Assembly: GCA_039924845.1 (NCBI GenBank)
Contig: JBDTAC010000080.1
Span: 1-55,296 of the forward strand
Direction of reading: 5' to 3'
From: Bacteroidia bacterium
GTDB lineage: Bacteria; Bacteroidota; Bacteroidia; DATLTG01
DNA length: 55,296 bases
Shown: positions 1-55,296 of the stretch, piece by piece
Position numbering within the stretch: position 1 is the stretch's first letter
Layout of the letters: each line of letters opens with the position of its first letter
The notes under the pieces: generated by a model
The model's input: the letters and a program-made list of their open reading frames with translations, nothing else
The model's database searches: none
Told to the model about the DNA's origin: nothing
Program-made: the position numbers and the translations under genes

Positions 1-847
1 TCATCGTATAAATTCCATCCGCAGTGGGCGTCCAAGCTATATTGTGTGTAAAGTTATAATTACTTAATGCAGAAATACTCAAAGAAGAAAGTGCGTCCGT
101 AACTGGAGTTCCACCATTTACACTGTATTTCAAATTCATAGAAGTAATAGTAGTTGAACCATAATTATGAATAGTTCCGCTTACAGTTTTCGCAACGTTA
201 TTGCCAATGTAATAAGGTAAATTTTGAGCTGTAACGCCCATATCATAATTGCTTGGTGCAAAAACACTCACATTATCAACTCCTACTCCATACATTTGGT
301 ATCCGAAATTATTGTATGTAAAGGCAATCATCACATTCGCATTTCCTGCTGCATAAGCAGATATATCATACGTAGCATTTCTCCAATTATTATTACTTGC
401 TCCTCCAATAGTATCAGCAGTTGTCCATGTAACTCCTCCGTTATTAGATACAGCAATGGTAGCTTGCTCAGTAGGTCCACTTGTATATCCTACTTCTTGA
501 AACCAAACATCCAAAGAAACAAACACGTGGGCATAAGCAGCGCAATTCATACTAGATGAATACAAAGTATCATTGCTCAAATGTGCCTGACCTGTATTAG
601 TATTCGTTGGTGCATTGTTATCGTAATCATCCACCCAAGCATACTCCGTATGCGCCGGAACAATCGTATTTAAGTTTGCTCCCATCGCGGTGCTTACATG
701 CCAACCTGTATTTGTTACAGAACCTGCTTTTTGTTGTGACCATCCAGCGGGCATGCCTGACTGAAAATTTTGCGACTGGATAACTTGCGCATTTGTAGCG
801 AAACAAAATGCAGCGAGGCACGTTACGCTGAGTAGTATTTTTTTCAT
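1..847 (-). CDS. Secreted choice-of-anchor J-type protein, 3' end outside window
   Basis: The reading frame starts at ATG 847-845 and is open to the left edge, so about 282 residues are visible and the C-terminus is missing. It opens with a Sec signal peptide (MKKILLSVTCLAAFCFATNA, then Q). Next come a FQSGMPAGW segment and a YAWVDDYDNN segment. A later stretch reading YDISAYAAGNANVMIAFTYN precedes GVGVDNVSVF. This pattern matches the choice-of-anchor J / cleaved-adhesin beta-sandwich family, which is usually extracellular. The following Ig-like part (VAKTVSGTIHNYG) is common in T9SS cargo, so a C-terminal sorting domain probably lies beyond the edge; that is inference. It is divergent from the T9SS gene at 1168. 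Confidence 0.8.
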   Translation of the reverse strand, partial: MKKILLSVTCLAAFCFATNAQVIQSQNFQSGMPAGWSQQKAGSVTNTGWHVSTAMGANLNTIVPAHTEYAWVDDYDNNAPTNTNTGQAHLSNDTLYSSSMNCAAYAHVFVSLDVWFQEVGYTSGPTEQATIAVSNNGGVTWTTADTIGGASNNNWRNATYDISAYAAGNANVMIAFTYNNFGYQMYGVGVDNVSVFAPSNYDMGVTAQNLPYYIGNNVAKTVSGTIHNYGSTTITSMNLKYSVNGGTPVTDALSSLSISALSNYNFTHNIAWTPTADGIYTM

Positions 848-902
848 GTTTTTTTGTTTATTAATTAGTAATTTTTTTTAGACCTTTAAATCGAATTTGT
901 TT

Positions 903-914
903 AGGGTAAAAGTA
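903..914 (-). promoter_or_regulatory. Predicted -7 region of the leftward secreted-protein gene
   Basis: On the minus strand this reads TACTTTTACCCT, 55 nt upstream of the ATG at 847. It resembles the Bacteroidota -7 box TAnnTTTG except for the last base. The same 12 bases occur on the plus strand at 1098-1109 at almost the same distance from the divergent gene. Confidence 0.5.
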
Positions 915-1003
915 GAAATAAAAAATAGTAATTCCTACTTTTTTTTATTGATTATTGTATTCCTAAAATTACAATCGCCTCAAGACAGTTTATTTTAAAG
1001 GTG

Positions 1004-1024
1004 TTTCAAAAAAATATTTTTCGG
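1004..1024. repeat. Dispersed AT-palindrome repeat, TAT-centre variant
   Basis: This is an A-run/TAT/T-run copy with ttc and cgg flanks in the divergent intergenic region 848-1167. A second variant copy lies at 1111-1130, just after the plus-strand -7 box. No ORF is visible in this 320-bp gap. Confidence 0.5.
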
Positions 1025-1097
1025 GTTAGTATATATAAACTTTTTTAAAATTTTAGCGTAGAAGTATCCATAAGATTGCAAATTCAGATTTTAATCG

Positions 1098-1109
1098 TAC
1101 TTTTACCCT
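1098..1109 (+). promoter_or_regulatory. Predicted -7 region of the rightward T9SS gene
   Basis: The sequence TACTTTTACCCT lies 58 nt upstream of the ATG at 1168. It is identical to the minus-strand element at 903-914, so the two divergent genes have mirrored promoter cores. Confidence 0.5.
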
Positions 1110-1167
1110 GTCGAAAAAATATTTTTTTGGATGCATTTTTTTCAACCTAATAATTAAATAAAACATT

Positions 1168-1911
1168 ATGAAAAAGACATTACTTTCCTTGCTATCGTTC
1201 TCATTGATTGCAACTATTTCCGTTGCACAGGGTGTATTTAAAATAACAGATCCAAATAACGGAAATATTGTTGTAAACAGTACAACTATTGATTATTGGG
1301 GTGCCCCAAATTCAATGATGGAAGCTAAACTAAATGTAAAAAACACAACAAATAGCAGTATCGATGTTTTTTGCAAACGCGATACTATTTCCACCGTGAG
1401 TGGAAGTACTAATCTTTTTTGTTGGGTTCTTTGCTACGGACCGAGTACCAATCAATCTCCTACAGGGATTGTTTTAGCTGCAGATTCCACCACTTCTTCT
1501 TTTTATGGTAAGTATACTACCGGACCAGGAACAGGTGTTACTACTATTAGATATGTATTTTTTGGTCAATATAATCCGAGTGATTCTTCTTACGTAACCG
1601 TAAATTATCACGTTACACCTACTGGAATTGCTACTTATACGCTTGGAAAAAATGCTTTGTCGCCGGCGTTTCCAAATCCTACTGCTAATTTAGTTTCTCT
1701 TTCTTATTCGTTGGAATCGGATGCAACTGTTGCAAAAATTATTTTTTACAACATGCTGGGAGAAAAAATAAAAGAATTACCGATTGATATCAATAACCGC
1801 GAAGGCATTGTAAAAGCAGATGTTACTGGAATGGATGCAGGAATTTATTTCTACTCTTTTGTTGTCAACGGTAAAACGATTGCAACTAAAAAATTAGTGG
1901 TAACACACTAA
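1168..1911 (+). CDS. T9SS type A sorting domain protein
   Basis: This 247-residue secreted protein starts with a signal peptide (about residues 1-20, ending VAQ). The middle is a beta-rich domain of unknown function, residues about 25-150. The last 80 residues are a type A Por secretion domain: SPAFPNPTANLVSLSYSLES, then IIFYNMLGEKIKELP, then MDAGIYFYSFVVNGK and a final TKKLVVTH. The family pattern is FPNP, then VYDLLG-like, then L..GiYf. Type A domains direct export through the T9SS and usually surface attachment. The cargo role cannot be told. A likely terminator hairpin lies 57 nt downstream, inside the convergent sir2 gene. Confidence 0.85.
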   Translation: MKKTLLSLLSFSLIATISVAQGVFKITDPNNGNIVVNSTTIDYWGAPNSMMEAKLNVKNTTNSSIDVFCKRDTISTVSGSTNLFCWVLCYGPSTNQSPTGIVLAADSTTSSFYGKYTTGPGTGVTTIRYVFFGQYNPSDSSYVTVNYHVTPTGIATYTLGKNALSPAFPNPTANLVSLSYSLESDATVAKIIFYNMLGEKIKELPIDINNREGIVKADVTGMDAGIYFYSFVVNGKTIATKKLVVTH

Positions 1912-1933
1912 AAATTTACATTAAAATAAAACA

Positions 1934-1954
1934 TTCGAAAAATTATTTTTTCAA
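1934..1954 (-). repeat. Dispersed AT-palindrome repeat supplying the sir2 stop codon
   Basis: This is a copy of the AAAAATAATTTTTC family reading on the minus strand. Its AAA AAA TAA supplies the last two lysines and the stop codon of the Sir2 gene. Confidence 0.85.
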
Positions 1955-2629
1955 GAGCTCTTTTACCAACGCCGGAACGCCCGTTCCGGCGTTTTCTTTT
2001 CTAAAAAAAAAGTTTTTTTGGCTTGGTATTTTTAAGCTGTTGGGGTCAATCACATATTTGGGCACATTTTCAAAAACAGCCTCCAATAACCCTGCCGCCG
2101 GATACACATTTAGCGAAGTTCCCACAACCATAAAAACACTTGCTTTTGCAGCCATCGCGTAAGCCATTTCCATATTCGGAACCAATTCTCCAAACCATAC
2201 AATGTGCGGACGTAATTGAGAGCCTTTTTTGCAAACGTCGCCCAATTTTAATTCGGTTTTATTTATTTCGTAAATTAGCGATTCGTCTACGCTGCTGCGC
2301 GATTTCATGATTTCTCCATGCAAATGCAATACTTTTTTGGAGCCGGCTCTTTCGTGTAAATCGTCAATATTTTGAGTGATGATTTGCACATCGTATTTTT
2401 TTTCCAATTCTACCAATGCGAAGTGCGCGGCATTGGGTTTTGCATCCATCACTTGTTGTTTACGCTTGTTGTAAAAATCGAGTACTAAAGCGGGATTTTT
2501 TGCCCATGCTTCGGGCGTGGCAACGTCGTTAATATTATATTCTTCCCACAAACCGCCGGTATCACGAAATGTTTTTATTCCGCTTTCGGCACTTATTCCG
2601 GCTCCTGTAAAGACAACAATTTTTTTCAT
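1943..2629 (-). CDS. cobB: Sir2-family NAD-dependent protein deacylase (class III type)
   Basis: This 228-residue cytoplasmic enzyme would remove acyl groups from lysines using NAD+. The NAD-binding GAG is at residues 9-11, TQNIDD at 85-90, the catalytic His at 104 in HLHGE, and GTS at 170-172. Tyr53 and Arg56 in FYNKR match the YxxR pair that class III enzymes (SIRT5, E. coli CobB) use to bind succinyl or malonyl groups, so desuccinylation is likely. The small domain has a single Cys (133) where many sirtuins have four zinc-binding cysteines. The start ATG is 20 nt upstream of the T9SS gene at 2650-3966. The C-terminus ELLKK and its stop lie in a dispersed repeat. Confidence 0.92.
   Translation of the reverse strand: MKKIVVFTGAGISAESGIKTFRDTGGLWEEYNINDVATPEAWAKNPALVLDFYNKRKQQVMDAKPNAAHFALVELEKKYDVQIITQNIDDLHERAGSKKVLHLHGEIMKSRSSVDESLIYEINKTELKLGDVCKKGSQLRPHIVWFGELVPNMEMAYAMAAKASVFMVVGTSLNVYPAAGLLEAVFENVPKYVIDPNSLKIPSQKNFFFRKENAGTGVPALVKELLKK
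1968..2000 (+). terminator. Intrinsic terminator for the T9SS gene, embedded in sir2 coding sequence
   Basis: Perfect 11-bp arms AACGCCGGAAC and GTTCCGGCGTT (1968-1978, 1983-1993) enclose a 4-nt loop. They are followed on the plus strand by a T-rich tail. The hairpin is GC-rich in an AT-rich genome and codes for part of AGTGVPAL in sir2 on the opposite strand. Confidence 0.7.
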
Positions 2630-2640
2630 CCAAAAAAGCG

Positions 2641-2661
2641 TTTGAAAAATTATTTTTTTCG
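2641..2661 (-). repeat. Dispersed AT-palindrome repeat at gene junction
   Basis: A minus-strand copy between sir2 and the upstream T9SS gene. It provides the Lys-Lys-stop at the end of the T9SS type B protein. Confidence 0.85.
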
Positions 2662-3966
2662 TAAGATGGTTACAAAACCTTTCATCGTCTTATCGTTCGG
2701 AACGTCTAAGATATAGTAATACGTGCCATCCGACAAATCGGAACCGTTCCATTCGTTGTGATAATTATCGTCTTCAAAAACTTTTTTTCCCCAACGATCA
2801 TAAATAATTAATCTCGAATCAGGATGTCTTTCCAAATTTTGAATCACAAAATAATCATTTACATTGTCTCCGTTAGGTGTGAAAACATTGGGAATCATCA
2901 CATCGCAGGCGTTTACATGTATGTACACAGAATCGGCGCCGCTTTCACAAAATCCTGGAACGGAAACTTTTATTTTCTTCATTCCGGGAGTATTCCAACT
3001 TAATGAATACGGTCCGGAACCGCTACCAGATAAGACATTTGCACTATCAAAATTCCAATTAAAAATATGTGAAGTAGAAGTATCGCTACAAAAAACGCGT
3101 ACATTATCATTCGGACAAAGAGTATCTGCCATCAAATTAGTTTGGATGTGTAAGCTGCTACCACCAGTAAAACTGCCTGCCTCCAGAAAAACACCGGAAT
3201 CAATATTTCCGTCGCCTCCATCGGCAATCGCAATTTTGATGTGGTATTTTTGTCCGCACTGAACGGGTGAAACAGCCGTCATTGGCTCCGTAAAACCATT
3301 GTATTGAACTGTTGTTCCGCCAGTATTATCAATATAATAATTAGAATGACTGTTGCAACACGGATTGGATGTATTGCAAACACTGGTACCTACGCAATTT
3401 CCATTTAAAGTGTTGATGGAAATCGGAGTAGTAGTAGTCGGAATCAATGCTAAATTTTTTTTTCCGACAATGCCAGGACCACTGATATAAAACGCGAATA
3501 CATCATTGTCAGGGCAACACACGTATTCCGGGTATTCTTCCGAACCAAATACATAATGAAATTTAATCGTATCCGCATACGGCACAAAATCAAATTCTAA
3601 CACGGCGGCATCAAATGTTGTTCCGCCCGAAGTAGCGCTCAAATCAGAATCTCCGGGCAAATGTAAATTCAATCCGGCACTTGTTTGATTGTTCGGACCA
3701 ACCGCCAAATAAATACTTCCTGTTGTCATTAAAATACCGCTGCTGATGCCGATATTCGAGTTGGTTCCGTTAAAAAAGCCTGTTGCAATTTGCGCGCCTG
3801 TATATGTGATATTACTGGCAATTACACCGCTGCCCAGCAAAACGTTTTGTACTAATTGTTGCGGTGTTTGCGTGTTATTTACTACCAATTGTGCGAGCAC
3901 ATCGGAGGGTTTACAAAGCAAAAAAATGCTTGCGAAAAAAATGATTTTCTGAAAAAATTTCAACAC
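2650..3966 (-). CDS. T9SS type B protein with choice-of-anchor L domain
   Basis: This 438-residue secreted protein uses a GTG start at 3966 (a TTG follows directly). The signal peptide ends near residue 25 (SDVLAQ). Residues about 30-265 form a choice-of-anchor L domain, shown by NNTQTPQQLVQNVLLGSGV, GISSGILMTTG and FDFVPYADTIKFHYVFGSEEYPEY. An Ig/PKD-like stretch follows. The last 90 residues are a gliding-motility-type C-terminal domain (IPNVFTPNGDNVNDYF, then IYDRWGKKVFE, then DGTYYYIL), which marks type B T9SS cargo. Such proteins reach the cell surface or medium. A -7 box lies upstream at 3983-3990. Codon use looks like that of its neighbours. Confidence 0.88.
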   Translation of the reverse strand: MLKFFQKIIFFASIFLLCKPSDVLAQLVVNNTQTPQQLVQNVLLGSGVIASNITYTGAQIATGFFNGTNSNIGISSGILMTTGSIYLAVGPNNQTSAGLNLHLPGDSDLSATSGGTTFDAAVLEFDFVPYADTIKFHYVFGSEEYPEYVCCPDNDVFAFYISGPGIVGKKNLALIPTTTTPISINTLNGNCVGTSVCNTSNPCCNSHSNYYIDNTGGTTVQYNGFTEPMTAVSPVQCGQKYHIKIAIADGGDGNIDSGVFLEAGSFTGGSSLHIQTNLMADTLCPNDNVRVFCSDTSTSHIFNWNFDSANVLSGSGSGPYSLSWNTPGMKKIKVSVPGFCESGADSVYIHVNACDVMIPNVFTPNGDNVNDYFVIQNLERHPDSRLIIYDRWGKKVFEDDNYHNEWNGSDLSDGTYYYILDVPNDKTMKGFVTILRKK

Positions 3967-3982
3967 AAAAAAAATTACTGTA

Positions 3983-3990
3983 CAAATTTA
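3983..3990 (-). promoter_or_regulatory. Predicted -7 box TAAATTTG for the choice-of-anchor L gene
   Basis: A perfect TAnnTTTG on the minus strand, 17 nt upstream of the GTG start at 3966. No clear -33 TTTG was seen at the usual spacing. Confidence 0.55.
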
Positions 3991-4029
3991 GTAAAAGATT
4001 TTTATCAGAATTTTTGCTGAAAAAACAGC

Positions 4030-4050
4030 TTCAAAAAAATAATTTTTCGA
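4030..4050 (+). repeat. Dispersed AT-palindrome repeat between divergent promoters
   Basis: A near-consensus plus-strand copy lying between the divergent T9SS genes. Confidence 0.85.
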
Positions 4051-4150
4051 TGCGAAATTTTTGATACAAAAGAGTCATCGTAAAAAAAAATTTAAAGGGA
4101 GAAAAACGAAAGTCTATCGGCAAATTTTGTTGATTAACCAAAAAATATTT

Positions 4151-4158
4151 TATCTTTG
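4151..4158 (+). promoter_or_regulatory. Predicted promoter, -7 box TATCTTTG
   Basis: A perfect TAnnTTTG lies 41 nt upstream of the ATG at 4200. A TTG at 4130-4132, 18 nt upstream, could be the -33 element. Confidence 0.65.
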
Positions 4159-4199
4159 GTATCTGAATAACAGATTTTTAAATTAAAAATAAACGTAAG

Positions 4200-7100
4200 A
4201 TGGCAATAAAATTACCTCGTTACAGTTGTTTGAAAAATTATTTTTCCGATAAAGGAAAGTGCTTTTTTCTCATTTTGGGATGTTTTATTTTCTGTACATC
4301 CGCCTATTCTCAAACACATTCTTTTCAACCTAAATGGAAGGTAAATCCGTTTGATCAAAAAGTGTTTGTAGAAAACAAAACTCAATTTGATGGGAAAGAC
4401 AGTCTGCCAAACAGCCCTATTTTATTTGGCATACGCAATAAAGGTGTCCAAATTTATTTTACTCCGAAAGGCTTGACATATCGACACGATGAATACAAAA
4501 AAATTAGTGGAGACGAACGCGAAAAATTAGAAAAAGAAGGTAAAACACACGAGGAATTAACGCAAGTAATTACGACAATGGCAAGTATGGAGTGGGAAAA
4601 TTCCAATCCGAACGTGCAAATTATTGCAGAAGATAAAGTAAGTAATTATTTTACGTATGGCGATTTGCGCGACAATTCAGGCAAAACAACTATCAAAGCA
4701 CAGGCTTATAAAAAAATACTTTACAAAAATTTATATTCAAATGTGGATGTGGAATATTCTTTTCCAGAAAATAAAGAAGGAATTGAATATGCGATTATTT
4801 TGCATCCAGGAGCAGATGTATCCCAGTTAAAAATGAAGTATTCTGGAAACGAAAAAATAAATTTGGATGCTATCGGAAACGCAGAAATAAATTCAGCCTT
4901 CGGAAGCATTATTGACCATGCGCCAATTACAAAAAATCAAAATGGACTGAAAATTAATTCCTCATTTCAGGTGAATGATAATATCGTTTCTTTCCATCTA
5001 AAAACCTACAATCACAGTGAAACTGTTATTATTGATCCTTGGGTTACAACGCCTACTTTTGCAGGCTCCTCCAATGCATATGATGTAGATTGTGATTTAG
5101 CAGGAAATGTTTATATTTATGGTGGAACTCCTCCTTTTACAGAATCAAAACTAAACAGCGCTGGCGTCATTTTATGGTCGTATACATCCACCCCCATAAC
5201 CAGTAGTTACTATGGAGATTTTGCAGTGGACGGACACAGTCAAAATTCATACTTAACCGAAGGATTTAATTCTTCTGGAGCTGAGATTGTGAAGGTAAGC
5301 GGTGCAGGAACCCAATTAGCTGTGCTCCCTCCCAATCCAAATATGGTGGAAATGTGGAGAATCGTTTACAACAATTGTACACATACTTCTGTAATTGCTG
5401 GCGGAGGAACTGGACCAGTTTATCAAGCCTGCGTATTGGATACAAACGTAACAACCATAACACCTGTTAATATTTTAAATGCCGTAGAATGTTGCCATGA
5501 TTTTGCCCTGTTAGCACAAGATAATGTTGGGAATTGCTACATGGCCACAGCTCAATCTGTGGGTTACCCTGGTAATTTCGACAATGTATTACTAAAAGCA
5601 CCTATTCCTGCCTTGGCTCCCACAGCTTATCTGGTTTCTGATGGATATACCTTTGTAGAAGTAGGAAGTGTGACGTATGGACCCGGTCCGCCAAATGGTT
5701 TCAACGGAATGGCAACAAGTAATAATTTTCTCTATACCTATGATGGAGCTATTTTAAAGAAATGGAACCCTGCAACAGGTACTTTGTTAGCCAGTGCAAC
5801 AATTACTGGAACCCCTTTTAATTCTGGCGGTATTGCTGTTGATATGTGTGATCATATTTTTATAGGAGTTGGTAATGCTATCAAACAATATGATGTTAAT
5901 TTAAATCCTGTTGCTACAATCCCTGCAACTAATATTGTATATGATTTAAGATTAGGAGCTGGAGGACTGTTATATGCTTGCGGACTTGGTTTCGTGCAAT
6001 CACTTTCAGTTACATTAGCTCCATGCACGGGAGGTTTAACTTTAACAATGACCTCCACAGGAGGTTGTGCCGCCGCAGGAACAGCAACCGTTACAGCTTC
6101 AGGAGGCGTTGGACCTTACTCATATTCATGGAGTACTGCGCCTTCGCAAAATACGGCCACTGCTACAGGACTCTCTTCTGGAGAATATTATGTAAGTGTA
6201 ACCGATAATTCATGTATTCCTTTAACGTCTAAAGATTCCGTTCTAATTACATCGGGCGTTACAGCATCTTTAATCATAAGTGCCGTCCCTCCTATTGTTT
6301 GTCAAGGAGATTCGAGTTCCTTATCAGTATCAGGAGCAACAACCTACTCTTGGTCTCCCTCTACTGGGTTAAGTTCCACTACTTCTGCCAATCCAAAAGC
6401 AACTCCTCCAGCAACTACTACCTATACTGTAACTGGTACATCTGGTACATGCACAGGCACAGCACAAGTAACAGTAACCGTAAATCCACTCCCAATATTA
6501 AGGGTTAATTCTGCCGCTATTTGTATTGGAAATAGCGTTACTTTAAACGCCAGTGGAGGAATAACATACAGTTGGACCCCAGCGACAGGATTAAGTTCTA
6601 GCACTTTGTCAAACCCAGTTGCAAACCCAATTGTTACCACCAATTATACGGTATCTGCTACCGATAATGGCTGTTCAAGCACTGCTAGTGCCACCGTAAC
6701 AGTTCGCCCATTGCCAATGGTAGCTTTTTCAGCTGATACTACTCACGGTTGTGCCCCTGTTTGTGTAAAATTTACAAACCTCAGCACTCCAACAAGTATG
6801 ACAGCAGTATGGGTATTTGGGAATGGTAATACAAGTACCAACTCCCCTATTGCCAATAATTGTTATCCAAATCCTGGAACCTATACCATAAAACTTGCCG
6901 TAACAGATAGCTTAGGTTGTTCCAATACGGCATCCATAAACAATATGATAACAGTATATCAAAACCCAATAGCTGCCTTTTCAATGGCTCCTCAGCCAGC
7001 AATTATCATTGATCCGATTGTTTATTTTACCGATCATTCCACAGGAGGAGTCAATCAATGGGAATGGAATTTTGGAGATGTGCCAAATTCAGCCTCTTCT

Positions 7101-7502
7101 TTACAAAACCCACAATATACCTACCCTGACACTGGATATTACAACGTTCAACTTATTGTAACCAATAATTATGGCTGTAAGGACAGCATTACACAAATAG
7201 CTTATATTGAAGGGGATTTTGTATTGTATATACCAAATGCATTTACGCCCAATAACGATGGACTAAATGACGTGTTTTTACCAACTGGATCGGACGTGGA
7301 TGTAAACAATTACGATATGTCTATTTTCGACCGCTGGGGAAATTTAATTTTTCATACAACCAATTTCTATCAAGGTTGGGACGGAAAAGCCAATGGAGGA
7401 AAAGCTATTGCACAGGAAGATGTCTATGTTTGGAAAATCAGCGTCAAAGATTTTAAGGAAAAAAGCCATTTATACATTGGGCACGTTTCCTTAATGAAAT
7501 AA
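4200..7502 (+). CDS. Large T9SS type B surface protein with DUF7948-like and PKD domains
   Basis: This 1100-residue protein has an N-terminal signal-like helix (residues about 20-38, ending SAYSQ). A domain of the DUF7948 / SBBP-repeat type follows: FVENKTQFDGK, IYFTPKGLTYR and YKNLYSNVDVEYSF near residues 50-185. NHL/beta-propeller-like repeats cover about 280-600. Ser/Thr-rich Ig-like repeats (CQGDSSSLSVSGATTYSWSP, repeated as CIGNSVTLNASGG) and two PKD domains (WVFGNGNTST; WEWNFGDV) cover about 600-1000. The end is a type B sorting domain (IPNAFTPNNDGLNDVF, then IFDRWGNLIF). It is probably a secreted adhesin-like surface protein; the ligand is unknown. A repeat copy encodes LKNYFSD near residue 12. 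Confidence 0.87.
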   Translation: MAIKLPRYSCLKNYFSDKGKCFFLILGCFIFCTSAYSQTHSFQPKWKVNPFDQKVFVENKTQFDGKDSLPNSPILFGIRNKGVQIYFTPKGLTYRHDEYKKISGDEREKLEKEGKTHEELTQVITTMASMEWENSNPNVQIIAEDKVSNYFTYGDLRDNSGKTTIKAQAYKKILYKNLYSNVDVEYSFPENKEGIEYAIILHPGADVSQLKMKYSGNEKINLDAIGNAEINSAFGSIIDHAPITKNQNGLKINSSFQVNDNIVSFHLKTYNHSETVIIDPWVTTPTFAGSSNAYDVDCDLAGNVYIYGGTPPFTESKLNSAGVILWSYTSTPITSSYYGDFAVDGHSQNSYLTEGFNSSGAEIVKVSGAGTQLAVLPPNPNMVEMWRIVYNNCTHTSVIAGGGTGPVYQACVLDTNVTTITPVNILNAVECCHDFALLAQDNVGNCYMATAQSVGYPGNFDNVLLKAPIPALAPTAYLVSDGYTFVEVGSVTYGPGPPNGFNGMATSNNFLYTYDGAILKKWNPATGTLLASATITGTPFNSGGIAVDMCDHIFIGVGNAIKQYDVNLNPVATIPATNIVYDLRLGAGGLLYACGLGFVQSLSVTLAPCTGGLTLTMTSTGGCAAAGTATVTASGGVGPYSYSWSTAPSQNTATATGLSSGEYYVSVTDNSCIPLTSKDSVLITSGVTASLIISAVPPIVCQGDSSSLSVSGATTYSWSPSTGLSSTTSANPKATPPATTTYTVTGTSGTCTGTAQVTVTVNPLPILRVNSAAICIGNSVTLNASGGITYSWTPATGLSSSTLSNPVANPIVTTNYTVSATDNGCSSTASATVTVRPLPMVAFSADTTHGCAPVCVKFTNLSTPTSMTAVWVFGNGNTSTNSPIANNCYPNPGTYTIKLAVTDSLGCSNTASINNMITVYQNPIAAFSMAPQPAIIIDPIVYFTDHSTGGVNQWEWNFGDVPNSASSLQNPQYTYPDTGYYNVQLIVTNNYGCKDSITQIAYIEGDFVLYIPNAFTPNNDGLNDVFLPTGSDVDVNNYDMSIFDRWGNLIFHTTNFYQGWDGKANGGKAIAQEDVYVWKISVKDFKEKSHLYIGHVSLMK
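4229..4249 (-). repeat. Dispersed repeat inside the signal region of the large T9SS gene
   Basis: This copy is read in a stop-free frame as KNYFS at about residues 12-16, just before the hydrophobic segment of the signal sequence. Confidence 0.75.
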
Positions 7503-7536
7503 AATAATCCGTTTTGAATTTTGATATTTTGGGCTC

Positions 7537-7555
7537 TCAAAAAATTATTTTTCTA
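7537..7555 (-). repeat. Dispersed repeat supplying the stop of the GT39-like gene
   Basis: The minus-strand AAAAATAATTTTT copy encodes the end of HLEK and the TAA stop. It lies between convergent genes. Confidence 0.75.
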
Positions 7556-9068
7556 AATGATAAATATAAGTCGTTTGATTATTATTTACGGGATTCATGT
7601 AATTGAGTAACCAATCAATAAAGCTGGGCTGAATAGTGGTTTCGTAAGTTAAATCGGGGTAATATTTTTTCATCGTGGCAACACGCGCATCAATATTTTC
7701 TTTTTGCATAAATACTACGTAATTGGGTAAAATGGGAGAGTTTTTTAATTCGGTTGTTTGTTTATAAAGCGAATCCAGTGGAAATTTTTTAGTTACGAAA
7801 AATACGTGTCCCCATTTTTGCAAATAAAACAATGGCAGCATCGTAAATTTATCGTTGTCGCTGTCTTCGATAACAATGGAGCGAACATCGTGTTTCGCAG
7901 CGATATACGTCATGGCTTCTACGCGATTTCGTTTGGAATAGGAAACCGAAACTACCAATAATGGCAAGAGATTTACGCTCCAAAAAAATATCCAGCAAAC
8001 GCGAGTTAATTTTGGTCGCTTTTGCCAAAAAGCTGATTTTTCTTGAAATTCGCTCCAGCCCACCCATCCTAAAATAATAATAAAAGGAATAATCGGAATG
8101 ATGAAACGCTCTTGTTTATTGGGGAAATAGCAATGGAACGCAAAAAAAATAAAACTTGGTAAAAATAAAATTAACTGTGTTTTCCATTTTTTTACGAAAC
8201 CAAAAAGTAAAGCCAAACTTATTGGAGGAATCAAAATCCCCGTTAACAAAGGGAAATAATTGTACCAAGGTTGTGTGTTGTACGAAGTTGAATGCGCTAA
8301 ATTGTAGCGAACGTATTCTCTAAATTCAACAAAAGGGGCGTGCCAGACAAATGAATCGACAACGCCCTGTATCGCGGCAGCGCAGAGTGCAAAGCCAATG
8401 CCGAGTGTGATTGCTTCTTTCCATTTTTTCTGAAAGAGGAGCGCTAAACCAAAACCTCCGCAAAATAAAATAGATTGAAAACGAATGGAAAATGCAATGC
8501 CGACGATGAAACCAATCCATAAATAGGTGCGGAAAGAAAATTTTTTTTCGGAAGCGATTAACAATAACCACGTGGCGTACATCAAAGGTGGAATGCAAAC
8601 AAATTCTACCAAATTACGAACGCTTAAAAAAGGCATAAACCAAAATAAAGCAAGTAGTATTCCAACTACTTTCGCACGTTTTTGGTCGGCAATTTTCTCG
8701 GTAATTTTATATCCAAAATAAATAATACTGATAGATAATACGGCGTGTAAAAAACGAACGAGATACATTTTGTGTTGAGGATCTGTAACGCCGATTTGTT
8801 TGAGCAACCAAAACAATATAAAATGTAATCCGGTATAAAAAAAACTATGTCCAGAAGGGTGCATCGCAGGCTCATGACTAAACGGAAGCCAACTGTTGTA
8901 ATCGGCACCATCTACCCAAGATTGCGCCGGTTCGATGACCAAAAAATGATCGTCGTGCATGCCATATCCTTTCGAAAAAATAACAGCTAAAATGCGAAAA
9001 AAACATCCTGCTAAAAGAATCAGCAGCAGCGGTTTTTCATTCCATAATTGTTTGATCCGTAGAATCAT
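7545..9068 (-). CDS. GT39-like polytopic membrane glycosyltransferase
   Basis: This protein of about 507 residues starts at ATG 9068; a TTG start at 9125 would add 19 residues. Many hydrophobic helices are visible (LLLILLAGCFFRILAVIF; FLHAVLSISIIYFGYKI; IIPIIPFIIILGWVGW). An acidic pair follows the first helix in GYGMHDDHFL, the place where GT-C enzymes (PMT/ArnT family) carry catalytic Asp. C-terminal residues about 420-507 form a soluble domain. By family it would move a sugar from a polyprenyl-phosphate donor to an envelope acceptor; donor and acceptor cannot be told. It is a single gene, convergent with the T9SS gene at 4200-7502 and divergent from atpD. Confidence 0.72.
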   Translation of the reverse strand: MILRIKQLWNEKPLLLILLAGCFFRILAVIFSKGYGMHDDHFLVIEPAQSWVDGADYNSWLPFSHEPAMHPSGHSFFYTGLHFILFWLLKQIGVTDPQHKMYLVRFLHAVLSISIIYFGYKITEKIADQKRAKVVGILLALFWFMPFLSVRNLVEFVCIPPLMYATWLLLIASEKKFSFRTYLWIGFIVGIAFSIRFQSILFCGGFGLALLFQKKWKEAITLGIGFALCAAAIQGVVDSFVWHAPFVEFREYVRYNLAHSTSYNTQPWYNYFPLLTGILIPPISLALLFGFVKKWKTQLILFLPSFIFFAFHCYFPNKQERFIIPIIPFIIILGWVGWSEFQEKSAFWQKRPKLTRVCWIFFWSVNLLPLLVVSVSYSKRNRVEAMTYIAAKHDVRSIVIEDSDNDKFTMLPLFYLQKWGHVFFVTKKFPLDSLYKQTTELKNSPILPNYVVFMQKENIDARVATMKKYYPDLTYETTIQPSFIDWLLNYMNPVNNNQTTYIYHLEK

Positions 9069-9199
9069 TTTGCGAAAAAATAATTCTACGAAAGTAGTAA
9101 ACAGTTTTCGAAGAATTATCAACAAACCTGCTTTTTAATTCATAAAAAAATACTACATTCGCGCAAAATTTTAAAAATAATTTTTTTAAGCACACATAA

Positions 9200-10711
<1,512 letters not shown>

Positions 10712-10728
10712 TAATAATTTGAAGATTC

Positions 10729-10751
10729 GACGATTTGAAAATGTATGAATG
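10729..10751 (+). repeat. Left inverted flank of the four-helix-bundle insertion
   Basis: Its reverse complement matches 11146-11168 at 19 of 23 positions, sharing the block ATTTTCAAAT. The two arms bracket the gene at 10762-11118. Confidence 0.55.
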
Positions 10752-10761
10752 AAAAAGTGAA

Positions 10762-11118
10762 ATGCGTGACGATAAAGAAAATATAATCGTTGATTTAACA
10801 TTTCAGTTTTCGTTAGAGTTGATTGAATATGTTGAGTTATTAGAAGCAAACAGGAAGTTCATAATCGCCAATCAGTTATTGCGTTCAGGAACTTCGGTTG
10901 GTGCGAATGTAAGAGAAGCACAAAACGCAGAAAGCAAAGCAGATTTTATTCATAAAATAAAAATTGCCTTGAAAGAAGCCGAAGAAACGGAATATTGGTT
11001 GTTGTTGGCGAAACATTCAAAACAATATCCGACTGAAGAAAATTTATTATTGAAAATTGCATCTATTTTAAAAATTCTATCAAAAATTATTGGTTCGTTA
11101 AAAAGAAATAATACATAA
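10762..11118 (+). CDS. Four-helix bundle protein (23S rRNA-intervening-sequence family)
   Basis: This 118-residue all-helical protein belongs to the four-helix-bundle / S23 family. Signature blocks are FSLELIEYVELL, the central QLLRSGTSVGANVREAQNAE (residues about 40-59), FIHKIKIALKEAEETEYWL and a basic C-terminus. Members occur inside 23S rRNA intervening sequences and scattered as accessory genes in Bacteroidota; no enzymatic activity is known. It lies between atpD and atpC, is flanked by an imperfect inverted repeat, and splits an otherwise conserved operon, so it looks like a late insertion. Transcription from atpD into atpC probably reads through it. Confidence 0.9.
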   Translation: MRDDKENIIVDLTFQFSLELIEYVELLEANRKFIIANQLLRSGTSVGANVREAQNAESKADFIHKIKIALKEAEETEYWLLLAKHSKQYPTEENLLLKIASILKILSKIIGSLKRNNT

Positions 11119-11145
11119 ATTTTCAGAGAAATCGTCAAATAAATT

Positions 11146-11168
11146 CATTCTCAAATTTTCAAATTGTC
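11146..11168 (-). repeat. Right inverted flank of the four-helix-bundle insertion
   Basis: This is the partner of 10729-10751. It ends 3 nt before the atpC start codon. An extra 8-bp match (aaatcgtc at 11129-11136) also pairs with gacgattt at 10729-10736. Confidence 0.55.
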
Positions 11169-11171
11169 ACC

Positions 11172-11408
11172 ATGTTTTTAGAAATCATTACTCCGGATAA
11201 AAAATTATACAGCGGCGAAGTAAAATCGGTACAAGTGCCCGGCGCAGATGGTTCGTTTGGTGTTTTAGATGCGCATGCGCCTGTAATTGCTACTTTGCAA
11301 GAAGGAAAAATAAAGATTACCGACGATAAACACGGCGTGCAATTAATTGAAATTAAAGGCGGCGTGGTAGAAGTGTTGCGTAATAAAGTAACTGTTTTAG
11401 CAGAATAA
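11172..11408 (+). CDS. atpC: F1F0 ATP synthase subunit epsilon (beta-sandwich domain only)
   Basis: This 78-residue protein starts MFLEIITPDKKLYSGEVKSV and contains the conserved GSFGVLDAHAPVIATL block. It forms part of the central stalk of F1. It corresponds to the N-terminal beta-sandwich domain. The C-terminal helical hairpin that inhibits ATP hydrolysis in E. coli (about 135 residues in total) is absent, which is usual in Bacteroidota. The start ATG follows the inverted-repeat arm by 3 nt. Downstream is a 279-bp gap packed with dispersed repeats. Confidence 0.95.
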   Translation: MFLEIITPDKKLYSGEVKSVQVPGADGSFGVLDAHAPVIATLQEGKIKITDDKHGVQLIEIKGGVVEVLRNKVTVLAE

Positions 11409-11425
11409 ATTTCTTTTCTCTTTCG

Positions 11426-11443
11426 CGAAAAATTATTTTTTTG
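11426..11443 (-). repeat. Dispersed AT-palindrome repeat, atpC-secA cluster copy 1
   Basis: A minus-strand copy 17 nt after the atpC stop, the first of five copies in under 200 bp. Confidence 0.8.
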
Positions 11444-11462
11444 GGACGCCTTTTTTGTCTTT

Positions 11463-11480
11463 GGAAAAATATTTTTTTGA
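11463..11480. repeat. Dispersed repeat, atpC-secA cluster copy 2 (TAT centre)
   Basis: A variant with TAT in place of the TAA or TTA centre. Confidence 0.6.
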
Positions 11481-11494
11481 ACCACTTTTAATTG

Positions 11495-11518
11495 TTTTGA
11501 AAAAATAATTTTTCAAAA
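11495..11518 (+). repeat. Dispersed repeat, atpC-secA cluster copy 3
   Basis: A plus-strand copy with complementary arms ttttg and caaaa. Confidence 0.85.
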
Positions 11519-11554
11519 CAAATTTATCTCATCACAAAAATCTTTTTTTTACCC

Positions 11555-11577
11555 TTCGAAAAATTATTTTTTCGGAA
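11555..11577 (-). repeat. Dispersed repeat, atpC-secA cluster copy 4
   Basis: A minus-strand copy with ttcg and cggaa flanks. Confidence 0.85.
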
Positions 11578-11589
11578 GCACAATTTATC

Positions 11590-11613
11590 GTTTCAAAAAT
11601 TATTTTTTTGAAC
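11590..11613 (-). repeat. Dispersed repeat, atpC-secA cluster copy 5
   Basis: A minus-strand copy with complementary gtt and aac ends, 35 nt before the secA -7 box. Confidence 0.85.
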
Positions 11614-11647
11614 GGCTTTTTTACTTTTCTTCCTCCGAAAAATAAAC

Positions 11648-11655
11648 TAAATTTG
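11648..11655 (+). promoter_or_regulatory. Predicted secA -7 box TAAATTTG
   Basis: A perfect TAnnTTTG, 32 nt upstream of the secA ATG at 11688. The upstream -33 region is taken up by the repeat cluster. Confidence 0.6.
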
Positions 11656-11687
11656 CCAGCTTAAATAAAAACATAAAACAGCATTCC

Positions 11688-14600
11688 ATGTTAGAATCAT
11701 TCACGGCGTCCATTTCGAAAATGTTTGGTAATAAATCCGACCGAGATTTAAAAACAATTCATCCGATTGTCGATCAAATCCATAAAATATATCCAAGCAT
11801 CCAAATACTCAGCAACGATGCGCTTCGCGCGAAGACGCAAGAGTTTAAACAACGCATCGCGGACGAAATAAAAGCCGACGAAGCGCGCAGCGAAGACTTA
11901 AAAAAGCAAGCAGAATTTTCGGACGATTTATCCATCGAAGAAAAAGAAAAATTATACGCGGAAATTGATCAACTTAAAAAAACAATTACCGAAACGATTA
12001 AAAAAAGTTTAGATGCCATTCTTCCGGAAGCTTTTTCTGTGATGAAAGAAACGGCAAAGCGTTTCAAAGAAAACGAAGCTGTAGAAGTAACGGCAACGGC
12101 GCTCGACAAAGATTTTTCTGCTTCCAGAAACAGCGTTCAAATAAAAGGCGAAAAAGCATTTTGGAGCAATACTTGGAAAGCCGCAGGAACAGACGTCAAA
12201 TGGGACATGGTGCATTACGATGTGCAATTAATTGGAGGCATTGTTTTGCACGAAGGAAAAATTGCGGAGATGGCAACGGGCGAAGGAAAAACTTTGGTGG
12301 CTACTTTGCCGATGTACCTTAATGCCCTTTCTGGCAGAGGCGTTCACTTGGTTACGGTAAATGATTATTTGGCAAAACGAGATTCGGAATGGATGGGAAC
12401 TTTATTCGAATTTCATGGATTGACAGTGGATTGTATTGATAAACATGAACCGAATTCTCCCGAAAGAAGACAAGCGTATTTAGCGGATATTACATACGGA
12501 ACCAATAACGAATTTGGTTTCGATTATTTACGTGATAACATGGGTCACAGCGTGGAAGATTTGGTGCAACGCGCACCTAATTACGCGATTGTGGATGAGG
12601 TAGATTCCGTGTTGATTGACGATGCGCGTACGCCGCTTATTATTTCTGGACCTACGCCAAAAGGCGATAAACAGGAGTTTCAAGCATTAAAACCAAGAAT
12701 CGAAAAAATTGTAAATGCTCAAAAATCATATATCAATACAGCTTTAGCTGATGCCAAAAAATTAATTTCCGAAGGCAAAGAAAAAGAAGGAGGATTGGCT
12801 CTATTCCGTTGTTACAGAGGATTGCCGAAAAACAAAGCACTCATCAAATATTTAAGCGAGCCCGGAATTCGTGCGATTTTGCAAAAAACAGAAAACTTTT
12901 ATTTGCAAGATCAGGAAAGAGAAATGCACAAAGCAGATGAAGAATTATTTTTTGTGATTGATGAAAAAAATAATTCCATTGAACTTTCTGAAAAAGGATA
13001 TGATTTACTCACTACATCCAGCGAAGATGCTAAGTTTTTTGTGTTGCCAGATGTAGGTGCTGAAATTGCAGAAATTGAAAAATCAGAAAAAAGTATTGAG
13101 GAAAAAGCAGTTCAGAAAGATGAATTGCTTCGAGATTTTAGTGTGAAATCTGAATTGGTTCACACCATCAATCAATTGTTGAAAGCCTATACGCTTTTTG
13201 AGATTGATGTGGAATACGTAATCATCGATGGTAAAATTAAAATTGTGGATGAGCAAACTGGTCGTATCATGGAAGGCAGAAGGTATTCCGACGGTTTGCA
13301 CCAAGCTTTGGAAGCCAAAGAAAATGTGAAAGTAGAAGCTGCAACACAAACGTACGCCACCATTACTTTGCAAAATTATTTCCGGATGTACAATAAATTG
13401 GCGGGGATGACGGGTACTGCAGAAACGGAAGCAGGCGAATTTTGGGATATTTATAAATTGGATGTTGTCGTTATTCCTACCAACAGAAAAATTGCACGTG
13501 CAGACAGGGAAGATTTGGTGTACAAAACCAAACGCGAAAAATACAATGCGGTTATTGATGAAATTGTAAAATGTGTAGAAGCAAAACGTCCAGTATTGGT
13601 GGGTACAACTTCTGTCGAAATTTCAGAATTATTAAGTCGCACGCTTAAATTACGCGGTATCAAACACAATGTCCTCAACGCCAAATTACATCAGAAAGAA
13701 GCAGACATTGTTGCAGAAGCAGGACGTCCTGGAACCGTTACCATTGCTACCAATATGGCAGGAAGGGGAACGGATATTAAACTCGGGCCTGGCGTAAAAG
13801 AAGCAGGAGGTTTGGCAATTATTGGTACGGAACGCCACGAATCCAGACGTGTAGACAGACAATTACGCGGACGTTCCGGAAGACAAGGAGATCCAGGATC
13901 AACACAATTTTTTGTTTCCTTGGAAGATGATTTGATGCGCCTTTTCGGATCGGAAAGAATCGCGAAATTAATGGACAGAATGGGTTTGAAAGAAGGCGAA
14001 GTAATTCAGCATTCCATGATTACAAAATCCATTGAACGTGCGCAACGAAAAGTGGAGGAAAACAATTTCGGTATTCGTAAACGATTAATTGAATACGATG
14101 ACGTGATGAATGCGCAACGGGAAGTTATCTACACGAAAAGAAAACACGCACTTTATGGCGAACGCATTTCCGTGGACATTGCTAATATGTTGACTGATGT
14201 GTGCGAAAATATTACGGATGAATTTCACGAAACGCAAGATTACGAAGGATTTAAAATGGAATTGATTCGATTACTTTCTTTAGAATCTCCTATTTCTGAA
14301 AAAGAATTTGCCGATTTAACAAACGTAGCTATTGGCGCAAAAACGTATGAGACAGCGGCTTTGCAATACAAAAATAAAAGTGCAGCCATTGCGATAAAAG
14401 CCTTCCCAACGATAAAAAACGTGCACGAAAGTCCATCCAATCAATATGAAAATATGATTACAACACTTTCGGACGGAATACGAACCATGCAAGTATTGGT
14501 CAATCTTCAAAAAGCATACGATTCGAAAGGAAAAGAAATGGTTTCGTCCTTTGAAAAATCTGTTATTTTAGCGATGATTGACGATGCTTGGAAAGAACAT

Positions 14601-14966
14601 TTGCGCGAAATGGATGATTTAAAACAATCGGTTCAAAATGCGTCGTACGAACAAAAAGATCCTTTGTTGGTTTACAAATTTGAGTCGTTCGAATTGTTCA
14701 AATCCATGATTACGAAAGTGTATAAGGATGCGATTTCTTTTTTGATAAAAGGAAATTTAATGAATGAAAATCCGACACAACAACGTGCGCCGCAACGCGA
14801 AGACACAAGTCGTTTACAAACCAGTCGTAGTGGAATAGAACCTGGCGCGCAGCGTCAAGAAGAACAACCAAAATCACAACCAGTAAGAGCAGAAGAAAAA
14901 ACAGGTCGTAACGAACCTTGTCCTTGTGGAAGTGGCAAAAAATTTAAGAATTGTCACGGAAAATAA
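11688..14966 (+). CDS. secA: Preprotein translocase ATPase SecA
   Basis: The 1092-residue motor drives Sec-dependent export through SecYEG at the inner membrane. The Walker A motif lies in MATGEGKT (residue about 195), followed by VNDYLAKRD and [36 protein letters not shown] and the motif VI region [12 protein letters not shown] are present. The C-terminus ends in the zinc-binding motif [13 protein letters not shown], which contacts SecB or lipids in relatives. It is longer than E. coli SecA (901), as is usual in Bacteroidota, because of insertions near residues 330-400. It is transcribed from its own promoter. Its stop codon lies in a dispersed repeat at 14957-14978. Confidence 0.98.
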
Positions 14967-14978
14967 TTTTTTCGAAAG
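14957..14978 (+). repeat. Dispersed repeat across the secA stop codon
   Basis: This copy encodes the final Gly-Lys and TAA of SecA. It also forms the left boundary of the decayed ORF6N gene. Confidence 0.8.
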
Positions 14979-15148
14979 GCAATATTATTTTTCAACTTAC
15001 AAAAGAAGAATTTGAAAATATCAGATTTCAAATTGATATTTTAAATCAAAGTATGTCATCACAGATTGTGATGACATACCCGACAAAACGTCCAAACTCT
15101 TTTTTGCATTACGTTTTCACGGAACAAAGAATCGGTTTCAAAAAATAA
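14967..15148 (+). pseudogene. Remnant of an ORF6N-domain DNA-binding protein
   Basis: The frame between two repeat copies encodes about 60 residues, including YYFQLTKEEFENIRFQ, SQIVMTYP and HYVFTEQRIGF. These match blocks of ORF6N / KilA-N-type proteins, where FQLTKEEFENLR, SQIV.S and YVFTEQGVAML occur in this order. The N-terminal part of the domain and everything after VFTEQ are missing. No start codon with a plausible initiation site is present. A repeat copy ends the frame as FKK-stop. I call it a decayed gene. It also contains a 29-nt perfect hairpin (15051-15079). Confidence 0.7.
15051..15079. other. 29-nt perfect inverted repeat in the ORF6N remnant
   Basis: Perfect 13-bp arms GTATGTCATCACA and TGTGATGACATAC flank a 3-nt loop. 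No T-run follows on either side, so it is unlikely to be an intrinsic terminator. Confidence 0.8.
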
Positions 15149-15158
15149 TTTTTCAAAC
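15135..15158 (+). repeat. Dispersed repeat closing the ORF6N remnant
   Basis: A plus-strand copy with gttt and aaac arms. It supplies Lys-Lys-stop to the remnant frame and ends 7 nt before the next gene. Confidence 0.85.
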
Positions 15159-15164
15159 GCAAAA

Positions 15165-15536
15165 ATGAATAGCGAAGAACTCCGAGATTATTGTTTGACA
15201 AAACAAGAAGTAACGGAAAGTTTCCCGTTTGGATCGGATACATTGGTTTTTAAAGTGTGCGGAAAAATATTTTTACTTTGTAGTTTAAGTTCCAATCCAT
15301 TGCAATTTAATGTAAAATCCGATCCGGAAAAAATCACTGAATTACGTGAACAATACGATTGTGTTTTACCAGGTTATCACATGAATAAAAGACATTGGAA
15401 TACCATTATTATAGATGGTTCTGTAAGTAAACAGCAATTGCAAAAATGGATAAATGAATCCTATCGTTTGATTATTTTATCACTCCCAAAAACAGTTCAG
15501 AAAAATTATTTTTCCGACACGAATTCTTCGCTGTAA
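15165..15536 (+). CDS. MmcQ/YjbR family protein
   Basis: This 123-residue small cytoplasmic protein has the MmcQ/YjbR pattern: NSEELRDYCLTKQEVTESFP at the start, FKVCGKIFLLCSL, KSDPEKITELREQY, PGYHMNKRHWNTI and the terminal LQKWINESYRLI. The family has a double-wing DNA-binding-like fold with no firm function. The ATG at 15165 is 7 nt after a repeat copy. The C-terminal tail VQKNYFSDTNSSL comes from another repeat copy (15496-15517) and goes beyond the usual end of the family, so the tail was probably added with the repeat. Confidence 0.88.
   Translation: MNSEELRDYCLTKQEVTESFPFGSDTLVFKVCGKIFLLCSLSSNPLQFNVKSDPEKITELREQYDCVLPGYHMNKRHWNTIIIDGSVSKQQLQKWINESYRLIILSLPKTVQKNYFSDTNSSL
15496..15517 (-). 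repeat. Dispersed repeat encoding the C-terminal tail of the MmcQ-like protein
   Basis: Read as QKNYFS in the stop-free frame, just after the conserved fold ends. Confidence 0.8.
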
Positions 15537-15600
15537 AAATCTTGCGTTTCGCAAACGGAAAACTGTCCTGTTTTTTTTTACCTTTAGCCACTGAAAAATT

Positions 15601-16428
15601 ATGTTTGAAAGGATAAAACAAGCACTCAATCCGAACGGAGAAATGTCATTTTTGGCACATCTCGAAACCTTGCGTTGGCATTTGATGCGCTCCGTAATTG
15701 TGGTTTCTATTTTGGGCGTAGTGATGTTTATCAATGAAAAATTTTTATTCGGAACAGTTTTATTTGGTCCGAAAAACCCTGATTTCATTACGTATCGCAT
15801 TCTTTGCCGAATTGGCGGAAGATTAAATATGCCGGAATTGTGCATTCATAAAATTCCGATACAATTAATAAATACGGAGCTCGCTGGACAATTAACGATG
15901 AGCATGTGGGTTTCCTTCGTTGCCGGATTAATCCTCGGAATGCCCTACGTTTTATGGGAATTTTGGTTGTTTATAAAACCTGCTTTAAAACAAAAAGAAA
16001 TAAAAGGCGCCAAAGGTTTTGTGTTTTTTGCGACCTTACTTTTTTTACTGGGCGCGAGTTTCAGTTATTTTTTAATTGTGCCATGGACGATAAATTTTCT
16101 TGGAAATTACAGTATCAGCGGAAGCGATGTGTCGAATATGATTACGATGGATTCGTATATTTCTACCGTTACGAGTTTGGTTTTTTTACTCGGTTTGGTT
16201 TTCGAATTACCGATTATCGTTTATTTTCTAACCAAGTTCGGAATCCTTTCAGCAGCATTTATGCGTAAATATCGCAGGCATGCCGTTATTGTTGTTTTGA
16301 TTGGCGCAGCATTTATTAGTCCGCCGGATGTTACCTCGCAAATGGTGGTAGCAGTGCCTTTGTATTTGTTGTTTGAAGTGAGTATTTTTGTTTCAGCCTT
16401 TGCGCAAAAACGAAAAAAAGTAATTTAA
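15601..16428 (+). CDS. tatC: Twin-arginine translocase subunit TatC
   Basis: The 275-residue inner-membrane receptor of the Tat system recognises twin-arginine signal peptides. The N-terminal EMSFLAHLETLRWHLMRS contains the conserved Glu and Arg of the cytoplasmic start. Six membrane helices follow, with FWLFIKPALKQKEIKGAKGFV between helices two and three. Helix five contains FELPIIVYFLTKFGIL, and FISPPDVTSQM is conserved. The periplasmic loop after helix one is enlarged (PKNPDFITYRILCRIGGRLN), as in other Bacteroidota. The partner gene tatA is about 20 kb away. A TACCTTTA sequence at 15579-15586 may be a -7 box. Confidence 0.96.
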   Translation: MFERIKQALNPNGEMSFLAHLETLRWHLMRSVIVVSILGVVMFINEKFLFGTVLFGPKNPDFITYRILCRIGGRLNMPELCIHKIPIQLINTELAGQLTMSMWVSFVAGLILGMPYVLWEFWLFIKPALKQKEIKGAKGFVFFATLLFLLGASFSYFLIVPWTINFLGNYSISGSDVSNMITMDSYISTVTSLVFLLGLVFELPIIVYFLTKFGILSAAFMRKYRRHAVIVVLIGAAFISPPDVTSQMVVAVPLYLLFEVSIFVSAFAQKRKKVI

Positions 16429-16446
16429 TTCGAACGTTAAAAAGTG

Positions 16447-16468
16447 TTTTGAAAAAATAATTTTCCGA
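16447..16468 (+). repeat. Dispersed repeat abutting the AhpD-like start codon
   Basis: The copy runs directly into the ATG at 16468 and so replaces any ordinary ribosome-binding region. Confidence 0.8.
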
Positions 16469-16833
16469 TGAGCAATTCCATAGCTGAGTTCAATGATTTT
16501 CGCGAAGCGATGAACGAAAAAATTTTAGCACAAGATAATTTGGTGCTGAAACGTTTATTTAATTTGGATACAAATACGTATCAGGCAGGTGCACTTCCCG
16601 TGAAAACAAAAGAATTATTGGGTTTGGTGGCTTCGATGGTTTTGCGTTGCGATGATTGCATTAAATATCATTTGGGAAAATGTGACGAACAAAATGTATC
16701 GGACGAAGAACTTTTTGAAACCTTTGCCGTTGCGAATATTGTAGGCGGAACAATTGTTATTCCGCATACGCGAAGAGCAGTTGCGTATTGGGAAGAATTA
16801 AAAAAAGAAAAAAAACAGGCTTCAAAAAAATAA
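16468..16833 (+). CDS. Carboxymuconolactone decarboxylase / AhpD-like protein
   Basis: This 121-residue protein has the AhpD-fold core LGLVASMVLRCDDCIKYHL (residues about 51-69), with the redox CxxC and the following His typical of peroxidase-type members. These act in peroxide reduction with thiol partners, whereas true carboxymuconolactone decarboxylases lack CxxC. An antioxidant role is therefore more likely. The C-terminal helix ends in KKQASKK, where the last two lysines and stop come from an exact consensus repeat at 16821-16842. It lies between tatC (39 nt upstream) and the DUF5686 gene (29 nt downstream), probably in one transcript. Confidence 0.88.
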   Translation: MSNSIAEFNDFREAMNEKILAQDNLVLKRLFNLDTNTYQAGALPVKTKELLGLVASMVLRCDDCIKYHLGKCDEQNVSDEELFETFAVANIVGGTIVIPHTRRAVAYWEELKKEKKQASKK

Positions 16834-16842
16834 TTTTTCGAA
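16821..16842 (+). repeat. Dispersed repeat, full consensus copy
   Basis: A 22-bp copy with ttc and gaa ends, identical to the reverse complement of 52812-52833. It holds the stop codon of the AhpD-like gene and the upstream region of the next start. Confidence 0.9.
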
Positions 16843-16862
16843 TGCACTTTTTCATAAAAAAA

Positions 16863-19313
16863 ATGCGTGTTTTATTTTTTCTTTTTTCACTATTTTGTGT
16901 TTCGATTTTATCTGCGCAAGAAACAAAAATTTCGGGAAGAGTGTACGATGCGAAAACCCGCGAACCATTGCCATTTATCAGTGTTGCGCTGCAAGGCACA
17001 ACTATTGGGACTACCACAGATGTAGAAGGAAATTACACCATTTCTTCTGATATTTCTGCTGATTCCATCCAATTTTCATACATCGGATACACCACTTTTT
17101 CACACAAAATAATCCATCACCAAACACAAATTGTCAATGTGTTTTTACAGCCTTCCGAAATGGATTTGCCTGAAATTACTATTCGTCCGGGCGAAAACCC
17201 AGCACATAAAATTTTACGAAAAGTAATTGCACACAAGCCGGAAAATGACCCAGATTATTTGGATGCGTATCAATACCAAGTGTACAATAAATTAGAATTT
17301 GATTTGAACAATCTTTCCGAAAAATTTAAAAACCGAAAAGTTTTTAAACCTATCAAATTTGTGTTCGATAATATTGATAGTTCCAATGTGAAAGAAAAGC
17401 CGTATTTGCCCATGTTTATCACGGAAACCTTGTCGGATGTGTATTATAAAAAAGATCCAAAATACAAGCAAGAAATCATCAATGCCAGTAAAGTATCCGG
17501 AATGCAAGACGCCAGCATCGCGCAGTTTACAGGCGATATGTATCAAACATTTAATATTTACGATAATTCTTTTTTGGTTGCTACCACCAGTTATTTCAGT
17601 CCCATTTCGAACAACGGATTATTGTATTACAAATATTATTTGATTGATAGCTTGGTGTTGAATGGACATTGGTGTTATCAAATTCAATTTAAACCGAAAC
17701 ACAAACAAGCATTTGCCTTTACCGGAAATATTTGGATTGCCGATACCACCTTTGCTGTGGCACGTTTGGAAATGTCTTTAGCCCCAGGAACAAATATTGA
17801 TTTCATTACCGAGTACAACGTAATTCAAGATTACAAATACATAGATAAGACATGGATGCTGAGCACCGACAAGCGGATTGTTGATTTTGCCATTCAAAAA
17901 AATACGATGGGAGTTTACGGACGAAAAACGACGTATTATCACAACATCGTTTTGCATCAACCGAAACCGAATGATTTTTATTCGAAGACAGATAATTTAG
18001 TTTTGCAAAAAGGTGCAGTAAATCGATCCGATACGTATTGGAAAAAAAATCGCCCAGACTCCCTTTCCAAAGAAGAAAAGAAAATTTATCAAATGGTGGA
18101 CAGCGTGGAATCTTTACCCATTTATCATACATGGTTTGGCATTGTCAGTTTGCTTTATACTGGTTATAAAACGGTGGGTAATTTTGATATTGGTCCTTAC
18201 GGATATATGCTCAGCGCCAATCAAATTGAAGGAACACGCATTCGGATGGGTGGGCGAACAAGTTCTAATTTCAGTTCGTGGTACGAGTTAAGCGGATATG
18301 CAGCTTACGGATTTACGGATCAAAAATTAAAATACGGTATCGGATTTAAAACATTTGTTTCGCATAAACCACGCGAAATAATCGGAATTACGTATAAAAA
18401 TGATTATGAAATTTTAGGAACAAACGACAACATTGTTCCGACAGATAATTTACTGACATCGCTTTTTTCAAGAAGTCCGCTTAACAATCTCACGAAAGTG
18501 GAAGAAGTGCATGCGTATTACGACAAAGAATGGTTTCCTGGTTTTGGAACAGTATTTAGTTTTATCGGGCGCACGATGATTCCCTTGGGCGATTTCAAAT
18601 ACCAATACTACAACAACGAAAACGAATTGATTACAAAACCCAATATCAAATCATCTGAGTTAAAATTGGAAACAACGTATTCGAAAGATCAAAAATATAT
18701 TGATGAAGGTTTTATTCGTGTCCCCGTACCAAACATGAATCCCGTTTTTCAATTCGATTATATGTTGGGCATAAAAGGACTTTTCAATAGTGATTATCAA
18801 TACAATAAATTTGTGTTGAATATCAGTCAGCGTGTAAACATTTTACCTTTCGGACACATCAATTATACTTTAGAAGGCGGAAAAGTTTTTGGAAATATTC
18901 CGTATCCGTTAATGGTTTTACATCCTGGCAACGAAACTTATTTTTACGATCCGAACACATTTAATTTGATGAATTATTACGAGTTTGCAAGCGACCAATA
19001 TGCAGACGCCTTGGTAGAAGAGCATTTCGACGGATTTTTTTTCAATCACATTCCTTTGTTGCGAAAATTAAAATGGAGAGAAGTAGTAGAAGCAAAAGCA
19101 CTGGTAGGCAGCGTAAGCAGTGCTGACAGAAACACCTTACTTTTCCCATCCACCTTACATTCCTTAAACCAAGGCGCTTATTATGAAACAGGAGTTGGCA
19201 TCGAAAATATTTTTAAAGTAATTCGTATTGATGCCGTTTGGCGATTGTCTTATCTAAATGATCCGGATATTTCTCGTTTCGGTATTCGCGGAACGTTGCA
19301 ATTAATGTTTTGA
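16863..19313 (+). CDS. DUF5686 outer-membrane protein with carboxypeptidase-like regulatory domain
   Basis: This protein of about 816 residues begins with MRVLFFLFSLFCVSILSAQ, a clear signal peptide. That favours ATG 16863 over 16842 and over the longer frame that would overlap the previous gene. Residues about 20-105 are a CarboxypepD_reg-like beta-sandwich (ISGRVYDAKTREPLPFISV, GTTIGTTTDVEGNYTI). The rest matches the DUF5686 pattern: NPAHKILRKVIAHKPENDP, FVSHKPREIIGITYKNDYEI and a C-terminal barrel-like region ending GIRGTLQLMF. The family is abundant in Bacteroidota outer membranes; the substrate is unknown. It probably folds through BamA, which is encoded just downstream. A repeat and a terminator-like hairpin follow the stop. 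Confidence 0.85.
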   Translation: MRVLFFLFSLFCVSILSAQETKISGRVYDAKTREPLPFISVALQGTTIGTTTDVEGNYTISSDISADSIQFSYIGYTTFSHKIIHHQTQIVNVFLQPSEMDLPEITIRPGENPAHKILRKVIAHKPENDPDYLDAYQYQVYNKLEFDLNNLSEKFKNRKVFKPIKFVFDNIDSSNVKEKPYLPMFITETLSDVYYKKDPKYKQEIINASKVSGMQDASIAQFTGDMYQTFNIYDNSFLVATTSYFSPISNNGLLYYKYYLIDSLVLNGHWCYQIQFKPKHKQAFAFTGNIWIADTTFAVARLEMSLAPGTNIDFITEYNVIQDYKYIDKTWMLSTDKRIVDFAIQKNTMGVYGRKTTYYHNIVLHQPKPNDFYSKTDNLVLQKGAVNRSDTYWKKNRPDSLSKEEKKIYQMVDSVESLPIYHTWFGIVSLLYTGYKTVGNFDIGPYGYMLSANQIEGTRIRMGGRTSSNFSSWYELSGYAAYGFTDQKLKYGIGFKTFVSHKPREIIGITYKNDYEILGTNDNIVPTDNLLTSLFSRSPLNNLTKVEEVHAYYDKEWFPGFGTVFSFIGRTMIPLGDFKYQYYNNENELITKPNIKSSELKLETTYSKDQKYIDEGFIRVPVPNMNPVFQFDYMLGIKGLFNSDYQYNKFVLNISQRVNILPFGHINYTLEGGKVFGNIPYPLMVLHPGNETYFYDPNTFNLMNYYEFASDQYADALVEEHFDGFFFNHIPLLRKLKWREVVEAKALVGSVSSADRNTLLFPSTLHSLNQGAYYETGVGIENIFKVIRIDAVWRLSYLNDPDISRFGIRGTLQLMF

Positions 19314-19331
19314 AAAAATAATTTTTCAAAC
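19307..19331 (+). repeat. Dispersed repeat overlapping the DUF5686 gene stop
   Basis: The TGA stop lies in the left arm (gtttTGA). The arms gttt and aaac are complementary. Confidence 0.85.
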
Positions 19332-19348
19332 ACGAAATATCCTTGCAT

Positions 19349-19390
19349 AAAAAAGACTTCAAAAAAATAATTTTTCAGAAGGTCTTTTTA
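19349..19390 (+). terminator. Repeat-cored intrinsic terminator
   Basis: A dispersed-repeat core at 19360-19376 is framed by complementary arms AAAAGAC-CTTC and GAAG-GTCTTTT, with one offset base. It ends in a T-run after the DUF5686 gene, 36 nt behind the stop. Confidence 0.65.
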
Positions 19391-19419
19391 GCTGATATCA
19401 GTATCTCGAATAATATTAT

Positions 19420-19427
19420 TAACTTTG
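19420..19427 (+). promoter_or_regulatory. Predicted uppS promoter -7 box TAACTTTG
   Basis: A perfect TAnnTTTG, 52 nt upstream of the uppS start. It would drive uppS-bamA-ompH-ompH. The terminator-like hairpin at 19444-19473 lies in its 5' leader. Confidence 0.65.
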
Positions 19428-19443
19428 CACGTTTTGTTAAAAA

Positions 19444-19473
19444 CGTCCCCTTTTAGCTGGGACGATTTTTTTT
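19444..19473 (+). terminator. Terminator-like hairpin in the uppS leader
   Basis: The stem CGTCCC/GGGACG (19444-19449, 19459-19464) has a CTTTTAGCT loop and is followed by eight T. It lies between the predicted uppS promoter and the uppS ATG at 19480, so it could act as an attenuator or as a late terminator for the upstream gene. Confidence 0.6.
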
Positions 19474-19479
19474 GTTATC

Positions 19480-20223
19480 ATGGAATTAAAAGAAAAAATA
19501 GATTTTAAAAAACTGCCCAAACACATTGCTATCATTATGGATGGAAATGGACGATGGGCAAAACAAAAAGGGAAAGCGCGTATTTTTGGGCATCAAAATG
19601 CAATAAAAGCAGTAAAAGAAACGGTGGAAACAGCGGCAGAATTAGGAATTGAATATCTTACACTTTATGCTTTTTCTACCGAAAATTGGAATCGTCCGGA
19701 ATATGAAATAAATGCACTGATGCAATTACTGGTTTCCACCATCAGCAAAGAAACCAAAACACTGAATGAAAATAATATCCGATTATTAGCTATTGGCGAT
19801 TTAAACAGTTTGCCGAAAAAGTGTTTAGAAGAATTAAATTTAGCGATGCAAAAGACGGAACACAATAAAAGAATGAATTTAGTGTTAGCGTTAAGTTATA
19901 GTTCCAGATGGGAAATCGTTAATGCAGTGAAAAAAATAGCTCAACACATCGAAAGCAAAACAATAAAAGCAGAAGACATCAACGAAAAAATGCTTAGTTC
20001 CTATTTAAACACCGCCCAATTTCCAGATCCTGAATTGATGATTCGCACCAGCGGAGAGTACCGCATCAGTAATTTCCTATTGTGGCAGTTGGCTTACGCC
20101 GAATTTTATTTCACAGAAAAATTATGGCCCGATTTCAGAAAAGCAGATTTATACGAAGCCATTATTAATTATCAAACCCGAGAGCGCCGGTTTGGAAAAA
20201 CAAGCGAACAATTAGCCAATTAA
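19480..20223 (+). CDS. uppS: Isoprenyl transferase (undecaprenyl diphosphate synthase)
   Basis: This 247-residue cytosolic cis-prenyltransferase makes the C55 lipid carrier for peptidoglycan and surface polysaccharide from farnesyl diphosphate and isopentenyl diphosphate. The catalytic Asp21 lies in IIMDGNGRWA. YLTLYAFSTENWNRP, the Arg-rich RTSGEYRISNFLLWQLAYAE and the final RERRFGKT are all conserved. Length is normal for the family. bamA begins 1 nt after the stop, so the two are cotranscribed. This order (uppS-bamA-ompH) is typical of Bacteroidota. Confidence 0.97.
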   Translation: MELKEKIDFKKLPKHIAIIMDGNGRWAKQKGKARIFGHQNAIKAVKETVETAAELGIEYLTLYAFSTENWNRPEYEINALMQLLVSTISKETKTLNENNIRLLAIGDLNSLPKKCLEELNLAMQKTEHNKRMNLVLALSYSSRWEIVNAVKKIAQHIESKTIKAEDINEKMLSSYLNTAQFPDPELMIRTSGEYRISNFLLWQLAYAEFYFTEKLWPDFRKADLYEAIINYQTRERRFGKTSEQLAN

Positions 20224-20224
20224 A

Positions 20225-22888
20225 ATGAAAAAAATAGTTTTAGCACTTAGTTTTTTATTCCTTATCACCACTTTTATAAGTGCGCAAGTTCAGATTGGCA
20301 ACGACTCCACAAAAATTGATTATTCCAATCCGAAAGAATATACTATTGGTGGAATTACTGTTTCTGGAACGCAACATTTGGATAAAAATGTGCTGATTCT
20401 CCTTTCCGGATTGTCGCCCGGACAAAAAGTGCAAATACCTGGCGATAAAATAGCCAGCGGTATCGAAAACTTATGGAAACAAGGACTTTTTGACGATGTT
20501 AAAATTCAAGTTACAAGAATACAGGGCAAAAGTGTTTTTTTAAACATCGCTATTGTGGAACGCCCACGACTTTCCAAATTTACTTTTTCGGGAGTTAAAA
20601 GGTCGGAAGCAGACGATTTGCGGGACAAACTCAAACTGGTTCGCGGTAAAGTAGTAACGGATTACCTCATCGCCAATATCATCAATACTGTTAAAGACCA
20701 TTACATAGACAAAGGATTTATGAATGTGAAAGTATCCGTGAAGGAACAATCTGATACTTCACTCGTTGCAGGAGGTGAAGAGTCCGACAATTCCAATACA
20801 AATCAAATAGATGATACTAAAAATCCGAATGAAAATCACAAAGAAAAAACACAAAATAAAAATCATGTGGCAGCAGGAATAAGTTTGGGTGTTATTTTGT
20901 ATATAAAAGTAGATAAAGGTGAAAAAATTAAAATTGGGAATATTATTTTTGACGGAAATTCTTCTTTGAGTGCAAGGAAATTACGCCATACGATGAAGGA
21001 CACCAAACAAAAACGCTGGTATAACATCTTTAACAGCTCAAAATATTTAGTTGAAAATTTGAAGAAAGATGAAGGAAATATTATTGACAAATACCATTCC
21101 ATAGGTTATCGCGATGCAAAAATAGTAAAAGACAGCGTTTATAAAACGAGTGAGAACCTTGTCAATATTAAGATTACGATTAAAGAAGGTTCAAAATATT
21201 ATTTTCGAAATATTACATGGGTTGGAAACTCTAAATACACCGATAGGACGCTTGCTGCAGTACTTGGAATAAAAAAAGGCGATGTGTACAATCAATCCCT
21301 GTTGGATGAAAAATTAACAATGAACCCGAATGGAACCGATGTAAGCTCGCTTTATATGGACAACGGATATTTATTTTTTCAAGTTACACCTGTCGAAGTG
21401 ATGGTAGAAAATGATTCCATTGATCTTGAAATGCATATTTACGAGGGAAAACAAGCCATTATCAATAAAGTTACCGTAACCGGAAATACAAAAACGAACG
21501 ATCGTGTTGTGCTACGCGAAATTCGTACTAAACCAGGGCAATTATTCAGACGTTCAGACATTATGCGTACGCAACGAGAATTGGCACAATTAGGTTATTT
21601 TGATCCTGAAAAAATGACCGTTACTCCTATTCCGCATCAAGCAGATGGAACAGTAGATATTAATTACGGTGTAGAAGAAAAGCCATCTGATCAAGTGTCG
21701 CTTTCGGGCGGTTGGGGCGCAGGGATGATTGTTGGAACTGTCGGGCTTTCATTTAATAATTTTTCAGCACGTAATTTCTTTAATGGATCTGCTTGGAGGC
21801 CTTTACCGTCGGGCGATGGACAAAAATTAAGTTTGAGCGCACAAGCCAATGGAATTAATTATCAATCATACAACGCTTCCTTCACGGAGCCTTGGTTGGG
21901 AGGCAAAAAGCCCAATTCGCTCACAGTAAGTATATATCATTCCATTCAATCCAACGGACAACCTAAAACTATATCTGTAAACGGTGCAACAGAAGCTAAT
22001 CCAGCTCGTGCTGACATCACGATTAACGGACTTTCCGTAGGACTTGGAAAAAGACTTCGCTTTCCCGACGATTATTTTAGTTTATATCAAGAAGTTGCAC
22101 TTCAAAAATACATTTTGAACAATTATGCTTCGGTATTTTCCTACAGCAGCGGTATTTCTTATAACTTTAGTTATAAATTGGCACTTTCGAGAAATTCTAT
22201 TGATCGCCCTATTTTTACCAGCAGTGGTTCTCAAATTACCTTGTCAGGACAATGGACGCCACCTTATTCCTTATTTTCTCCAAATACCGATTATGCCACC
22301 GAAACAGAGGCTCAAAAGTTTCATTTCGTAGAATATCAAAAATATAAGTTTACCGCATCTTGGTTTGCTCCTCTCACTAATTTGCGTGCTGCAGAAGGAA
22401 AAGAAGCTCATAATTTAGTATTCAATGCGCGTGCAGGTTTTGGGTTTTTAGGCATGTATAACAACCAAATAGGATTATCTCCTTTTCAACGTTTCTATTT
22501 GGGTGGAAGTGGTTTAACTGGATACAATATTGATGGTAGAGAAATTATTGCAATGAGAGGATACGATGACCAATCATTATCTCCAACTACTGGAGCTGCA
22601 ATGATTTGCAAATACACACTGGAATTGCATTACCCAATATCTCTCAATCCGCAAGCTACGGTCTATTTATTATCATTTGCAGAAGCTGGAAATTCCTGGA
22701 CCACATTTCAACAATTTGATCCTTTCAGTGTATATCGTTCGGTAGGTGTCGGCGTGCGTATTTTCTTACCGATGTTCGGATTATTAGGCTTCGACTATGG
22801 ATGGAGATTGGACAATGTTCCCACTGCTCCGAATATGCAGAAATCACAATTTCATTTTACAATTGGAACCTCCATGGGAGAACTTTAA
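20225..22888 (+). CDS. bamA: Outer-membrane protein assembly factor BamA
   Basis: This 887-residue Omp85 protein inserts beta-barrels into the outer membrane. A signal peptide (residues 1-20, ending ISAQ) is followed by five POTRA domains (YTIGGITVSGTQHLDKNVLI; KIGNIIFDGNSSLSARKLRHTM; INKVTVTGNTKTNDRVVLREI) and a C-terminal barrel from about residue 490. The barrel carries the GFGFLG-to-FYLGGSGLTGYN region, which corresponds to the VRGF/Y loop. Residues about 176-215 hold a hydrophilic Asn/Glu/Lys-rich insert (GGEESDNSNTNQIDD and what follows) in the second POTRA, absent from E. coli BamA. It is cotranscribed with uppS and the two chaperone genes downstream. Confidence 0.95.
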   Translation: MKKIVLALSFLFLITTFISAQVQIGNDSTKIDYSNPKEYTIGGITVSGTQHLDKNVLILLSGLSPGQKVQIPGDKIASGIENLWKQGLFDDVKIQVTRIQGKSVFLNIAIVERPRLSKFTFSGVKRSEADDLRDKLKLVRGKVVTDYLIANIINTVKDHYIDKGFMNVKVSVKEQSDTSLVAGGEESDNSNTNQIDDTKNPNENHKEKTQNKNHVAAGISLGVILYIKVDKGEKIKIGNIIFDGNSSLSARKLRHTMKDTKQKRWYNIFNSSKYLVENLKKDEGNIIDKYHSIGYRDAKIVKDSVYKTSENLVNIKITIKEGSKYYFRNITWVGNSKYTDRTLAAVLGIKKGDVYNQSLLDEKLTMNPNGTDVSSLYMDNGYLFFQVTPVEVMVENDSIDLEMHIYEGKQAIINKVTVTGNTKTNDRVVLREIRTKPGQLFRRSDIMRTQRELAQLGYFDPEKMTVTPIPHQADGTVDINYGVEEKPSDQVSLSGGWGAGMIVGTVGLSFNNFSARNFFNGSAWRPLPSGDGQKLSLSAQANGINYQSYNASFTEPWLGGKKPNSLTVSIYHSIQSNGQPKTISVNGATEANPARADITINGLSVGLGKRLRFPDDYFSLYQEVALQKYILNNYASVFSYSSGISYNFSYKLALSRNSIDRPIFTSSGSQITLSGQWTPPYSLFSPNTDYATETEAQKFHFVEYQKYKFTASWFAPLTNLRAAEGKEAHNLVFNARAGFGFLGMYNNQIGLSPFQRFYLGGSGLTGYNIDGREIIAMRGYDDQSLSPTTGAAMICKYTLELHYPISLNPQATVYLLSFAEAGNSWTTFQQFDPFSVYRSVGVGVRIFLPMFGLLGFDYGWRLDNVPTAPNMQKSQFHFTIGTSMGEL

Positions 22889-22945
22889 AAAATATTTTGC
22901 ACGGTTTTTGTACAGTGCATGAATCAAAAAATAAAAACTAAAAAA

Positions 22946-23476
22946 ATGAAAAAAATAGCCTTGATTTTCGGATTGATTTTCGGCACTGCTGCTATTTCGT
23001 CCGCGCAACGTTTTGCCTACGTAGATACGCAATATATTCTTTCCAATATTCCAGAATACAAAGCGGCTCAGGACCAATTGGATAAAATTTCAGTTGGGTG
23101 GCAAAAAGAAATTGAGGCGAAATATACCGAAATTGACAAACTTTACAAAGCCTATCAAGCCGACCAAATATTGTTGACTGAAGATATGAAAAAGAAAAGA
23201 GAAGAAGAAATTGAGTCAAAGGAAAAATCTGCAAAAGATCTACAAAAACAACGTTTCGGCGTGGGAGGAGATTTATTTAAAAAACGACAAGATTTAGTAA
23301 AACCGATTCAGGATAAAGTGTACAATGCAGTAAAAGCACTGGCAGAAAAGGACAATTATGCCGTGGTGTTTGATAAGTCAAGCGATTTAACAATGCTTTA
23401 TACCGCTGCTAAGTACGATAAAAGCGATGAAGTATTGGAATCCATGGGCTATAAACCTGGAGCCGATAAAAGATAA
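22946..23476 (+). CDS. OmpH/Skp-family periplasmic chaperone, copy 1
   Basis: About 176 residues. I start at ATG 22946 because MKKIALIFGLIFGTAAISSA is a clean signal peptide; an upstream ATG at 22919 would add nine charged residues. The mature part starts QRFAYVDTQYILSNIPEYKA, the typical OmpH opening. A long charged coiled coil follows (KEIEAKYTEIDKLYKAYQAD and the next 60 residues), then a return strand (YAVVFDKSSDLTMLY). Skp-type chaperones hold unfolded barrels in the periplasm for BamA, encoded directly upstream. It forms a tandem pair with the next gene. Confidence 0.93.
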   Translation: MKKIALIFGLIFGTAAISSAQRFAYVDTQYILSNIPEYKAAQDQLDKISVGWQKEIEAKYTEIDKLYKAYQADQILLTEDMKKKREEEIESKEKSAKDLQKQRFGVGGDLFKKRQDLVKPIQDKVYNAVKALAEKDNYAVVFDKSSDLTMLYTAAKYDKSDEVLESMGYKPGADKR

Positions 23477-23502
23477 ACCTAAAACCTAAACCAAAAATAA
23501 CA

Positions 23503-24078
23503 ATGAAAAAAGTGATAAAAACAGCCATCGTGGCAATTGTTTTGTTTGCAACAAGCATCCAAGTAAACGCGCAAAAAATAGCGCACATCAGTGTTGATTC
23601 TCTCTTGGCCGTGATGCCTGAATCTCAAGCCGCAAAAAAAGCAGCCCAAGATTATTACAATCAACTTCAAGGACAAGTTGTTTCCATGCAAAAAGAATTA
23701 CAAACTAAATACCAAGATTACCAACAAAACCAAGCAAATTATACTGATTTGGTGAAACAAACCAAACAAAAAGAATTGAATGATTTGAATCAGCGAATTC
23801 AAGATTTTCAAACACAAGCGCAACAAGATATCCAGAAGAAGAACGATGACTTAACAAAACCTGTTTATCAAAAAGCGAAAAAAGCCATCAATGAAGTAGC
23901 AAAAGAAAAAGGGTATAAATACGTATTAGATACAAGCTCCGGTGTTGTTTTATATTCTGACCCTTCTGATGATATTATGGATGCAGTCAGAAAAAAATTA
24001 GGAATTGATCCCAACGCAAAACCAGCAATGGATAACAGCACTCCGACTTCAGGAAGCAGTACAGCTCCAACAAATTAA
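23503..24078 (+). CDS. OmpH/Skp-family periplasmic chaperone, copy 2
   Basis: This 191-residue paralogue of the preceding gene has a signal peptide ending QVNAQ. The mature start is KIAHISVDSLLAVMPESQAA. The coiled coil is rich in Gln and Lys (residues about 45-120), and the return strand is YKYVLDTSSGVVLYSDP. The low-complexity tail NSTPTSGSSTAPTN is absent from copy 1. It lies 26 nt behind copy 1, and a strong terminator follows 5 nt after the stop, so it closes the uppS-bamA operon. Confidence 0.93.
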   Translation: MKKVIKTAIVAIVLFATSIQVNAQKIAHISVDSLLAVMPESQAAKKAAQDYYNQLQGQVVSMQKELQTKYQDYQQNQANYTDLVKQTKQKELNDLNQRIQDFQTQAQQDIQKKNDDLTKPVYQKAKKAINEVAKEKGYKYVLDTSSGVVLYSDPSDDIMDAVRKKLGIDPNAKPAMDNSTPTSGSSTAPTN

Positions 24079-24083
24079 TTTTT

Positions 24084-24113
24084 AAAACATCCCGCTTTAG
24101 CGGGATGTTTTGC
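24084..24113 (+). terminator. Intrinsic terminator after the ompH pair
   Basis: Perfect 12-bp arms AAAACATCCCGC and GCGGGATGTTTT enclose the loop TTTA. The 3' arm contains the only in-frame ATG of murI (24105). Confidence 0.85.
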
Positions 24114-24953
24114 TTAGCATTTCTTCCATTGTTTAACTCGAAAAAAAAGAATTTTGCAAGTAATCCTATCGGAATATTTGATTCCGGAATAGGCGGGCTT
24201 ACTGTTGCTAATGCGATTCACGAAATACTTCCCAACGAAAACCTTGTTTATTTTGGAGATACGGCTCACATGCCTTACGGCGATAAATCGCCGGATTCTA
24301 TAAAATATTATGCCATTCGTATCAGTCAATTTTTGTTGGAACACGAGTGCAAAATAATTGTAATTGCTTGTAATACCGCATCAGCAATGGCGTACGAAGT
24401 AGTGAAAGATTTTGTAGGGAACAAAGCATTGTTAGTAAATGTGGTGGATCCGGTGGTGCAAGAAGTAGTGAAGAAAAAAGTAAAAAACATTGGCGTAATC
24501 GGCACAAAAGGCACTATTAAATCGGATATCTACGCGAAAAAAATAATTTCGTTAAACAAAAATGTAGAAGTAAAATCCTTGGCAACTCCGCTTTTAGCTT
24601 CGATGATTGAAGAGGGTTTTTTCAATAATAAAATCAGTCGCACGATAATTAATTCCTATCTCTCGCGTCCGAAACTCAAAAAAATTGATTCCTTAATTTT
24701 GGCTTGTACGCATTATCCACTCATCAAAAAAGAAATTGAAGAGTATTATAAAAACAGTATTGATATTGTGGATTCTGCCAAAGTTGTGGCGACTTACGTG
24801 CACGATTTATTGAAAAAAGAAAAGTTATTGAACAATACAAAAAAACCGAAACACCATTTTTATGTTTCGGATTATACGGATTCGTTTGAGCAAAGCACCA
24901 AGTTTTTTTTCAAAAATAAAATCCAATTAGAGAAAATTTCTCTTTGGAAATAA
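24105..24953 (+). CDS. murI: Glutamate racemase
   Basis: This enzyme of at most 282 residues interconverts L- and D-glutamate for peptidoglycan. FDSGIGGLTV carries the first catalytic region (Asp and Ser). Catalytic Cys residues are in VIACNTASA and LACTHYPL, and the YFGDTAHMPYG block is intact. The only upstream ATG (24105) lies in the 3' arm of the preceding terminator and would add the odd stretch FCLAFLPLF. The conserved part starts at NPIGIFDSG, so translation may instead begin at a nearby TTG (for example the Leu of LFNSKKK). Which start is used is unclear. Confidence 0.94.
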   Translation: MFCLAFLPLFNSKKKNFASNPIGIFDSGIGGLTVANAIHEILPNENLVYFGDTAHMPYGDKSPDSIKYYAIRISQFLLEHECKIIVIACNTASAMAYEVVKDFVGNKALLVNVVDPVVQEVVKKKVKNIGVIGTKGTIKSDIYAKKIISLNKNVEVKSLATPLLASMIEEGFFNNKISRTIINSYLSRPKLKKIDSLILACTHYPLIKKEIEEYYKNSIDIVDSAKVVATYVHDLLKKEKLLNNTKKPKHHFYVSDYTDSFEQSTKFFFKNKIQLEKISLWK

Positions 24954-24954
24954 T

Positions 24955-24974
24955 CACAAAAAAATAATTTTCAG
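24955..24974 (+). repeat. Dispersed repeat after murI (degenerate)
   Basis: A plus-strand copy with a shortened T-run, directly behind the murI stop. Confidence 0.6.
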
Positions 24975-25004
24975 CCCTTGCTTTACCGAAGCTTAAAAAT
25001 ACTC

Positions 25005-26312
25005 ATGCGGATTTCGGTAGAAGTTTTCTACAAGAAAATCCATATTCGGAATATTAAAAATTTGCCGCAAAATCAGCCAGTAGTGCTCGCTTGCAATCAC
25101 CCAAATTCTTTTTTAGATCCAATTATCGTTTCTGTTTTTGTGAAAAATCGCTTGCATTATTTGGCGCGTTCGGATGCATTTAATACGCCGTTTAAAAAAT
25201 GGATTCTCGGAAAGATAGGATTAGTACCGATTTATCGCTTGCAAGAAGGCGCCGATAAATTGCATAAGAACGAAGAGACATTTGATATATGTGCTGAAAT
25301 TTTAGCAAAAAATGGAACCATTATTATTTTTTCCGAAGGTTTGTGCATTCAAGAAAGGCGACTTCGTAAATTAAAAAAAGGTACTGCACGATTGGTTTTT
25401 GGAGCAGAAGCCGCTCGAGATTTTAACATGGATTTGTTGATTGTTCCAATTGGAATGAATTATTATAAACCGGAGAATTTTAGAAGTGATTTGGTAATTA
25501 ATTTCGGGAAACCAATCAAATTAAAAGCGTACGAAGAATTATATAAAGAGGATAAAGCGCGTGCTATTAATGCACTTACAGGTGATTTGGAAAAACAAAT
25601 GGCGGCAGAATTATTAATTATCGAGGAGCAAAAAAATGATTTTTTGGTAGCGGATTTGGAAGAGATATATGGAAAAGAAATACTTTCAAAAAATAATTTT
25701 TCAGAAAGCAAATCGGAGAAAAAGTTTTTACTGAGTTGCGGAATTGCAGAAGCAATAAATCGTCTTCAAAAAAATAATTTTTCGAAGGCGGAAATTTTTC
25801 GAAAAAAGATTGTCGCATATTCAGAAGAATTGGAAAAAAATAATTTGCGCGATTATTTTTTCTGGAAAAATCCAATTACATACGCTCAAAAAAATAATTT
25901 TTCGATACAAGTTTTCGAACTTGTTATTGGCTTTCCTCTTTTCGTTTACGGATTAATTGTTCATTATGTGCCGTATAAAATTTCGTATTCGCTCACCAAT
26001 AAAATCGTTAAAAACATAGAGTTCTTCAGCTCTGTGAATTGTAGCGCTGGCACTTTTATTTTCTTAATTTTTTATATAATGGAGAGCCTTTTACTGATTC
26101 ATTTCTTCAATTTTTTCGTATTGATTGGCTTTATTCTTTTACTTCCGCTAAGCGGAAAATATGCTTTGCGTTATCAGCGTTTGATCAAAAAAGTAAAAGG
26201 AAAAATAAGTTTAAGACGTTTAATTAAAAAAGATAAATCGTTCGTTGAACATCTTTTTTCAGAGCGAGAGGAAATTCTTCAGGAGTGGAAAGAGATAAAG
26301 TTTTTTGTATAA
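25005..26312 (+). CDS. PlsC-type glycerolipid acyltransferase with C-terminal membrane helices
   Basis: About 435 residues from ATG 25005; a TTG at 24978 would add nine. The acyltransferase domain shows the block I motif NHPNSFLD (catalytic His and Asp), block III FSEGLCIQERRLRKLKKGTA and VPIGMNYY. It would acylate lysophosphatidate or a related lipid at the inner membrane. After residue about 220 comes a variable linker carrying three clear and one partial dispersed repeat, read as SKNNFS, QKNNFSK, EKNNLR and QKNNFS. Membrane helices (VFELVIGFPLFVYGLIVHYV; FIFLIFYIMESLLLIHFFNF) and a basic tail follow. The exact substrate is unknown. A perfect 42-bp palindromic terminator closes the gene. 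Confidence 0.85.
   Translation: MRISVEVFYKKIHIRNIKNLPQNQPVVLACNHPNSFLDPIIVSVFVKNRLHYLARSDAFNTPFKKWILGKIGLVPIYRLQEGADKLHKNEETFDICAEILAKNGTIIIFSEGLCIQERRLRKLKKGTARLVFGAEAARDFNMDLLIVPIGMNYYKPENFRSDLVINFGKPIKLKAYEELYKEDKARAINALTGDLEKQMAAELLIIEEQKNDFLVADLEEIYGKEILSKNNFSESKSEKKFLLSCGIAEAINRLQKNNFSKAEIFRKKIVAYSEELEKNNLRDYFFWKNPITYAQKNNFSIQVFELVIGFPLFVYGLIVHYVPYKISYSLTNKIVKNIEFFSSVNCSAGTFIFLIFYIMESLLLIHFFNFFVLIGFILLLPLSGKYALRYQRLIKKVKGKISLRRLIKKDKSFVEHLFSEREEILQEWKEIKFFV
25683..25708 (+). repeat. Dispersed repeat inside the acyltransferase gene, copy a
   Basis: Arms ctttc and gaaag frame the core. It is read in frame as SKNNFSESK. Confidence 0.85.
25764..25787 (+). repeat. Dispersed repeat inside the acyltransferase gene, copy b
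   Basis: A full consensus with cttc and gaag arms, read as LQKNNFSKA. A partial copy follows at 25831-25848. Confidence 0.88.
25885..25905 (+). repeat. Dispersed repeat inside the acyltransferase gene, copy c
   Basis: Read as QKNNFS, just before the first C-terminal membrane helix. Confidence 0.85.
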
Positions 26313-26352
26313 AAAAGAGGCTCGAAAAATTAATTTTTCGAGCCTCTTTTTT
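26311..26352. terminator. Perfect 42-bp palindrome, bidirectional terminator
   Basis: Two perfect 21-bp arms start with six A and end with six T, so each strand reads hairpin then T-run. The centre is a repeat core with TTAA; the outer arms are GAGGCTCG/CGAGCCTC. It lies between the convergent acyltransferase gene and the T9SS gene at 26371. Confidence 0.88.
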
Positions 26353-26370
26353 ATGTAGAGAATACTAATT

Positions 26371-28203
26371 TTATTTTCCTCTAATAAGTGTTACAAATCC
26401 ATTCACATTATAATCTTTACCTGAAGTAGAAACTGCTTTCAAAATATAATAATACGTTCCATCAGACATATTAACACCTGCTGTAGATCGTCCGTCCCAA
26501 CGTATATCCGAAGCTGTAGAGCTAAATACTTTTACGCCCCATCGATTAAATATGTCAATCGAAAACTGTTTCATTCCGCTGTTCGGGATATAAAATTCGT
26601 CGTTTTTACCATCTCCATTTGGAGTAAACACGTTGGGAATAATAATTCCTTCATTTACTTTTACGTCGTACGTGATAGTGTCTTTACATCCGAAAGCGTT
26701 CGTTACTACTTCTGTTACTGGATAGATACCAGCACCTGGATAGTTGTGGGTTGGGTTTTGTGATGTAGAACTGGAACCATCGCCGAATAACCATGCCCAC
26801 GATGTTACGCCACCTTTACTAGTATCATTAAAAGCATATAAATTATTATACGTTCCAGAAGAAATAGTATCAAAGCCTGCATCTGGTTTCGGATTTAATG
26901 AAACTGTACAAGAAGCCGGACTGGAAGAACAGCCTGTGTTAGAATTCGAAATTACCGTAATAGTACCCGGAGTATTTCCCCAATTCACAATAAGAGAATC
27001 AGTTCCTTGTCCAGATACAATGGTAGTTCCGCCAGGAGTTGTCCAAGTGTATGAAGTCCCATTTCCTGTAACGGTAACTAAGTTATTTGGTGTTCCTGGA
27101 CAAATAGGTCCGATACAATTAATCACAGGCGCCGCAGGATTTGGTGCAGCAAGTACGTAAGGCGTATTACTGAAATTACTCCAATTTGTTTTTAATACAT
27201 CACTTAATGGAACAGTGGTAGTAGCCGTTACAACTCCTGTATTATTCCATTTTACCACTTGTGGTGTGTTCCACTGTGCAATGCCATTCCAAGAACCGTC
27301 ATTTGTTTGGTCGTAAAAAATATCGATAGCTGCATTGTCCGTTCCAGAAACGCGCTTAATCAAATGATAAAATAAGGGATTCACCTTACAAAGCGTGCTA
27401 TCTAAAGAAGCTTTGTTATAACTATCAAGGGTTGGATCATTGTTTGCTAAGCGAACAGAAAAGGTATCAATATTAGCAGCTACTGGGGTCAATTTTACTG
27501 GGCGATATCTAGTAGTACCTAAACTGGATCCTGTTGGATAAAAGTAAACAGCAGCAGTATTTGTAACACGCGATAAACTTCCAGTTCCAAGACTACTTAC
27601 AAAACCTTCATTGCCAGGTACGGTTGTATTTGTAACGGCAGTAAGCGTAGGAGTTAAAACACGCATGGTATTGTTATCTGTTGCCAATTCTCTGTCATTA
27701 ATGATAAGTGCATTGGTAACATTAGCGTTCAATGTTTGACGTTTGATGCGTGCCGCCCCAACTCCTGTACCAGTAAGTTCCAGTGTATCAAAAGTAGTTA
27801 TTGTATTGGTGGTGCTTGTTATTAGTTGTGTTGCAGCATTTCCATTCATGTTAACAACACTGTTGTTTGCGTTAAAAGTAGCATCGTTTATCCAATTTTG
27901 ATCCAGATAATAAGTTCCATTTCCGTGCATCACCGAATTATTAGTAAGATCTATATTTCCCGGAAAAGCCCCATTGCTGGTAACCGTGATAATTCCTTCG
28001 TTATCAAAATCACCAGGACCTGCAATGATGTTATCGCTTTGTAAGCCAGCATTTATCTGAACAATGGTGGAAGAAGCCACGTAAACTTGGGCGCCGTTAT
28101 TAAAAAATATTTGTGCGTTTATATTGCTTCCACAAAAAATAAAGGATAATGAAGCGATGCCTATAAAGATTTTTTTTCGGGATAAAGAGTATGATTTTTT
28201 CAT
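26371..28203 (-). CDS. T9SS type B protein with PKD domain
   Basis: This 610-residue secreted protein has a long signal peptide ending SNINAQ (about residue 31). Residues about 35-330 form a beta-helix-like region with short Asn/Thr-rich turns (GPGDFDNEGIITVTSNGAF). An Ig-like segment follows (GPICPGTPNNLVTVTGNGTS) and then a PKD domain with WAWLFGDGSSSTSQNPTHNY near residue 470. The end is a type B sorting domain: IPNVFTPNGDGKNDEF, IFNRWGVKVFSS and DGTYYYILKA. It is probably a surface or secreted protein; the binding partner is unknown. It has its own -7 box upstream and shares the palindromic terminator with the convergent acyltransferase. Confidence 0.87.
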   Translation of the reverse strand: MKKSYSLSRKKIFIGIASLSFIFCGSNINAQIFFNNGAQVYVASSTIVQINAGLQSDNIIAGPGDFDNEGIITVTSNGAFPGNIDLTNNSVMHGNGTYYLDQNWINDATFNANNSVVNMNGNAATQLITSTTNTITTFDTLELTGTGVGAARIKRQTLNANVTNALIINDRELATDNNTMRVLTPTLTAVTNTTVPGNEGFVSSLGTGSLSRVTNTAAVYFYPTGSSLGTTRYRPVKLTPVAANIDTFSVRLANNDPTLDSYNKASLDSTLCKVNPLFYHLIKRVSGTDNAAIDIFYDQTNDGSWNGIAQWNTPQVVKWNNTGVVTATTTVPLSDVLKTNWSNFSNTPYVLAAPNPAAPVINCIGPICPGTPNNLVTVTGNGTSYTWTTPGGTTIVSGQGTDSLIVNWGNTPGTITVISNSNTGCSSSPASCTVSLNPKPDAGFDTISSGTYNNLYAFNDTSKGGVTSWAWLFGDGSSSTSQNPTHNYPGAGIYPVTEVVTNAFGCKDTITYDVKVNEGIIIPNVFTPNGDGKNDEFYIPNSGMKQFSIDIFNRWGVKVFSSTASDIRWDGRSTAGVNMSDGTYYYILKAVSTSGKDYNVNGFVTLIRGK

Positions 28204-28239
28204 GCGCTTTTATTTTTTTAGTGTCTATTTTTCGATTAA

Positions 28240-28247
28240 CAAATATA
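28240..28247 (-). promoter_or_regulatory. Predicted -7 box TATATTTG of the PKD/T9SS gene
   Basis: A perfect TAnnTTTG, 36 nt upstream of the ATG at 28203. A TTTG on the same strand at 28268-28271, 20 nt further upstream, fits the -33 element. Confidence 0.7.
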
Positions 28248-28337
28248 TACTAAATTCTTTGAGAAATCAAAATTTTATTCTAATTAAAAATCAAATAGGT
28301 GATTGTCAATCATTTATAATGTCATTTAGAATGAAAA

Positions 28338-28673
28338 CTATTTTTCTAATAAATTTAATTTTTCGGCAAAATGATGGCAAAAATCTTTCATATCATTCGC
28401 CATTTTATCTTCTCCAGTTGCGCGCTTTAATGTATCCGACATGGATAAGAGGGTTTGATGAAAAAAACGTTTCATGTCATCCACATTCATCTCTTTTGTC
28501 CACAAATCAATTTTGAGAGTATTGTTTTCATTCGCATCCCAAATGGAAATAAATACGGATTTACTCTCACTTTTTTCTTTTCCATCCATAGCTTCCCAAA
28601 TAATATTTTCAGGAACATTATTTTCATCCAGCGTTACGGAAAATTTTATTTCAGAAGATTTTTTTTTCGACAT
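28338..28673 (-). CDS. gldC: Gliding motility protein GldC
   Basis: This 111-residue protein starts at ATG 28673; the frame extends upstream into gldB without a better start. The family blocks are present: SEIKFSVTLDENNVPENIIW, then LKIDLWTKEMNVDDMKRFF and HQTLLSMSDTLKRAT. GldC acts with GldB and the other Gld proteins in the gliding and type IX secretion machinery of Bacteroidota; GldC increases GldB-dependent motility but is not strictly required in Flavobacterium johnsoniae. It begins 10 nt after the gldB stop, in one operon. Confidence 0.92.
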   Translation of the reverse strand: MSKKKSSEIKFSVTLDENNVPENIIWEAMDGKEKSESKSVFISIWDANENNTLKIDLWTKEMNVDDMKRFFHQTLLSMSDTLKRATGEDKMANDMKDFCHHFAEKLNLLEK

Positions 28674-28683
28674 ATTTATTAAA

Positions 28684-29703
28684 TTATTTTGACGGTTTGT
28701 ATTTTGATCCCAACAATATTTTCTCGCAATCTTTTTCATCCATTAATTGTTGCAAACTTACTTCCGGATGATTGTTCATATACGCTTGTACAATGCGCCA
28801 ACCTATCCAATTTCCTGTACGTGCAGGCGACTCTTTATTAAACGCAGCAGTAAACGGACCTTCGTTCGTAAACTTTACAATTTCTGTAAAATCGTTGGAA
28901 TACAACATTTTTTGTTGAATAAAAAACGCCCACATATTGTATTCGTTTTTGATGCACCAATCGGTTTGTTTTTTCGAGAAATCGGTTTTCAACGTATCGC
29001 TCACATCTGGAAGCATCGCATCGGTTACGTATAAAATTTTTCCAGCATGAATAATGTTTGTCAAAAAATTATTTTTAGTTTCGTTTTGTGGAAACTCGGT
29101 ATTCATCCAGCCTTTTACGCAATCACTTACCATGTATGGCGCCGACATATCTATTGTTTTGTATTGCGGCAATTGCAACATCGGATAAAAACGACAATTG
29201 GATCCTAAATACATTTCCAAACAAACTCCCAATACGCCGTCAAAATTAACGACGGAATAATTAAAACCTGACATTAAAACCACTACTTTTTTCGGAATTT
29301 TTTTCTCCGGAAAATAATACTTGAAATGTTTGAACGCATCTGTTAAACCTGTTTGTAAAAAGGACACGTTGGCAAATTTTTTTTCACAGCTGTCGTATGC
29401 TTCTCGCATGGATGGATCCGTAATAAATCGTTTTAAACTAGTGAGGTATGATGTATCTTTTATCCCGCCATCATTGATAAAATTACTAATCAAATGAGCA
29501 TAAAAAATACCGTATTTTTTTTCCAATTTTTGAGATTCTAACGCCGTATTATTAGGCGAAAGTTGGAATATCTCTTGATCCAATCGATCTACTTTAACTT
29601 CCGGAATTGTTATTTTTGAAACATCTACATCCAAGCGATTATGGCTACACGATGTAAAAAATAACAATACAAGAACCGACTTAAACCTCCTTAAATTTTT
29701 CAT
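28684..29703 (-). CDS. gldB: Gliding motility lipoprotein GldB
   Basis: About 339 residues from ATG 29703. This start gives MKNLRRFKSVLVLLFFTSCS, a lipoprotein signal with Cys at about residue 19; the longer frame would bury it. Family features are the DRLDQEIFQL block (VKVDRLDQEIFQLSPNNTAL), a central KKVVVLMSGFNYSVVNFDGV and the C-terminal NWIGWRIVQAYMNNHPEVSL. GldB is an essential gliding and T9SS-associated lipoprotein in F. johnsoniae and lies next to gldC there too. A repeat copy at 29060-29078 is read as TKNNFLTN in a loop. It is divergent from the barrel gene at 29765, 61 nt away. Confidence 0.93.
   Translation of the reverse strand: MKNLRRFKSVLVLLFFTSCSHNRLDVDVSKITIPEVKVDRLDQEIFQLSPNNTALESQKLEKKYGIFYAHLISNFINDGGIKDTSYLTSLKRFITDPSMREAYDSCEKKFANVSFLQTGLTDAFKHFKYYFPEKKIPKKVVVLMSGFNYSVVNFDGVLGVCLEMYLGSNCRFYPMLQLPQYKTIDMSAPYMVSDCVKGWMNTEFPQNETKNNFLTNIIHAGKILYVTDAMLPDVSDTLKTDFSKKQTDWCIKNEYNMWAFFIQQKMLYSNDFTEIVKFTNEGPFTAAFNKESPARTGNWIGWRIVQAYMNNHPEVSLQQLMDEKDCEKILLGSKYKPSK
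29060..29078 (-). repeat. Dispersed repeat inside gldB
   Basis: Read in frame as KNNF at about residues 210-215. Confidence 0.7.
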
Positions 29704-29731
29704 GTTGAAAATAATGTATGAAAAAAAAACG

Positions 29732-29739
29732 TAATATTG
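29732..29739 (+). promoter_or_regulatory. Possible -7 box TAATATTG of the barrel gene
   Basis: One mismatch to TAnnTTTG, 25 nt upstream of the ATG at 29765. A TTG at 29705-29707 may serve as -33. Confidence 0.4.
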
Positions 29740-29764
29740 CTTCTCAATTAAAAACGTCAAAATT

Positions 29765-30436
29765 ATGAAAAAGATACTTACTTTAACTTTTGCGAGCATT
29801 TTTGCAATCACAGCATTTGCACAATCCTCTTCCGATAAAAAATTCCATTTCGGATTGGAAGCTGCGCCTGGACTTTATTGGTTCAAGCCTAACACCCCTA
29901 ATAATGCATCCAATGGTCCAAAGTTAGGATTTAGTTATGGCGTTATGCTCGAATTTGGCTTTACAGATAATTATTCTTTTGCCACCGGCTTGGGCGTTGC
30001 TAGTATCGGCGGTACTTATACTAATACGACTACCACTGCTCCAATGAATATCACCACCACCATAGCAAACATAGAGCAATTGCAATATTTGCAAATTCCA
30101 TTAACGTTAAAAATGAAAACCAATGCGATTGGATTGCTTAAATATTACGGACAGTTTGGTTTAGGACTTGGCGTTAATTTAAAAGCAACTGATAATATTA
30201 CCACTACTGTTGGATCCGCTCCAGCAACTTCCACAAATGGGAGCGATGTACAAAATGCAACCAATCCAGTTCGTCTTTCTTTGTTGATAGGCGGTGGCGT
30301 TGAATTTAATCCGAGTGGCAGTACCGCTTTGGTTGCAGGTTTATTATTTGATAACGGATTTTTAAATGTGAACAAAAGTAGCAGCAGCGAAATCCTCTCC
30401 AAAGGACTTCAACTAAATTTGGGCGTGTTGTTTTAG
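29765..30436 (+). CDS. Outer-membrane beta-barrel (PorT-like) protein
   Basis: This 223-residue protein has the signal peptide MKKILTLTFASIFAITAFAQ. The mature part is a series of alternating strands typical of small 8-stranded barrels (FHFGLEAAPGLYWF, LGFSYGVMLEFGF, YGQFGLGLGVNLKA) and ends in the aromatic LGVLF. The pattern IPLTLKMKTN is common in the PorT/OmpW-like barrel group of Bacteroidota. It is divergent from gldB, but that does not prove a gliding role. A terminator follows at 30459. Confidence 0.83.
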   Translation: MKKILTLTFASIFAITAFAQSSSDKKFHFGLEAAPGLYWFKPNTPNNASNGPKLGFSYGVMLEFGFTDNYSFATGLGVASIGGTYTNTTTTAPMNITTTIANIEQLQYLQIPLTLKMKTNAIGLLKYYGQFGLGLGVNLKATDNITTTVGSAPATSTNGSDVQNATNPVRLSLLIGGGVEFNPSGSTALVAGLLFDNGFLNVNKSSSSEILSKGLQLNLGVLF

Positions 30437-30458
30437 AAAAAAAATAATCTTTACTTTT

Positions 30459-30487
30459 AATCCCGATTTCACCCATCGGGATTTTTT
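30459..30487 (+). terminator. Intrinsic terminator after the barrel gene
   Basis: The stem AATCCCGAT/ATCGGGATT with an 7-nt loop is followed by a T-run. nadE starts 7 nt later. Confidence 0.8.
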
Positions 30488-30493
30488 ATTTCT

Positions 30494-32140
30494 ATGAAAA
30501 TAGCTTTAGCGCAACTTAATTATCATATCGGCAATTTTGAAAAAAATGTTTTCAAAATAAAAAATACTATTCAACAGGCAAAGCTGGGAAAGGTTGATTT
30601 AATAGTATTTTCGGAACTTTCGGCGTGCGGATATCCTCCAAAAGATTTACTGGAATACACACATTTTATTCAGCAATGCGAAAATGCGGTAATGGAAATT
30701 GCCAAACAATGTGTTGGAATTTCTGCCATTGTTGGTGCGCCAAGCGCGAATAAAAATGCACACGAAAAAAAAATTTTCAATGCGGCTTTTTTTCTTGAAA
30801 ATGGAGAAATAAAATCCATACATGCTAAAACATTATTACCCGATTACGATGTGTTTGACGAGTGTCGACATTTCGAACAGAATAAAAAATGGGACGTTGT
30901 ACATTTTAAAAATCATAAAATTGCTTTGACGATTTGTGAAGATTTATGGTACGATGAAAATCCCTTGTACACCGTTAATCCAATGGATGAATTGATGAAA
31001 CACAATCCGGATTTTATTGTTAATATTGCTGCTTCGCCTTTTTCTACTACGCACGCTGAAATTAGAAAATCTGTTATAACAAAAGCTGTAAAAAAATATA
31101 AATTACCCTTATTTTATGTGAATCAAGTGGGTGCGCAAACCGATTTAATTTTTGATGGTGGCTCTATGGTCATAAGCAATGATGGCAAACCGTTCGACGA
31201 ATTAAATTCTTTTTCAGAAGATTTTAAAATCTATGAAATTTCATCCGATAAAGAAGAATTAAAAAAAATTAGCGAAGAAAAAACACTTCAAAAAAATAAT
31301 TTTTCGAAAGCTGAAAAAATACAATCTGCTTTGGTGTTAGGGATTCGAGATTATTTCGAAAAAAATAATTTTAAAACGGCTATTGTCGGGCTTTCTGGCG
31401 GAATTGATTCTGCCGTAGTGTTGGCTTTGGCTTGTGAAGCGCTCGGTGGAAAAAATATTTTTTCAGTGTTGATGCCGTCTAAATTTTCTTCCGATCATTC
31501 CGTTGCTGATGCGCTCGAAATGGTTAAAAATATCGGTTGTCATCATCAACTTATTTCCATCGACAATACGTTTGACACACTCGAAAAAACGATGCAGCCG
31601 CATTTTGAAAATCGTCCATTTAACCTGGCAGAAGAAAATATGCAGGCGCGTATCCGCGGAATAATGTTGATGGCTTTGTCAAATAAATTCGGTCACATTT
31701 TATTGAATACTTCCAACAAAAGCGAAATGGCTGTGGGCTACGGAACACTCTACGGCGATATGTGCGGCGCATTGTCCGTTATCGGGGATGTGTATAAAAC
31801 AGAAGTATACGAATTGGCGCACACAATTAATTCAACTAAAAAAGTGATTCCAAAAAATATTTTTTCGAAAGCTCCTTCTGCGGAATTGCGTCACGATCAA
31901 AAGGATTCTGATTCCTTGCCGGATTACGAAATTTTAGATAAAATTTTATTTCAATACATCGAAAAAAAACAAAGTGAAAAAGAAATTATTTCTTCTGGTT
32001 TTGATATTTTGTTGATAAAAAAAATAATTCAAATGATAAATAATAACGAATACAAACGTCATCAAACGCCGCCTGTATTAAGGGTTTCGGATAAAGCTTT
32101 TGGAACAGGTCGTAAAATGCCAATTGTAGGAAAATACTAA
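30494..32140 (+). CDS. nadE: Glutamine-dependent NAD+ synthetase
   Basis: The 548-residue two-domain enzyme makes NAD+ from deamido-NAD+, glutamine and ATP. The N-terminal nitrilase domain (residues 1-260) shows the Glu-Lys-Cys triad: FSELSACGYPP, KTLLPDYDVFDECRHF and LTICEDLWY. The C-terminal synthetase domain starts near residue 290 with the P-loop GLSGGIDSAVVLAL and contains TSNKSEMAVGYGTLYGDMCG and KAPSAELRHDQ. The interdomain linker carries a full repeat copy read as LQKNNFSKA and a second partial copy (EKNNF). Two more repeat-like TAT variants lie in the synthetase domain at 31448 and 31848. nadE near gldB-gldC also occurs in Flavobacterium. Confidence 0.97.
   Translation: MKIALAQLNYHIGNFEKNVFKIKNTIQQAKLGKVDLIVFSELSACGYPPKDLLEYTHFIQQCENAVMEIAKQCVGISAIVGAPSANKNAHEKKIFNAAFFLENGEIKSIHAKTLLPDYDVFDECRHFEQNKKWDVVHFKNHKIALTICEDLWYDENPLYTVNPMDELMKHNPDFIVNIAASPFSTTHAEIRKSVITKAVKKYKLPLFYVNQVGAQTDLIFDGGSMVISNDGKPFDELNSFSEDFKIYEISSDKEELKKISEEKTLQKNNFSKAEKIQSALVLGIRDYFEKNNFKTAIVGLSGGIDSAVVLALACEALGGKNIFSVLMPSKFSSDHSVADALEMVKNIGCHHQLISIDNTFDTLEKTMQPHFENRPFNLAEENMQARIRGIMLMALSNKFGHILLNTSNKSEMAVGYGTLYGDMCGALSVIGDVYKTEVYELAHTINSTKKVIPKNIFSKAPSAELRHDQKDSDSLPDYEILDKILFQYIEKKQSEKEIISSGFDILLIKKIIQMINNNEYKRHQTPPVLRVSDKAFGTGRKMPIVGKY
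31286..31310 (+). repeat. Dispersed repeat in the nadE interdomain linker
   Basis: A full consensus with cttc and gaag arms, read as LQKNNFSKA at about residue 265. A degenerate copy lies 69 bp downstream at 31355-31377. Confidence 0.88.
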
Positions 32141-32150
32141 ATTTGTTTTT

Positions 32151-32498
32151 ATGAAATTACATTTGGGAATAGTTGTTTTCGCTTTTGCTTTTTCGATTGG
32201 GTGCCATAGCAAAAAAGAAGTAGAAATTCCTGTCAACGTGTTACCACGAGAAAAAATGGTAAGTGTATTGGTGAAAATAAATCTGTTAGAAGCAAGCATC
32301 GATTTGAAGTCGGTGCAGGATAATAAAACAAATCCAAACGCACCTTATTTCGACCCTTTAAAAGAAGAGAAAATTACGGCAGAACAATACAATAAAAGTT
32401 TTGATTTTTACAGCCATCATCCAGTACTTATGGATAGCATTTACGACGACGTGTTGGACGAATTGAGCAAGCGCAAAGCGGAAGAAATGAAGCGTTGA
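32151..32498 (+). CDS. DUF4296 lipoprotein
   Basis: This 115-residue protein has a lipoprotein signal (FAFAFSIGC, Cys at about residue 19). The mature part matches DUF4296: VLPREKMVSVLVKINLLEAS, ITAEQYNKSFDFYSHHPVLM and DSIYDDVLDELSKRKAEE. The function of the family is unknown; in Bacteroidota it is usually a small helical envelope lipoprotein. It starts 10 nt behind nadE. It is convergent with the PAP2-like gene, and a repeat copy fills the 12-nt gap and both gene ends. Confidence 0.85.
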   Translation: MKLHLGIVVFAFAFSIGCHSKKEVEIPVNVLPREKMVSVLVKINLLEASIDLKSVQDNKTNPNAPYFDPLKEEKITAEQYNKSFDFYSHHPVLMDSIYDDVLDELSKRKAEEMKR

Positions 32499-32516
32499 AA
32501 AAATAATTTTTCAAAC
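32494..32516 (+). repeat. Dispersed repeat between convergent genes
   Basis: The TGA stop of the DUF4296 gene lies in the left arm, and the stop of the PAP2-like gene in the right arm. The arms gtt and aac are complementary. Confidence 0.88.
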
Positions 32517-33119
32517 GAATAATACCACGATTAATTCCGACAAAAATCCAAGAAAAAATCCAGCATATACTTCCATCGGTCGGTGTGCTTTTAAATGCAA
32601 TCGAGCATACGCCACGCATCCTGAAATAAAAAATAAACTCATAATTAAAAGGTGCAAATCGACATGTATTTTAAATCCGACACCAGTAAAAAGTCCTGTA
32701 ATACCGCCAATTCCAGTAGTATGTGCACTTATTTTAAATTCTAAATTTATCAGCATCACAAGTAATAAACTAATGGTTGCGCCTAATAAAAATTGAATAA
32801 TTGGAAAAGAATTTGGAGAAATAAATTTCAAACTGGCATAAGCCAATGTAAAAAAAACAGCCGTAATAACATACGGAAGTCTGCGTTCTTCTTGACTTTT
32901 CAATTCAAAATTTTTAATTTGATGAGAATACTTCAAAGCAATTAAGCACAAAATAGGTAGTGCTAAAGTAAATCCGAAAATAATTTGATACGTTATTTTT
33001 TGTACGGAAAGAGGAATCAAAAAATAATTTTCTTGCCCAAAATTAAAAATTAAAAACACCCCAAAAAGAGGCATTAATAAAGGATGAAATAGATATGAAA
33101 TTATTTTTGCGCTACGCAT
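32511..33119 (-). CDS. PAP2-superfamily membrane phosphatase-like protein
   Basis: About 202 residues from ATG 33119; a TTG at 33140 would add seven residues encoded by a repeat and overlap the previous stop. Five to six hydrophobic helices are visible. The later part shows KISAHTTGIGG and AYARLHLKAHRPMEVYAGFFLGF, which resemble the SxHxxG and RxxxxxH motifs of PAP2 lipid phosphatases. The N-terminal SQEERRLPYV may be the remnant of the first motif. Dephosphorylation of a prenyl or lipid diphosphate is plausible but not shown. It starts 20 nt behind the transglycosylase gene, probably cotranscribed. Confidence 0.8.
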   Translation of the reverse strand: MRSAKIISYLFHPLLMPLFGVFLIFNFGQENYFLIPLSVQKITYQIIFGFTLALPILCLIALKYSHQIKNFELKSQEERRLPYVITAVFFTLAYASLKFISPNSFPIIQFLLGATISLLLVMLINLEFKISAHTTGIGGITGLFTGVGFKIHVDLHLLIMSLFFISGCVAYARLHLKAHRPMEVYAGFFLGFLSELIVVLFV

Positions 33120-33120
33120 C

Positions 33121-33140
33121 TTGAAAAAATATTTTTTCAA
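33121..33140. repeat. 20-bp perfect palindrome of the repeat family at a gene junction
   Basis: A TAT-centred, perfectly symmetric copy lies between the transglycosylase stop and the PAP2-like ATG. It overlaps the stop codon. Confidence 0.8.
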
Positions 33141-34669
33141 TTGCCCGCCATGGCGATAATTATTTTGCTGCCTTTTTTCAAGCGCTGATTATCGCTAAAA
33201 TTATTGATTTTTTTTAATTTTTCAACGCTTAGTCCGTGCGCTTTAGCGATACTCCAAAGGGTATCGCCATTTTGTATCGTGTAATAATCAGAATTATTAT
33301 TTTTAGATACGTTTTTTCGCTGTTTCTTGTTTGCCGCATAACTTTCTTTTGCTCTGTTTCCTCCAGAAGTAATATAAATCGTTAATTTTTCACCAGCGTG
33401 AATGTTGTAAGAACGCAAATTATTCCATTCTTTTAATTCGCGAACGCTGCATTTATAACGACTTGCAATGGTGCTTAAATGTTCGCCTTTTTTTACTCTA
33501 TACGTTTTCGCAATTGGTTCAGATGCCTGCATCGCCAATATTTGCTCGCTCGTAGCAGTATCTGTTTTTAAATAATTGTAAATGGCTGTTTCGTTGGTGA
33601 TAAAAGTTCCCACATCTTCTTTCGGTAAACACAAACTGGACTCTTCTCCATCTGGATTGTAAGGCACCACATCTAATTTATATTCCGGATTTAAAAATTC
33701 AATTTCTGAAATAGGAATGTGCAATACCGAAGAAATTTGATTGAAAGAAAGTTGTTGTTTTATTTTCACGGTATCTACCTGAAAATAAGTTTTTTGAGGT
33801 ACTGCCGAAAAAATATTGTGTTCTGCCGTATAATTCAACACATAATTTACAGCGATGAAAGCGGGAACATAACCTTGTGTTTCTTTCGGTAAATACGGAC
33901 GAATTGCCCAATAATTTGTTTTTCCGCCAGAGCGTCTAATGGCACGACTTACTGTTCCTGGTCCGCTGTTGTAGGCTGCTAAAACCAATTGCCAATCGCC
34001 AAAAGTATCGTATAAATATTGAAAATATTCACAGGCTGCAACGGTTGATTTATATGGATCGCTGCGTTCGTCTACGTAAGAAGTTGTATTCAAATTATAC
34101 ATTTTTCCAGTGGTGTACATAAATTGCCACAAACCGCGTGCTCCGGTGCGTGATTTAGCGCTCGGATTTAATGCAGATTCCACTACGGCAAGGTATTTTA
34201 ATTCCAGAGGTAAATTGTATTTATCGAGCAATTCTTCAAACATCGGAAAATATAATTTCGACATAGCCATAATCCTCGACACCAAATCTCTTCTCCTTAC
34301 AGCGTAAAGTAAAATGTATTGTTTTACAGCATCGTTATAGGCTAAATCGAAAGGTGATTGCGCATCTAATTTTGCTAAACGAGCTTCGTATATTTTGTCA
34401 TCGTATTGAGGAACAGAATCCGCAGAGAAATGATATTTTCCTATGATTCTTTTTTGAAGAGATGATTTTTTTGCTGTTTTATCAAAATATTGCAAATTCG
34501 ATAAACTATCGAGCATCGCAGCAATCGGGTCGTCTTCAAACGTAGTAGTAACAACACTGTCTTTTTTTAGTGTTGGTGCTTTTGCCGGCGCAATCGATTG
34601 GGCTGCCGCCGAGAGCGTAAGAAGGAAAGCCGGGAGAAATATGTAGTTCTTCAGTTTCATGCGATACAT
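33137..34669 (-). CDS. MltD-like lytic transglycosylase with two LysM domains
   Basis: This 510-residue periplasmic protein has a signal peptide (residues about 4-22, ending SAAAQ). The SLT domain (residues about 140-290) has the catalytic Glu in YLAVVESALNPSAKS. GARGLWQFMYTTGKMYNL and LVLAAYNSGPGTVSRAI are conserved. Two C-terminal LysM domains bind peptidoglycan: YRVKKGEHLSTIASRYKCS and YTIQNGDTLWSIAKAHGLS. It cleaves glycan strands to 1,6-anhydromuropeptides during wall remodelling. ATG 34669 or 34660 can serve as start. The promoter upstream is among the best in the window. It probably cotranscribes the PAP2-like gene. Confidence 0.93.
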   Translation of the reverse strand: MYRMKLKNYIFLPAFLLTLSAAAQSIAPAKAPTLKKDSVVTTTFEDDPIAAMLDSLSNLQYFDKTAKKSSLQKRIIGKYHFSADSVPQYDDKIYEARLAKLDAQSPFDLAYNDAVKQYILLYAVRRRDLVSRIMAMSKLYFPMFEELLDKYNLPLELKYLAVVESALNPSAKSRTGARGLWQFMYTTGKMYNLNTTSYVDERSDPYKSTVAACEYFQYLYDTFGDWQLVLAAYNSGPGTVSRAIRRSGGKTNYWAIRPYLPKETQGYVPAFIAVNYVLNYTAEHNIFSAVPQKTYFQVDTVKIKQQLSFNQISSVLHIPISEIEFLNPEYKLDVVPYNPDGEESSLCLPKEDVGTFITNETAIYNYLKTDTATSEQILAMQASEPIAKTYRVKKGEHLSTIASRYKCSVRELKEWNNLRSYNIHAGEKLTIYITSGGNRAKESYAANKKQRKNVSKNNNSDYYTIQNGDTLWSIAKAHGLSVEKLKKINNFSDNQRLKKGSKIIIAMAGN

Positions 34670-34718
34670 TATACGGAAAGCAACAAAAAAAGTTAGTTCA
34701 TCACAAACACGAGTTCTG

Positions 34719-34749
34719 CAAAGCTAAACAATAAAATCTTTTTTTCAAA
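34719..34749 (-). promoter_or_regulatory. Canonical Bacteroidota promoter of the transglycosylase gene
   Basis: On the minus strand, TTTG (34746-34749), exactly 19 nt, then TAGCTTTG (34719-34726). This fits the -33/-7 consensus TTTG-N19-TAnnTTTG perfectly. It lies 49 nt upstream of the ATG at 34669. Confidence 0.8.
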
Positions 34750-34774
34750 CTCGAAAAAAAAAATTTCTGCACGA

Positions 34775-36196
34775 CTATATGTTGATTAAATAGTTGGAGA
34801 AGGCAAGTAATTCTGTTTCTCCAAACTTTTTTCCCATCAATTGTATTCCGAAAGGCAAACCGTTACTGTGTTTGCCGATGGGTAATGAAATAGCTGGAAT
34901 TCCTGCAATATTTGCTTGCACGGTAAAAATATCTTCCAAATACATTTTAATCGGATCTGCCGAATTTTTTCCGAAATCAAAAGCTGTTCCTGGAGTTGTC
35001 GGAGATAAAATAAAATCGTACTCACTTAAAATTTCCGCTGTTTTATCGTGCAACAAACGTCTTACTTTTTGTCCGCGTGCATAATACGCATCGTAATAAC
35101 CAGCGCTCAAAACAAATGTTCCGAGCATAATTCTTCGTTTCACTTCCGCGCCAAAACCTTCGCTGCGCGATTGTGTATAGGTAGTTTCCAAATCATTCGC
35201 CGTTGCACTTCTATAACCGTAATTAATACCGTCGTAGCGGGATAAATTGGAAGAAGCTTCGGCTGTGGTAAGCACATAATAGGTTGGTACCAGATAGTCG
35301 ATGTAAGGAAAACCAACCATTTCAATCGTATGTCCTTCTTTTTTTAATTTTTCAATCAGCGTGTCGATGTGCAATTTTATTTCCGGATCTAATCCTTCCT
35401 TTTCCATGCAATCCTTTAACACTGCTATTTTTTTCGGCGATTTGTTCTCTAAATTTTTTGAATACTGTTCTGCTTTTTTAGAGGAAACCGTGCTGTCGTA
35501 TTCGTCTGCGCCTGCAATAATTTCCAGTAAAAGTGCCGCGTCAAAAATATTTTTTGTAATCGGACCAATTTGATCAAACGAAGAGGCATAAGCAATCGCG
35601 CCGTGTCTGGAAACCCTTCCATAAGTGGGTTTTAAGCCAATCACGCCACAAAAAGAAGCCGGCTGACGAATCGATCCGCCAGTATCTGTTCCCAATGCTG
35701 CTAAACATAAATCTGCTGCAACAGCTGCAGCAGAGCCTCCAGAAGAGCCTCCTGGAACTTTTTTTTCATTCAAAGGATTGAGTACATTTCCGAAAGCAGA
35801 ATTTTCGTTGGAGCTGCCCATCGCAAATTCATCACAATTACAACGTCCAATAATAATGGCATCTTCAGCTAAAATACGTTCGGTAACCGTTGCGCTGTAA
35901 AGCGAAGTGAAATTTTCAAGAATTTTTGAAGACGCAGAAATTTTATGATTTTTGATGCATATATTATCCTTCATGCCAATTACCATTCCTGCCAAACGAC
36001 CAGCTGTTCCAGCTTTTATTTTTTCATCAATAATTGTAGCTTTCTCCAGCGCTTCCGCAGAGAAAACTTCCAGAAAAATATTCAAATGTTTCTTTTCTTC
36101 GATGCGCGAAAGATAATTTTTCACTAATTCTACGCAGGTCAATTTGCCTTCCGAAAAATCTTTTTGTATCGCAGTTAAAGAGGAATAAGTCTTCAA
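34775..36196 (-). CDS. gatA: Aspartyl/glutamyl-tRNA amidotransferase subunit A
   Basis: The 473-residue amidase subunit of GatCAB converts Glu-tRNA(Gln) or Asp-tRNA(Asn) to the amidated form. The catalytic Lys76 (GMKDN), cis-Ser151 (GGSSGG) and nucleophile Ser175 (TGGSIRQPASFCG) have the standard spacing of the Ser-cisSer-Lys triad. The start must be TTG 36196, because an in-frame TAA lies two codons upstream and the N-terminus KTYSSLTAIQKDFSEGK aligns with the family. gatB and gatC are not in the window. It follows tatA by 76 nt on the same strand. Confidence 0.96.
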   Translation of the reverse strand: MKTYSSLTAIQKDFSEGKLTCVELVKNYLSRIEEKKHLNIFLEVFSAEALEKATIIDEKIKAGTAGRLAGMVIGMKDNICIKNHKISASSKILENFTSLYSATVTERILAEDAIIIGRCNCDEFAMGSSNENSAFGNVLNPLNEKKVPGGSSGGSAAAVAADLCLAALGTDTGGSIRQPASFCGVIGLKPTYGRVSRHGAIAYASSFDQIGPITKNIFDAALLLEIIAGADEYDSTVSSKKAEQYSKNLENKSPKKIAVLKDCMEKEGLDPEIKLHIDTLIEKLKKEGHTIEMVGFPYIDYLVPTYYVLTTAEASSNLSRYDGINYGYRSATANDLETTYTQSRSEGFGAEVKRRIMLGTFVLSAGYYDAYYARGQKVRRLLHDKTAEILSEYDFILSPTTPGTAFDFGKNSADPIKMYLEDIFTVQANIAGIPAISLPIGKHSNGLPFGIQLMGKKFGETELLAFSNYLINI

Positions 36197-36272
36197 GAAA
36201 ATTTAAAATAGAATTAATGAAAAAAATCAACAGTTTATTAAAACAGTTGATACGATTGGGAAATAGTGTAGA

Positions 36273-36476
36273 TTAATCTTTTTTCTCTAAATCTTTTTTC
36301 GGAGCATCGTTGTCAATCCCGTTGGATGCATCTTTAAATTCTTTGATACCTTTTCCAAGTCCTTTCATCAATTCAGGCACTTTTCTACCTCCGAATAAAA
36401 GTAAAATAATAATGAGAATAACAAATATTTCGCCTCCGCTGAAGTTCATAAACTCCAAATAAACACCGTGTTGCAT
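36273..36476 (-). CDS. tatA: Twin-arginine translocase subunit TatA/E
   Basis: This 67-residue protein has one membrane helix ([21 protein letters not shown], residues about 16-36) followed by the typical amphipathic helix [15 protein letters not shown] and a charged tail ending KKDLEKKD. TatA forms the translocation pore with TatC. The start is ATG 36476; an internal Met (residue 10) directly before NFSGGEIF is also possible. Its promoter at 36505-36512 has a perfect -7 box. It is probably cotranscribed with gatA. Confidence 0.94.
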
Positions 36477-36504
36477 GGTTAATGGTTTTAATTAAATAAT
36501 GTTA

Positions 36505-36512
36505 CAAAGATA
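36505..36512 (-). promoter_or_regulatory. Predicted tatA -7 box TATCTTTG
   Basis: A perfect TAnnTTTG, 28 nt upstream of the tatA ATG. Confidence 0.65.
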
Positions 36513-36540
36513 GTTTTTTTTCCAAAATGAGAATGTTCGA

Positions 36541-36584
36541 AAAAAGACAGTCGAAAAATTAATTTTTCAACCGCCCTTTTTTAC
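36541..36584 (-). terminator. Repeat-cored terminator after the bacilliredoxin gene
   Basis: A TTAA-centred repeat core with near-complete gtcg/caac arms is framed by an A-run and a T-run. On the minus strand it lies just behind the bacilliredoxin stop and before the tatA promoter. Confidence 0.65.
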
Positions 36585-36593
36585 TGTTTTTTT

Positions 36594-37004
36594 TCAACAA
36601 AATTCGTCAAATGCGATTTTCAAATGATCTGCAATCATTTCTGCAGAGCGACCTTCTATGTGATGTCTTTCCACAAAATGAACCAATTTACCATCTTTAA
36701 AAAGTGCAATACAAGGCGAAGATGGAGGATAAGGAGCCATAAATTGTCTTGCTTTGGCAACTGCTTCTGTGTCAAATCCAGCGAAAACAGTGGTTAAATG
36801 CGTTGGCTTTTTTTCGTTCTTTACAGCGATGCGAATTCCAGGGCGCGCTGCACCTGCGGCACATCCACATACAGAATTTATCACCACCAGTGTGGTCCCA
36901 GCACTTTTAATAGCTTTATCCACAGCATCGGGCGTTGTTAAATCTTCAAAACCTACACTAATTAGTTCGGCTTTCATCGGGGCAACTAAATTTTCGGGAT
37001 ACAT
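36594..37004 (-). CDS. BrxA/BrxB family bacilliredoxin
   Basis: This 136-residue thioredoxin-fold protein has the CGC active site in NSVCGCAAGAARPG (Cys at about residues 46 and 48). It starts MYPENLVAPMKAELISVGFE and has APYPPSSPCIALFKDG, as in the YphP/YqiW family. Bacilliredoxins remove bacillithiol or similar low-molecular-weight thiols from oxidised protein cysteines. The last residue is Cys136 (DEFC). It is a single gene with its own perfect -7 box and a repeat-cored terminator. Confidence 0.95.
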   Translation of the reverse strand: MYPENLVAPMKAELISVGFEDLTTPDAVDKAIKSAGTTLVVINSVCGCAAGAARPGIRIAVKNEKKPTHLTTVFAGFDTEAVAKARQFMAPYPPSSPCIALFKDGKLVHFVERHHIEGRSAEMIADHLKIAFDEFC

Positions 37005-37047
37005 ATTTTTTTATTTTTGAGATTAAAAAATTCGTTTATTTCATCCG

Positions 37048-37055
37048 CAAAGGTA
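37048..37055 (-). promoter_or_regulatory. Predicted bacilliredoxin -7 box TACCTTTG
   Basis: A perfect TAnnTTTG, 43 nt upstream of the ATG at 37004. The rest of the 237-bp gap to 37242 holds no ORF and no repeat core. Confidence 0.6.
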
Positions 37056-37241
37056 CTAAAGTTAGTACGATTATAGAAATAATACATCTCAATAAATTCT
37101 TATTGAAAGCGAAAGAATAATTATCTTCATGAAAAATTCATATCAATAACTGACTTTAGTAATTGAAAAAAAAGATTTTAAACCTTTTTTACACTAATTT
37201 GTCTATTCATTTAATCAAACAAAAACGTAAAAAATAAATCC

Positions 37242-38063
37242 ATGAAAACAAAAAAAATTTTAATTAAAGGACTTTTAAGCGCAGCTTTTTTAGCCTTTAT
37301 TTTTATCGGATGCAAAAAAAATTCCGACGCACCTCAAGATAGAGATACAGAATCTGGCGCTGACAACGCTCAAGCCAGCTTGTTTTCGCAAGATGCCAGC
37401 AACATTGCTGACAATGCAGCAAAAGGACAAACAACTTACCGTCCGCAGCAAGGCGGAGATAATGTGTTAAGTACTTGTGCAACCGTTAAAGATTCTGCAC
37501 ACGTATTAACAATTAATTTTGGGACAACAGATTGTATGTGTATGGATGGCAGATACCGAAGAGGTGAAATTATTGTAAATTATACGAACCATTATTTTGA
37601 TTCGGCTTCCGTTCGCACCATTACATTTAGTAATTATTATGTGAACGAAAACAATGTTCAGGGTACGAAAACGGTTACAAATATGGGACGTAATTCTTCT
37701 GGGCAGTATTTTTGGTCGGTGAACGCAAATATAAAAATTACGCGCGCTGATGGAAAAGTACACACTTGGAACGCTAACAGAACACGCACTATGGTAAATG
37801 GATCTATTACAGCTTATTCGCCGACGGATGAATACAATGTAATTGGAGGTTCTACAGGTGTGGATGCAAATGGAATCAGTTACACCACTCAAATTACGAA
37901 ACCATTGGATTGGGTATTAGATTGTCATTGGATTAGAAGCGGAACTGTAAATATTACACCGAATGGAAAATCAACACGTATTTTAGATTTCGGGAATGGA
38001 AATTGTGATAATTTAGCAACGCTTACTATTAATGGAATAACGTATAATATCACACTTCCATAA
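37242..38063 (+). CDS. Lipoprotein of unknown function
   Basis: This 273-residue protein starts MKTKKILIKGLLSAAFLAFI and has a lipobox ending FIGC (Cys at about residue 24). The next stretch is acidic and low in complexity (KNSDAPQDRDTESGADNAQA). The mature part is beta-rich: STCATVKDSAHVLTINFGTT, RRGEIIVNYTNHYFDSASV and the C-terminal DFGNGNCDNLATLTINGITY. I do not recognise a named domain with confidence. It is probably anchored in the outer or inner membrane. It is monocistronic, with a strong terminator directly behind it. Confidence 0.75.
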   Translation: MKTKKILIKGLLSAAFLAFIFIGCKKNSDAPQDRDTESGADNAQASLFSQDASNIADNAAKGQTTYRPQQGGDNVLSTCATVKDSAHVLTINFGTTDCMCMDGRYRRGEIIVNYTNHYFDSASVRTITFSNYYVNENNVQGTKTVTNMGRNSSGQYFWSVNANIKITRADGKVHTWNANRTRTMVNGSITAYSPTDEYNVIGGSTGVDANGISYTTQITKPLDWVLDCHWIRSGTVNITPNGKSTRILDFGNGNCDNLATLTINGITYNITLP

Positions 38064-38085
38064 TAATCGAACAGAATTTATTTTG

Positions 38086-38119
38086 AAAAATCCTTCGCAT
38101 TTACGCGAAGGATTTTTTT
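38086..38119 (+). terminator. Intrinsic terminator after the lipoprotein gene
   Basis: Perfect 13-bp arms AAAAATCCTTCGC and GCGAAGGATTTTT with a 6-nt loop, ending in a T-run. Confidence 0.85.
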
Positions 38120-38131
38120 ATGTCTTTTTAC

Positions 38132-38157
38132 GTGTCGAAAAATTAATTTTTCGACAC
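38132..38157. repeat. 26-bp perfect palindrome of the repeat family
   Basis: A TTAA-centred core with gtgtcg and cgacac arms lies between the terminator and the stop of the convergent exonuclease gene. It may be that gene's own terminator. Confidence 0.85.
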
Positions 38158-38162
38158 ACTAT

Positions 38163-38864
38163 TTATACGATGAAAATATTTTCTTGAGAAATCATTTTTT
38201 CACCTTTCATCCGCAGGTAAAGTTGAGCAACCGTTAAAACATCTTTTTGACAATAAGTTGCAATTCGAGCAATATTTTTTTCTTCCCAATACACACGCGC
38301 CACATCACTTCCGTTAATGTCATCTTTTGGCGTTGGAATTCCGAAAACGGCTGCCAATAAATTTAAAGAAGTATAATTTTTATAATCACCGAATTTCCAC
38401 AACTCCATTGTATCTAAATGTTTTATTTCCCAAGGTTTTTTACCGCCAATATCAAGCATTTCTGGCAGTTTTATTCCGCTGATGAGCATTCTTCTCGCGA
38501 TAAATGGAAAGTCAAATTCCTTGCCGTTGTGCGCGCAAAGCCGATGTTGTTCTTTATTATAATGTTGATTCAGAAGCGCAGAAAAATTTTCTAAAATTAT
38601 TTTTTCATCGTCGCCGAAAAAAGATTTTAAACGAAAATTTCCTTCTTTAAAAGCACCAACAGAAATGCAAATTATTTTTGCGAATTCCGAATAAACACCT
38701 GCTTTTTTATAGCCCTCCACAGGATCAGCCTCTTTTTGATAAATAAATTTATGATCCCATAAATGGCGCATCGTTTCGTCCATTTCATCATAATTATAAA
38801 CAATAGGTACAGTTTCAATATCCAAAAAAAGGATGTCTTCGATTTTTATTTTTTTATCGCCCAT
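38163..38864 (-). CDS. Predicted 3'-5' exonuclease (DEDD fold, PolB-exonuclease-like)
   Basis: This 233-residue protein has the DEDD exonuclease motifs: ExoI LFLDIETVP (Asp and Glu), ExoII CAHNGKEFDFPFIARRMLIS and ExoIII YCQKDVLTVAQLYLRM. It resembles stand-alone proteins related to the exonuclease domain of family B polymerases. It probably degrades or trims single-stranded DNA using two metal ions; its pathway is unknown. The ATG at 38864 follows a degenerate repeat copy. The gene behind it (38960) is on the same strand, 95 nt away. Confidence 0.88.
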   Translation of the reverse strand: MGDKKIKIEDILFLDIETVPIVYNYDEMDETMRHLWDHKFIYQKEADPVEGYKKAGVYSEFAKIICISVGAFKEGNFRLKSFFGDDEKIILENFSALLNQHYNKEQHRLCAHNGKEFDFPFIARRMLISGIKLPEMLDIGGKKPWEIKHLDTMELWKFGDYKNYTSLNLLAAVFGIPTPKDDINGSDVARVYWEEKNIARIATYCQKDVLTVAQLYLRMKGEKMISQENIFIV

Positions 38865-38959
38865 AAAATTATTTTTTCTTTGTCAAAATAAATGCTTGCA
38901 CATTCATAACGTTGATTTTTTCGTTTTCGTCTGTAACATAGAAAATACAGGCTTCAAAA

Positions 38960-39364
38960 TTATTTTATCATCACTCCTTTTTTATGAAGAATGGGTAGCG
39001 TAATTAAATTTTCTTCTTGAATACTTTCCGCTAAAAAAACATATTTCTTATCGTACAAAGTTTTGTTGATGTAAAAACTCAATAGATACTCGTTGTTCAG
39101 TCCAAAAAGTCCTTCTATAATCGGCTCAATTTTTATCGCATTTTGCGCTGGAACGTTTTCAAAAAAATGACGTAGCGTTGACGTTTTCACTTCTTCTCCG
39201 TTGTAATTTCCGTACCCTTTTGAGGTAACCAATACGTGTGTGATGTTTTCTTTTTTTAAATTGAGTAAATAAATGTTCCAAATTGCTTCACCAAATTCGT
39301 TCGAATCTTTCACAACGGCGAGCGCCACATCGGTTACAAGCGGCGGATGAATGTCTTTTTTCAC
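38960..39364 (-). CDS. Conserved Bacteroidota protein of unknown function
   Basis: This 134-residue soluble protein has no signal peptide. Features are VTDVALAVVKDSNEFGEAIW, NIYLLNLKKENITHVLVTSKGY, the motif KTSTLRHFFENVPAQ and a C-terminal ITLPILHKKGVMIK. From memory, close relatives in Flavobacteria are often labelled phenylalanyl-tRNA synthetase subunit alpha, which cannot be right because no synthetase motif is present. The true role is unknown. The stop lies in a degenerate repeat copy. It precedes the exonuclease gene on the same strand. Confidence 0.72.
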   Translation of the reverse strand: MKKDIHPPLVTDVALAVVKDSNEFGEAIWNIYLLNLKKENITHVLVTSKGYGNYNGEEVKTSTLRHFFENVPAQNAIKIEPIIEGLFGLNNEYLLSFYINKTLYDKKYVFLAESIQEENLITLPILHKKGVMIK

Positions 39365-39440
39365 AGGAAATAAAATCTAAATAAGTGTCATTTTTACACG
39401 AACGTTTTTTCTCTATTCAAAAGAACGAAAAAATTAGCAA

Positions 39441-39460
39441 TGAAAAAAATAATTTTTCGA
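39441..39460 (+). repeat. Dispersed repeat in the 39365-39803 gap
   Basis: A plus-strand near-consensus copy. A second, minus-strand copy lies at about 39580-39599. Confidence 0.8.
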
Positions 39461-39544
39461 AACGCAATTTCTGGCACTCTTTAAAATTTCAATGTTTCGA
39501 GACGTGTTAAACGCGTGTATTTTCAGGAATAAAAATTTATTTTC

Positions 39545-39771
39545 TTTCTTTTGTCTTGATGCAAGTCCAAATAACATAGAGAAATTATTTTTTGGAACAG
39601 AAAAATGGCATCGGATTTCGAATAAAATTTTAGCAAAATGAAAGCGTGATGAGATTGGGAAGTTCCGAGAGTAACGAGGAAATCACCCAACGAATAGCTT
39701 TCGGGAAGCTAAAATGAAAGGAGAAATCCAAGCCTTGAATTTTTGTTTCTTTTTTTTCAAGAAAAAAGAAA
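39545..39771. other. Possible 227-bp non-coding element with inverted ends
   Basis: The ends TTTCTTTTGTCTTGA (39545-39559) and TCAAGAAAAAAGAAA (39757-39771) are inverted copies with one mismatch in 15. Between them there is no ORF, but there is a repeat copy and a small hairpin tagctt/aagcta (39695-39711). The right end itself folds as tttctttttt/aaaaaagaaa. The rest of the 440-bp gap is non-coding and AT-rich. Confidence 0.35.
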
Positions 39772-39785
39772 TTAAGAAAAAGAGT

Positions 39786-39808
39786 CTTCAAAAAAATAAT
39801 TTTTCAAG
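39786..39808 (+). repeat. Dispersed repeat at the ywbE stop
   Basis: Arms ctt and aag frame the core. The right end overlaps the TGA of the YwbE gene. Confidence 0.85.
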
Positions 39809-40019
39809 CCACGATTTCCTGCACTCTTCCAACCTCTCGTGTTTCGAGCATTACTTTAATTCCGTGTGAATGAAAAGGTTTACTGGTGAGTATCCAGCGC
39901 ACTTTCCCTGAAGTAAGTTTGCCGGTTTTTTGATCGCGTTTCAGCACCACATTTACTTCCATTCCCAACTGAATGTTTTTTCGGTATTGTCCGTTTTTGA
40001 TGTCTGAAAGCGTTTCCAT
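39804..40019 (-). CDS. ywbE: YwbE-family protein
   Basis: This 71-residue protein matches the YwbE (DUF2196) family over its whole length: IKNGQYRKNIQLGMEVNVVL, KRDQKTGKLTSGKVRWILT and the conserved HSHGIKVMLETREVGRVQEI. It has a small beta-barrel fold, possibly nucleic-acid-binding; the role is unknown. It begins 15 nt behind the M3 peptidase gene on the same strand and is probably cotranscribed. A repeat covers its stop codon. Confidence 0.9.
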   Translation of the reverse strand: METLSDIKNGQYRKNIQLGMEVNVVLKRDQKTGKLTSGKVRWILTSKPFHSHGIKVMLETREVGRVQEIVA

Positions 40020-40034
40020 AAAATTAAGTTCTAT

Positions 40035-41726
40035 TTAAAACTTCGAATCATCTACACTTTCTAACCAATGATTTACTTCGTTGGCAACAGATTCTAAACA
40101 TCCTCCGCTAAAAGGCGAAACTAATTTGGCAATTTCAACTAATTTTAAAAAGGAATAACTGCCACCTTGTTTACAAAGATTGGTGTAATCCGCCAAAGCT
40201 TGTACTCTGTTTTCGTTCGATTTTTTCCAAAATTGAAAAGCACAAATTTGAGCCAATGTGTAATCAATATAATAAAACGGACTTTGATAAATGTGTGCTT
40301 GTTGTTGCCAAAAACCACCTTTCTCTAAAAATTCGTTTCCATCATAATCGCGGTGTGGCAAATATTTTTTTTCGATAGTTCTCCAAGCTGTATTTCTTTC
40401 GGCAGGCGTAGCTTCATAATTTTCATACACCCAATGTTGAAACTCGTCCACAGCAACTCCGTAAGGTAAAAACAAAAGCGAGCTGCTCATGTGCGAGAAT
40501 TTGAATTTTTCTGTTTCCTCTTTAAAGAATAATTCCATCCAAGGCCAAGTAATAAATTCCATACTCATCGAATGTATTTCGGCAGCTTCGTAGGTTGGGA
40601 AAAAATATTCTGGAACGGATAAATTACGACTGGAATATGCCTGAAATGCGTGTCCGGCTTCGTGTGTAAGAACGGTAATATCGTGTTTTGTTCCATTAAA
40701 ATTGGAAAAAATAAATGGACTTTTTTCAGCGCCAATGTACGTGCAATAACCGCCACCAGCTTTTCCTTTTTTAGAAACCAAATCCATCATTTCATCATTC
40801 ACCATGTGGTCGAAAAATATTTTTGTTTCTGGAGAAAGTTCAGAATACATTTTTATCGCATTTTTTAGAATCCAATCCGGATCGCCTTTAGGCGCAGCAT
40901 TCCCAGTTTTAAAATCAACTGCTTCATCGTAAAATTTTAATTTATTTAAACCCAAACGCTCGGCTTGTTTCTGACGTAATTTACTAGCAATTGGCACAAT
41001 AAATTTTTCTACTTGTTGGCGATAAAAAGCCACCATCTCTGCATTGTAATCGCTGCGCAACATTCGGAAATAAGCCATTTCCACAAAATTTTTGAAGCCT
41101 AATTTAAGCGCCATTTTATGTCTGGTTTTTACCAATTCATCGTAAATACGATCTAAATCTGCGGCATGTTTTGTGAAAAATTCGTATTTCTTTTTATTTG
41201 CTTCTTGACGAACTTCACGTTTATCGGACGTTGTATATTTTGCTAAATCAGAAAGATTTAATTCTTTTCCATCAAAATTAATTTTCGCAGAAGCCAATAT
41301 TTTCGTGTATTCGCTGCCCAATTGATTTTCTTTTTGAAGATCTTCGATAATTTCTGGAGAGAATGTTTTTATTGACATTTCCGCAATCGTAAACAATTGT
41401 TTTCCGTATTCTTTTTCTAATTCCGAACGATGCGAAGATTTTATCAAAGCTTTGTAGTACTCGCTGATTAAACCCTCGACTGTAGGTCCGTTATTGTCGA
41501 AAAAATCTTTTTCAGCATTGTAAAATTCGTTGTTAGTATCTATCGAATGACGAATGCTAGAAAGTGTTGCCATCGTATCGAAATCGTTGCGCAAAGCGTT
41601 GATTTCGCTCATTAATTGTTTTTGTTCAAAAGCCGAAGCTCCATTAAATTTTTTGAGAAGCGCGTTGAATTTTTCCGCCAACATTTTAACATCTGGACGA
41701 GAATACTTGATATCATTGAATTTCAT
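40035..41726 (-). CDS. M3 family oligoendopeptidase
   Basis: The 563-residue cytoplasmic zinc metallopeptidase has the HEXXH site in LTHEAGHAFQAYSS (residues about 351-364), and the third zinc ligand Glu lies in YEAAEIHSMSMEF. The rest is helical, as in PepF-type M3 enzymes, with FVEMAYFRMLRSDYNAEMV and YIDYTLAQICAFQFWKKSNE. It degrades short peptides. The start ATG 41726 gives MKFNDIKYSRPDVKMLAEKF, a typical N-terminus. A TATCTTTA at 41753-41760 may be its -7 box. Probably cotranscribed with ywbE. Confidence 0.94.
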   Translation of the reverse strand: MKFNDIKYSRPDVKMLAEKFNALLKKFNGASAFEQKQLMSEINALRNDFDTMATLSSIRHSIDTNNEFYNAEKDFFDNNGPTVEGLISEYYKALIKSSHRSELEKEYGKQLFTIAEMSIKTFSPEIIEDLQKENQLGSEYTKILASAKINFDGKELNLSDLAKYTTSDKREVRQEANKKKYEFFTKHAADLDRIYDELVKTRHKMALKLGFKNFVEMAYFRMLRSDYNAEMVAFYRQQVEKFIVPIASKLRQKQAERLGLNKLKFYDEAVDFKTGNAAPKGDPDWILKNAIKMYSELSPETKIFFDHMVNDEMMDLVSKKGKAGGGYCTYIGAEKSPFIFSNFNGTKHDITVLTHEAGHAFQAYSSRNLSVPEYFFPTYEAAEIHSMSMEFITWPWMELFFKEETEKFKFSHMSSSLLFLPYGVAVDEFQHWVYENYEATPAERNTAWRTIEKKYLPHRDYDGNEFLEKGGFWQQQAHIYQSPFYYIDYTLAQICAFQFWKKSNENRVQALADYTNLCKQGGSYSFLKLVEIAKLVSPFSGGCLESVANEVNHWLESVDDSKF

Positions 41727-41789
41727 GAGGTTTTGTTTTTAAAAAATGATTGTAAAGATAGTTATTTTGAGAATAATATTTTTTTGAGA

Positions 41790-41811
41790 TTTGAAAAATT
41801 ATTTTTTTGGA
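41790..41811 (-). repeat. Dispersed repeat between the LRR gene and the peptidase gene
   Basis: A minus-strand near-consensus copy directly after the LRR gene's stop and before the peptidase promoter. Confidence 0.85.
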
Positions 41812-41816
41812 GGCAT

Positions 41817-42698
41817 TTATTTTGCATCCCACAAAATAGAACATTTCGGCAACAATGCCTGCAAAATTTCGATATCGTAAGGAGAAAATTTATTTCCTCG
41901 CAAGTCAAGTGTAGTAAGGTTTTTCAGAAAACAAATTTCGTCCGGCAAATGCGTAAATTTATTATTCCGCAACGACAAATATTGTAAATGATGCAAATGG
42001 CAAACGCTTTCCGGCAACGCAATTAAATTATTATTATCCAACTCCAACGTTTGCAAAGAATTTATTTTTCCCAATGCTTTTGGAAGCCGATTTAATTTAC
42101 AAGCAATCAGCGAAAGCGTTTGTAAATTTTGTAAAGAACCAATTGTTCGCGGCAAGGTATCTAAAGGAGAATTGGAAATAGACAAGGTTTTTAAACTGCT
42201 CAAATAACCGATATTATTGGGAAGTTTTAACGTATCTGCTTTGTTATCTTGAATCGAAAATTTTTCCAAACGCTGCCAATAGGCAATGCTTGCAGGTAAA
42301 GAATCGAGATTTGTCAAACTTAAATTCATTTCCATCAAGCCGCTGCAATTCCCGATATCACTTGGCAAAGTAACAAACGGGTTTCCTACAGACGAAAAAT
42401 AAACCAAATTATCGAGTTTGGAAAAATCATCTGGCAATTGTGTAAAGCCATTAAAACCTATCGTAAATACTTCTACATTTTTCAGTTTCCCGATTTTTAA
42501 AAACCATTTTGGATCAACCGTTTCGTTGGTTAAATTAAGTTTATACACTTCGTCCGCTTCTTTGATGGCACTCTTAATATCCTTATACGTAAAGGTGTTT
42601 GGAGGTCCGTATAAATCAAAAGGCGAGGACGTTTCGTCTTGCGAAAAAACAACTAAAGGAATAAAAAAAACGATGTAAAAAATTAATTTTCGGAGCAT
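41817..42698 (-). CDS. Secreted leucine-rich repeat protein
   Basis: About 293 residues from ATG 42698, giving the signal peptide MLRKLIFYIVFFIPLVVFSQ. After a short acidic region come about nine LRRs with the pattern LxxLxLxxNxLxxLPxxIxxLxx: LVYFSSVGNPFVTLPSDIGN, LKTLSISNSPLDTLPRTIGS, LQTLELDNNNLIALPESVCH and LTTLDLRGNKFS. LRRs are protein-binding surfaces; the target is unknown. It resembles Bacteroidota envelope LRR proteins. No sorting domain is present, so it is probably periplasmic. It is divergent from the barrel gene at 42936. Confidence 0.87.
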   Translation of the reverse strand: MLRKLIFYIVFFIPLVVFSQDETSSPFDLYGPPNTFTYKDIKSAIKEADEVYKLNLTNETVDPKWFLKIGKLKNVEVFTIGFNGFTQLPDDFSKLDNLVYFSSVGNPFVTLPSDIGNCSGLMEMNLSLTNLDSLPASIAYWQRLEKFSIQDNKADTLKLPNNIGYLSSLKTLSISNSPLDTLPRTIGSLQNLQTLSLIACKLNRLPKALGKINSLQTLELDNNNLIALPESVCHLHHLQYLSLRNNKFTHLPDEICFLKNLTTLDLRGNKFSPYDIEILQALLPKCSILWDAK

Positions 42699-42763
42699 TA
42701 TTTTTTGATACTGAAATTTTTGTTGGAGCAATTTACTTTTTATTTTTCGTGTGAGAAAAATAT

Positions 42764-42785
42764 CCTTGAAAATTATTTTTTGAGG
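42764..42785 (-). repeat. Dispersed repeat in the divergent gap 42699-42935
   Basis: A minus-strand copy. A weaker TTAA-type relict lies at about 42813-42830. No ORF is visible in this 237-bp gap. Confidence 0.7.
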
Positions 42786-42912
42786 AGAAAGAATAAAATA
42801 AAGCTATTGCAAGAAAATTAATTTTAGACTCCCTTTTATCCTGTTTTTAAGTACTTCATTTCTATTTCTTATGAAAAAACGGTTACAAGTGTTTCTACCA
42901 TCATTTTCTGCT

Positions 42913-42920
42913 TACATTTG
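42913..42920 (+). promoter_or_regulatory. Predicted -7 box TACATTTG of the barrel gene
   Basis: A perfect TAnnTTTG, 15 nt upstream of the ATG at 42936, so the leader is very short. Confidence 0.6.
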
Positions 42921-42935
42921 CGCGTATTTTTTCGG

Positions 42936-43676
42936 ATGAAAAACAGGGTTCAAAAAATTATTTTTTCGATGCTGCTTTTTTGCAGTTCGCAGCAAATGCT
43001 GTTGGCACAAGGCAACGGTTTTTTGCAAACTTTTGAATTAAAAAAAAGATTTGCAATTGCTCCAGTACTTTCTTTTTATCAAAACAATTCGGATTATACG
43101 GCGAATACGAAATCCTCTCCAGGGTTTAATATCCGCGCAGAAGAAGAAATTTTGTTCCGTACCAATTTGAGTATTCTTGCAGGAATCGAATACGTACGGC
43201 AAGGCATGACTTTTAATTCCTATTATTTTGAACGAGGATATTCTGTTATTTACGATAAAAATTTTAATTACGAGCATACTCTTTCTACCAACGAACTTCA
43301 AATTCCTTTATTGGTAAAGCAAAGTTTCTCGAGTGAAAAGGACAATAAAAACACTTTTTATTTTGTCGCCGGATGGGCACTTCATTATATGTTATACGCT
43401 CACGCAAGTATTTTATCGGATGTTACGCAACATCAAATTTGGAAAGGGCAAACCAATCTCGCCGTTCAATATCCTCTTTTCGGAAAAGTAGCAGGAAGTT
43501 TGTTAGAAACTGGTCTGGGCTTTCAACACAACAACCGCCTATTACAAAATGCAGTGTTCATTGATTTTATATACAAATACAACCTCACACCATTTTTATA
43601 TACTGGCAACGGAACTTCTAACCAATTGTATTTCAGAAATTCGAGTTTGAGTATCGCCATCGGATACAAAATGTAA
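42936..43676 (+). CDS. Outer-membrane beta-barrel protein
   Basis: About 246 residues from ATG 42936; a TTG at 42918 lies in the -7 box and can be excluded. The signal peptide MKNRVQKIIFSMLLFCSSQQ ends near LLAQG, and its KIIFS is encoded by a repeat copy. The mature part has alternating strands (FAIAPVLSFYQNN, INLSILAGIEYVRQGMTFNS-like segments, ELQIPLLVKQSF) and ends with SLSIAIGYKM. It looks like a PorT-like barrel of unknown ligand. tRNA-Ala follows on the opposite strand. Confidence 0.78.
   Translation: MKNRVQKIIFSMLLFCSSQQMLLAQGNGFLQTFELKKRFAIAPVLSFYQNNSDYTANTKSSPGFNIRAEEEILFRTNLSILAGIEYVRQGMTFNSYYFERGYSVIYDKNFNYEHTLSTNELQIPLLVKQSFSSEKDNKNTFYFVAGWALHYMLYAHASILSDVTQHQIWKGQTNLAVQYPLFGKVAGSLLETGLGFQHNNRLLQNAVFIDFIYKYNLTPFLYTGNGTSNQLYFRNSSLSIAIGYKM
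42948..42970 (-). repeat. Dispersed repeat inside a signal peptide
   Basis: Read as QKIIFS, the second stop-free frame of the repeat, in the hydrophobic core of the signal sequence. Confidence 0.8.
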
Positions 43677-43681
43677 TTGTA

Positions 43682-43757
<76 letters not shown>

Positions 43758-43778
43758 TTTGAAAATTATTTTTTCGGA
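43758..43778 (-). repeat. Dispersed repeat in the tRNA-Ala 5' leader
   Basis: A copy between the -7 box (43780-43787) and the mature 5' end of the tRNA. It would be transcribed as the leader removed by RNase P. Confidence 0.8.
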
Positions 43779-43779
43779 A

Positions 43780-43787
43780 CAAAAATA
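43780..43787 (-). promoter_or_regulatory. Predicted tRNA-Ala -7 box TATTTTTG
   Basis: A perfect TAnnTTTG, 22 nt upstream of the first base of the tRNA. A TTTG at 43804-43807 could be the -33 element. Confidence 0.65.
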
Positions 43788-43822
43788 CTAAATAATTGAT
43801 TGACAAAATTTTTATTTTTTCT

Positions 43823-44803
43823 TTACTTTTCTCTGTTCATAAGACTTTCAGCAAACGATTTCAAAATTATTTTTTTAGATGCCGGAATTTTTATGGCGTC
43901 CATATTTTTCATCGCTTTTTTATAATACTGCTGAATGTACGATTCTGCAATGCTTTTAACGCCCAACTCATCGTATATTTTTTTGACAGCACTTATTTTC
44001 TCTTTCGAAAAATTATTTTTTTGAGCAACTATTTTTTTTAATTTTTTTCGCGTGTCATTGTCTGCTTTATCGAGCGCTGAGATGAGCAACAATGTTTTTT
44101 TATTCGCAAGAATATCGCCGCCCGTTTGTTTTCCGAATTTTGTTTCGTCGCCATACACATCCAACAAATCATCTTGTAATTGAAAAGCAATTCCGATATT
44201 TTTTCCGAACGCATATATTTTTTCTGCTTCCGTATTTGTCGCTCCCGCCGTAAGCGCGCCTATTTTCAAGCTGGCAGCAATTAACACGGCCGTTTTTAAC
44301 GTAATCATTTCCAAATAATCGTTCACAGAAACTTTTTTCTGCGTCTCGAAATTCATGTCCAATTGTTGTCCTCTGCACACTTCAATCGCGGTAGAATTAA
44401 AGATAGAAAACACATTTGAAAAACTTTTTTTCTCACATTTACTGAGACATTTATAAGCTTCTACCAACAAAGTATCACCACTTAAAATAGCTACATTTTC
44501 ATTCCATTTTTGATGCACCGTTGTTTGATTGCGACGCAAAGGAGCTTTGTCCATAATGTCATCGTGCATCAATGTGAAATTATGAAACAACTCGATGGAA
44601 AGCGCAGCTGGCAAAGCTTTTTTGATATTTCCGCCAAACATTTCGCAAGCATTTAAAAGCAAAACGGGGCGCGTTCTTTTTCCATCTAACGAAAGCATAT
44701 AGGTAATTGGGCGGTATAATTCTTCCGGTGAAAAAATTAATTTTTCAGAAAAATTTTCTAACTCGATGCTAAAAAAATCTCGGAGTTGTTCAATTGTTTT
44801 CAC
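43823..44803 (-). CDS. Polyprenyl diphosphate synthase (trans-isoprenyl)
   Basis: This 326-residue enzyme extends allylic diphosphates with isopentenyl diphosphate. The first Asp-rich motif is HDDIMD (followed by KAPLRRNQTTVH), the second QLQDDLLDVYGDETKFGKQTGGD. GKRTRPVLLLNACEMFGG is conserved. The chain length (geranylgeranyl or longer, for example menaquinone side chain) cannot be told. It starts at GTG 44803, overlapping the stop of the epimerase gene by four bases (GTGA), so translation is coupled. Three repeat copies lie inside it (44729, 44004, 43859), read as EKLIFSP, QKNNFSK and KKIILKS. Confidence 0.93.
   Translation of the reverse strand: MKTIEQLRDFFSIELENFSEKLIFSPEELYRPITYMLSLDGKRTRPVLLLNACEMFGGNIKKALPAALSIELFHNFTLMHDDIMDKAPLRRNQTTVHQKWNENVAILSGDTLLVEAYKCLSKCEKKSFSNVFSIFNSTAIEVCRGQQLDMNFETQKKVSVNDYLEMITLKTAVLIAASLKIGALTAGATNTEAEKIYAFGKNIGIAFQLQDDLLDVYGDETKFGKQTGGDILANKKTLLLISALDKADNDTRKKLKKIVAQKNNFSKEKISAVKKIYDELGVKSIAESYIQQYYKKAMKNMDAIKIPASKKIILKSFAESLMNREK
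43859..43880 (-). repeat. Dispersed repeat at the 3' end of the prenyl synthase gene
   Basis: Read as KKIIL near the C-terminus. Confidence 0.65.
44004..44024 (-). repeat. Dispersed repeat inside the prenyl synthase gene
   Basis: A near-consensus copy read as AQKNNFSKEK in the loop before the last helices. Confidence 0.85.
44729..44749. repeat. TTAA-centred repeat near the prenyl synthase N-terminus
   Basis: Read as SEKLIFSP at about residues 19-26. Confidence 0.65.
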
Positions 44804-45735
44804 AGAATAAATCGGGTATTTTGAAGCACTTGTTTCAAGCCTTCTTCCAATGAAAGTAGTGGTCGATCCAATAATAAATTCATTTTTGAAATATCTGGCC
44901 TCCGACGCGTCATATCGCCTTCTTCCAGAGCCGGCAAAAAATTAATTTTTGAAGAAGAATGACACACTTTGATAATCGTATTCGCCAATTCCAATATCGA
45001 AACTTCAATGTTTCCGCCAATATTTACCACATCGTTCACAAATTTATTTTGATAAAATGCGTTGATACACGCCTCGATGTGATCATTTATAAAACAAAAA
45101 GTACGCGTTTGTTTTCCGTCTCCGTAAATCGAAATAGGTTTATTTTTTAATGCTGCCGCGATGAATTTCGATACCACAAAATCTTTGCTTTGTTTCGGTC
45201 CATACGTATTGAAAAAACGAAAAACAGTATAATCCAGCCCAAATTCTTTTTTATAAGATTTAAGATAGGCTTCGCCCGCGTTCTTAACAATAGCGTAAGG
45301 AAGACGAGAATTTAACGGAGTTGTTTCTTCGTTCTGCGGATATTCCACCGGCTCTCCATATACTTCGGAAGAAGAAGAATAATACACTCTTTTCACTCCT
45401 GTATTTTTGGAAAGATTGAGAATGTTTTTTATTCCCTCTAAATCATTTAAAACCATTACAGGGTGCTCCAAAGTACGCTTTACGCCCACTACGGCGGCAT
45501 AATGAAAAACGTAATCAAAAGAATAAGCGAAAAAAACGCTTGAAATATCTGTAAAATTATTTACATCGCATTTAATAAATTTGATGTTTGAGTGTTTGGA
45601 TGCAGGGATTTTTTTCACGTCTCCCGTAAGGAGGTTATCTACAATAACGACAAAATTTTCCGCATTCTCCGCTAGCTTTTCAGCCACTGCGCTTGCGATA
45701 AATCCGGCACCTCCAGTAACAAGTATTTTGTTCAT
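44800..45735 (-). CDS. NAD-dependent epimerase/dehydratase (sugar nucleotide)
   Basis: This 311-residue extended SDR enzyme starts at ATG 45735 with MNKILVTGGAGFIASAVAEK. The Rossmann motif is GGAGFIA, with Ala in place of the third Gly. The catalytic Tyr-Lys lies in YAIVKNAGE after SSSEVYGEP. NTYGPKQ and DGKQTRTFCFINDH resemble UDP-glucuronate decarboxylase and related epimerases, so a UDP-sugar is the likely substrate. It lies between rmlA and the prenyl synthase in a tight operon, which suggests a role in surface polysaccharide. Confidence 0.87.
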   Translation of the reverse strand: MNKILVTGGAGFIASAVAEKLAENAENFVVIVDNLLTGDVKKIPASKHSNIKFIKCDVNNFTDISSVFFAYSFDYVFHYAAVVGVKRTLEHPVMVLNDLEGIKNILNLSKNTGVKRVYYSSSSEVYGEPVEYPQNEETTPLNSRLPYAIVKNAGEAYLKSYKKEFGLDYTVFRFFNTYGPKQSKDFVVSKFIAAALKNKPISIYGDGKQTRTFCFINDHIEACINAFYQNKFVNDVVNIGGNIEVSILELANTIIKVCHSSSKINFLPALEEGDMTRRRPDISKMNLLLDRPLLSLEEGLKQVLQNTRFIL

Positions 45736-45746
45736 TTCAATTTTTA

Positions 45747-46607
<861 letters not shown>

Positions 46608-46627
46608 GAATTTGTAATTTAAAGAAA

Positions 46628-46657
46628 CAAAAATAAAACAATTAATGACAGTGCGAC
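46628..46657 (-). promoter_or_regulatory. Predicted promoter of the rmlA operon
   Basis: On the minus strand, the -7 box TATTTTTG (46628-46635) is preceded by TTTG (46657-46660) at 21 nt. The leader to ATG 46607 is about 20 nt. Confidence 0.55.
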
Positions 46658-46671
46658 AAATCAATTTTCCA

Positions 46672-49371
46672 TCACTGCAATTGATACAAAATAATATTTT
46701 TATCTGGACTTCCTGTAATCAAATAAAGTTGCCCATCGTTGTTCATATCTGCAATACTAAAAAGCGTATTTCCATACAAAAGAAAGCCGCTACAAAGTCT
46801 ACCGTTATTGTCAATCAGAAATAATTCGTTTGTGCTTTTAGACACCACTCCTATTCTTCCACTATTATCAGGATACAAAAAGAATAAAGGTTTTTTATTC
46901 ATTTCCGTTTTAAAATCATAGCTGAACGAATAACTTTTATCTGGATTATAAACCGACAATTTTTCATGCGTGAGAAAAATATATTTTCGAATTTTAGTAT
47001 TATCTAAATCTTTGTAATCAAAATATGGATTTTCTTTAAAATCACCAATCTTAATGGTTTCTGGCTCATCTCGAAAACTTAAACGAAGAATATTTCCAAG
47101 TGTATCGGCACAAATAATTTTCGACTGCTCCAAGTTTTTTTCAGCATCAATAAAAAAATGAGTTACGGGAGCATGTAACGTATTTTGCAATTGAAGTCGC
47201 GTTCTCCCTTGCCTATCTAAAAAATAAGTATCTCCAGTACTGTCAATCGCTACGATGTAATCCTTTCCAGCCACCGTACAACGCTCAATAGGTGCGAGAA
47301 TCACATTTTTTGAAACATCAAATTTCCAGCCATCTACCAAACTTCCATCCGCCTCATAATTATAAATATGTTTATCTGCGCAAGCAATCATCATCCGATA
47401 ATCTTTGTTGTTTTCATAATCAAATACAGCAAGCGAATTAGTAGCGTTCGCAGGCAATTTAACAGGATAACCTTCCACATTTTTTCCATTTCTATCAATC
47501 AAATAAATAGAAGAAGTGGTATTAAAAAGCAATTGCAATTTGTCGTTTTTGTACCGATCAATTTGCGTTACACCACCTTTTATTTTTTTATCCAGCGATT
47601 GTTTCCATAAAATTTTTCCGGTATTACTGATGAGATAAATTTTATTCGCATCGTCTTGCACAAAAATTTCTTTTTCACCTGTTAAATGGTTCGTAACAAA
47701 ATACGGTTGCGTGCTCACCGTGGTGTCTAATTTTATTTCCCAAATAGAGTTACTTTCTTTTTTGTAGATGGGATTTCGTTTGAAATAGGCATTTGTATAA
47801 AACACTCCTTTATCCGCACTAAATTGAATTCCGAAAGCTTGAAATTTTTGAAGAAGTGGCAATTTATTTTCGAGCTCTTTCGAAAAATTATTTTTTAAAA
47901 CTGATTCCAACACTTTGGTGGAACGAGCAATGTTCGCATAAAAATAAACATTCGATTCTTTGTCTAAATGATCGCTTGAAAACTCTTTGTAATAGATATC
48001 ATTTTGCAATGTTTTGCCACTTTTATTGGCTTGAATAAATTTTTTCAATGCCTCCGAACTGTTTGCAAACACAACATAATCTCCAACAATAGTGTAATAA
48101 TTATTTGTTATCGACGAAAAAATAGTTCCAAAAATTTCGGAAAGTTCATTTTTTACCGGCAAATGATAGATCCCAACACCTTGATAATTCTCAGAATCCG
48201 TTTTTAACTCCAAAAGTGCATTCAGGGAATCTGTTAAATTATTTAATGTCGCTTTTGCATTCTCGATTTCATTACTATGAAAAATAGCATACGCATTGTC
48301 CGACCAATCGCTGCTTTCAGGTTCAGTAACAACCAAGGCAATTTCATTTTCGGTCCACGAAAAAATATTTTTTTTTACGACATTTACGAGTGTGTCAGAA
48401 TTTTTTTTTCGATTTAAAAATTCAGAATAATCATTTTTAAAAGAAGTAACATCACTTATTCCCATCAAAAGAAACATTGCTGTATTTGCAGGTACAACGC
48501 TTGTTAACTCAATATTTTGAGGCTTTTGTTTAGAAAATAAATTAAGAAATTTTTTTTGAGAAATGTCTGCTACAGAAAAACCATCCAGCATTACTTCGCT
48601 CGGTTTTACTGAAAAATCAAGCGCCGTCCAATTTGCAAAAGGTGAAAAGAAGTCTCGATTTTCATTTTCTAAATACGTATTTAAACTCGAATGGATTCGT
48701 TCATAATTCACGAAAAGTGTTGCATCTACGGCTTTTCCAGCTGTATTAAATACTTGTGAAAAATTTTTATCCTGCAGTAAAGATGTGCCATTTTCTGTTT
48801 GCTGAATGGCTTTTTGTACAAGTGTTAAATTAAATCCGGCAATAAAAATACCTTTCGAAAAAGCATAATTAAATTTCGTATTTTTTTCTACAGAGATTGA
48901 ATTTACTGATATTCCATCGAAATTTTGTGTGTATTTTTTTTTATCCTTAAATGATTTATTAATAAAATCCTCTACTATTTCACGCTTAGTAATATCAGGC
49001 AAACTGTAGGAAAAAAGGAAATCTAAATGATTTTTTTGTGTTTCGTGAGCAGAAATAAAAAAAGGATTTTCATCCAACAATCCAATAATATCAGGAGAAT
49101 TTTGAATAAGCGAATCTATAATAAATCCATTTTTATTGATGTCCGAAAAAATATTTTCCGATAAAAAATCTTGCCAAATAATGTTATTCTGAGAAATTTT
49201 TTTCCAAAATATATCTGCTGAATTACTTCGAATAATAAAAACAGCGTCCGCAGGGATTGCATTAATAGCAGTACTTACAGGTGTTTTTATTTTTCTAAGA
49301 TAAAAAAAACCAAAAATTCCTGCTACAATAACAGCAGTTACAAAGGTTCCGAAAAATATTTTTTTGAACAT
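46672..49371 (-). CDS. Large envelope protein with N-terminal anchor and C-terminal beta-propeller-like domain
   Basis: This 899-residue protein has one N-terminal membrane helix ([20 protein letters not shown], residues about 8-27). Residues about 40-560 are a soluble region with [17 protein letters not shown] and [20 protein letters not shown], resembling DUF3352-like proteins. Residues about 580-899 contain PQQ-like propeller strands ([59 protein letters not shown]). It lies 50 nt behind rnhB on the same strand. Function is unknown. The first residues MFKKIFF and internal segments ([24 protein letters not shown]) are encoded by repeat copies or variants. Confidence 0.7.
47878..47900 (-). 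repeat. Dispersed repeat inside the 899-residue envelope protein gene
   Basis: Read as VLKNNFSKE near residue 490. TAT-centred variants in the same gene lie at 48359-48377 and 49145-49160. Confidence 0.8.
49347..49370. repeat. TAT-centred repeat across the start of the envelope protein gene
   Basis: The copy with ttc and gaa ends covers codons 1-7 (MFKKIFF). Confidence 0.6.
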
Positions 49372-49421
49372 GAAATTTTCGCTCGGTTTTTCGCAATCAA
49401 AATTAGGAATAAAAGCGCAGC

Positions 49422-50021
49422 TTAAAACGGAAATGTAAGTTGTTCTGGCAACATCCGAAATGTTTTTCGATGAAAATCCGTAATTCCTATTTTTCTTATG
49501 GCTTCGCGGTGCTCGCGTGTAGGATATCCTTTATTTTTGAGCCAATTGTACTGCGGAAATTGCGCGTGCAAATCATCCATAAAATCATCTCGATACGTTT
49601 TGGCAAGCACAGATGCCGCGGCAATCGATAAATATTTTCCATCGCCTTGAATAATGCAATGGTGCGGAATTTTTTTATATTTCGTAAACCGATTTCCGTC
49701 AATGAGCAGCAATTGCGGCTTTTTCGAAAGCTTTTCAATCGCACGGTGCATTGCTAAAAAAGAGGCGTTCAAAATATTTATTTTATCAATCTCATTGTTA
49801 TCAACGATTCCAACTGCCCAAGCAATCGCTTTTTTTTCAATAATTGGGCGTAGTATTTTGCGTTGTTTGTCGGTTAATTGTTTCGAATCATTCAACAAAG
49901 AATCCTTAAAATTTTTCGGAAGAATAACTGCTGCTGCATAGACCGGTCCTGCCAAACAGCCTCTACCGGCTTCATCACAACCAGCCTCAATTAATTTTTT
50001 ATCAAAGTATTTTTCCAGCAT
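49422..50021 (-). CDS. rnhB: Ribonuclease HII
   Basis: This 199-residue enzyme cleaves RNA in RNA-DNA hybrids and removes single ribonucleotides. It starts at ATG 50021 with [20 protein letters not shown]. The catalytic Asp-Glu is in [19 protein letters not shown], the third carboxylate in LLIDGNRF, and [20 protein letters not shown] is conserved. The start lies inside the end of the glycosyltransferase gene, giving a 20-bp overlap. Length is standard. Confidence 0.95.
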
Positions 50022-51153
50022 ACGGGTTTTCTGAAACTGTTTTTTCGATGCTATTCCAAAGCAAAGACGCTGTTTTATCCCACGAAAAATGCGCACTTCG
50101 AATTCTTCCCTTTTCGATTAACATTTTACGAAATTGTTCGTCTTGAGAAATTTTCAACATCCCATCCTTTATACTTTCTACGGAAAAAGGATCTACTAGC
50201 AAAGCTGCATCGGCAGCTATTTCTGGCATAGAAGTAACGTTGGACGTAATTACCGGAACATCGCATTTCATCGCTTCCAACAAGGGAATTCCGAAACCTT
50301 CAAAATACGGAACGTAAGTTATAGCAAATGCGGCAGCCGTTATTTGATACAATTGTTCGGCATTCATTCTACCCACAAAAACAACCTCATTTTTAAAATT
50401 CATTTTTTCGTACGCAGCTTCCATTTCACTTGTCCACCAATACTTTTCGCCTACAATCACTAATTTTATCGCAGAAGTCGCTGCCTTCTTAAATGCATCA
50501 AAAGCCTGTAATAAACGTGTAATATTTTTTCGAGGATGCAATGAACCTACAAATAAAAAATAATCGCAAGATTGGCTGTATTTCTGCTTTACCGCTATTT
50601 TTTCAATTTCACTTATCGGAGAAAAAAGGGTATTGACACCATCGTACACGACGTCAATTTTATCGGGAGAGATGCTGTATAATTTGGAAATATCTTGTTT
50701 CGAATATTCCGAAACAGTAGCAATTCGTGCAGCTTTTTTCGCAAAAAGTGGAAAAAAATGTTGATAATATTTTCGGAATGAAAAAGGTAAATCTTGTGGA
50801 TAATATTCAAAATTCAAATCGTGAATAACTGGCAAAGACGGCACATTGGCAGCAAGCGAAAGGTAGCCATCTGGCGACAAAAACACATCTGGTTTTGCTT
50901 TATTTAAAAATTTACCAAGCGAAAATTCAAACCACCAATAATAAAGAATCGGATGACGCGCTTGAGGAAAAAAAACGACTGGCGTTATATTATCTGAAAA
51001 AATAAACGATTCATCAAAATCACGATCAAAGACAAAAATAAAATGATCTTCGGGATGTTGCTGCGTAATTCTTTTCAATGTTTCGTAGGAAAACCAACCG
51101 ATTCCTTCGAGTTTGTTTTTTAAAAGCAGGCGTGTATTGACGACAATTTCCAA
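50002..51153 (-). CDS. GT4-family glycosyltransferase
   Basis: I start at TTG 51153, giving [20 protein letters not shown], the usual GT4 opening. The frame is open to 51246, but that upstream part overlaps the predicted -7 box. The GT-B fold shows the donor-site block [33 protein letters not shown] and the conserved [20 protein letters not shown] with the E(x7)E pair. It transfers a sugar from a nucleotide donor to a surface glycan; the exact sugar is unknown. It overlaps rnhB by 20 bp and is divergent from the flippase gene. Confidence 0.88.
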
Positions 51154-51243
51154 TGGATAGAAGAATTGAATTAAAAAAATTATTTTTACGCAAAACCGTT
51201 TTAAAATAATATTTTTGCGAACGCACTTATCGGCGTAAGAGCA

Positions 51244-51251
51244 CAAAAGTA
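51244..51251 (-). promoter_or_regulatory. Predicted GT4 -7 box TACTTTTG
   Basis: A perfect TAnnTTTG on the minus strand, about 90 nt upstream of TTG 51153. A copy-like relict of the repeat (51170-51187) lies in the leader. Confidence 0.55.
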
Positions 51252-51269
51252 ATAAGATTTAAAATTAGC

Positions 51270-52709
51270 ATGCGAAAAAAATTCGTTACCAATTTAGCTT
51301 TTGTTTTAGCACTCAACCTGTTCATCAAACCGATATGGATTTTCGGTATTGACAGAACCGTTCAAAATGTAGTAGGTGCAGCCGATTACGGTCTTTATTT
51401 CTCCTTATTTAATTTTTCTTTTCTACTTAATATTTTATTGGATATCGGCATCACCAATTTCAATAACCGAAACATTGCACAAAACAATCATTTACTCAAC
51501 AAACATTTTTCGAGTTTAGTTATTTTAAAAATCATGCTTGCTTGTGTTTACATGACTGCAACGCTTTTATGTGGATTATTAATTGGGTATGACGTACGTT
51601 TGATGAAATTGCTTTTTGTACTTGGCGTGAATCAATTTCTCATTTCCTTTATTTTGTATTTGCGCTCCAACCTTGCCGGATTACATCTTTTCAAAACAGA
51701 CAGTGTTGTATCGATATTAGATAGAGTTATTCAGATTACACTTTGTGCGTCTATTTTATGGGGACATGTTTTTAATCTGAAAATGGACATTATGTTATTT
51801 GTGTATGCACAAACCACTGGCTATTTTTTGACAGCACTCATCACCTCTATTATTGTCATGAAAAAAGCAAAATTTCTAAAATTGAAATGGCATTTCGCCT
51901 TTTTCATTATGATTTTAAAACAGAGTTACCCTTTTGCCGTTTTAGTTTTATTAATGTCGTTTTATAACCGAATTGACTCTGTAATGCTGGAACGGATGCT
52001 TCCTGATGGAGCCACGCAATCAGGCATTTACGCGCAAGCATTTCGTTTATTAGATGCTTCTAACATGATTGCGTTTTTATTTGCAGGATTATTGCTTCCT
52101 ATTTTTTCGCGCATGATAAAATACAAAGAATCGGTGGAACATCTCGTCAAATTGTCTTTCACCATGCTCATCACACTTTCTGTGATTGTAGCCGCTGGAT
52201 GCTTTTTTTATTCGCACGAAATGATGTCCTTCCTTTACAAAGCCAACACAGAATATTCCTCACCGGTATTCGGAATATTGATGTCGTGTTTTATCGCTAT
52301 TTCCACCACGTATGTCTTCGGCACATTATTAACCGCCAATAACAATTTGAAACAACTCAACATCATGGCAGCTTGCGGTATGGTGATAAATATTTTATTA
52401 AATTTTTATTTGATTCCGCATTACAAAGCGCTTGGTTCCGCATGCGCTAGTTTAACCACGCAGTTTCTCACGGCAACTGCACAAGTAATTATCGTACAAT
52501 ATGTTTTTAAATTTAAAATCAACTACCGTTTAATAAGTACCATTCTTGTTTTCATTGCGGGTGTTATTTTCATCAATTATTTTTCCAAACAAATGCCTTA
52601 CGATTGGAAAATAAATTTTGTATTGATGGGCGCAGGTTGCATTTTATGGGCGTTTATCATTAAACTGATTCGTATTAAATCCATGCTTCGGATTTTGAAA
52701 TACGGATAA
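51270..52709 (+). CDS. Oligosaccharide flippase (Wzx-like, MOP superfamily)
   Basis: This 479-residue inner-membrane protein has about 12-14 hydrophobic helices. The N-terminal block FIKPIWIFGIDRTVQNVVGA, ADYGLYFSLFNFSFLLNILL and SYPFAVLVLLMSFYNRIDSV match the polysaccharide biosynthesis / MATE-like flippase family. It would move lipid-linked sugar units across the inner membrane. Next to the GT4 gene and near rmlA, it forms a small surface-glycan locus. Convergent with lptD, and the gap is filled with repeats. Confidence 0.87.
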   Translation: MRKKFVTNLAFVLALNLFIKPIWIFGIDRTVQNVVGAADYGLYFSLFNFSFLLNILLDIGITNFNNRNIAQNNHLLNKHFSSLVILKIMLACVYMTATLLCGLLIGYDVRLMKLLFVLGVNQFLISFILYLRSNLAGLHLFKTDSVVSILDRVIQITLCASILWGHVFNLKMDIMLFVYAQTTGYFLTALITSIIVMKKAKFLKLKWHFAFFIMILKQSYPFAVLVLLMSFYNRIDSVMLERMLPDGATQSGIYAQAFRLLDASNMIAFLFAGLLLPIFSRMIKYKESVEHLVKLSFTMLITLSVIVAAGCFFYSHEMMSFLYKANTEYSSPVFGILMSCFIAISTTYVFGTLLTANNNLKQLNIMAACGMVINILLNFYLIPHYKALGSACASLTTQFLTATAQVIIVQYVFKFKINYRLISTILVFIAGVIFINYFSKQMPYDWKINFVLMGAGCILWAFIIKLIRIKSMLRILKYG

Positions 52710-52716
52710 ATTTAGG

Positions 52717-52737
52717 TTTGAAAAATTATTTTTTCAG
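52717..52737 (-). repeat. Dispersed repeat, flippase-lptD cluster copy 1
   Basis: A minus-strand copy 8 nt after the flippase stop. Confidence 0.85.
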
Positions 52738-52762
52738 AGCACAAAATTCCTCAAAAAAACAC

Positions 52763-52786
52763 GTTCGAATAATTATTTTTTTAAAC
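52763..52786 (-). repeat. Dispersed repeat, flippase-lptD cluster copy 2
   Basis: A minus-strand copy with one substitution in the A-run; gtt and aac ends. Confidence 0.75.
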
Positions 52787-52811
52787 ACGATTTCTACCTA
52801 ACAAAAAGTGC

Positions 52812-52833
52812 TTCGAAAAATTATTTTTTTGAA
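52812..52833 (-). repeat. Dispersed repeat, flippase-lptD cluster copy 3 (full consensus)
   Basis: The exact reverse complement of the 22-bp copy at 16821-16842. It lies 20 nt before the lptD stop. Confidence 0.9.
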
Positions 52834-52853
52834 TGATTAAATAATATTTAACT

Positions 52854-55296
52854 TTAATAATCATACCAATCGCGGCGGCGAGTAAGGCGCAAATCCTGCA
52901 AAACAGACGATTTAACATGAATGCTGATACTGTAACTTTGTCGGAAACCAAAAGGTATCCACGAAAACTCCATCGCCCAGCAATGCAAATCGCGGTAAGC
53001 ATTTAAGGAAGTATAGGTGAGTTGGGAGCTTTCGAAATCATAACCTGAACTAAAACCGATTCTCCAATTTTTGGTAAGCTCTAAATCACCGCTAAAACTA
53101 AGCGATTGAGTTATTTGAGGCTGCACAAGAGGTGGCACTTGGTAATTGTTATAAAGTAAATTAAAATAGGCGTTGAGTGACCAAGGAATGTCAAAATCCA
53201 CGTATTCATCGGCATAAGCGTTAATTTTATTCATTTGCTGCTGATTTTGCGGCGTTGTAACAGAAGCTGTTTTTTTGGTAATATCAGTACTTCTAAAACT
53301 GGTACTTAGTGAAAGTGTAGCATTGGTAAGCCTCCCTAAACCTTCGCCGTGTTGAAATTGCAATTCATCCAATTGATTTCCTTGTGCATCTACCCTATAC
53401 GGATCAATCACTCCATTAAACGTAACATCCAATTTCTTAAATACTTTGGTTCGCCCTGAAATAGTAATGTTTTGCCATGTTTTTCCGATAACATCGTACG
53501 CTGATGATATTTGAAATGTTTCAATTAAAGTTATTTTTTTATGGATCGTGGCAGTATCATTTTTTTCGCGTACTTTCATTTCTAAATTATTATCCAAGGA
53601 CCACGTAACAAGTCCAGAAGCATTGGCTGGCAAGGATCCGTAAATACCATTCTGAAAAATGGAATAATTTTGAATATCGCCTAAACTATCTTTTTGAACG
53701 GAATAATTCCCGAATTTTTGTCCGCCAAAACCAGGCTGATATGTAAATCCGAAAGTAGGAATCATTACATGCCGAATTTGTTCTAATTTCATATTTTGGA
53801 ACATATAATTTCCGTAAATACGTGTGTTAAATTGTGCACTAAAACTGGCATTATTAGCAGATCTAAAACCTTGAACGGTATCGGTAACAACCGAATTTAG
53901 CTTGGAATTATATTGCTCACGGATGGTTTGAAAATACCACGCAGACGAAGCATTGATAGTGGGTGTAAATGTGATGTATTTAAAAAGATTAAAATTCGTA
54001 CTTATCGGAATCACCTGCCGCATCCCATTTTGCATTTGCCGCAATGTTGCTGGACGAAAAAACAAAGAATCGTACGTATTGATGCTATTACTCGCGTTTG
54101 CCAAATAACTTAAACTGATTTTATCATACCATTTCTGAACAATGTCCGACTGGCTTTTAAACGGATAAATACGGTTCATACTGAAGGTAATTTGCGGCAG
54201 ACTGACAGTTAATTGATGGGTAATTGTATTTTGGTTGTGCGATGCATTTGCGGATAAATTGAACGGCGTATTTTGCCAAGATTTTGTATACGTAACACTG
54301 GATTGAAAAGTGGTGGATAAATAATCCGTTGCATCTGTTGCGTTGTACGTATTGTATTTGCTGCTTCCGGCATTAATGCTGGCAGAAAAATAACTGGATG
54401 GATTGGCTTTCGGATCTTGCGTATGCGACCAACGCACAAAAAAATCATTTTCCTTATTATAAGAAGGCGTTTCCGGAACTCCCAATAACATTTTGGAATA
54501 ACTGAAATCAAAAAAACCATTGTATTCATAGCGTTTTTTATAATCCGAAGAAGCATGTAAAGCCCAGCTTTCGCGAGAATAAATATCACCTCTCAGCGCT
54601 GCATCCACATAATCGTTGATGCCAAAATAATAACCACCATCGCGTAAATAATAACCCAAATTATCCGATGCTCCGTAGGTTGGAATAATAATTCCGGAAC
54701 TACGTCCTTTAGCGTTCGGAAAAAAACCAAACGGAATTGCCAATGGCGTCGGAACGTCTTCAATCACCAGATATGCAGGACCAGTAACAATCATTTTATT
54801 TGGAATAATTTTGATGCGAGATGCTTGAATGTAAAAATCTGGATGTGCTAAATCACACGTTGTGTAACGCCCATTTTTAATATAAATCGTGTTGTTGGAA
54901 TCTTTTTTGATGGTTTCGCCATGAATATATCCTTCGCCTTCTTTGGTGGATACTTCTGAAATTTTTCCTTTTTTCGTTTTAAAATTGTATCGAATACTTT
55001 GTGCTTTAAAACTCTCCGTGCCTTGTTTAAAATCAGGCAATCCGTAACTTTTACCTAAAGAATCTCGCTTGCCACAGGCATAAACCGTATTGTCCGCTAA
55101 ATTTAATTCGATGTAAGCAGCTTTCAAATTCACATCTTCGTAAGTTACTTCTGCATTTCCGTATAAAAAAACATGTTGGTTGGCAACGTCGAAATGGATG
55201 GAATCATCAGCACTGTATGTTACTTTTGATTTCAAAGGATTATCCTCTTTCGGCTTTACAGGAATATTTTTTTTGATGCTATCGGTATCGGCAAAA
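52854..55296 (-). CDS. lptD: LPS-assembly outer-membrane protein LptD, 5' end outside window
   Basis: The frame is open to the right edge (at least 813 residues); the signal peptide is missing. The first visible part is an OstA-like jellyroll (SADDSIHFDVANQHVFLYGN, NAEVTYEDVNLKAAYIELNL), which in E. coli joins LptA and LptC. The barrel region starts after PLAIPFGFFPNAKGRSSGII, a hallmark of Bacteroidota LptD. Barrel strands rich in Tyr and Ser follow to the C-terminal RRRDWYDY. It inserts lipopolysaccharide into the outer leaflet with LptE. It converges with the flippase gene over a repeat cluster. Confidence 0.9.
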   Translation of the reverse strand, partial: FADTDSIKKNIPVKPKEDNPLKSKVTYSADDSIHFDVANQHVFLYGNAEVTYEDVNLKAAYIELNLADNTVYACGKRDSLGKSYGLPDFKQGTESFKAQSIRYNFKTKKGKISEVSTKEGEGYIHGETIKKDSNNTIYIKNGRYTTCDLAHPDFYIQASRIKIIPNKMIVTGPAYLVIEDVPTPLAIPFGFFPNAKGRSSGIIIPTYGASDNLGYYLRDGGYYFGINDYVDAALRGDIYSRESWALHASSDYKKRYEYNGFFDFSYSKMLLGVPETPSYNKENDFFVRWSHTQDPKANPSSYFSASINAGSSKYNTYNATDATDYLSTTFQSSVTYTKSWQNTPFNLSANASHNQNTITHQLTVSLPQITFSMNRIYPFKSQSDIVQKWYDKISLSYLANASNSINTYDSLFFRPATLRQMQNGMRQVIPISTNFNLFKYITFTPTINASSAWYFQTIREQYNSKLNSVVTDTVQGFRSANNASFSAQFNTRIYGNYMFQNMKLEQIRHVMIPTFGFTYQPGFGGQKFGNYSVQKDSLGDIQNYSIFQNGIYGSLPANASGLVTWSLDNNLEMKVREKNDTATIHKKITLIETFQISSAYDVIGKTWQNITISGRTKVFKKLDVTFNGVIDPYRVDAQGNQLDELQFQHGEGLGRLTNATLSLSTSFRSTDITKKTASVTTPQNQQQMNKINAYADEYVDFDIPWSLNAYFNLLYNNYQVPPLVQPQITQSLSFSGDLELTKNWRIGFSSGYDFESSQLTYTSLNAYRDLHCWAMEFSWIPFGFRQSYSISIHVKSSVLQDLRLTRRRDWYDY

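Follow-up and report, generated by a model that had tools for sequence, protein, structure and literature searches.

Several copies of one short sequence lie in the part of a PlsC-type acyltransferase gene that encodes the linker of the protein, within a stretch of 55,296 nucleotides from a Bacteroidia bacterium (hereafter, the window). This raises the question of why a word of DNA should recur inside a coding sequence, as a selected peptide, as a copied element or as a signal read in the DNA itself. The original prediction placed three full copies and one partial copy in the linker, encoding SKNNFS, QKNNFSK, EKNNLR and QKNNFS. Both the copies and, upon translation, the four peptides are found as described:

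25005 to 26312, forward strand: PlsC-type acyltransferase gene, whose linker is the site of the motif copies (PF01553 profile match, residues 11-151)
25632 to 25645, forward strand: two-mismatch copy AAAAATGATTTTTT in the PlsC gene (QKNDF)
25689 to 25702, forward strand: exact AAAAATAATTTTTC, copy 1 in the linker (SKNNFS; KNNFS is residues 229-233)
25770 to 25783, forward strand: exact AAAAATAATTTTTC, copy 2 in the linker (QKNNFSK; extended CTTCAAAAAAATAATTTTTCGAAG)
25836 to 25849, forward strand: half copy in the linker, left arm only, 11 of 14 matches (EKNNLR), from the sequence and a gap-free alignment to orthologues
25890 to 25903, forward strand: exact AAAAATAATTTTTC, copy 3 in the linker (QKNNFS; extended GCTCAAAAAAATAATTTTTCGA)

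Alignment with 28 orthologues gives this linker 130 residues, which is also the typical length in the other proteins, so that the shorter linker implied for proteins lacking the repeats is not observed. Because linker length is that of typical orthologues, the PlsC copies were made by substitution rather than by insertion. KNNFS is absent from the linker of all 28 orthologues; a conserved KNNFS linker encoded by different DNA, which would have spoken against a DNA-level signal, is therefore not seen. The QKNDF copy at 25632-25645 may be ancestral, since ND is common to many orthologues at this place.

The acyltransferase repeats are a local corner of a genome-wide feature. The 14-mer AAAAATAATTTTTC, an AT-rich word, has 869 exact copies in the whole 2.66-Mb genome and the reversed word none; the motif as a whole amounts to hundreds to about two thousand copies. 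The genome is one draft assembly (101 contigs, 99% complete, five small contigs being mostly N), and site statistics beyond the whole-genome counts refer to 1.14-1.43 Mb of the 2.66 Mb, read as stretches. In this sample, 469 exact copies stand where a third-order Markov model predicts 3.75, and the ratio of observed to expected falls gradually as the number of mismatches rises (about 125, 16, 4.6, 1.6, 1.1 and 1.0). The window itself contains 143 matches at no more than two mismatches, compared with 15.0 +/- 4.5 in dinucleotide shuffles. They include the following sites:

31292 to 31305, forward strand: exact motif inside nadE (KNNFS)
44007 to 44020, reverse strand: exact motif in the polyprenyl synthase gene (KNNFS, in place relative to 6kd7)
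47882 to 47895, reverse strand: exact motif in the gene for an 899-residue protein (KNNFS)
19314 to 19376, forward strand: tandem exact pair, 49 bp apart, in an intergenic gap; this spacing is preferred genome-wide
11427 to 11607, no strand assigned: cluster of exact and near-exact motifs in a single intergenic gap
1937 to 1950, reverse strand: exact motif in a 31-bp convergent gap
4035 to 4048, forward strand: exact motif in a divergent (promoter-side) gap

With the first three sites, the peptide does recur in each of the three unrelated proteins for which this had been stated. KNNFS is enriched about 130-fold (55 observed, 0.4 expected), which could suggest selection for the peptide or shared protein ancestry. 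However, 54 of the 55 occurrences are spelled with the codons of the motif, where codon usage predicts 40%, and permuted peptides are not enriched. The other frames are equally affected (KIIF, 92 against 9.6 expected; KNYF, 32 against 3.7; KLFF, 27 against 6.6), so that enrichment extends to all usable frames, and so are the gaps between genes, where the density is at least ten times that of coding sequences. Together with the orthologues that lack KNNFS, codon identity, frames and gaps refute an origin at the protein level, to which we give virtually no chance. The signal is at DNA level, as originally proposed, and translation of the motif yields the KNNFS peptides as a by-product. Despite the preference for gaps, coding copies remain many-fold above chance.

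How the coding copies arose can be examined where solved homologues are available. In KsgA, TrmB, KdsB, an HbdH-like enzyme and the prenyl synthase, motif copies replace aligned residues of the homologues. The copies of NadE and PanC sit in loops longer than those of the best-matching homologues and, judging from these alignments, may have been inserted. In-place copies and graded mismatch enrichment point to accumulation by point substitution, as for the uptake sequences of Pasteurellaceae (USS) and Neisseriaceae (DUS). In the uptake sequences of H. influenzae and N. gonorrhoeae, a gradual mismatch gradient was taken as evidence for gradual molecular drive (Bakkali, PMC1939737). Since such a smooth gradient is not expected from copying, a copied element is an unlikely source. 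A mobile intergenic repeat (REP/BIME or MITE) spread by a transposase would account for the many gap copies and for pairs at fixed spacing, and like REP/BIME the motif is dense between genes. Unlike these elements, it shows no hairpin covariation and, in most coding copies, no sign of insertion or copy-paste; its flanks share an AT pattern rather than a sequence, and no discrete unit with shared boundaries is seen. With the unchanged PlsC linker and the in-place copies of the five enzymes, this reading is largely refuted and very improbable.

The motif is lineage-specific and has the form A-tract, gap, TTCAAAAAAATAATTTTTC(A/G)AA, gap, A/T-tract. In the extended consensus, derived from 358 exact sites, an A-rich tract at -15 to -11 is followed by five loose bases, TTC and the A-tract; on the 3' side of AAAAATAATTTTTC come (A/G)AA, loose bases and an A/T tract at +22 to +25. 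Weaker AT peaks occur near -26, -37, +37 and +48, and copies inside genes keep the AT tracts at about -13 and +24. Single-base changes are nearly forbidden at A positions 1-3 and T positions 9-10, whereas central A-to-T swaps are common (AAAATTAATTTTTC, AAAAATTATTTTTC and AAAAATATTTTTTC). Strict arms around a swap-tolerant centre suggest that the recognised feature is an A-tract, a TpA-containing centre, a T-tract and a C.

As the motif is nearly palindromic, lies near gene 3' ends and is dense in convergent gaps, it could be thought an intrinsic terminator or another RNA hairpin element, the more so as one variant of it lies within a real terminator (26309-26354). Yet the arms do not covary in any register, column pairs across them being independent, and artificially recombined halves have the same folding energy as the real sites, be the context coding, tandem, divergent or convergent. 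Moreover, 39 exact sites of the sample fall in divergent gaps and 139 are centred in genes. The absence of arm covariation and of excess folding indicates that the element acts as double-stranded DNA and not as an RNA hairpin. A terminator as the general role is thus refuted, and the hairpin reading as a whole is extremely improbable; individual copies may terminate. The element at 26309-26354 lies between convergent genes and is a textbook bidirectional terminator, a perfect 23-bp inverted repeat (ATAAAAAAGAGGCTCGAAAAATT and its complement) in which AAAATTAATTTTTC is found on both strands. Taken together, it is very probable that the motif is a sequence-specific double-stranded DNA motif accumulated by substitution.

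The motif is tolerated mostly outside genes. With coding and gap classes taken from a simple gene caller written for this analysis, exact sites number 0.14 per kb in coding sequences, 1.4 in divergent, 1.9 in tandem and 2.1 in convergent gaps, that is, a density in gaps about 12-fold that of coding sequences. At no more than one mismatch there are 0.76 sites per kb (mean spacing 1.13 kb), and the average spacing overall is about 1.1-1.3 kb. One orientation is favoured in genes (113:26), and same-strand copies prevail by about 2:1 in tandem gaps. Over the arbitrarily oriented contigs, 434 exact copies are forward and 435 reverse; a replication-polarity (KOPS-like) role was provisionally set aside, the orientation skew per contig giving only p=0.046. 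Start-to-start distances between pairs favour 35-40 bp (17 against 7 expected) and 48-51 bp (30 against 4), and the preferred spacings follow steps of roughly 12 bp (for example 19314/19363). In tandem gaps, the last 15 bp before a start codon hold 37 copies on the same strand and 6 on the opposite one, and in many of these gaps an ATG follows a few bases after the motif. Extending the distance to 30 bp gives 42 same-strand copies (for example at 15141 and 16453 of the window). At the other end of genes, 39 exact sites of the sample overlie the gene end in the frame where the TAA of the motif would be the stop codon.

Several of these properties bring to mind a chromosome-architecture motif, in which selection would keep thousands of binding sites for a nucleoid or topology protein particular to the lineage (NAP, gyrase-type strong site or boundary factor). 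The A-tract, TpA and T-tract with AT tracts spaced by roughly 11-13 bp form a bending and wrapping signal, the AT oscillation extends to about +/-45 bp around the motif, the preferred pair spacings look architectural, and both the same-strand bias in tandem gaps and the lack of a pilus uptake machinery in the genome would agree with such a role. Nucleoid proteins, however, usually read degenerate sequence and the core is here a nearly invariant A4-[W]-T4-C. Copies in conserved genes and in all frames resemble tolerated cargo, the gradual mismatch gradient is typical of drive, and the motif is missing from the rest of the class. We consider this main rival to DNA uptake possible but unlikely.

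Extreme over-representation of the motif, a short and non-mobile word, is specific to its lineage, as for USS and DUS. Among 394 other genomes of the class, none of which belongs to the same order, the highest count of AAAAATAATTTTTC is 14. About 380 kb sampled from five relatives contained no motif copy and no comparable word. In three relatives (G142, G058 and G067), AAAATATTTT/AAAAATATTTT, possibly a weak cousin of the motif, is mildly over-represented, by about 6-7-fold at most. Related phages were considered and discarded: across 2.9 million viral contigs the 19-mer gave five single matches, as chance would allow. Going by their titles, the papers found to contain the strings do not describe the motif word in bacteria, and no Bacteroidetes uptake sequence was named in the literature searched. 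Lineage restriction, very high copy number and the lack of an evident function would suit over-representation through some repair, replication or methylation process, with neither uptake nor architecture involved; HIP1 of cyanobacteria, which shares these traits, is a precedent. Nevertheless, HIP1 is GCGATCGC, a short GC-rich, perfect 8-bp palindrome linked to methyltransferase sites (PMC4390886), whereas the present motif differs in sequence, with an all-A/T centre and extended AT flanks. A HIP1-like origin appears improbable.

The likeliest drive behind the accumulation would be biased uptake of self DNA, the motif being a candidate uptake signal; on this analysis we would put the chance of it at a little below even. 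A protein that binds double-stranded DNA would recognise the core together with the stiff or bent AT sequence on either side, and matching sequences would reach high copy number through a drive process. Under natural transformation, DNA with a good match would be taken up and recombined more often, so that alleles nearer to the consensus would spread, as for USS and DUS. Density, two-sided AT tracts, genic orientation bias and the mismatch gradient favour biased uptake, as do the origin by substitution, the lineage restriction, the lack of arm covariation and the near-absence of the motif from two accessory-looking stretches. Conversely, the 2:1 same-strand bias in tandem gaps and the 37/49-bp spacings argue against it, since uptake predicts neither. 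In line with uptake, the genome contains ComEC, DprA, ComM-like and HhH/ComEA-like genes; three of these (ComEC, DprA and ComM) occur in nearly all bacteria and are of little weight as proof. A further point against uptake is that neither a type II/IV secretion ATPase (PilB/PilT/GspE, PF00437) nor a secretin (PF00263) was found in the 99%-complete genome, which excludes the known pilus-based receptor route. In favour of uptake, self-DNA preference was measured in one member of the Bacteroidota, Riemerella columbina, whose motif was not identified (PMC7965970). We tentatively propose that the motif could be a Bacteroidota self-DNA uptake sequence that evolved independently of USS and DUS and works through another outer-membrane receptor, with neither type IV pili nor secretin.

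Comparison with the known systems helps to place this proposal. Like the Pasteurellaceae USS, the motif has hundreds to thousands of copies at about one per kb (USS spacing is about 1 kb; PMC7811141), combines a strict core with flanking AT tracts (PMC7811141), and occurs in and between genes with one genic orientation favoured, as described for both USS and DUS (PMC2346458), and with a gradual mismatch gradient. It differs from USS in its core (USS has a 9-bp GC-containing core), in carrying AT tracts on both sides, and in belonging to another phylum and to a genome with no pilus ATPase or secretin. With DUS it shares copy number, in-place accumulation and overlap with gene ends and starts, but DUS, of 10-12 bp, is unrelated in sequence and has the type IV pilin ComP as its reader, for which no machinery was found in this genome. 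The bias towards gaps, about 12-fold here, is stronger than that of USS, which speaks against the uptake reading. Uptake sequences are not known to be proven in more than two families of bacteria, each of which relies on type IV pili. If confirmed, an uptake signal would be the first for the phylum; uptake sequences would have evolved again with another receptor, and the motif would offer a sequence handle on the passage of DNA through the outer membrane of Bacteroidota. If architectural instead, the site would be unusually dense and strict. On either reading, a DNA-level process rewrites proteins, and is the reason why KNNFS, KIIF or KNYF is found in dozens of unrelated enzymes.

The two motif-poor stretches were named from reading their translations, family names elsewhere being those of profile matches. 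A polyhydroxyalkanoate-type cluster of 18.7 kb (contig C14) has only one motif site and was probably acquired; it contains two phaC-like genes and duplicated phasin-like genes. A copper/heavy-metal efflux region (C57:1-20000; CusA/CusB/CusC-like proteins and a multicopper oxidase) has very few sites. Genes with several motif copies include those of RecJ (L088:18096-19805, three copies) and MutY (L076:2558-3634, two copies); a bias towards genome-maintenance genes has been reported for USS and DUS.
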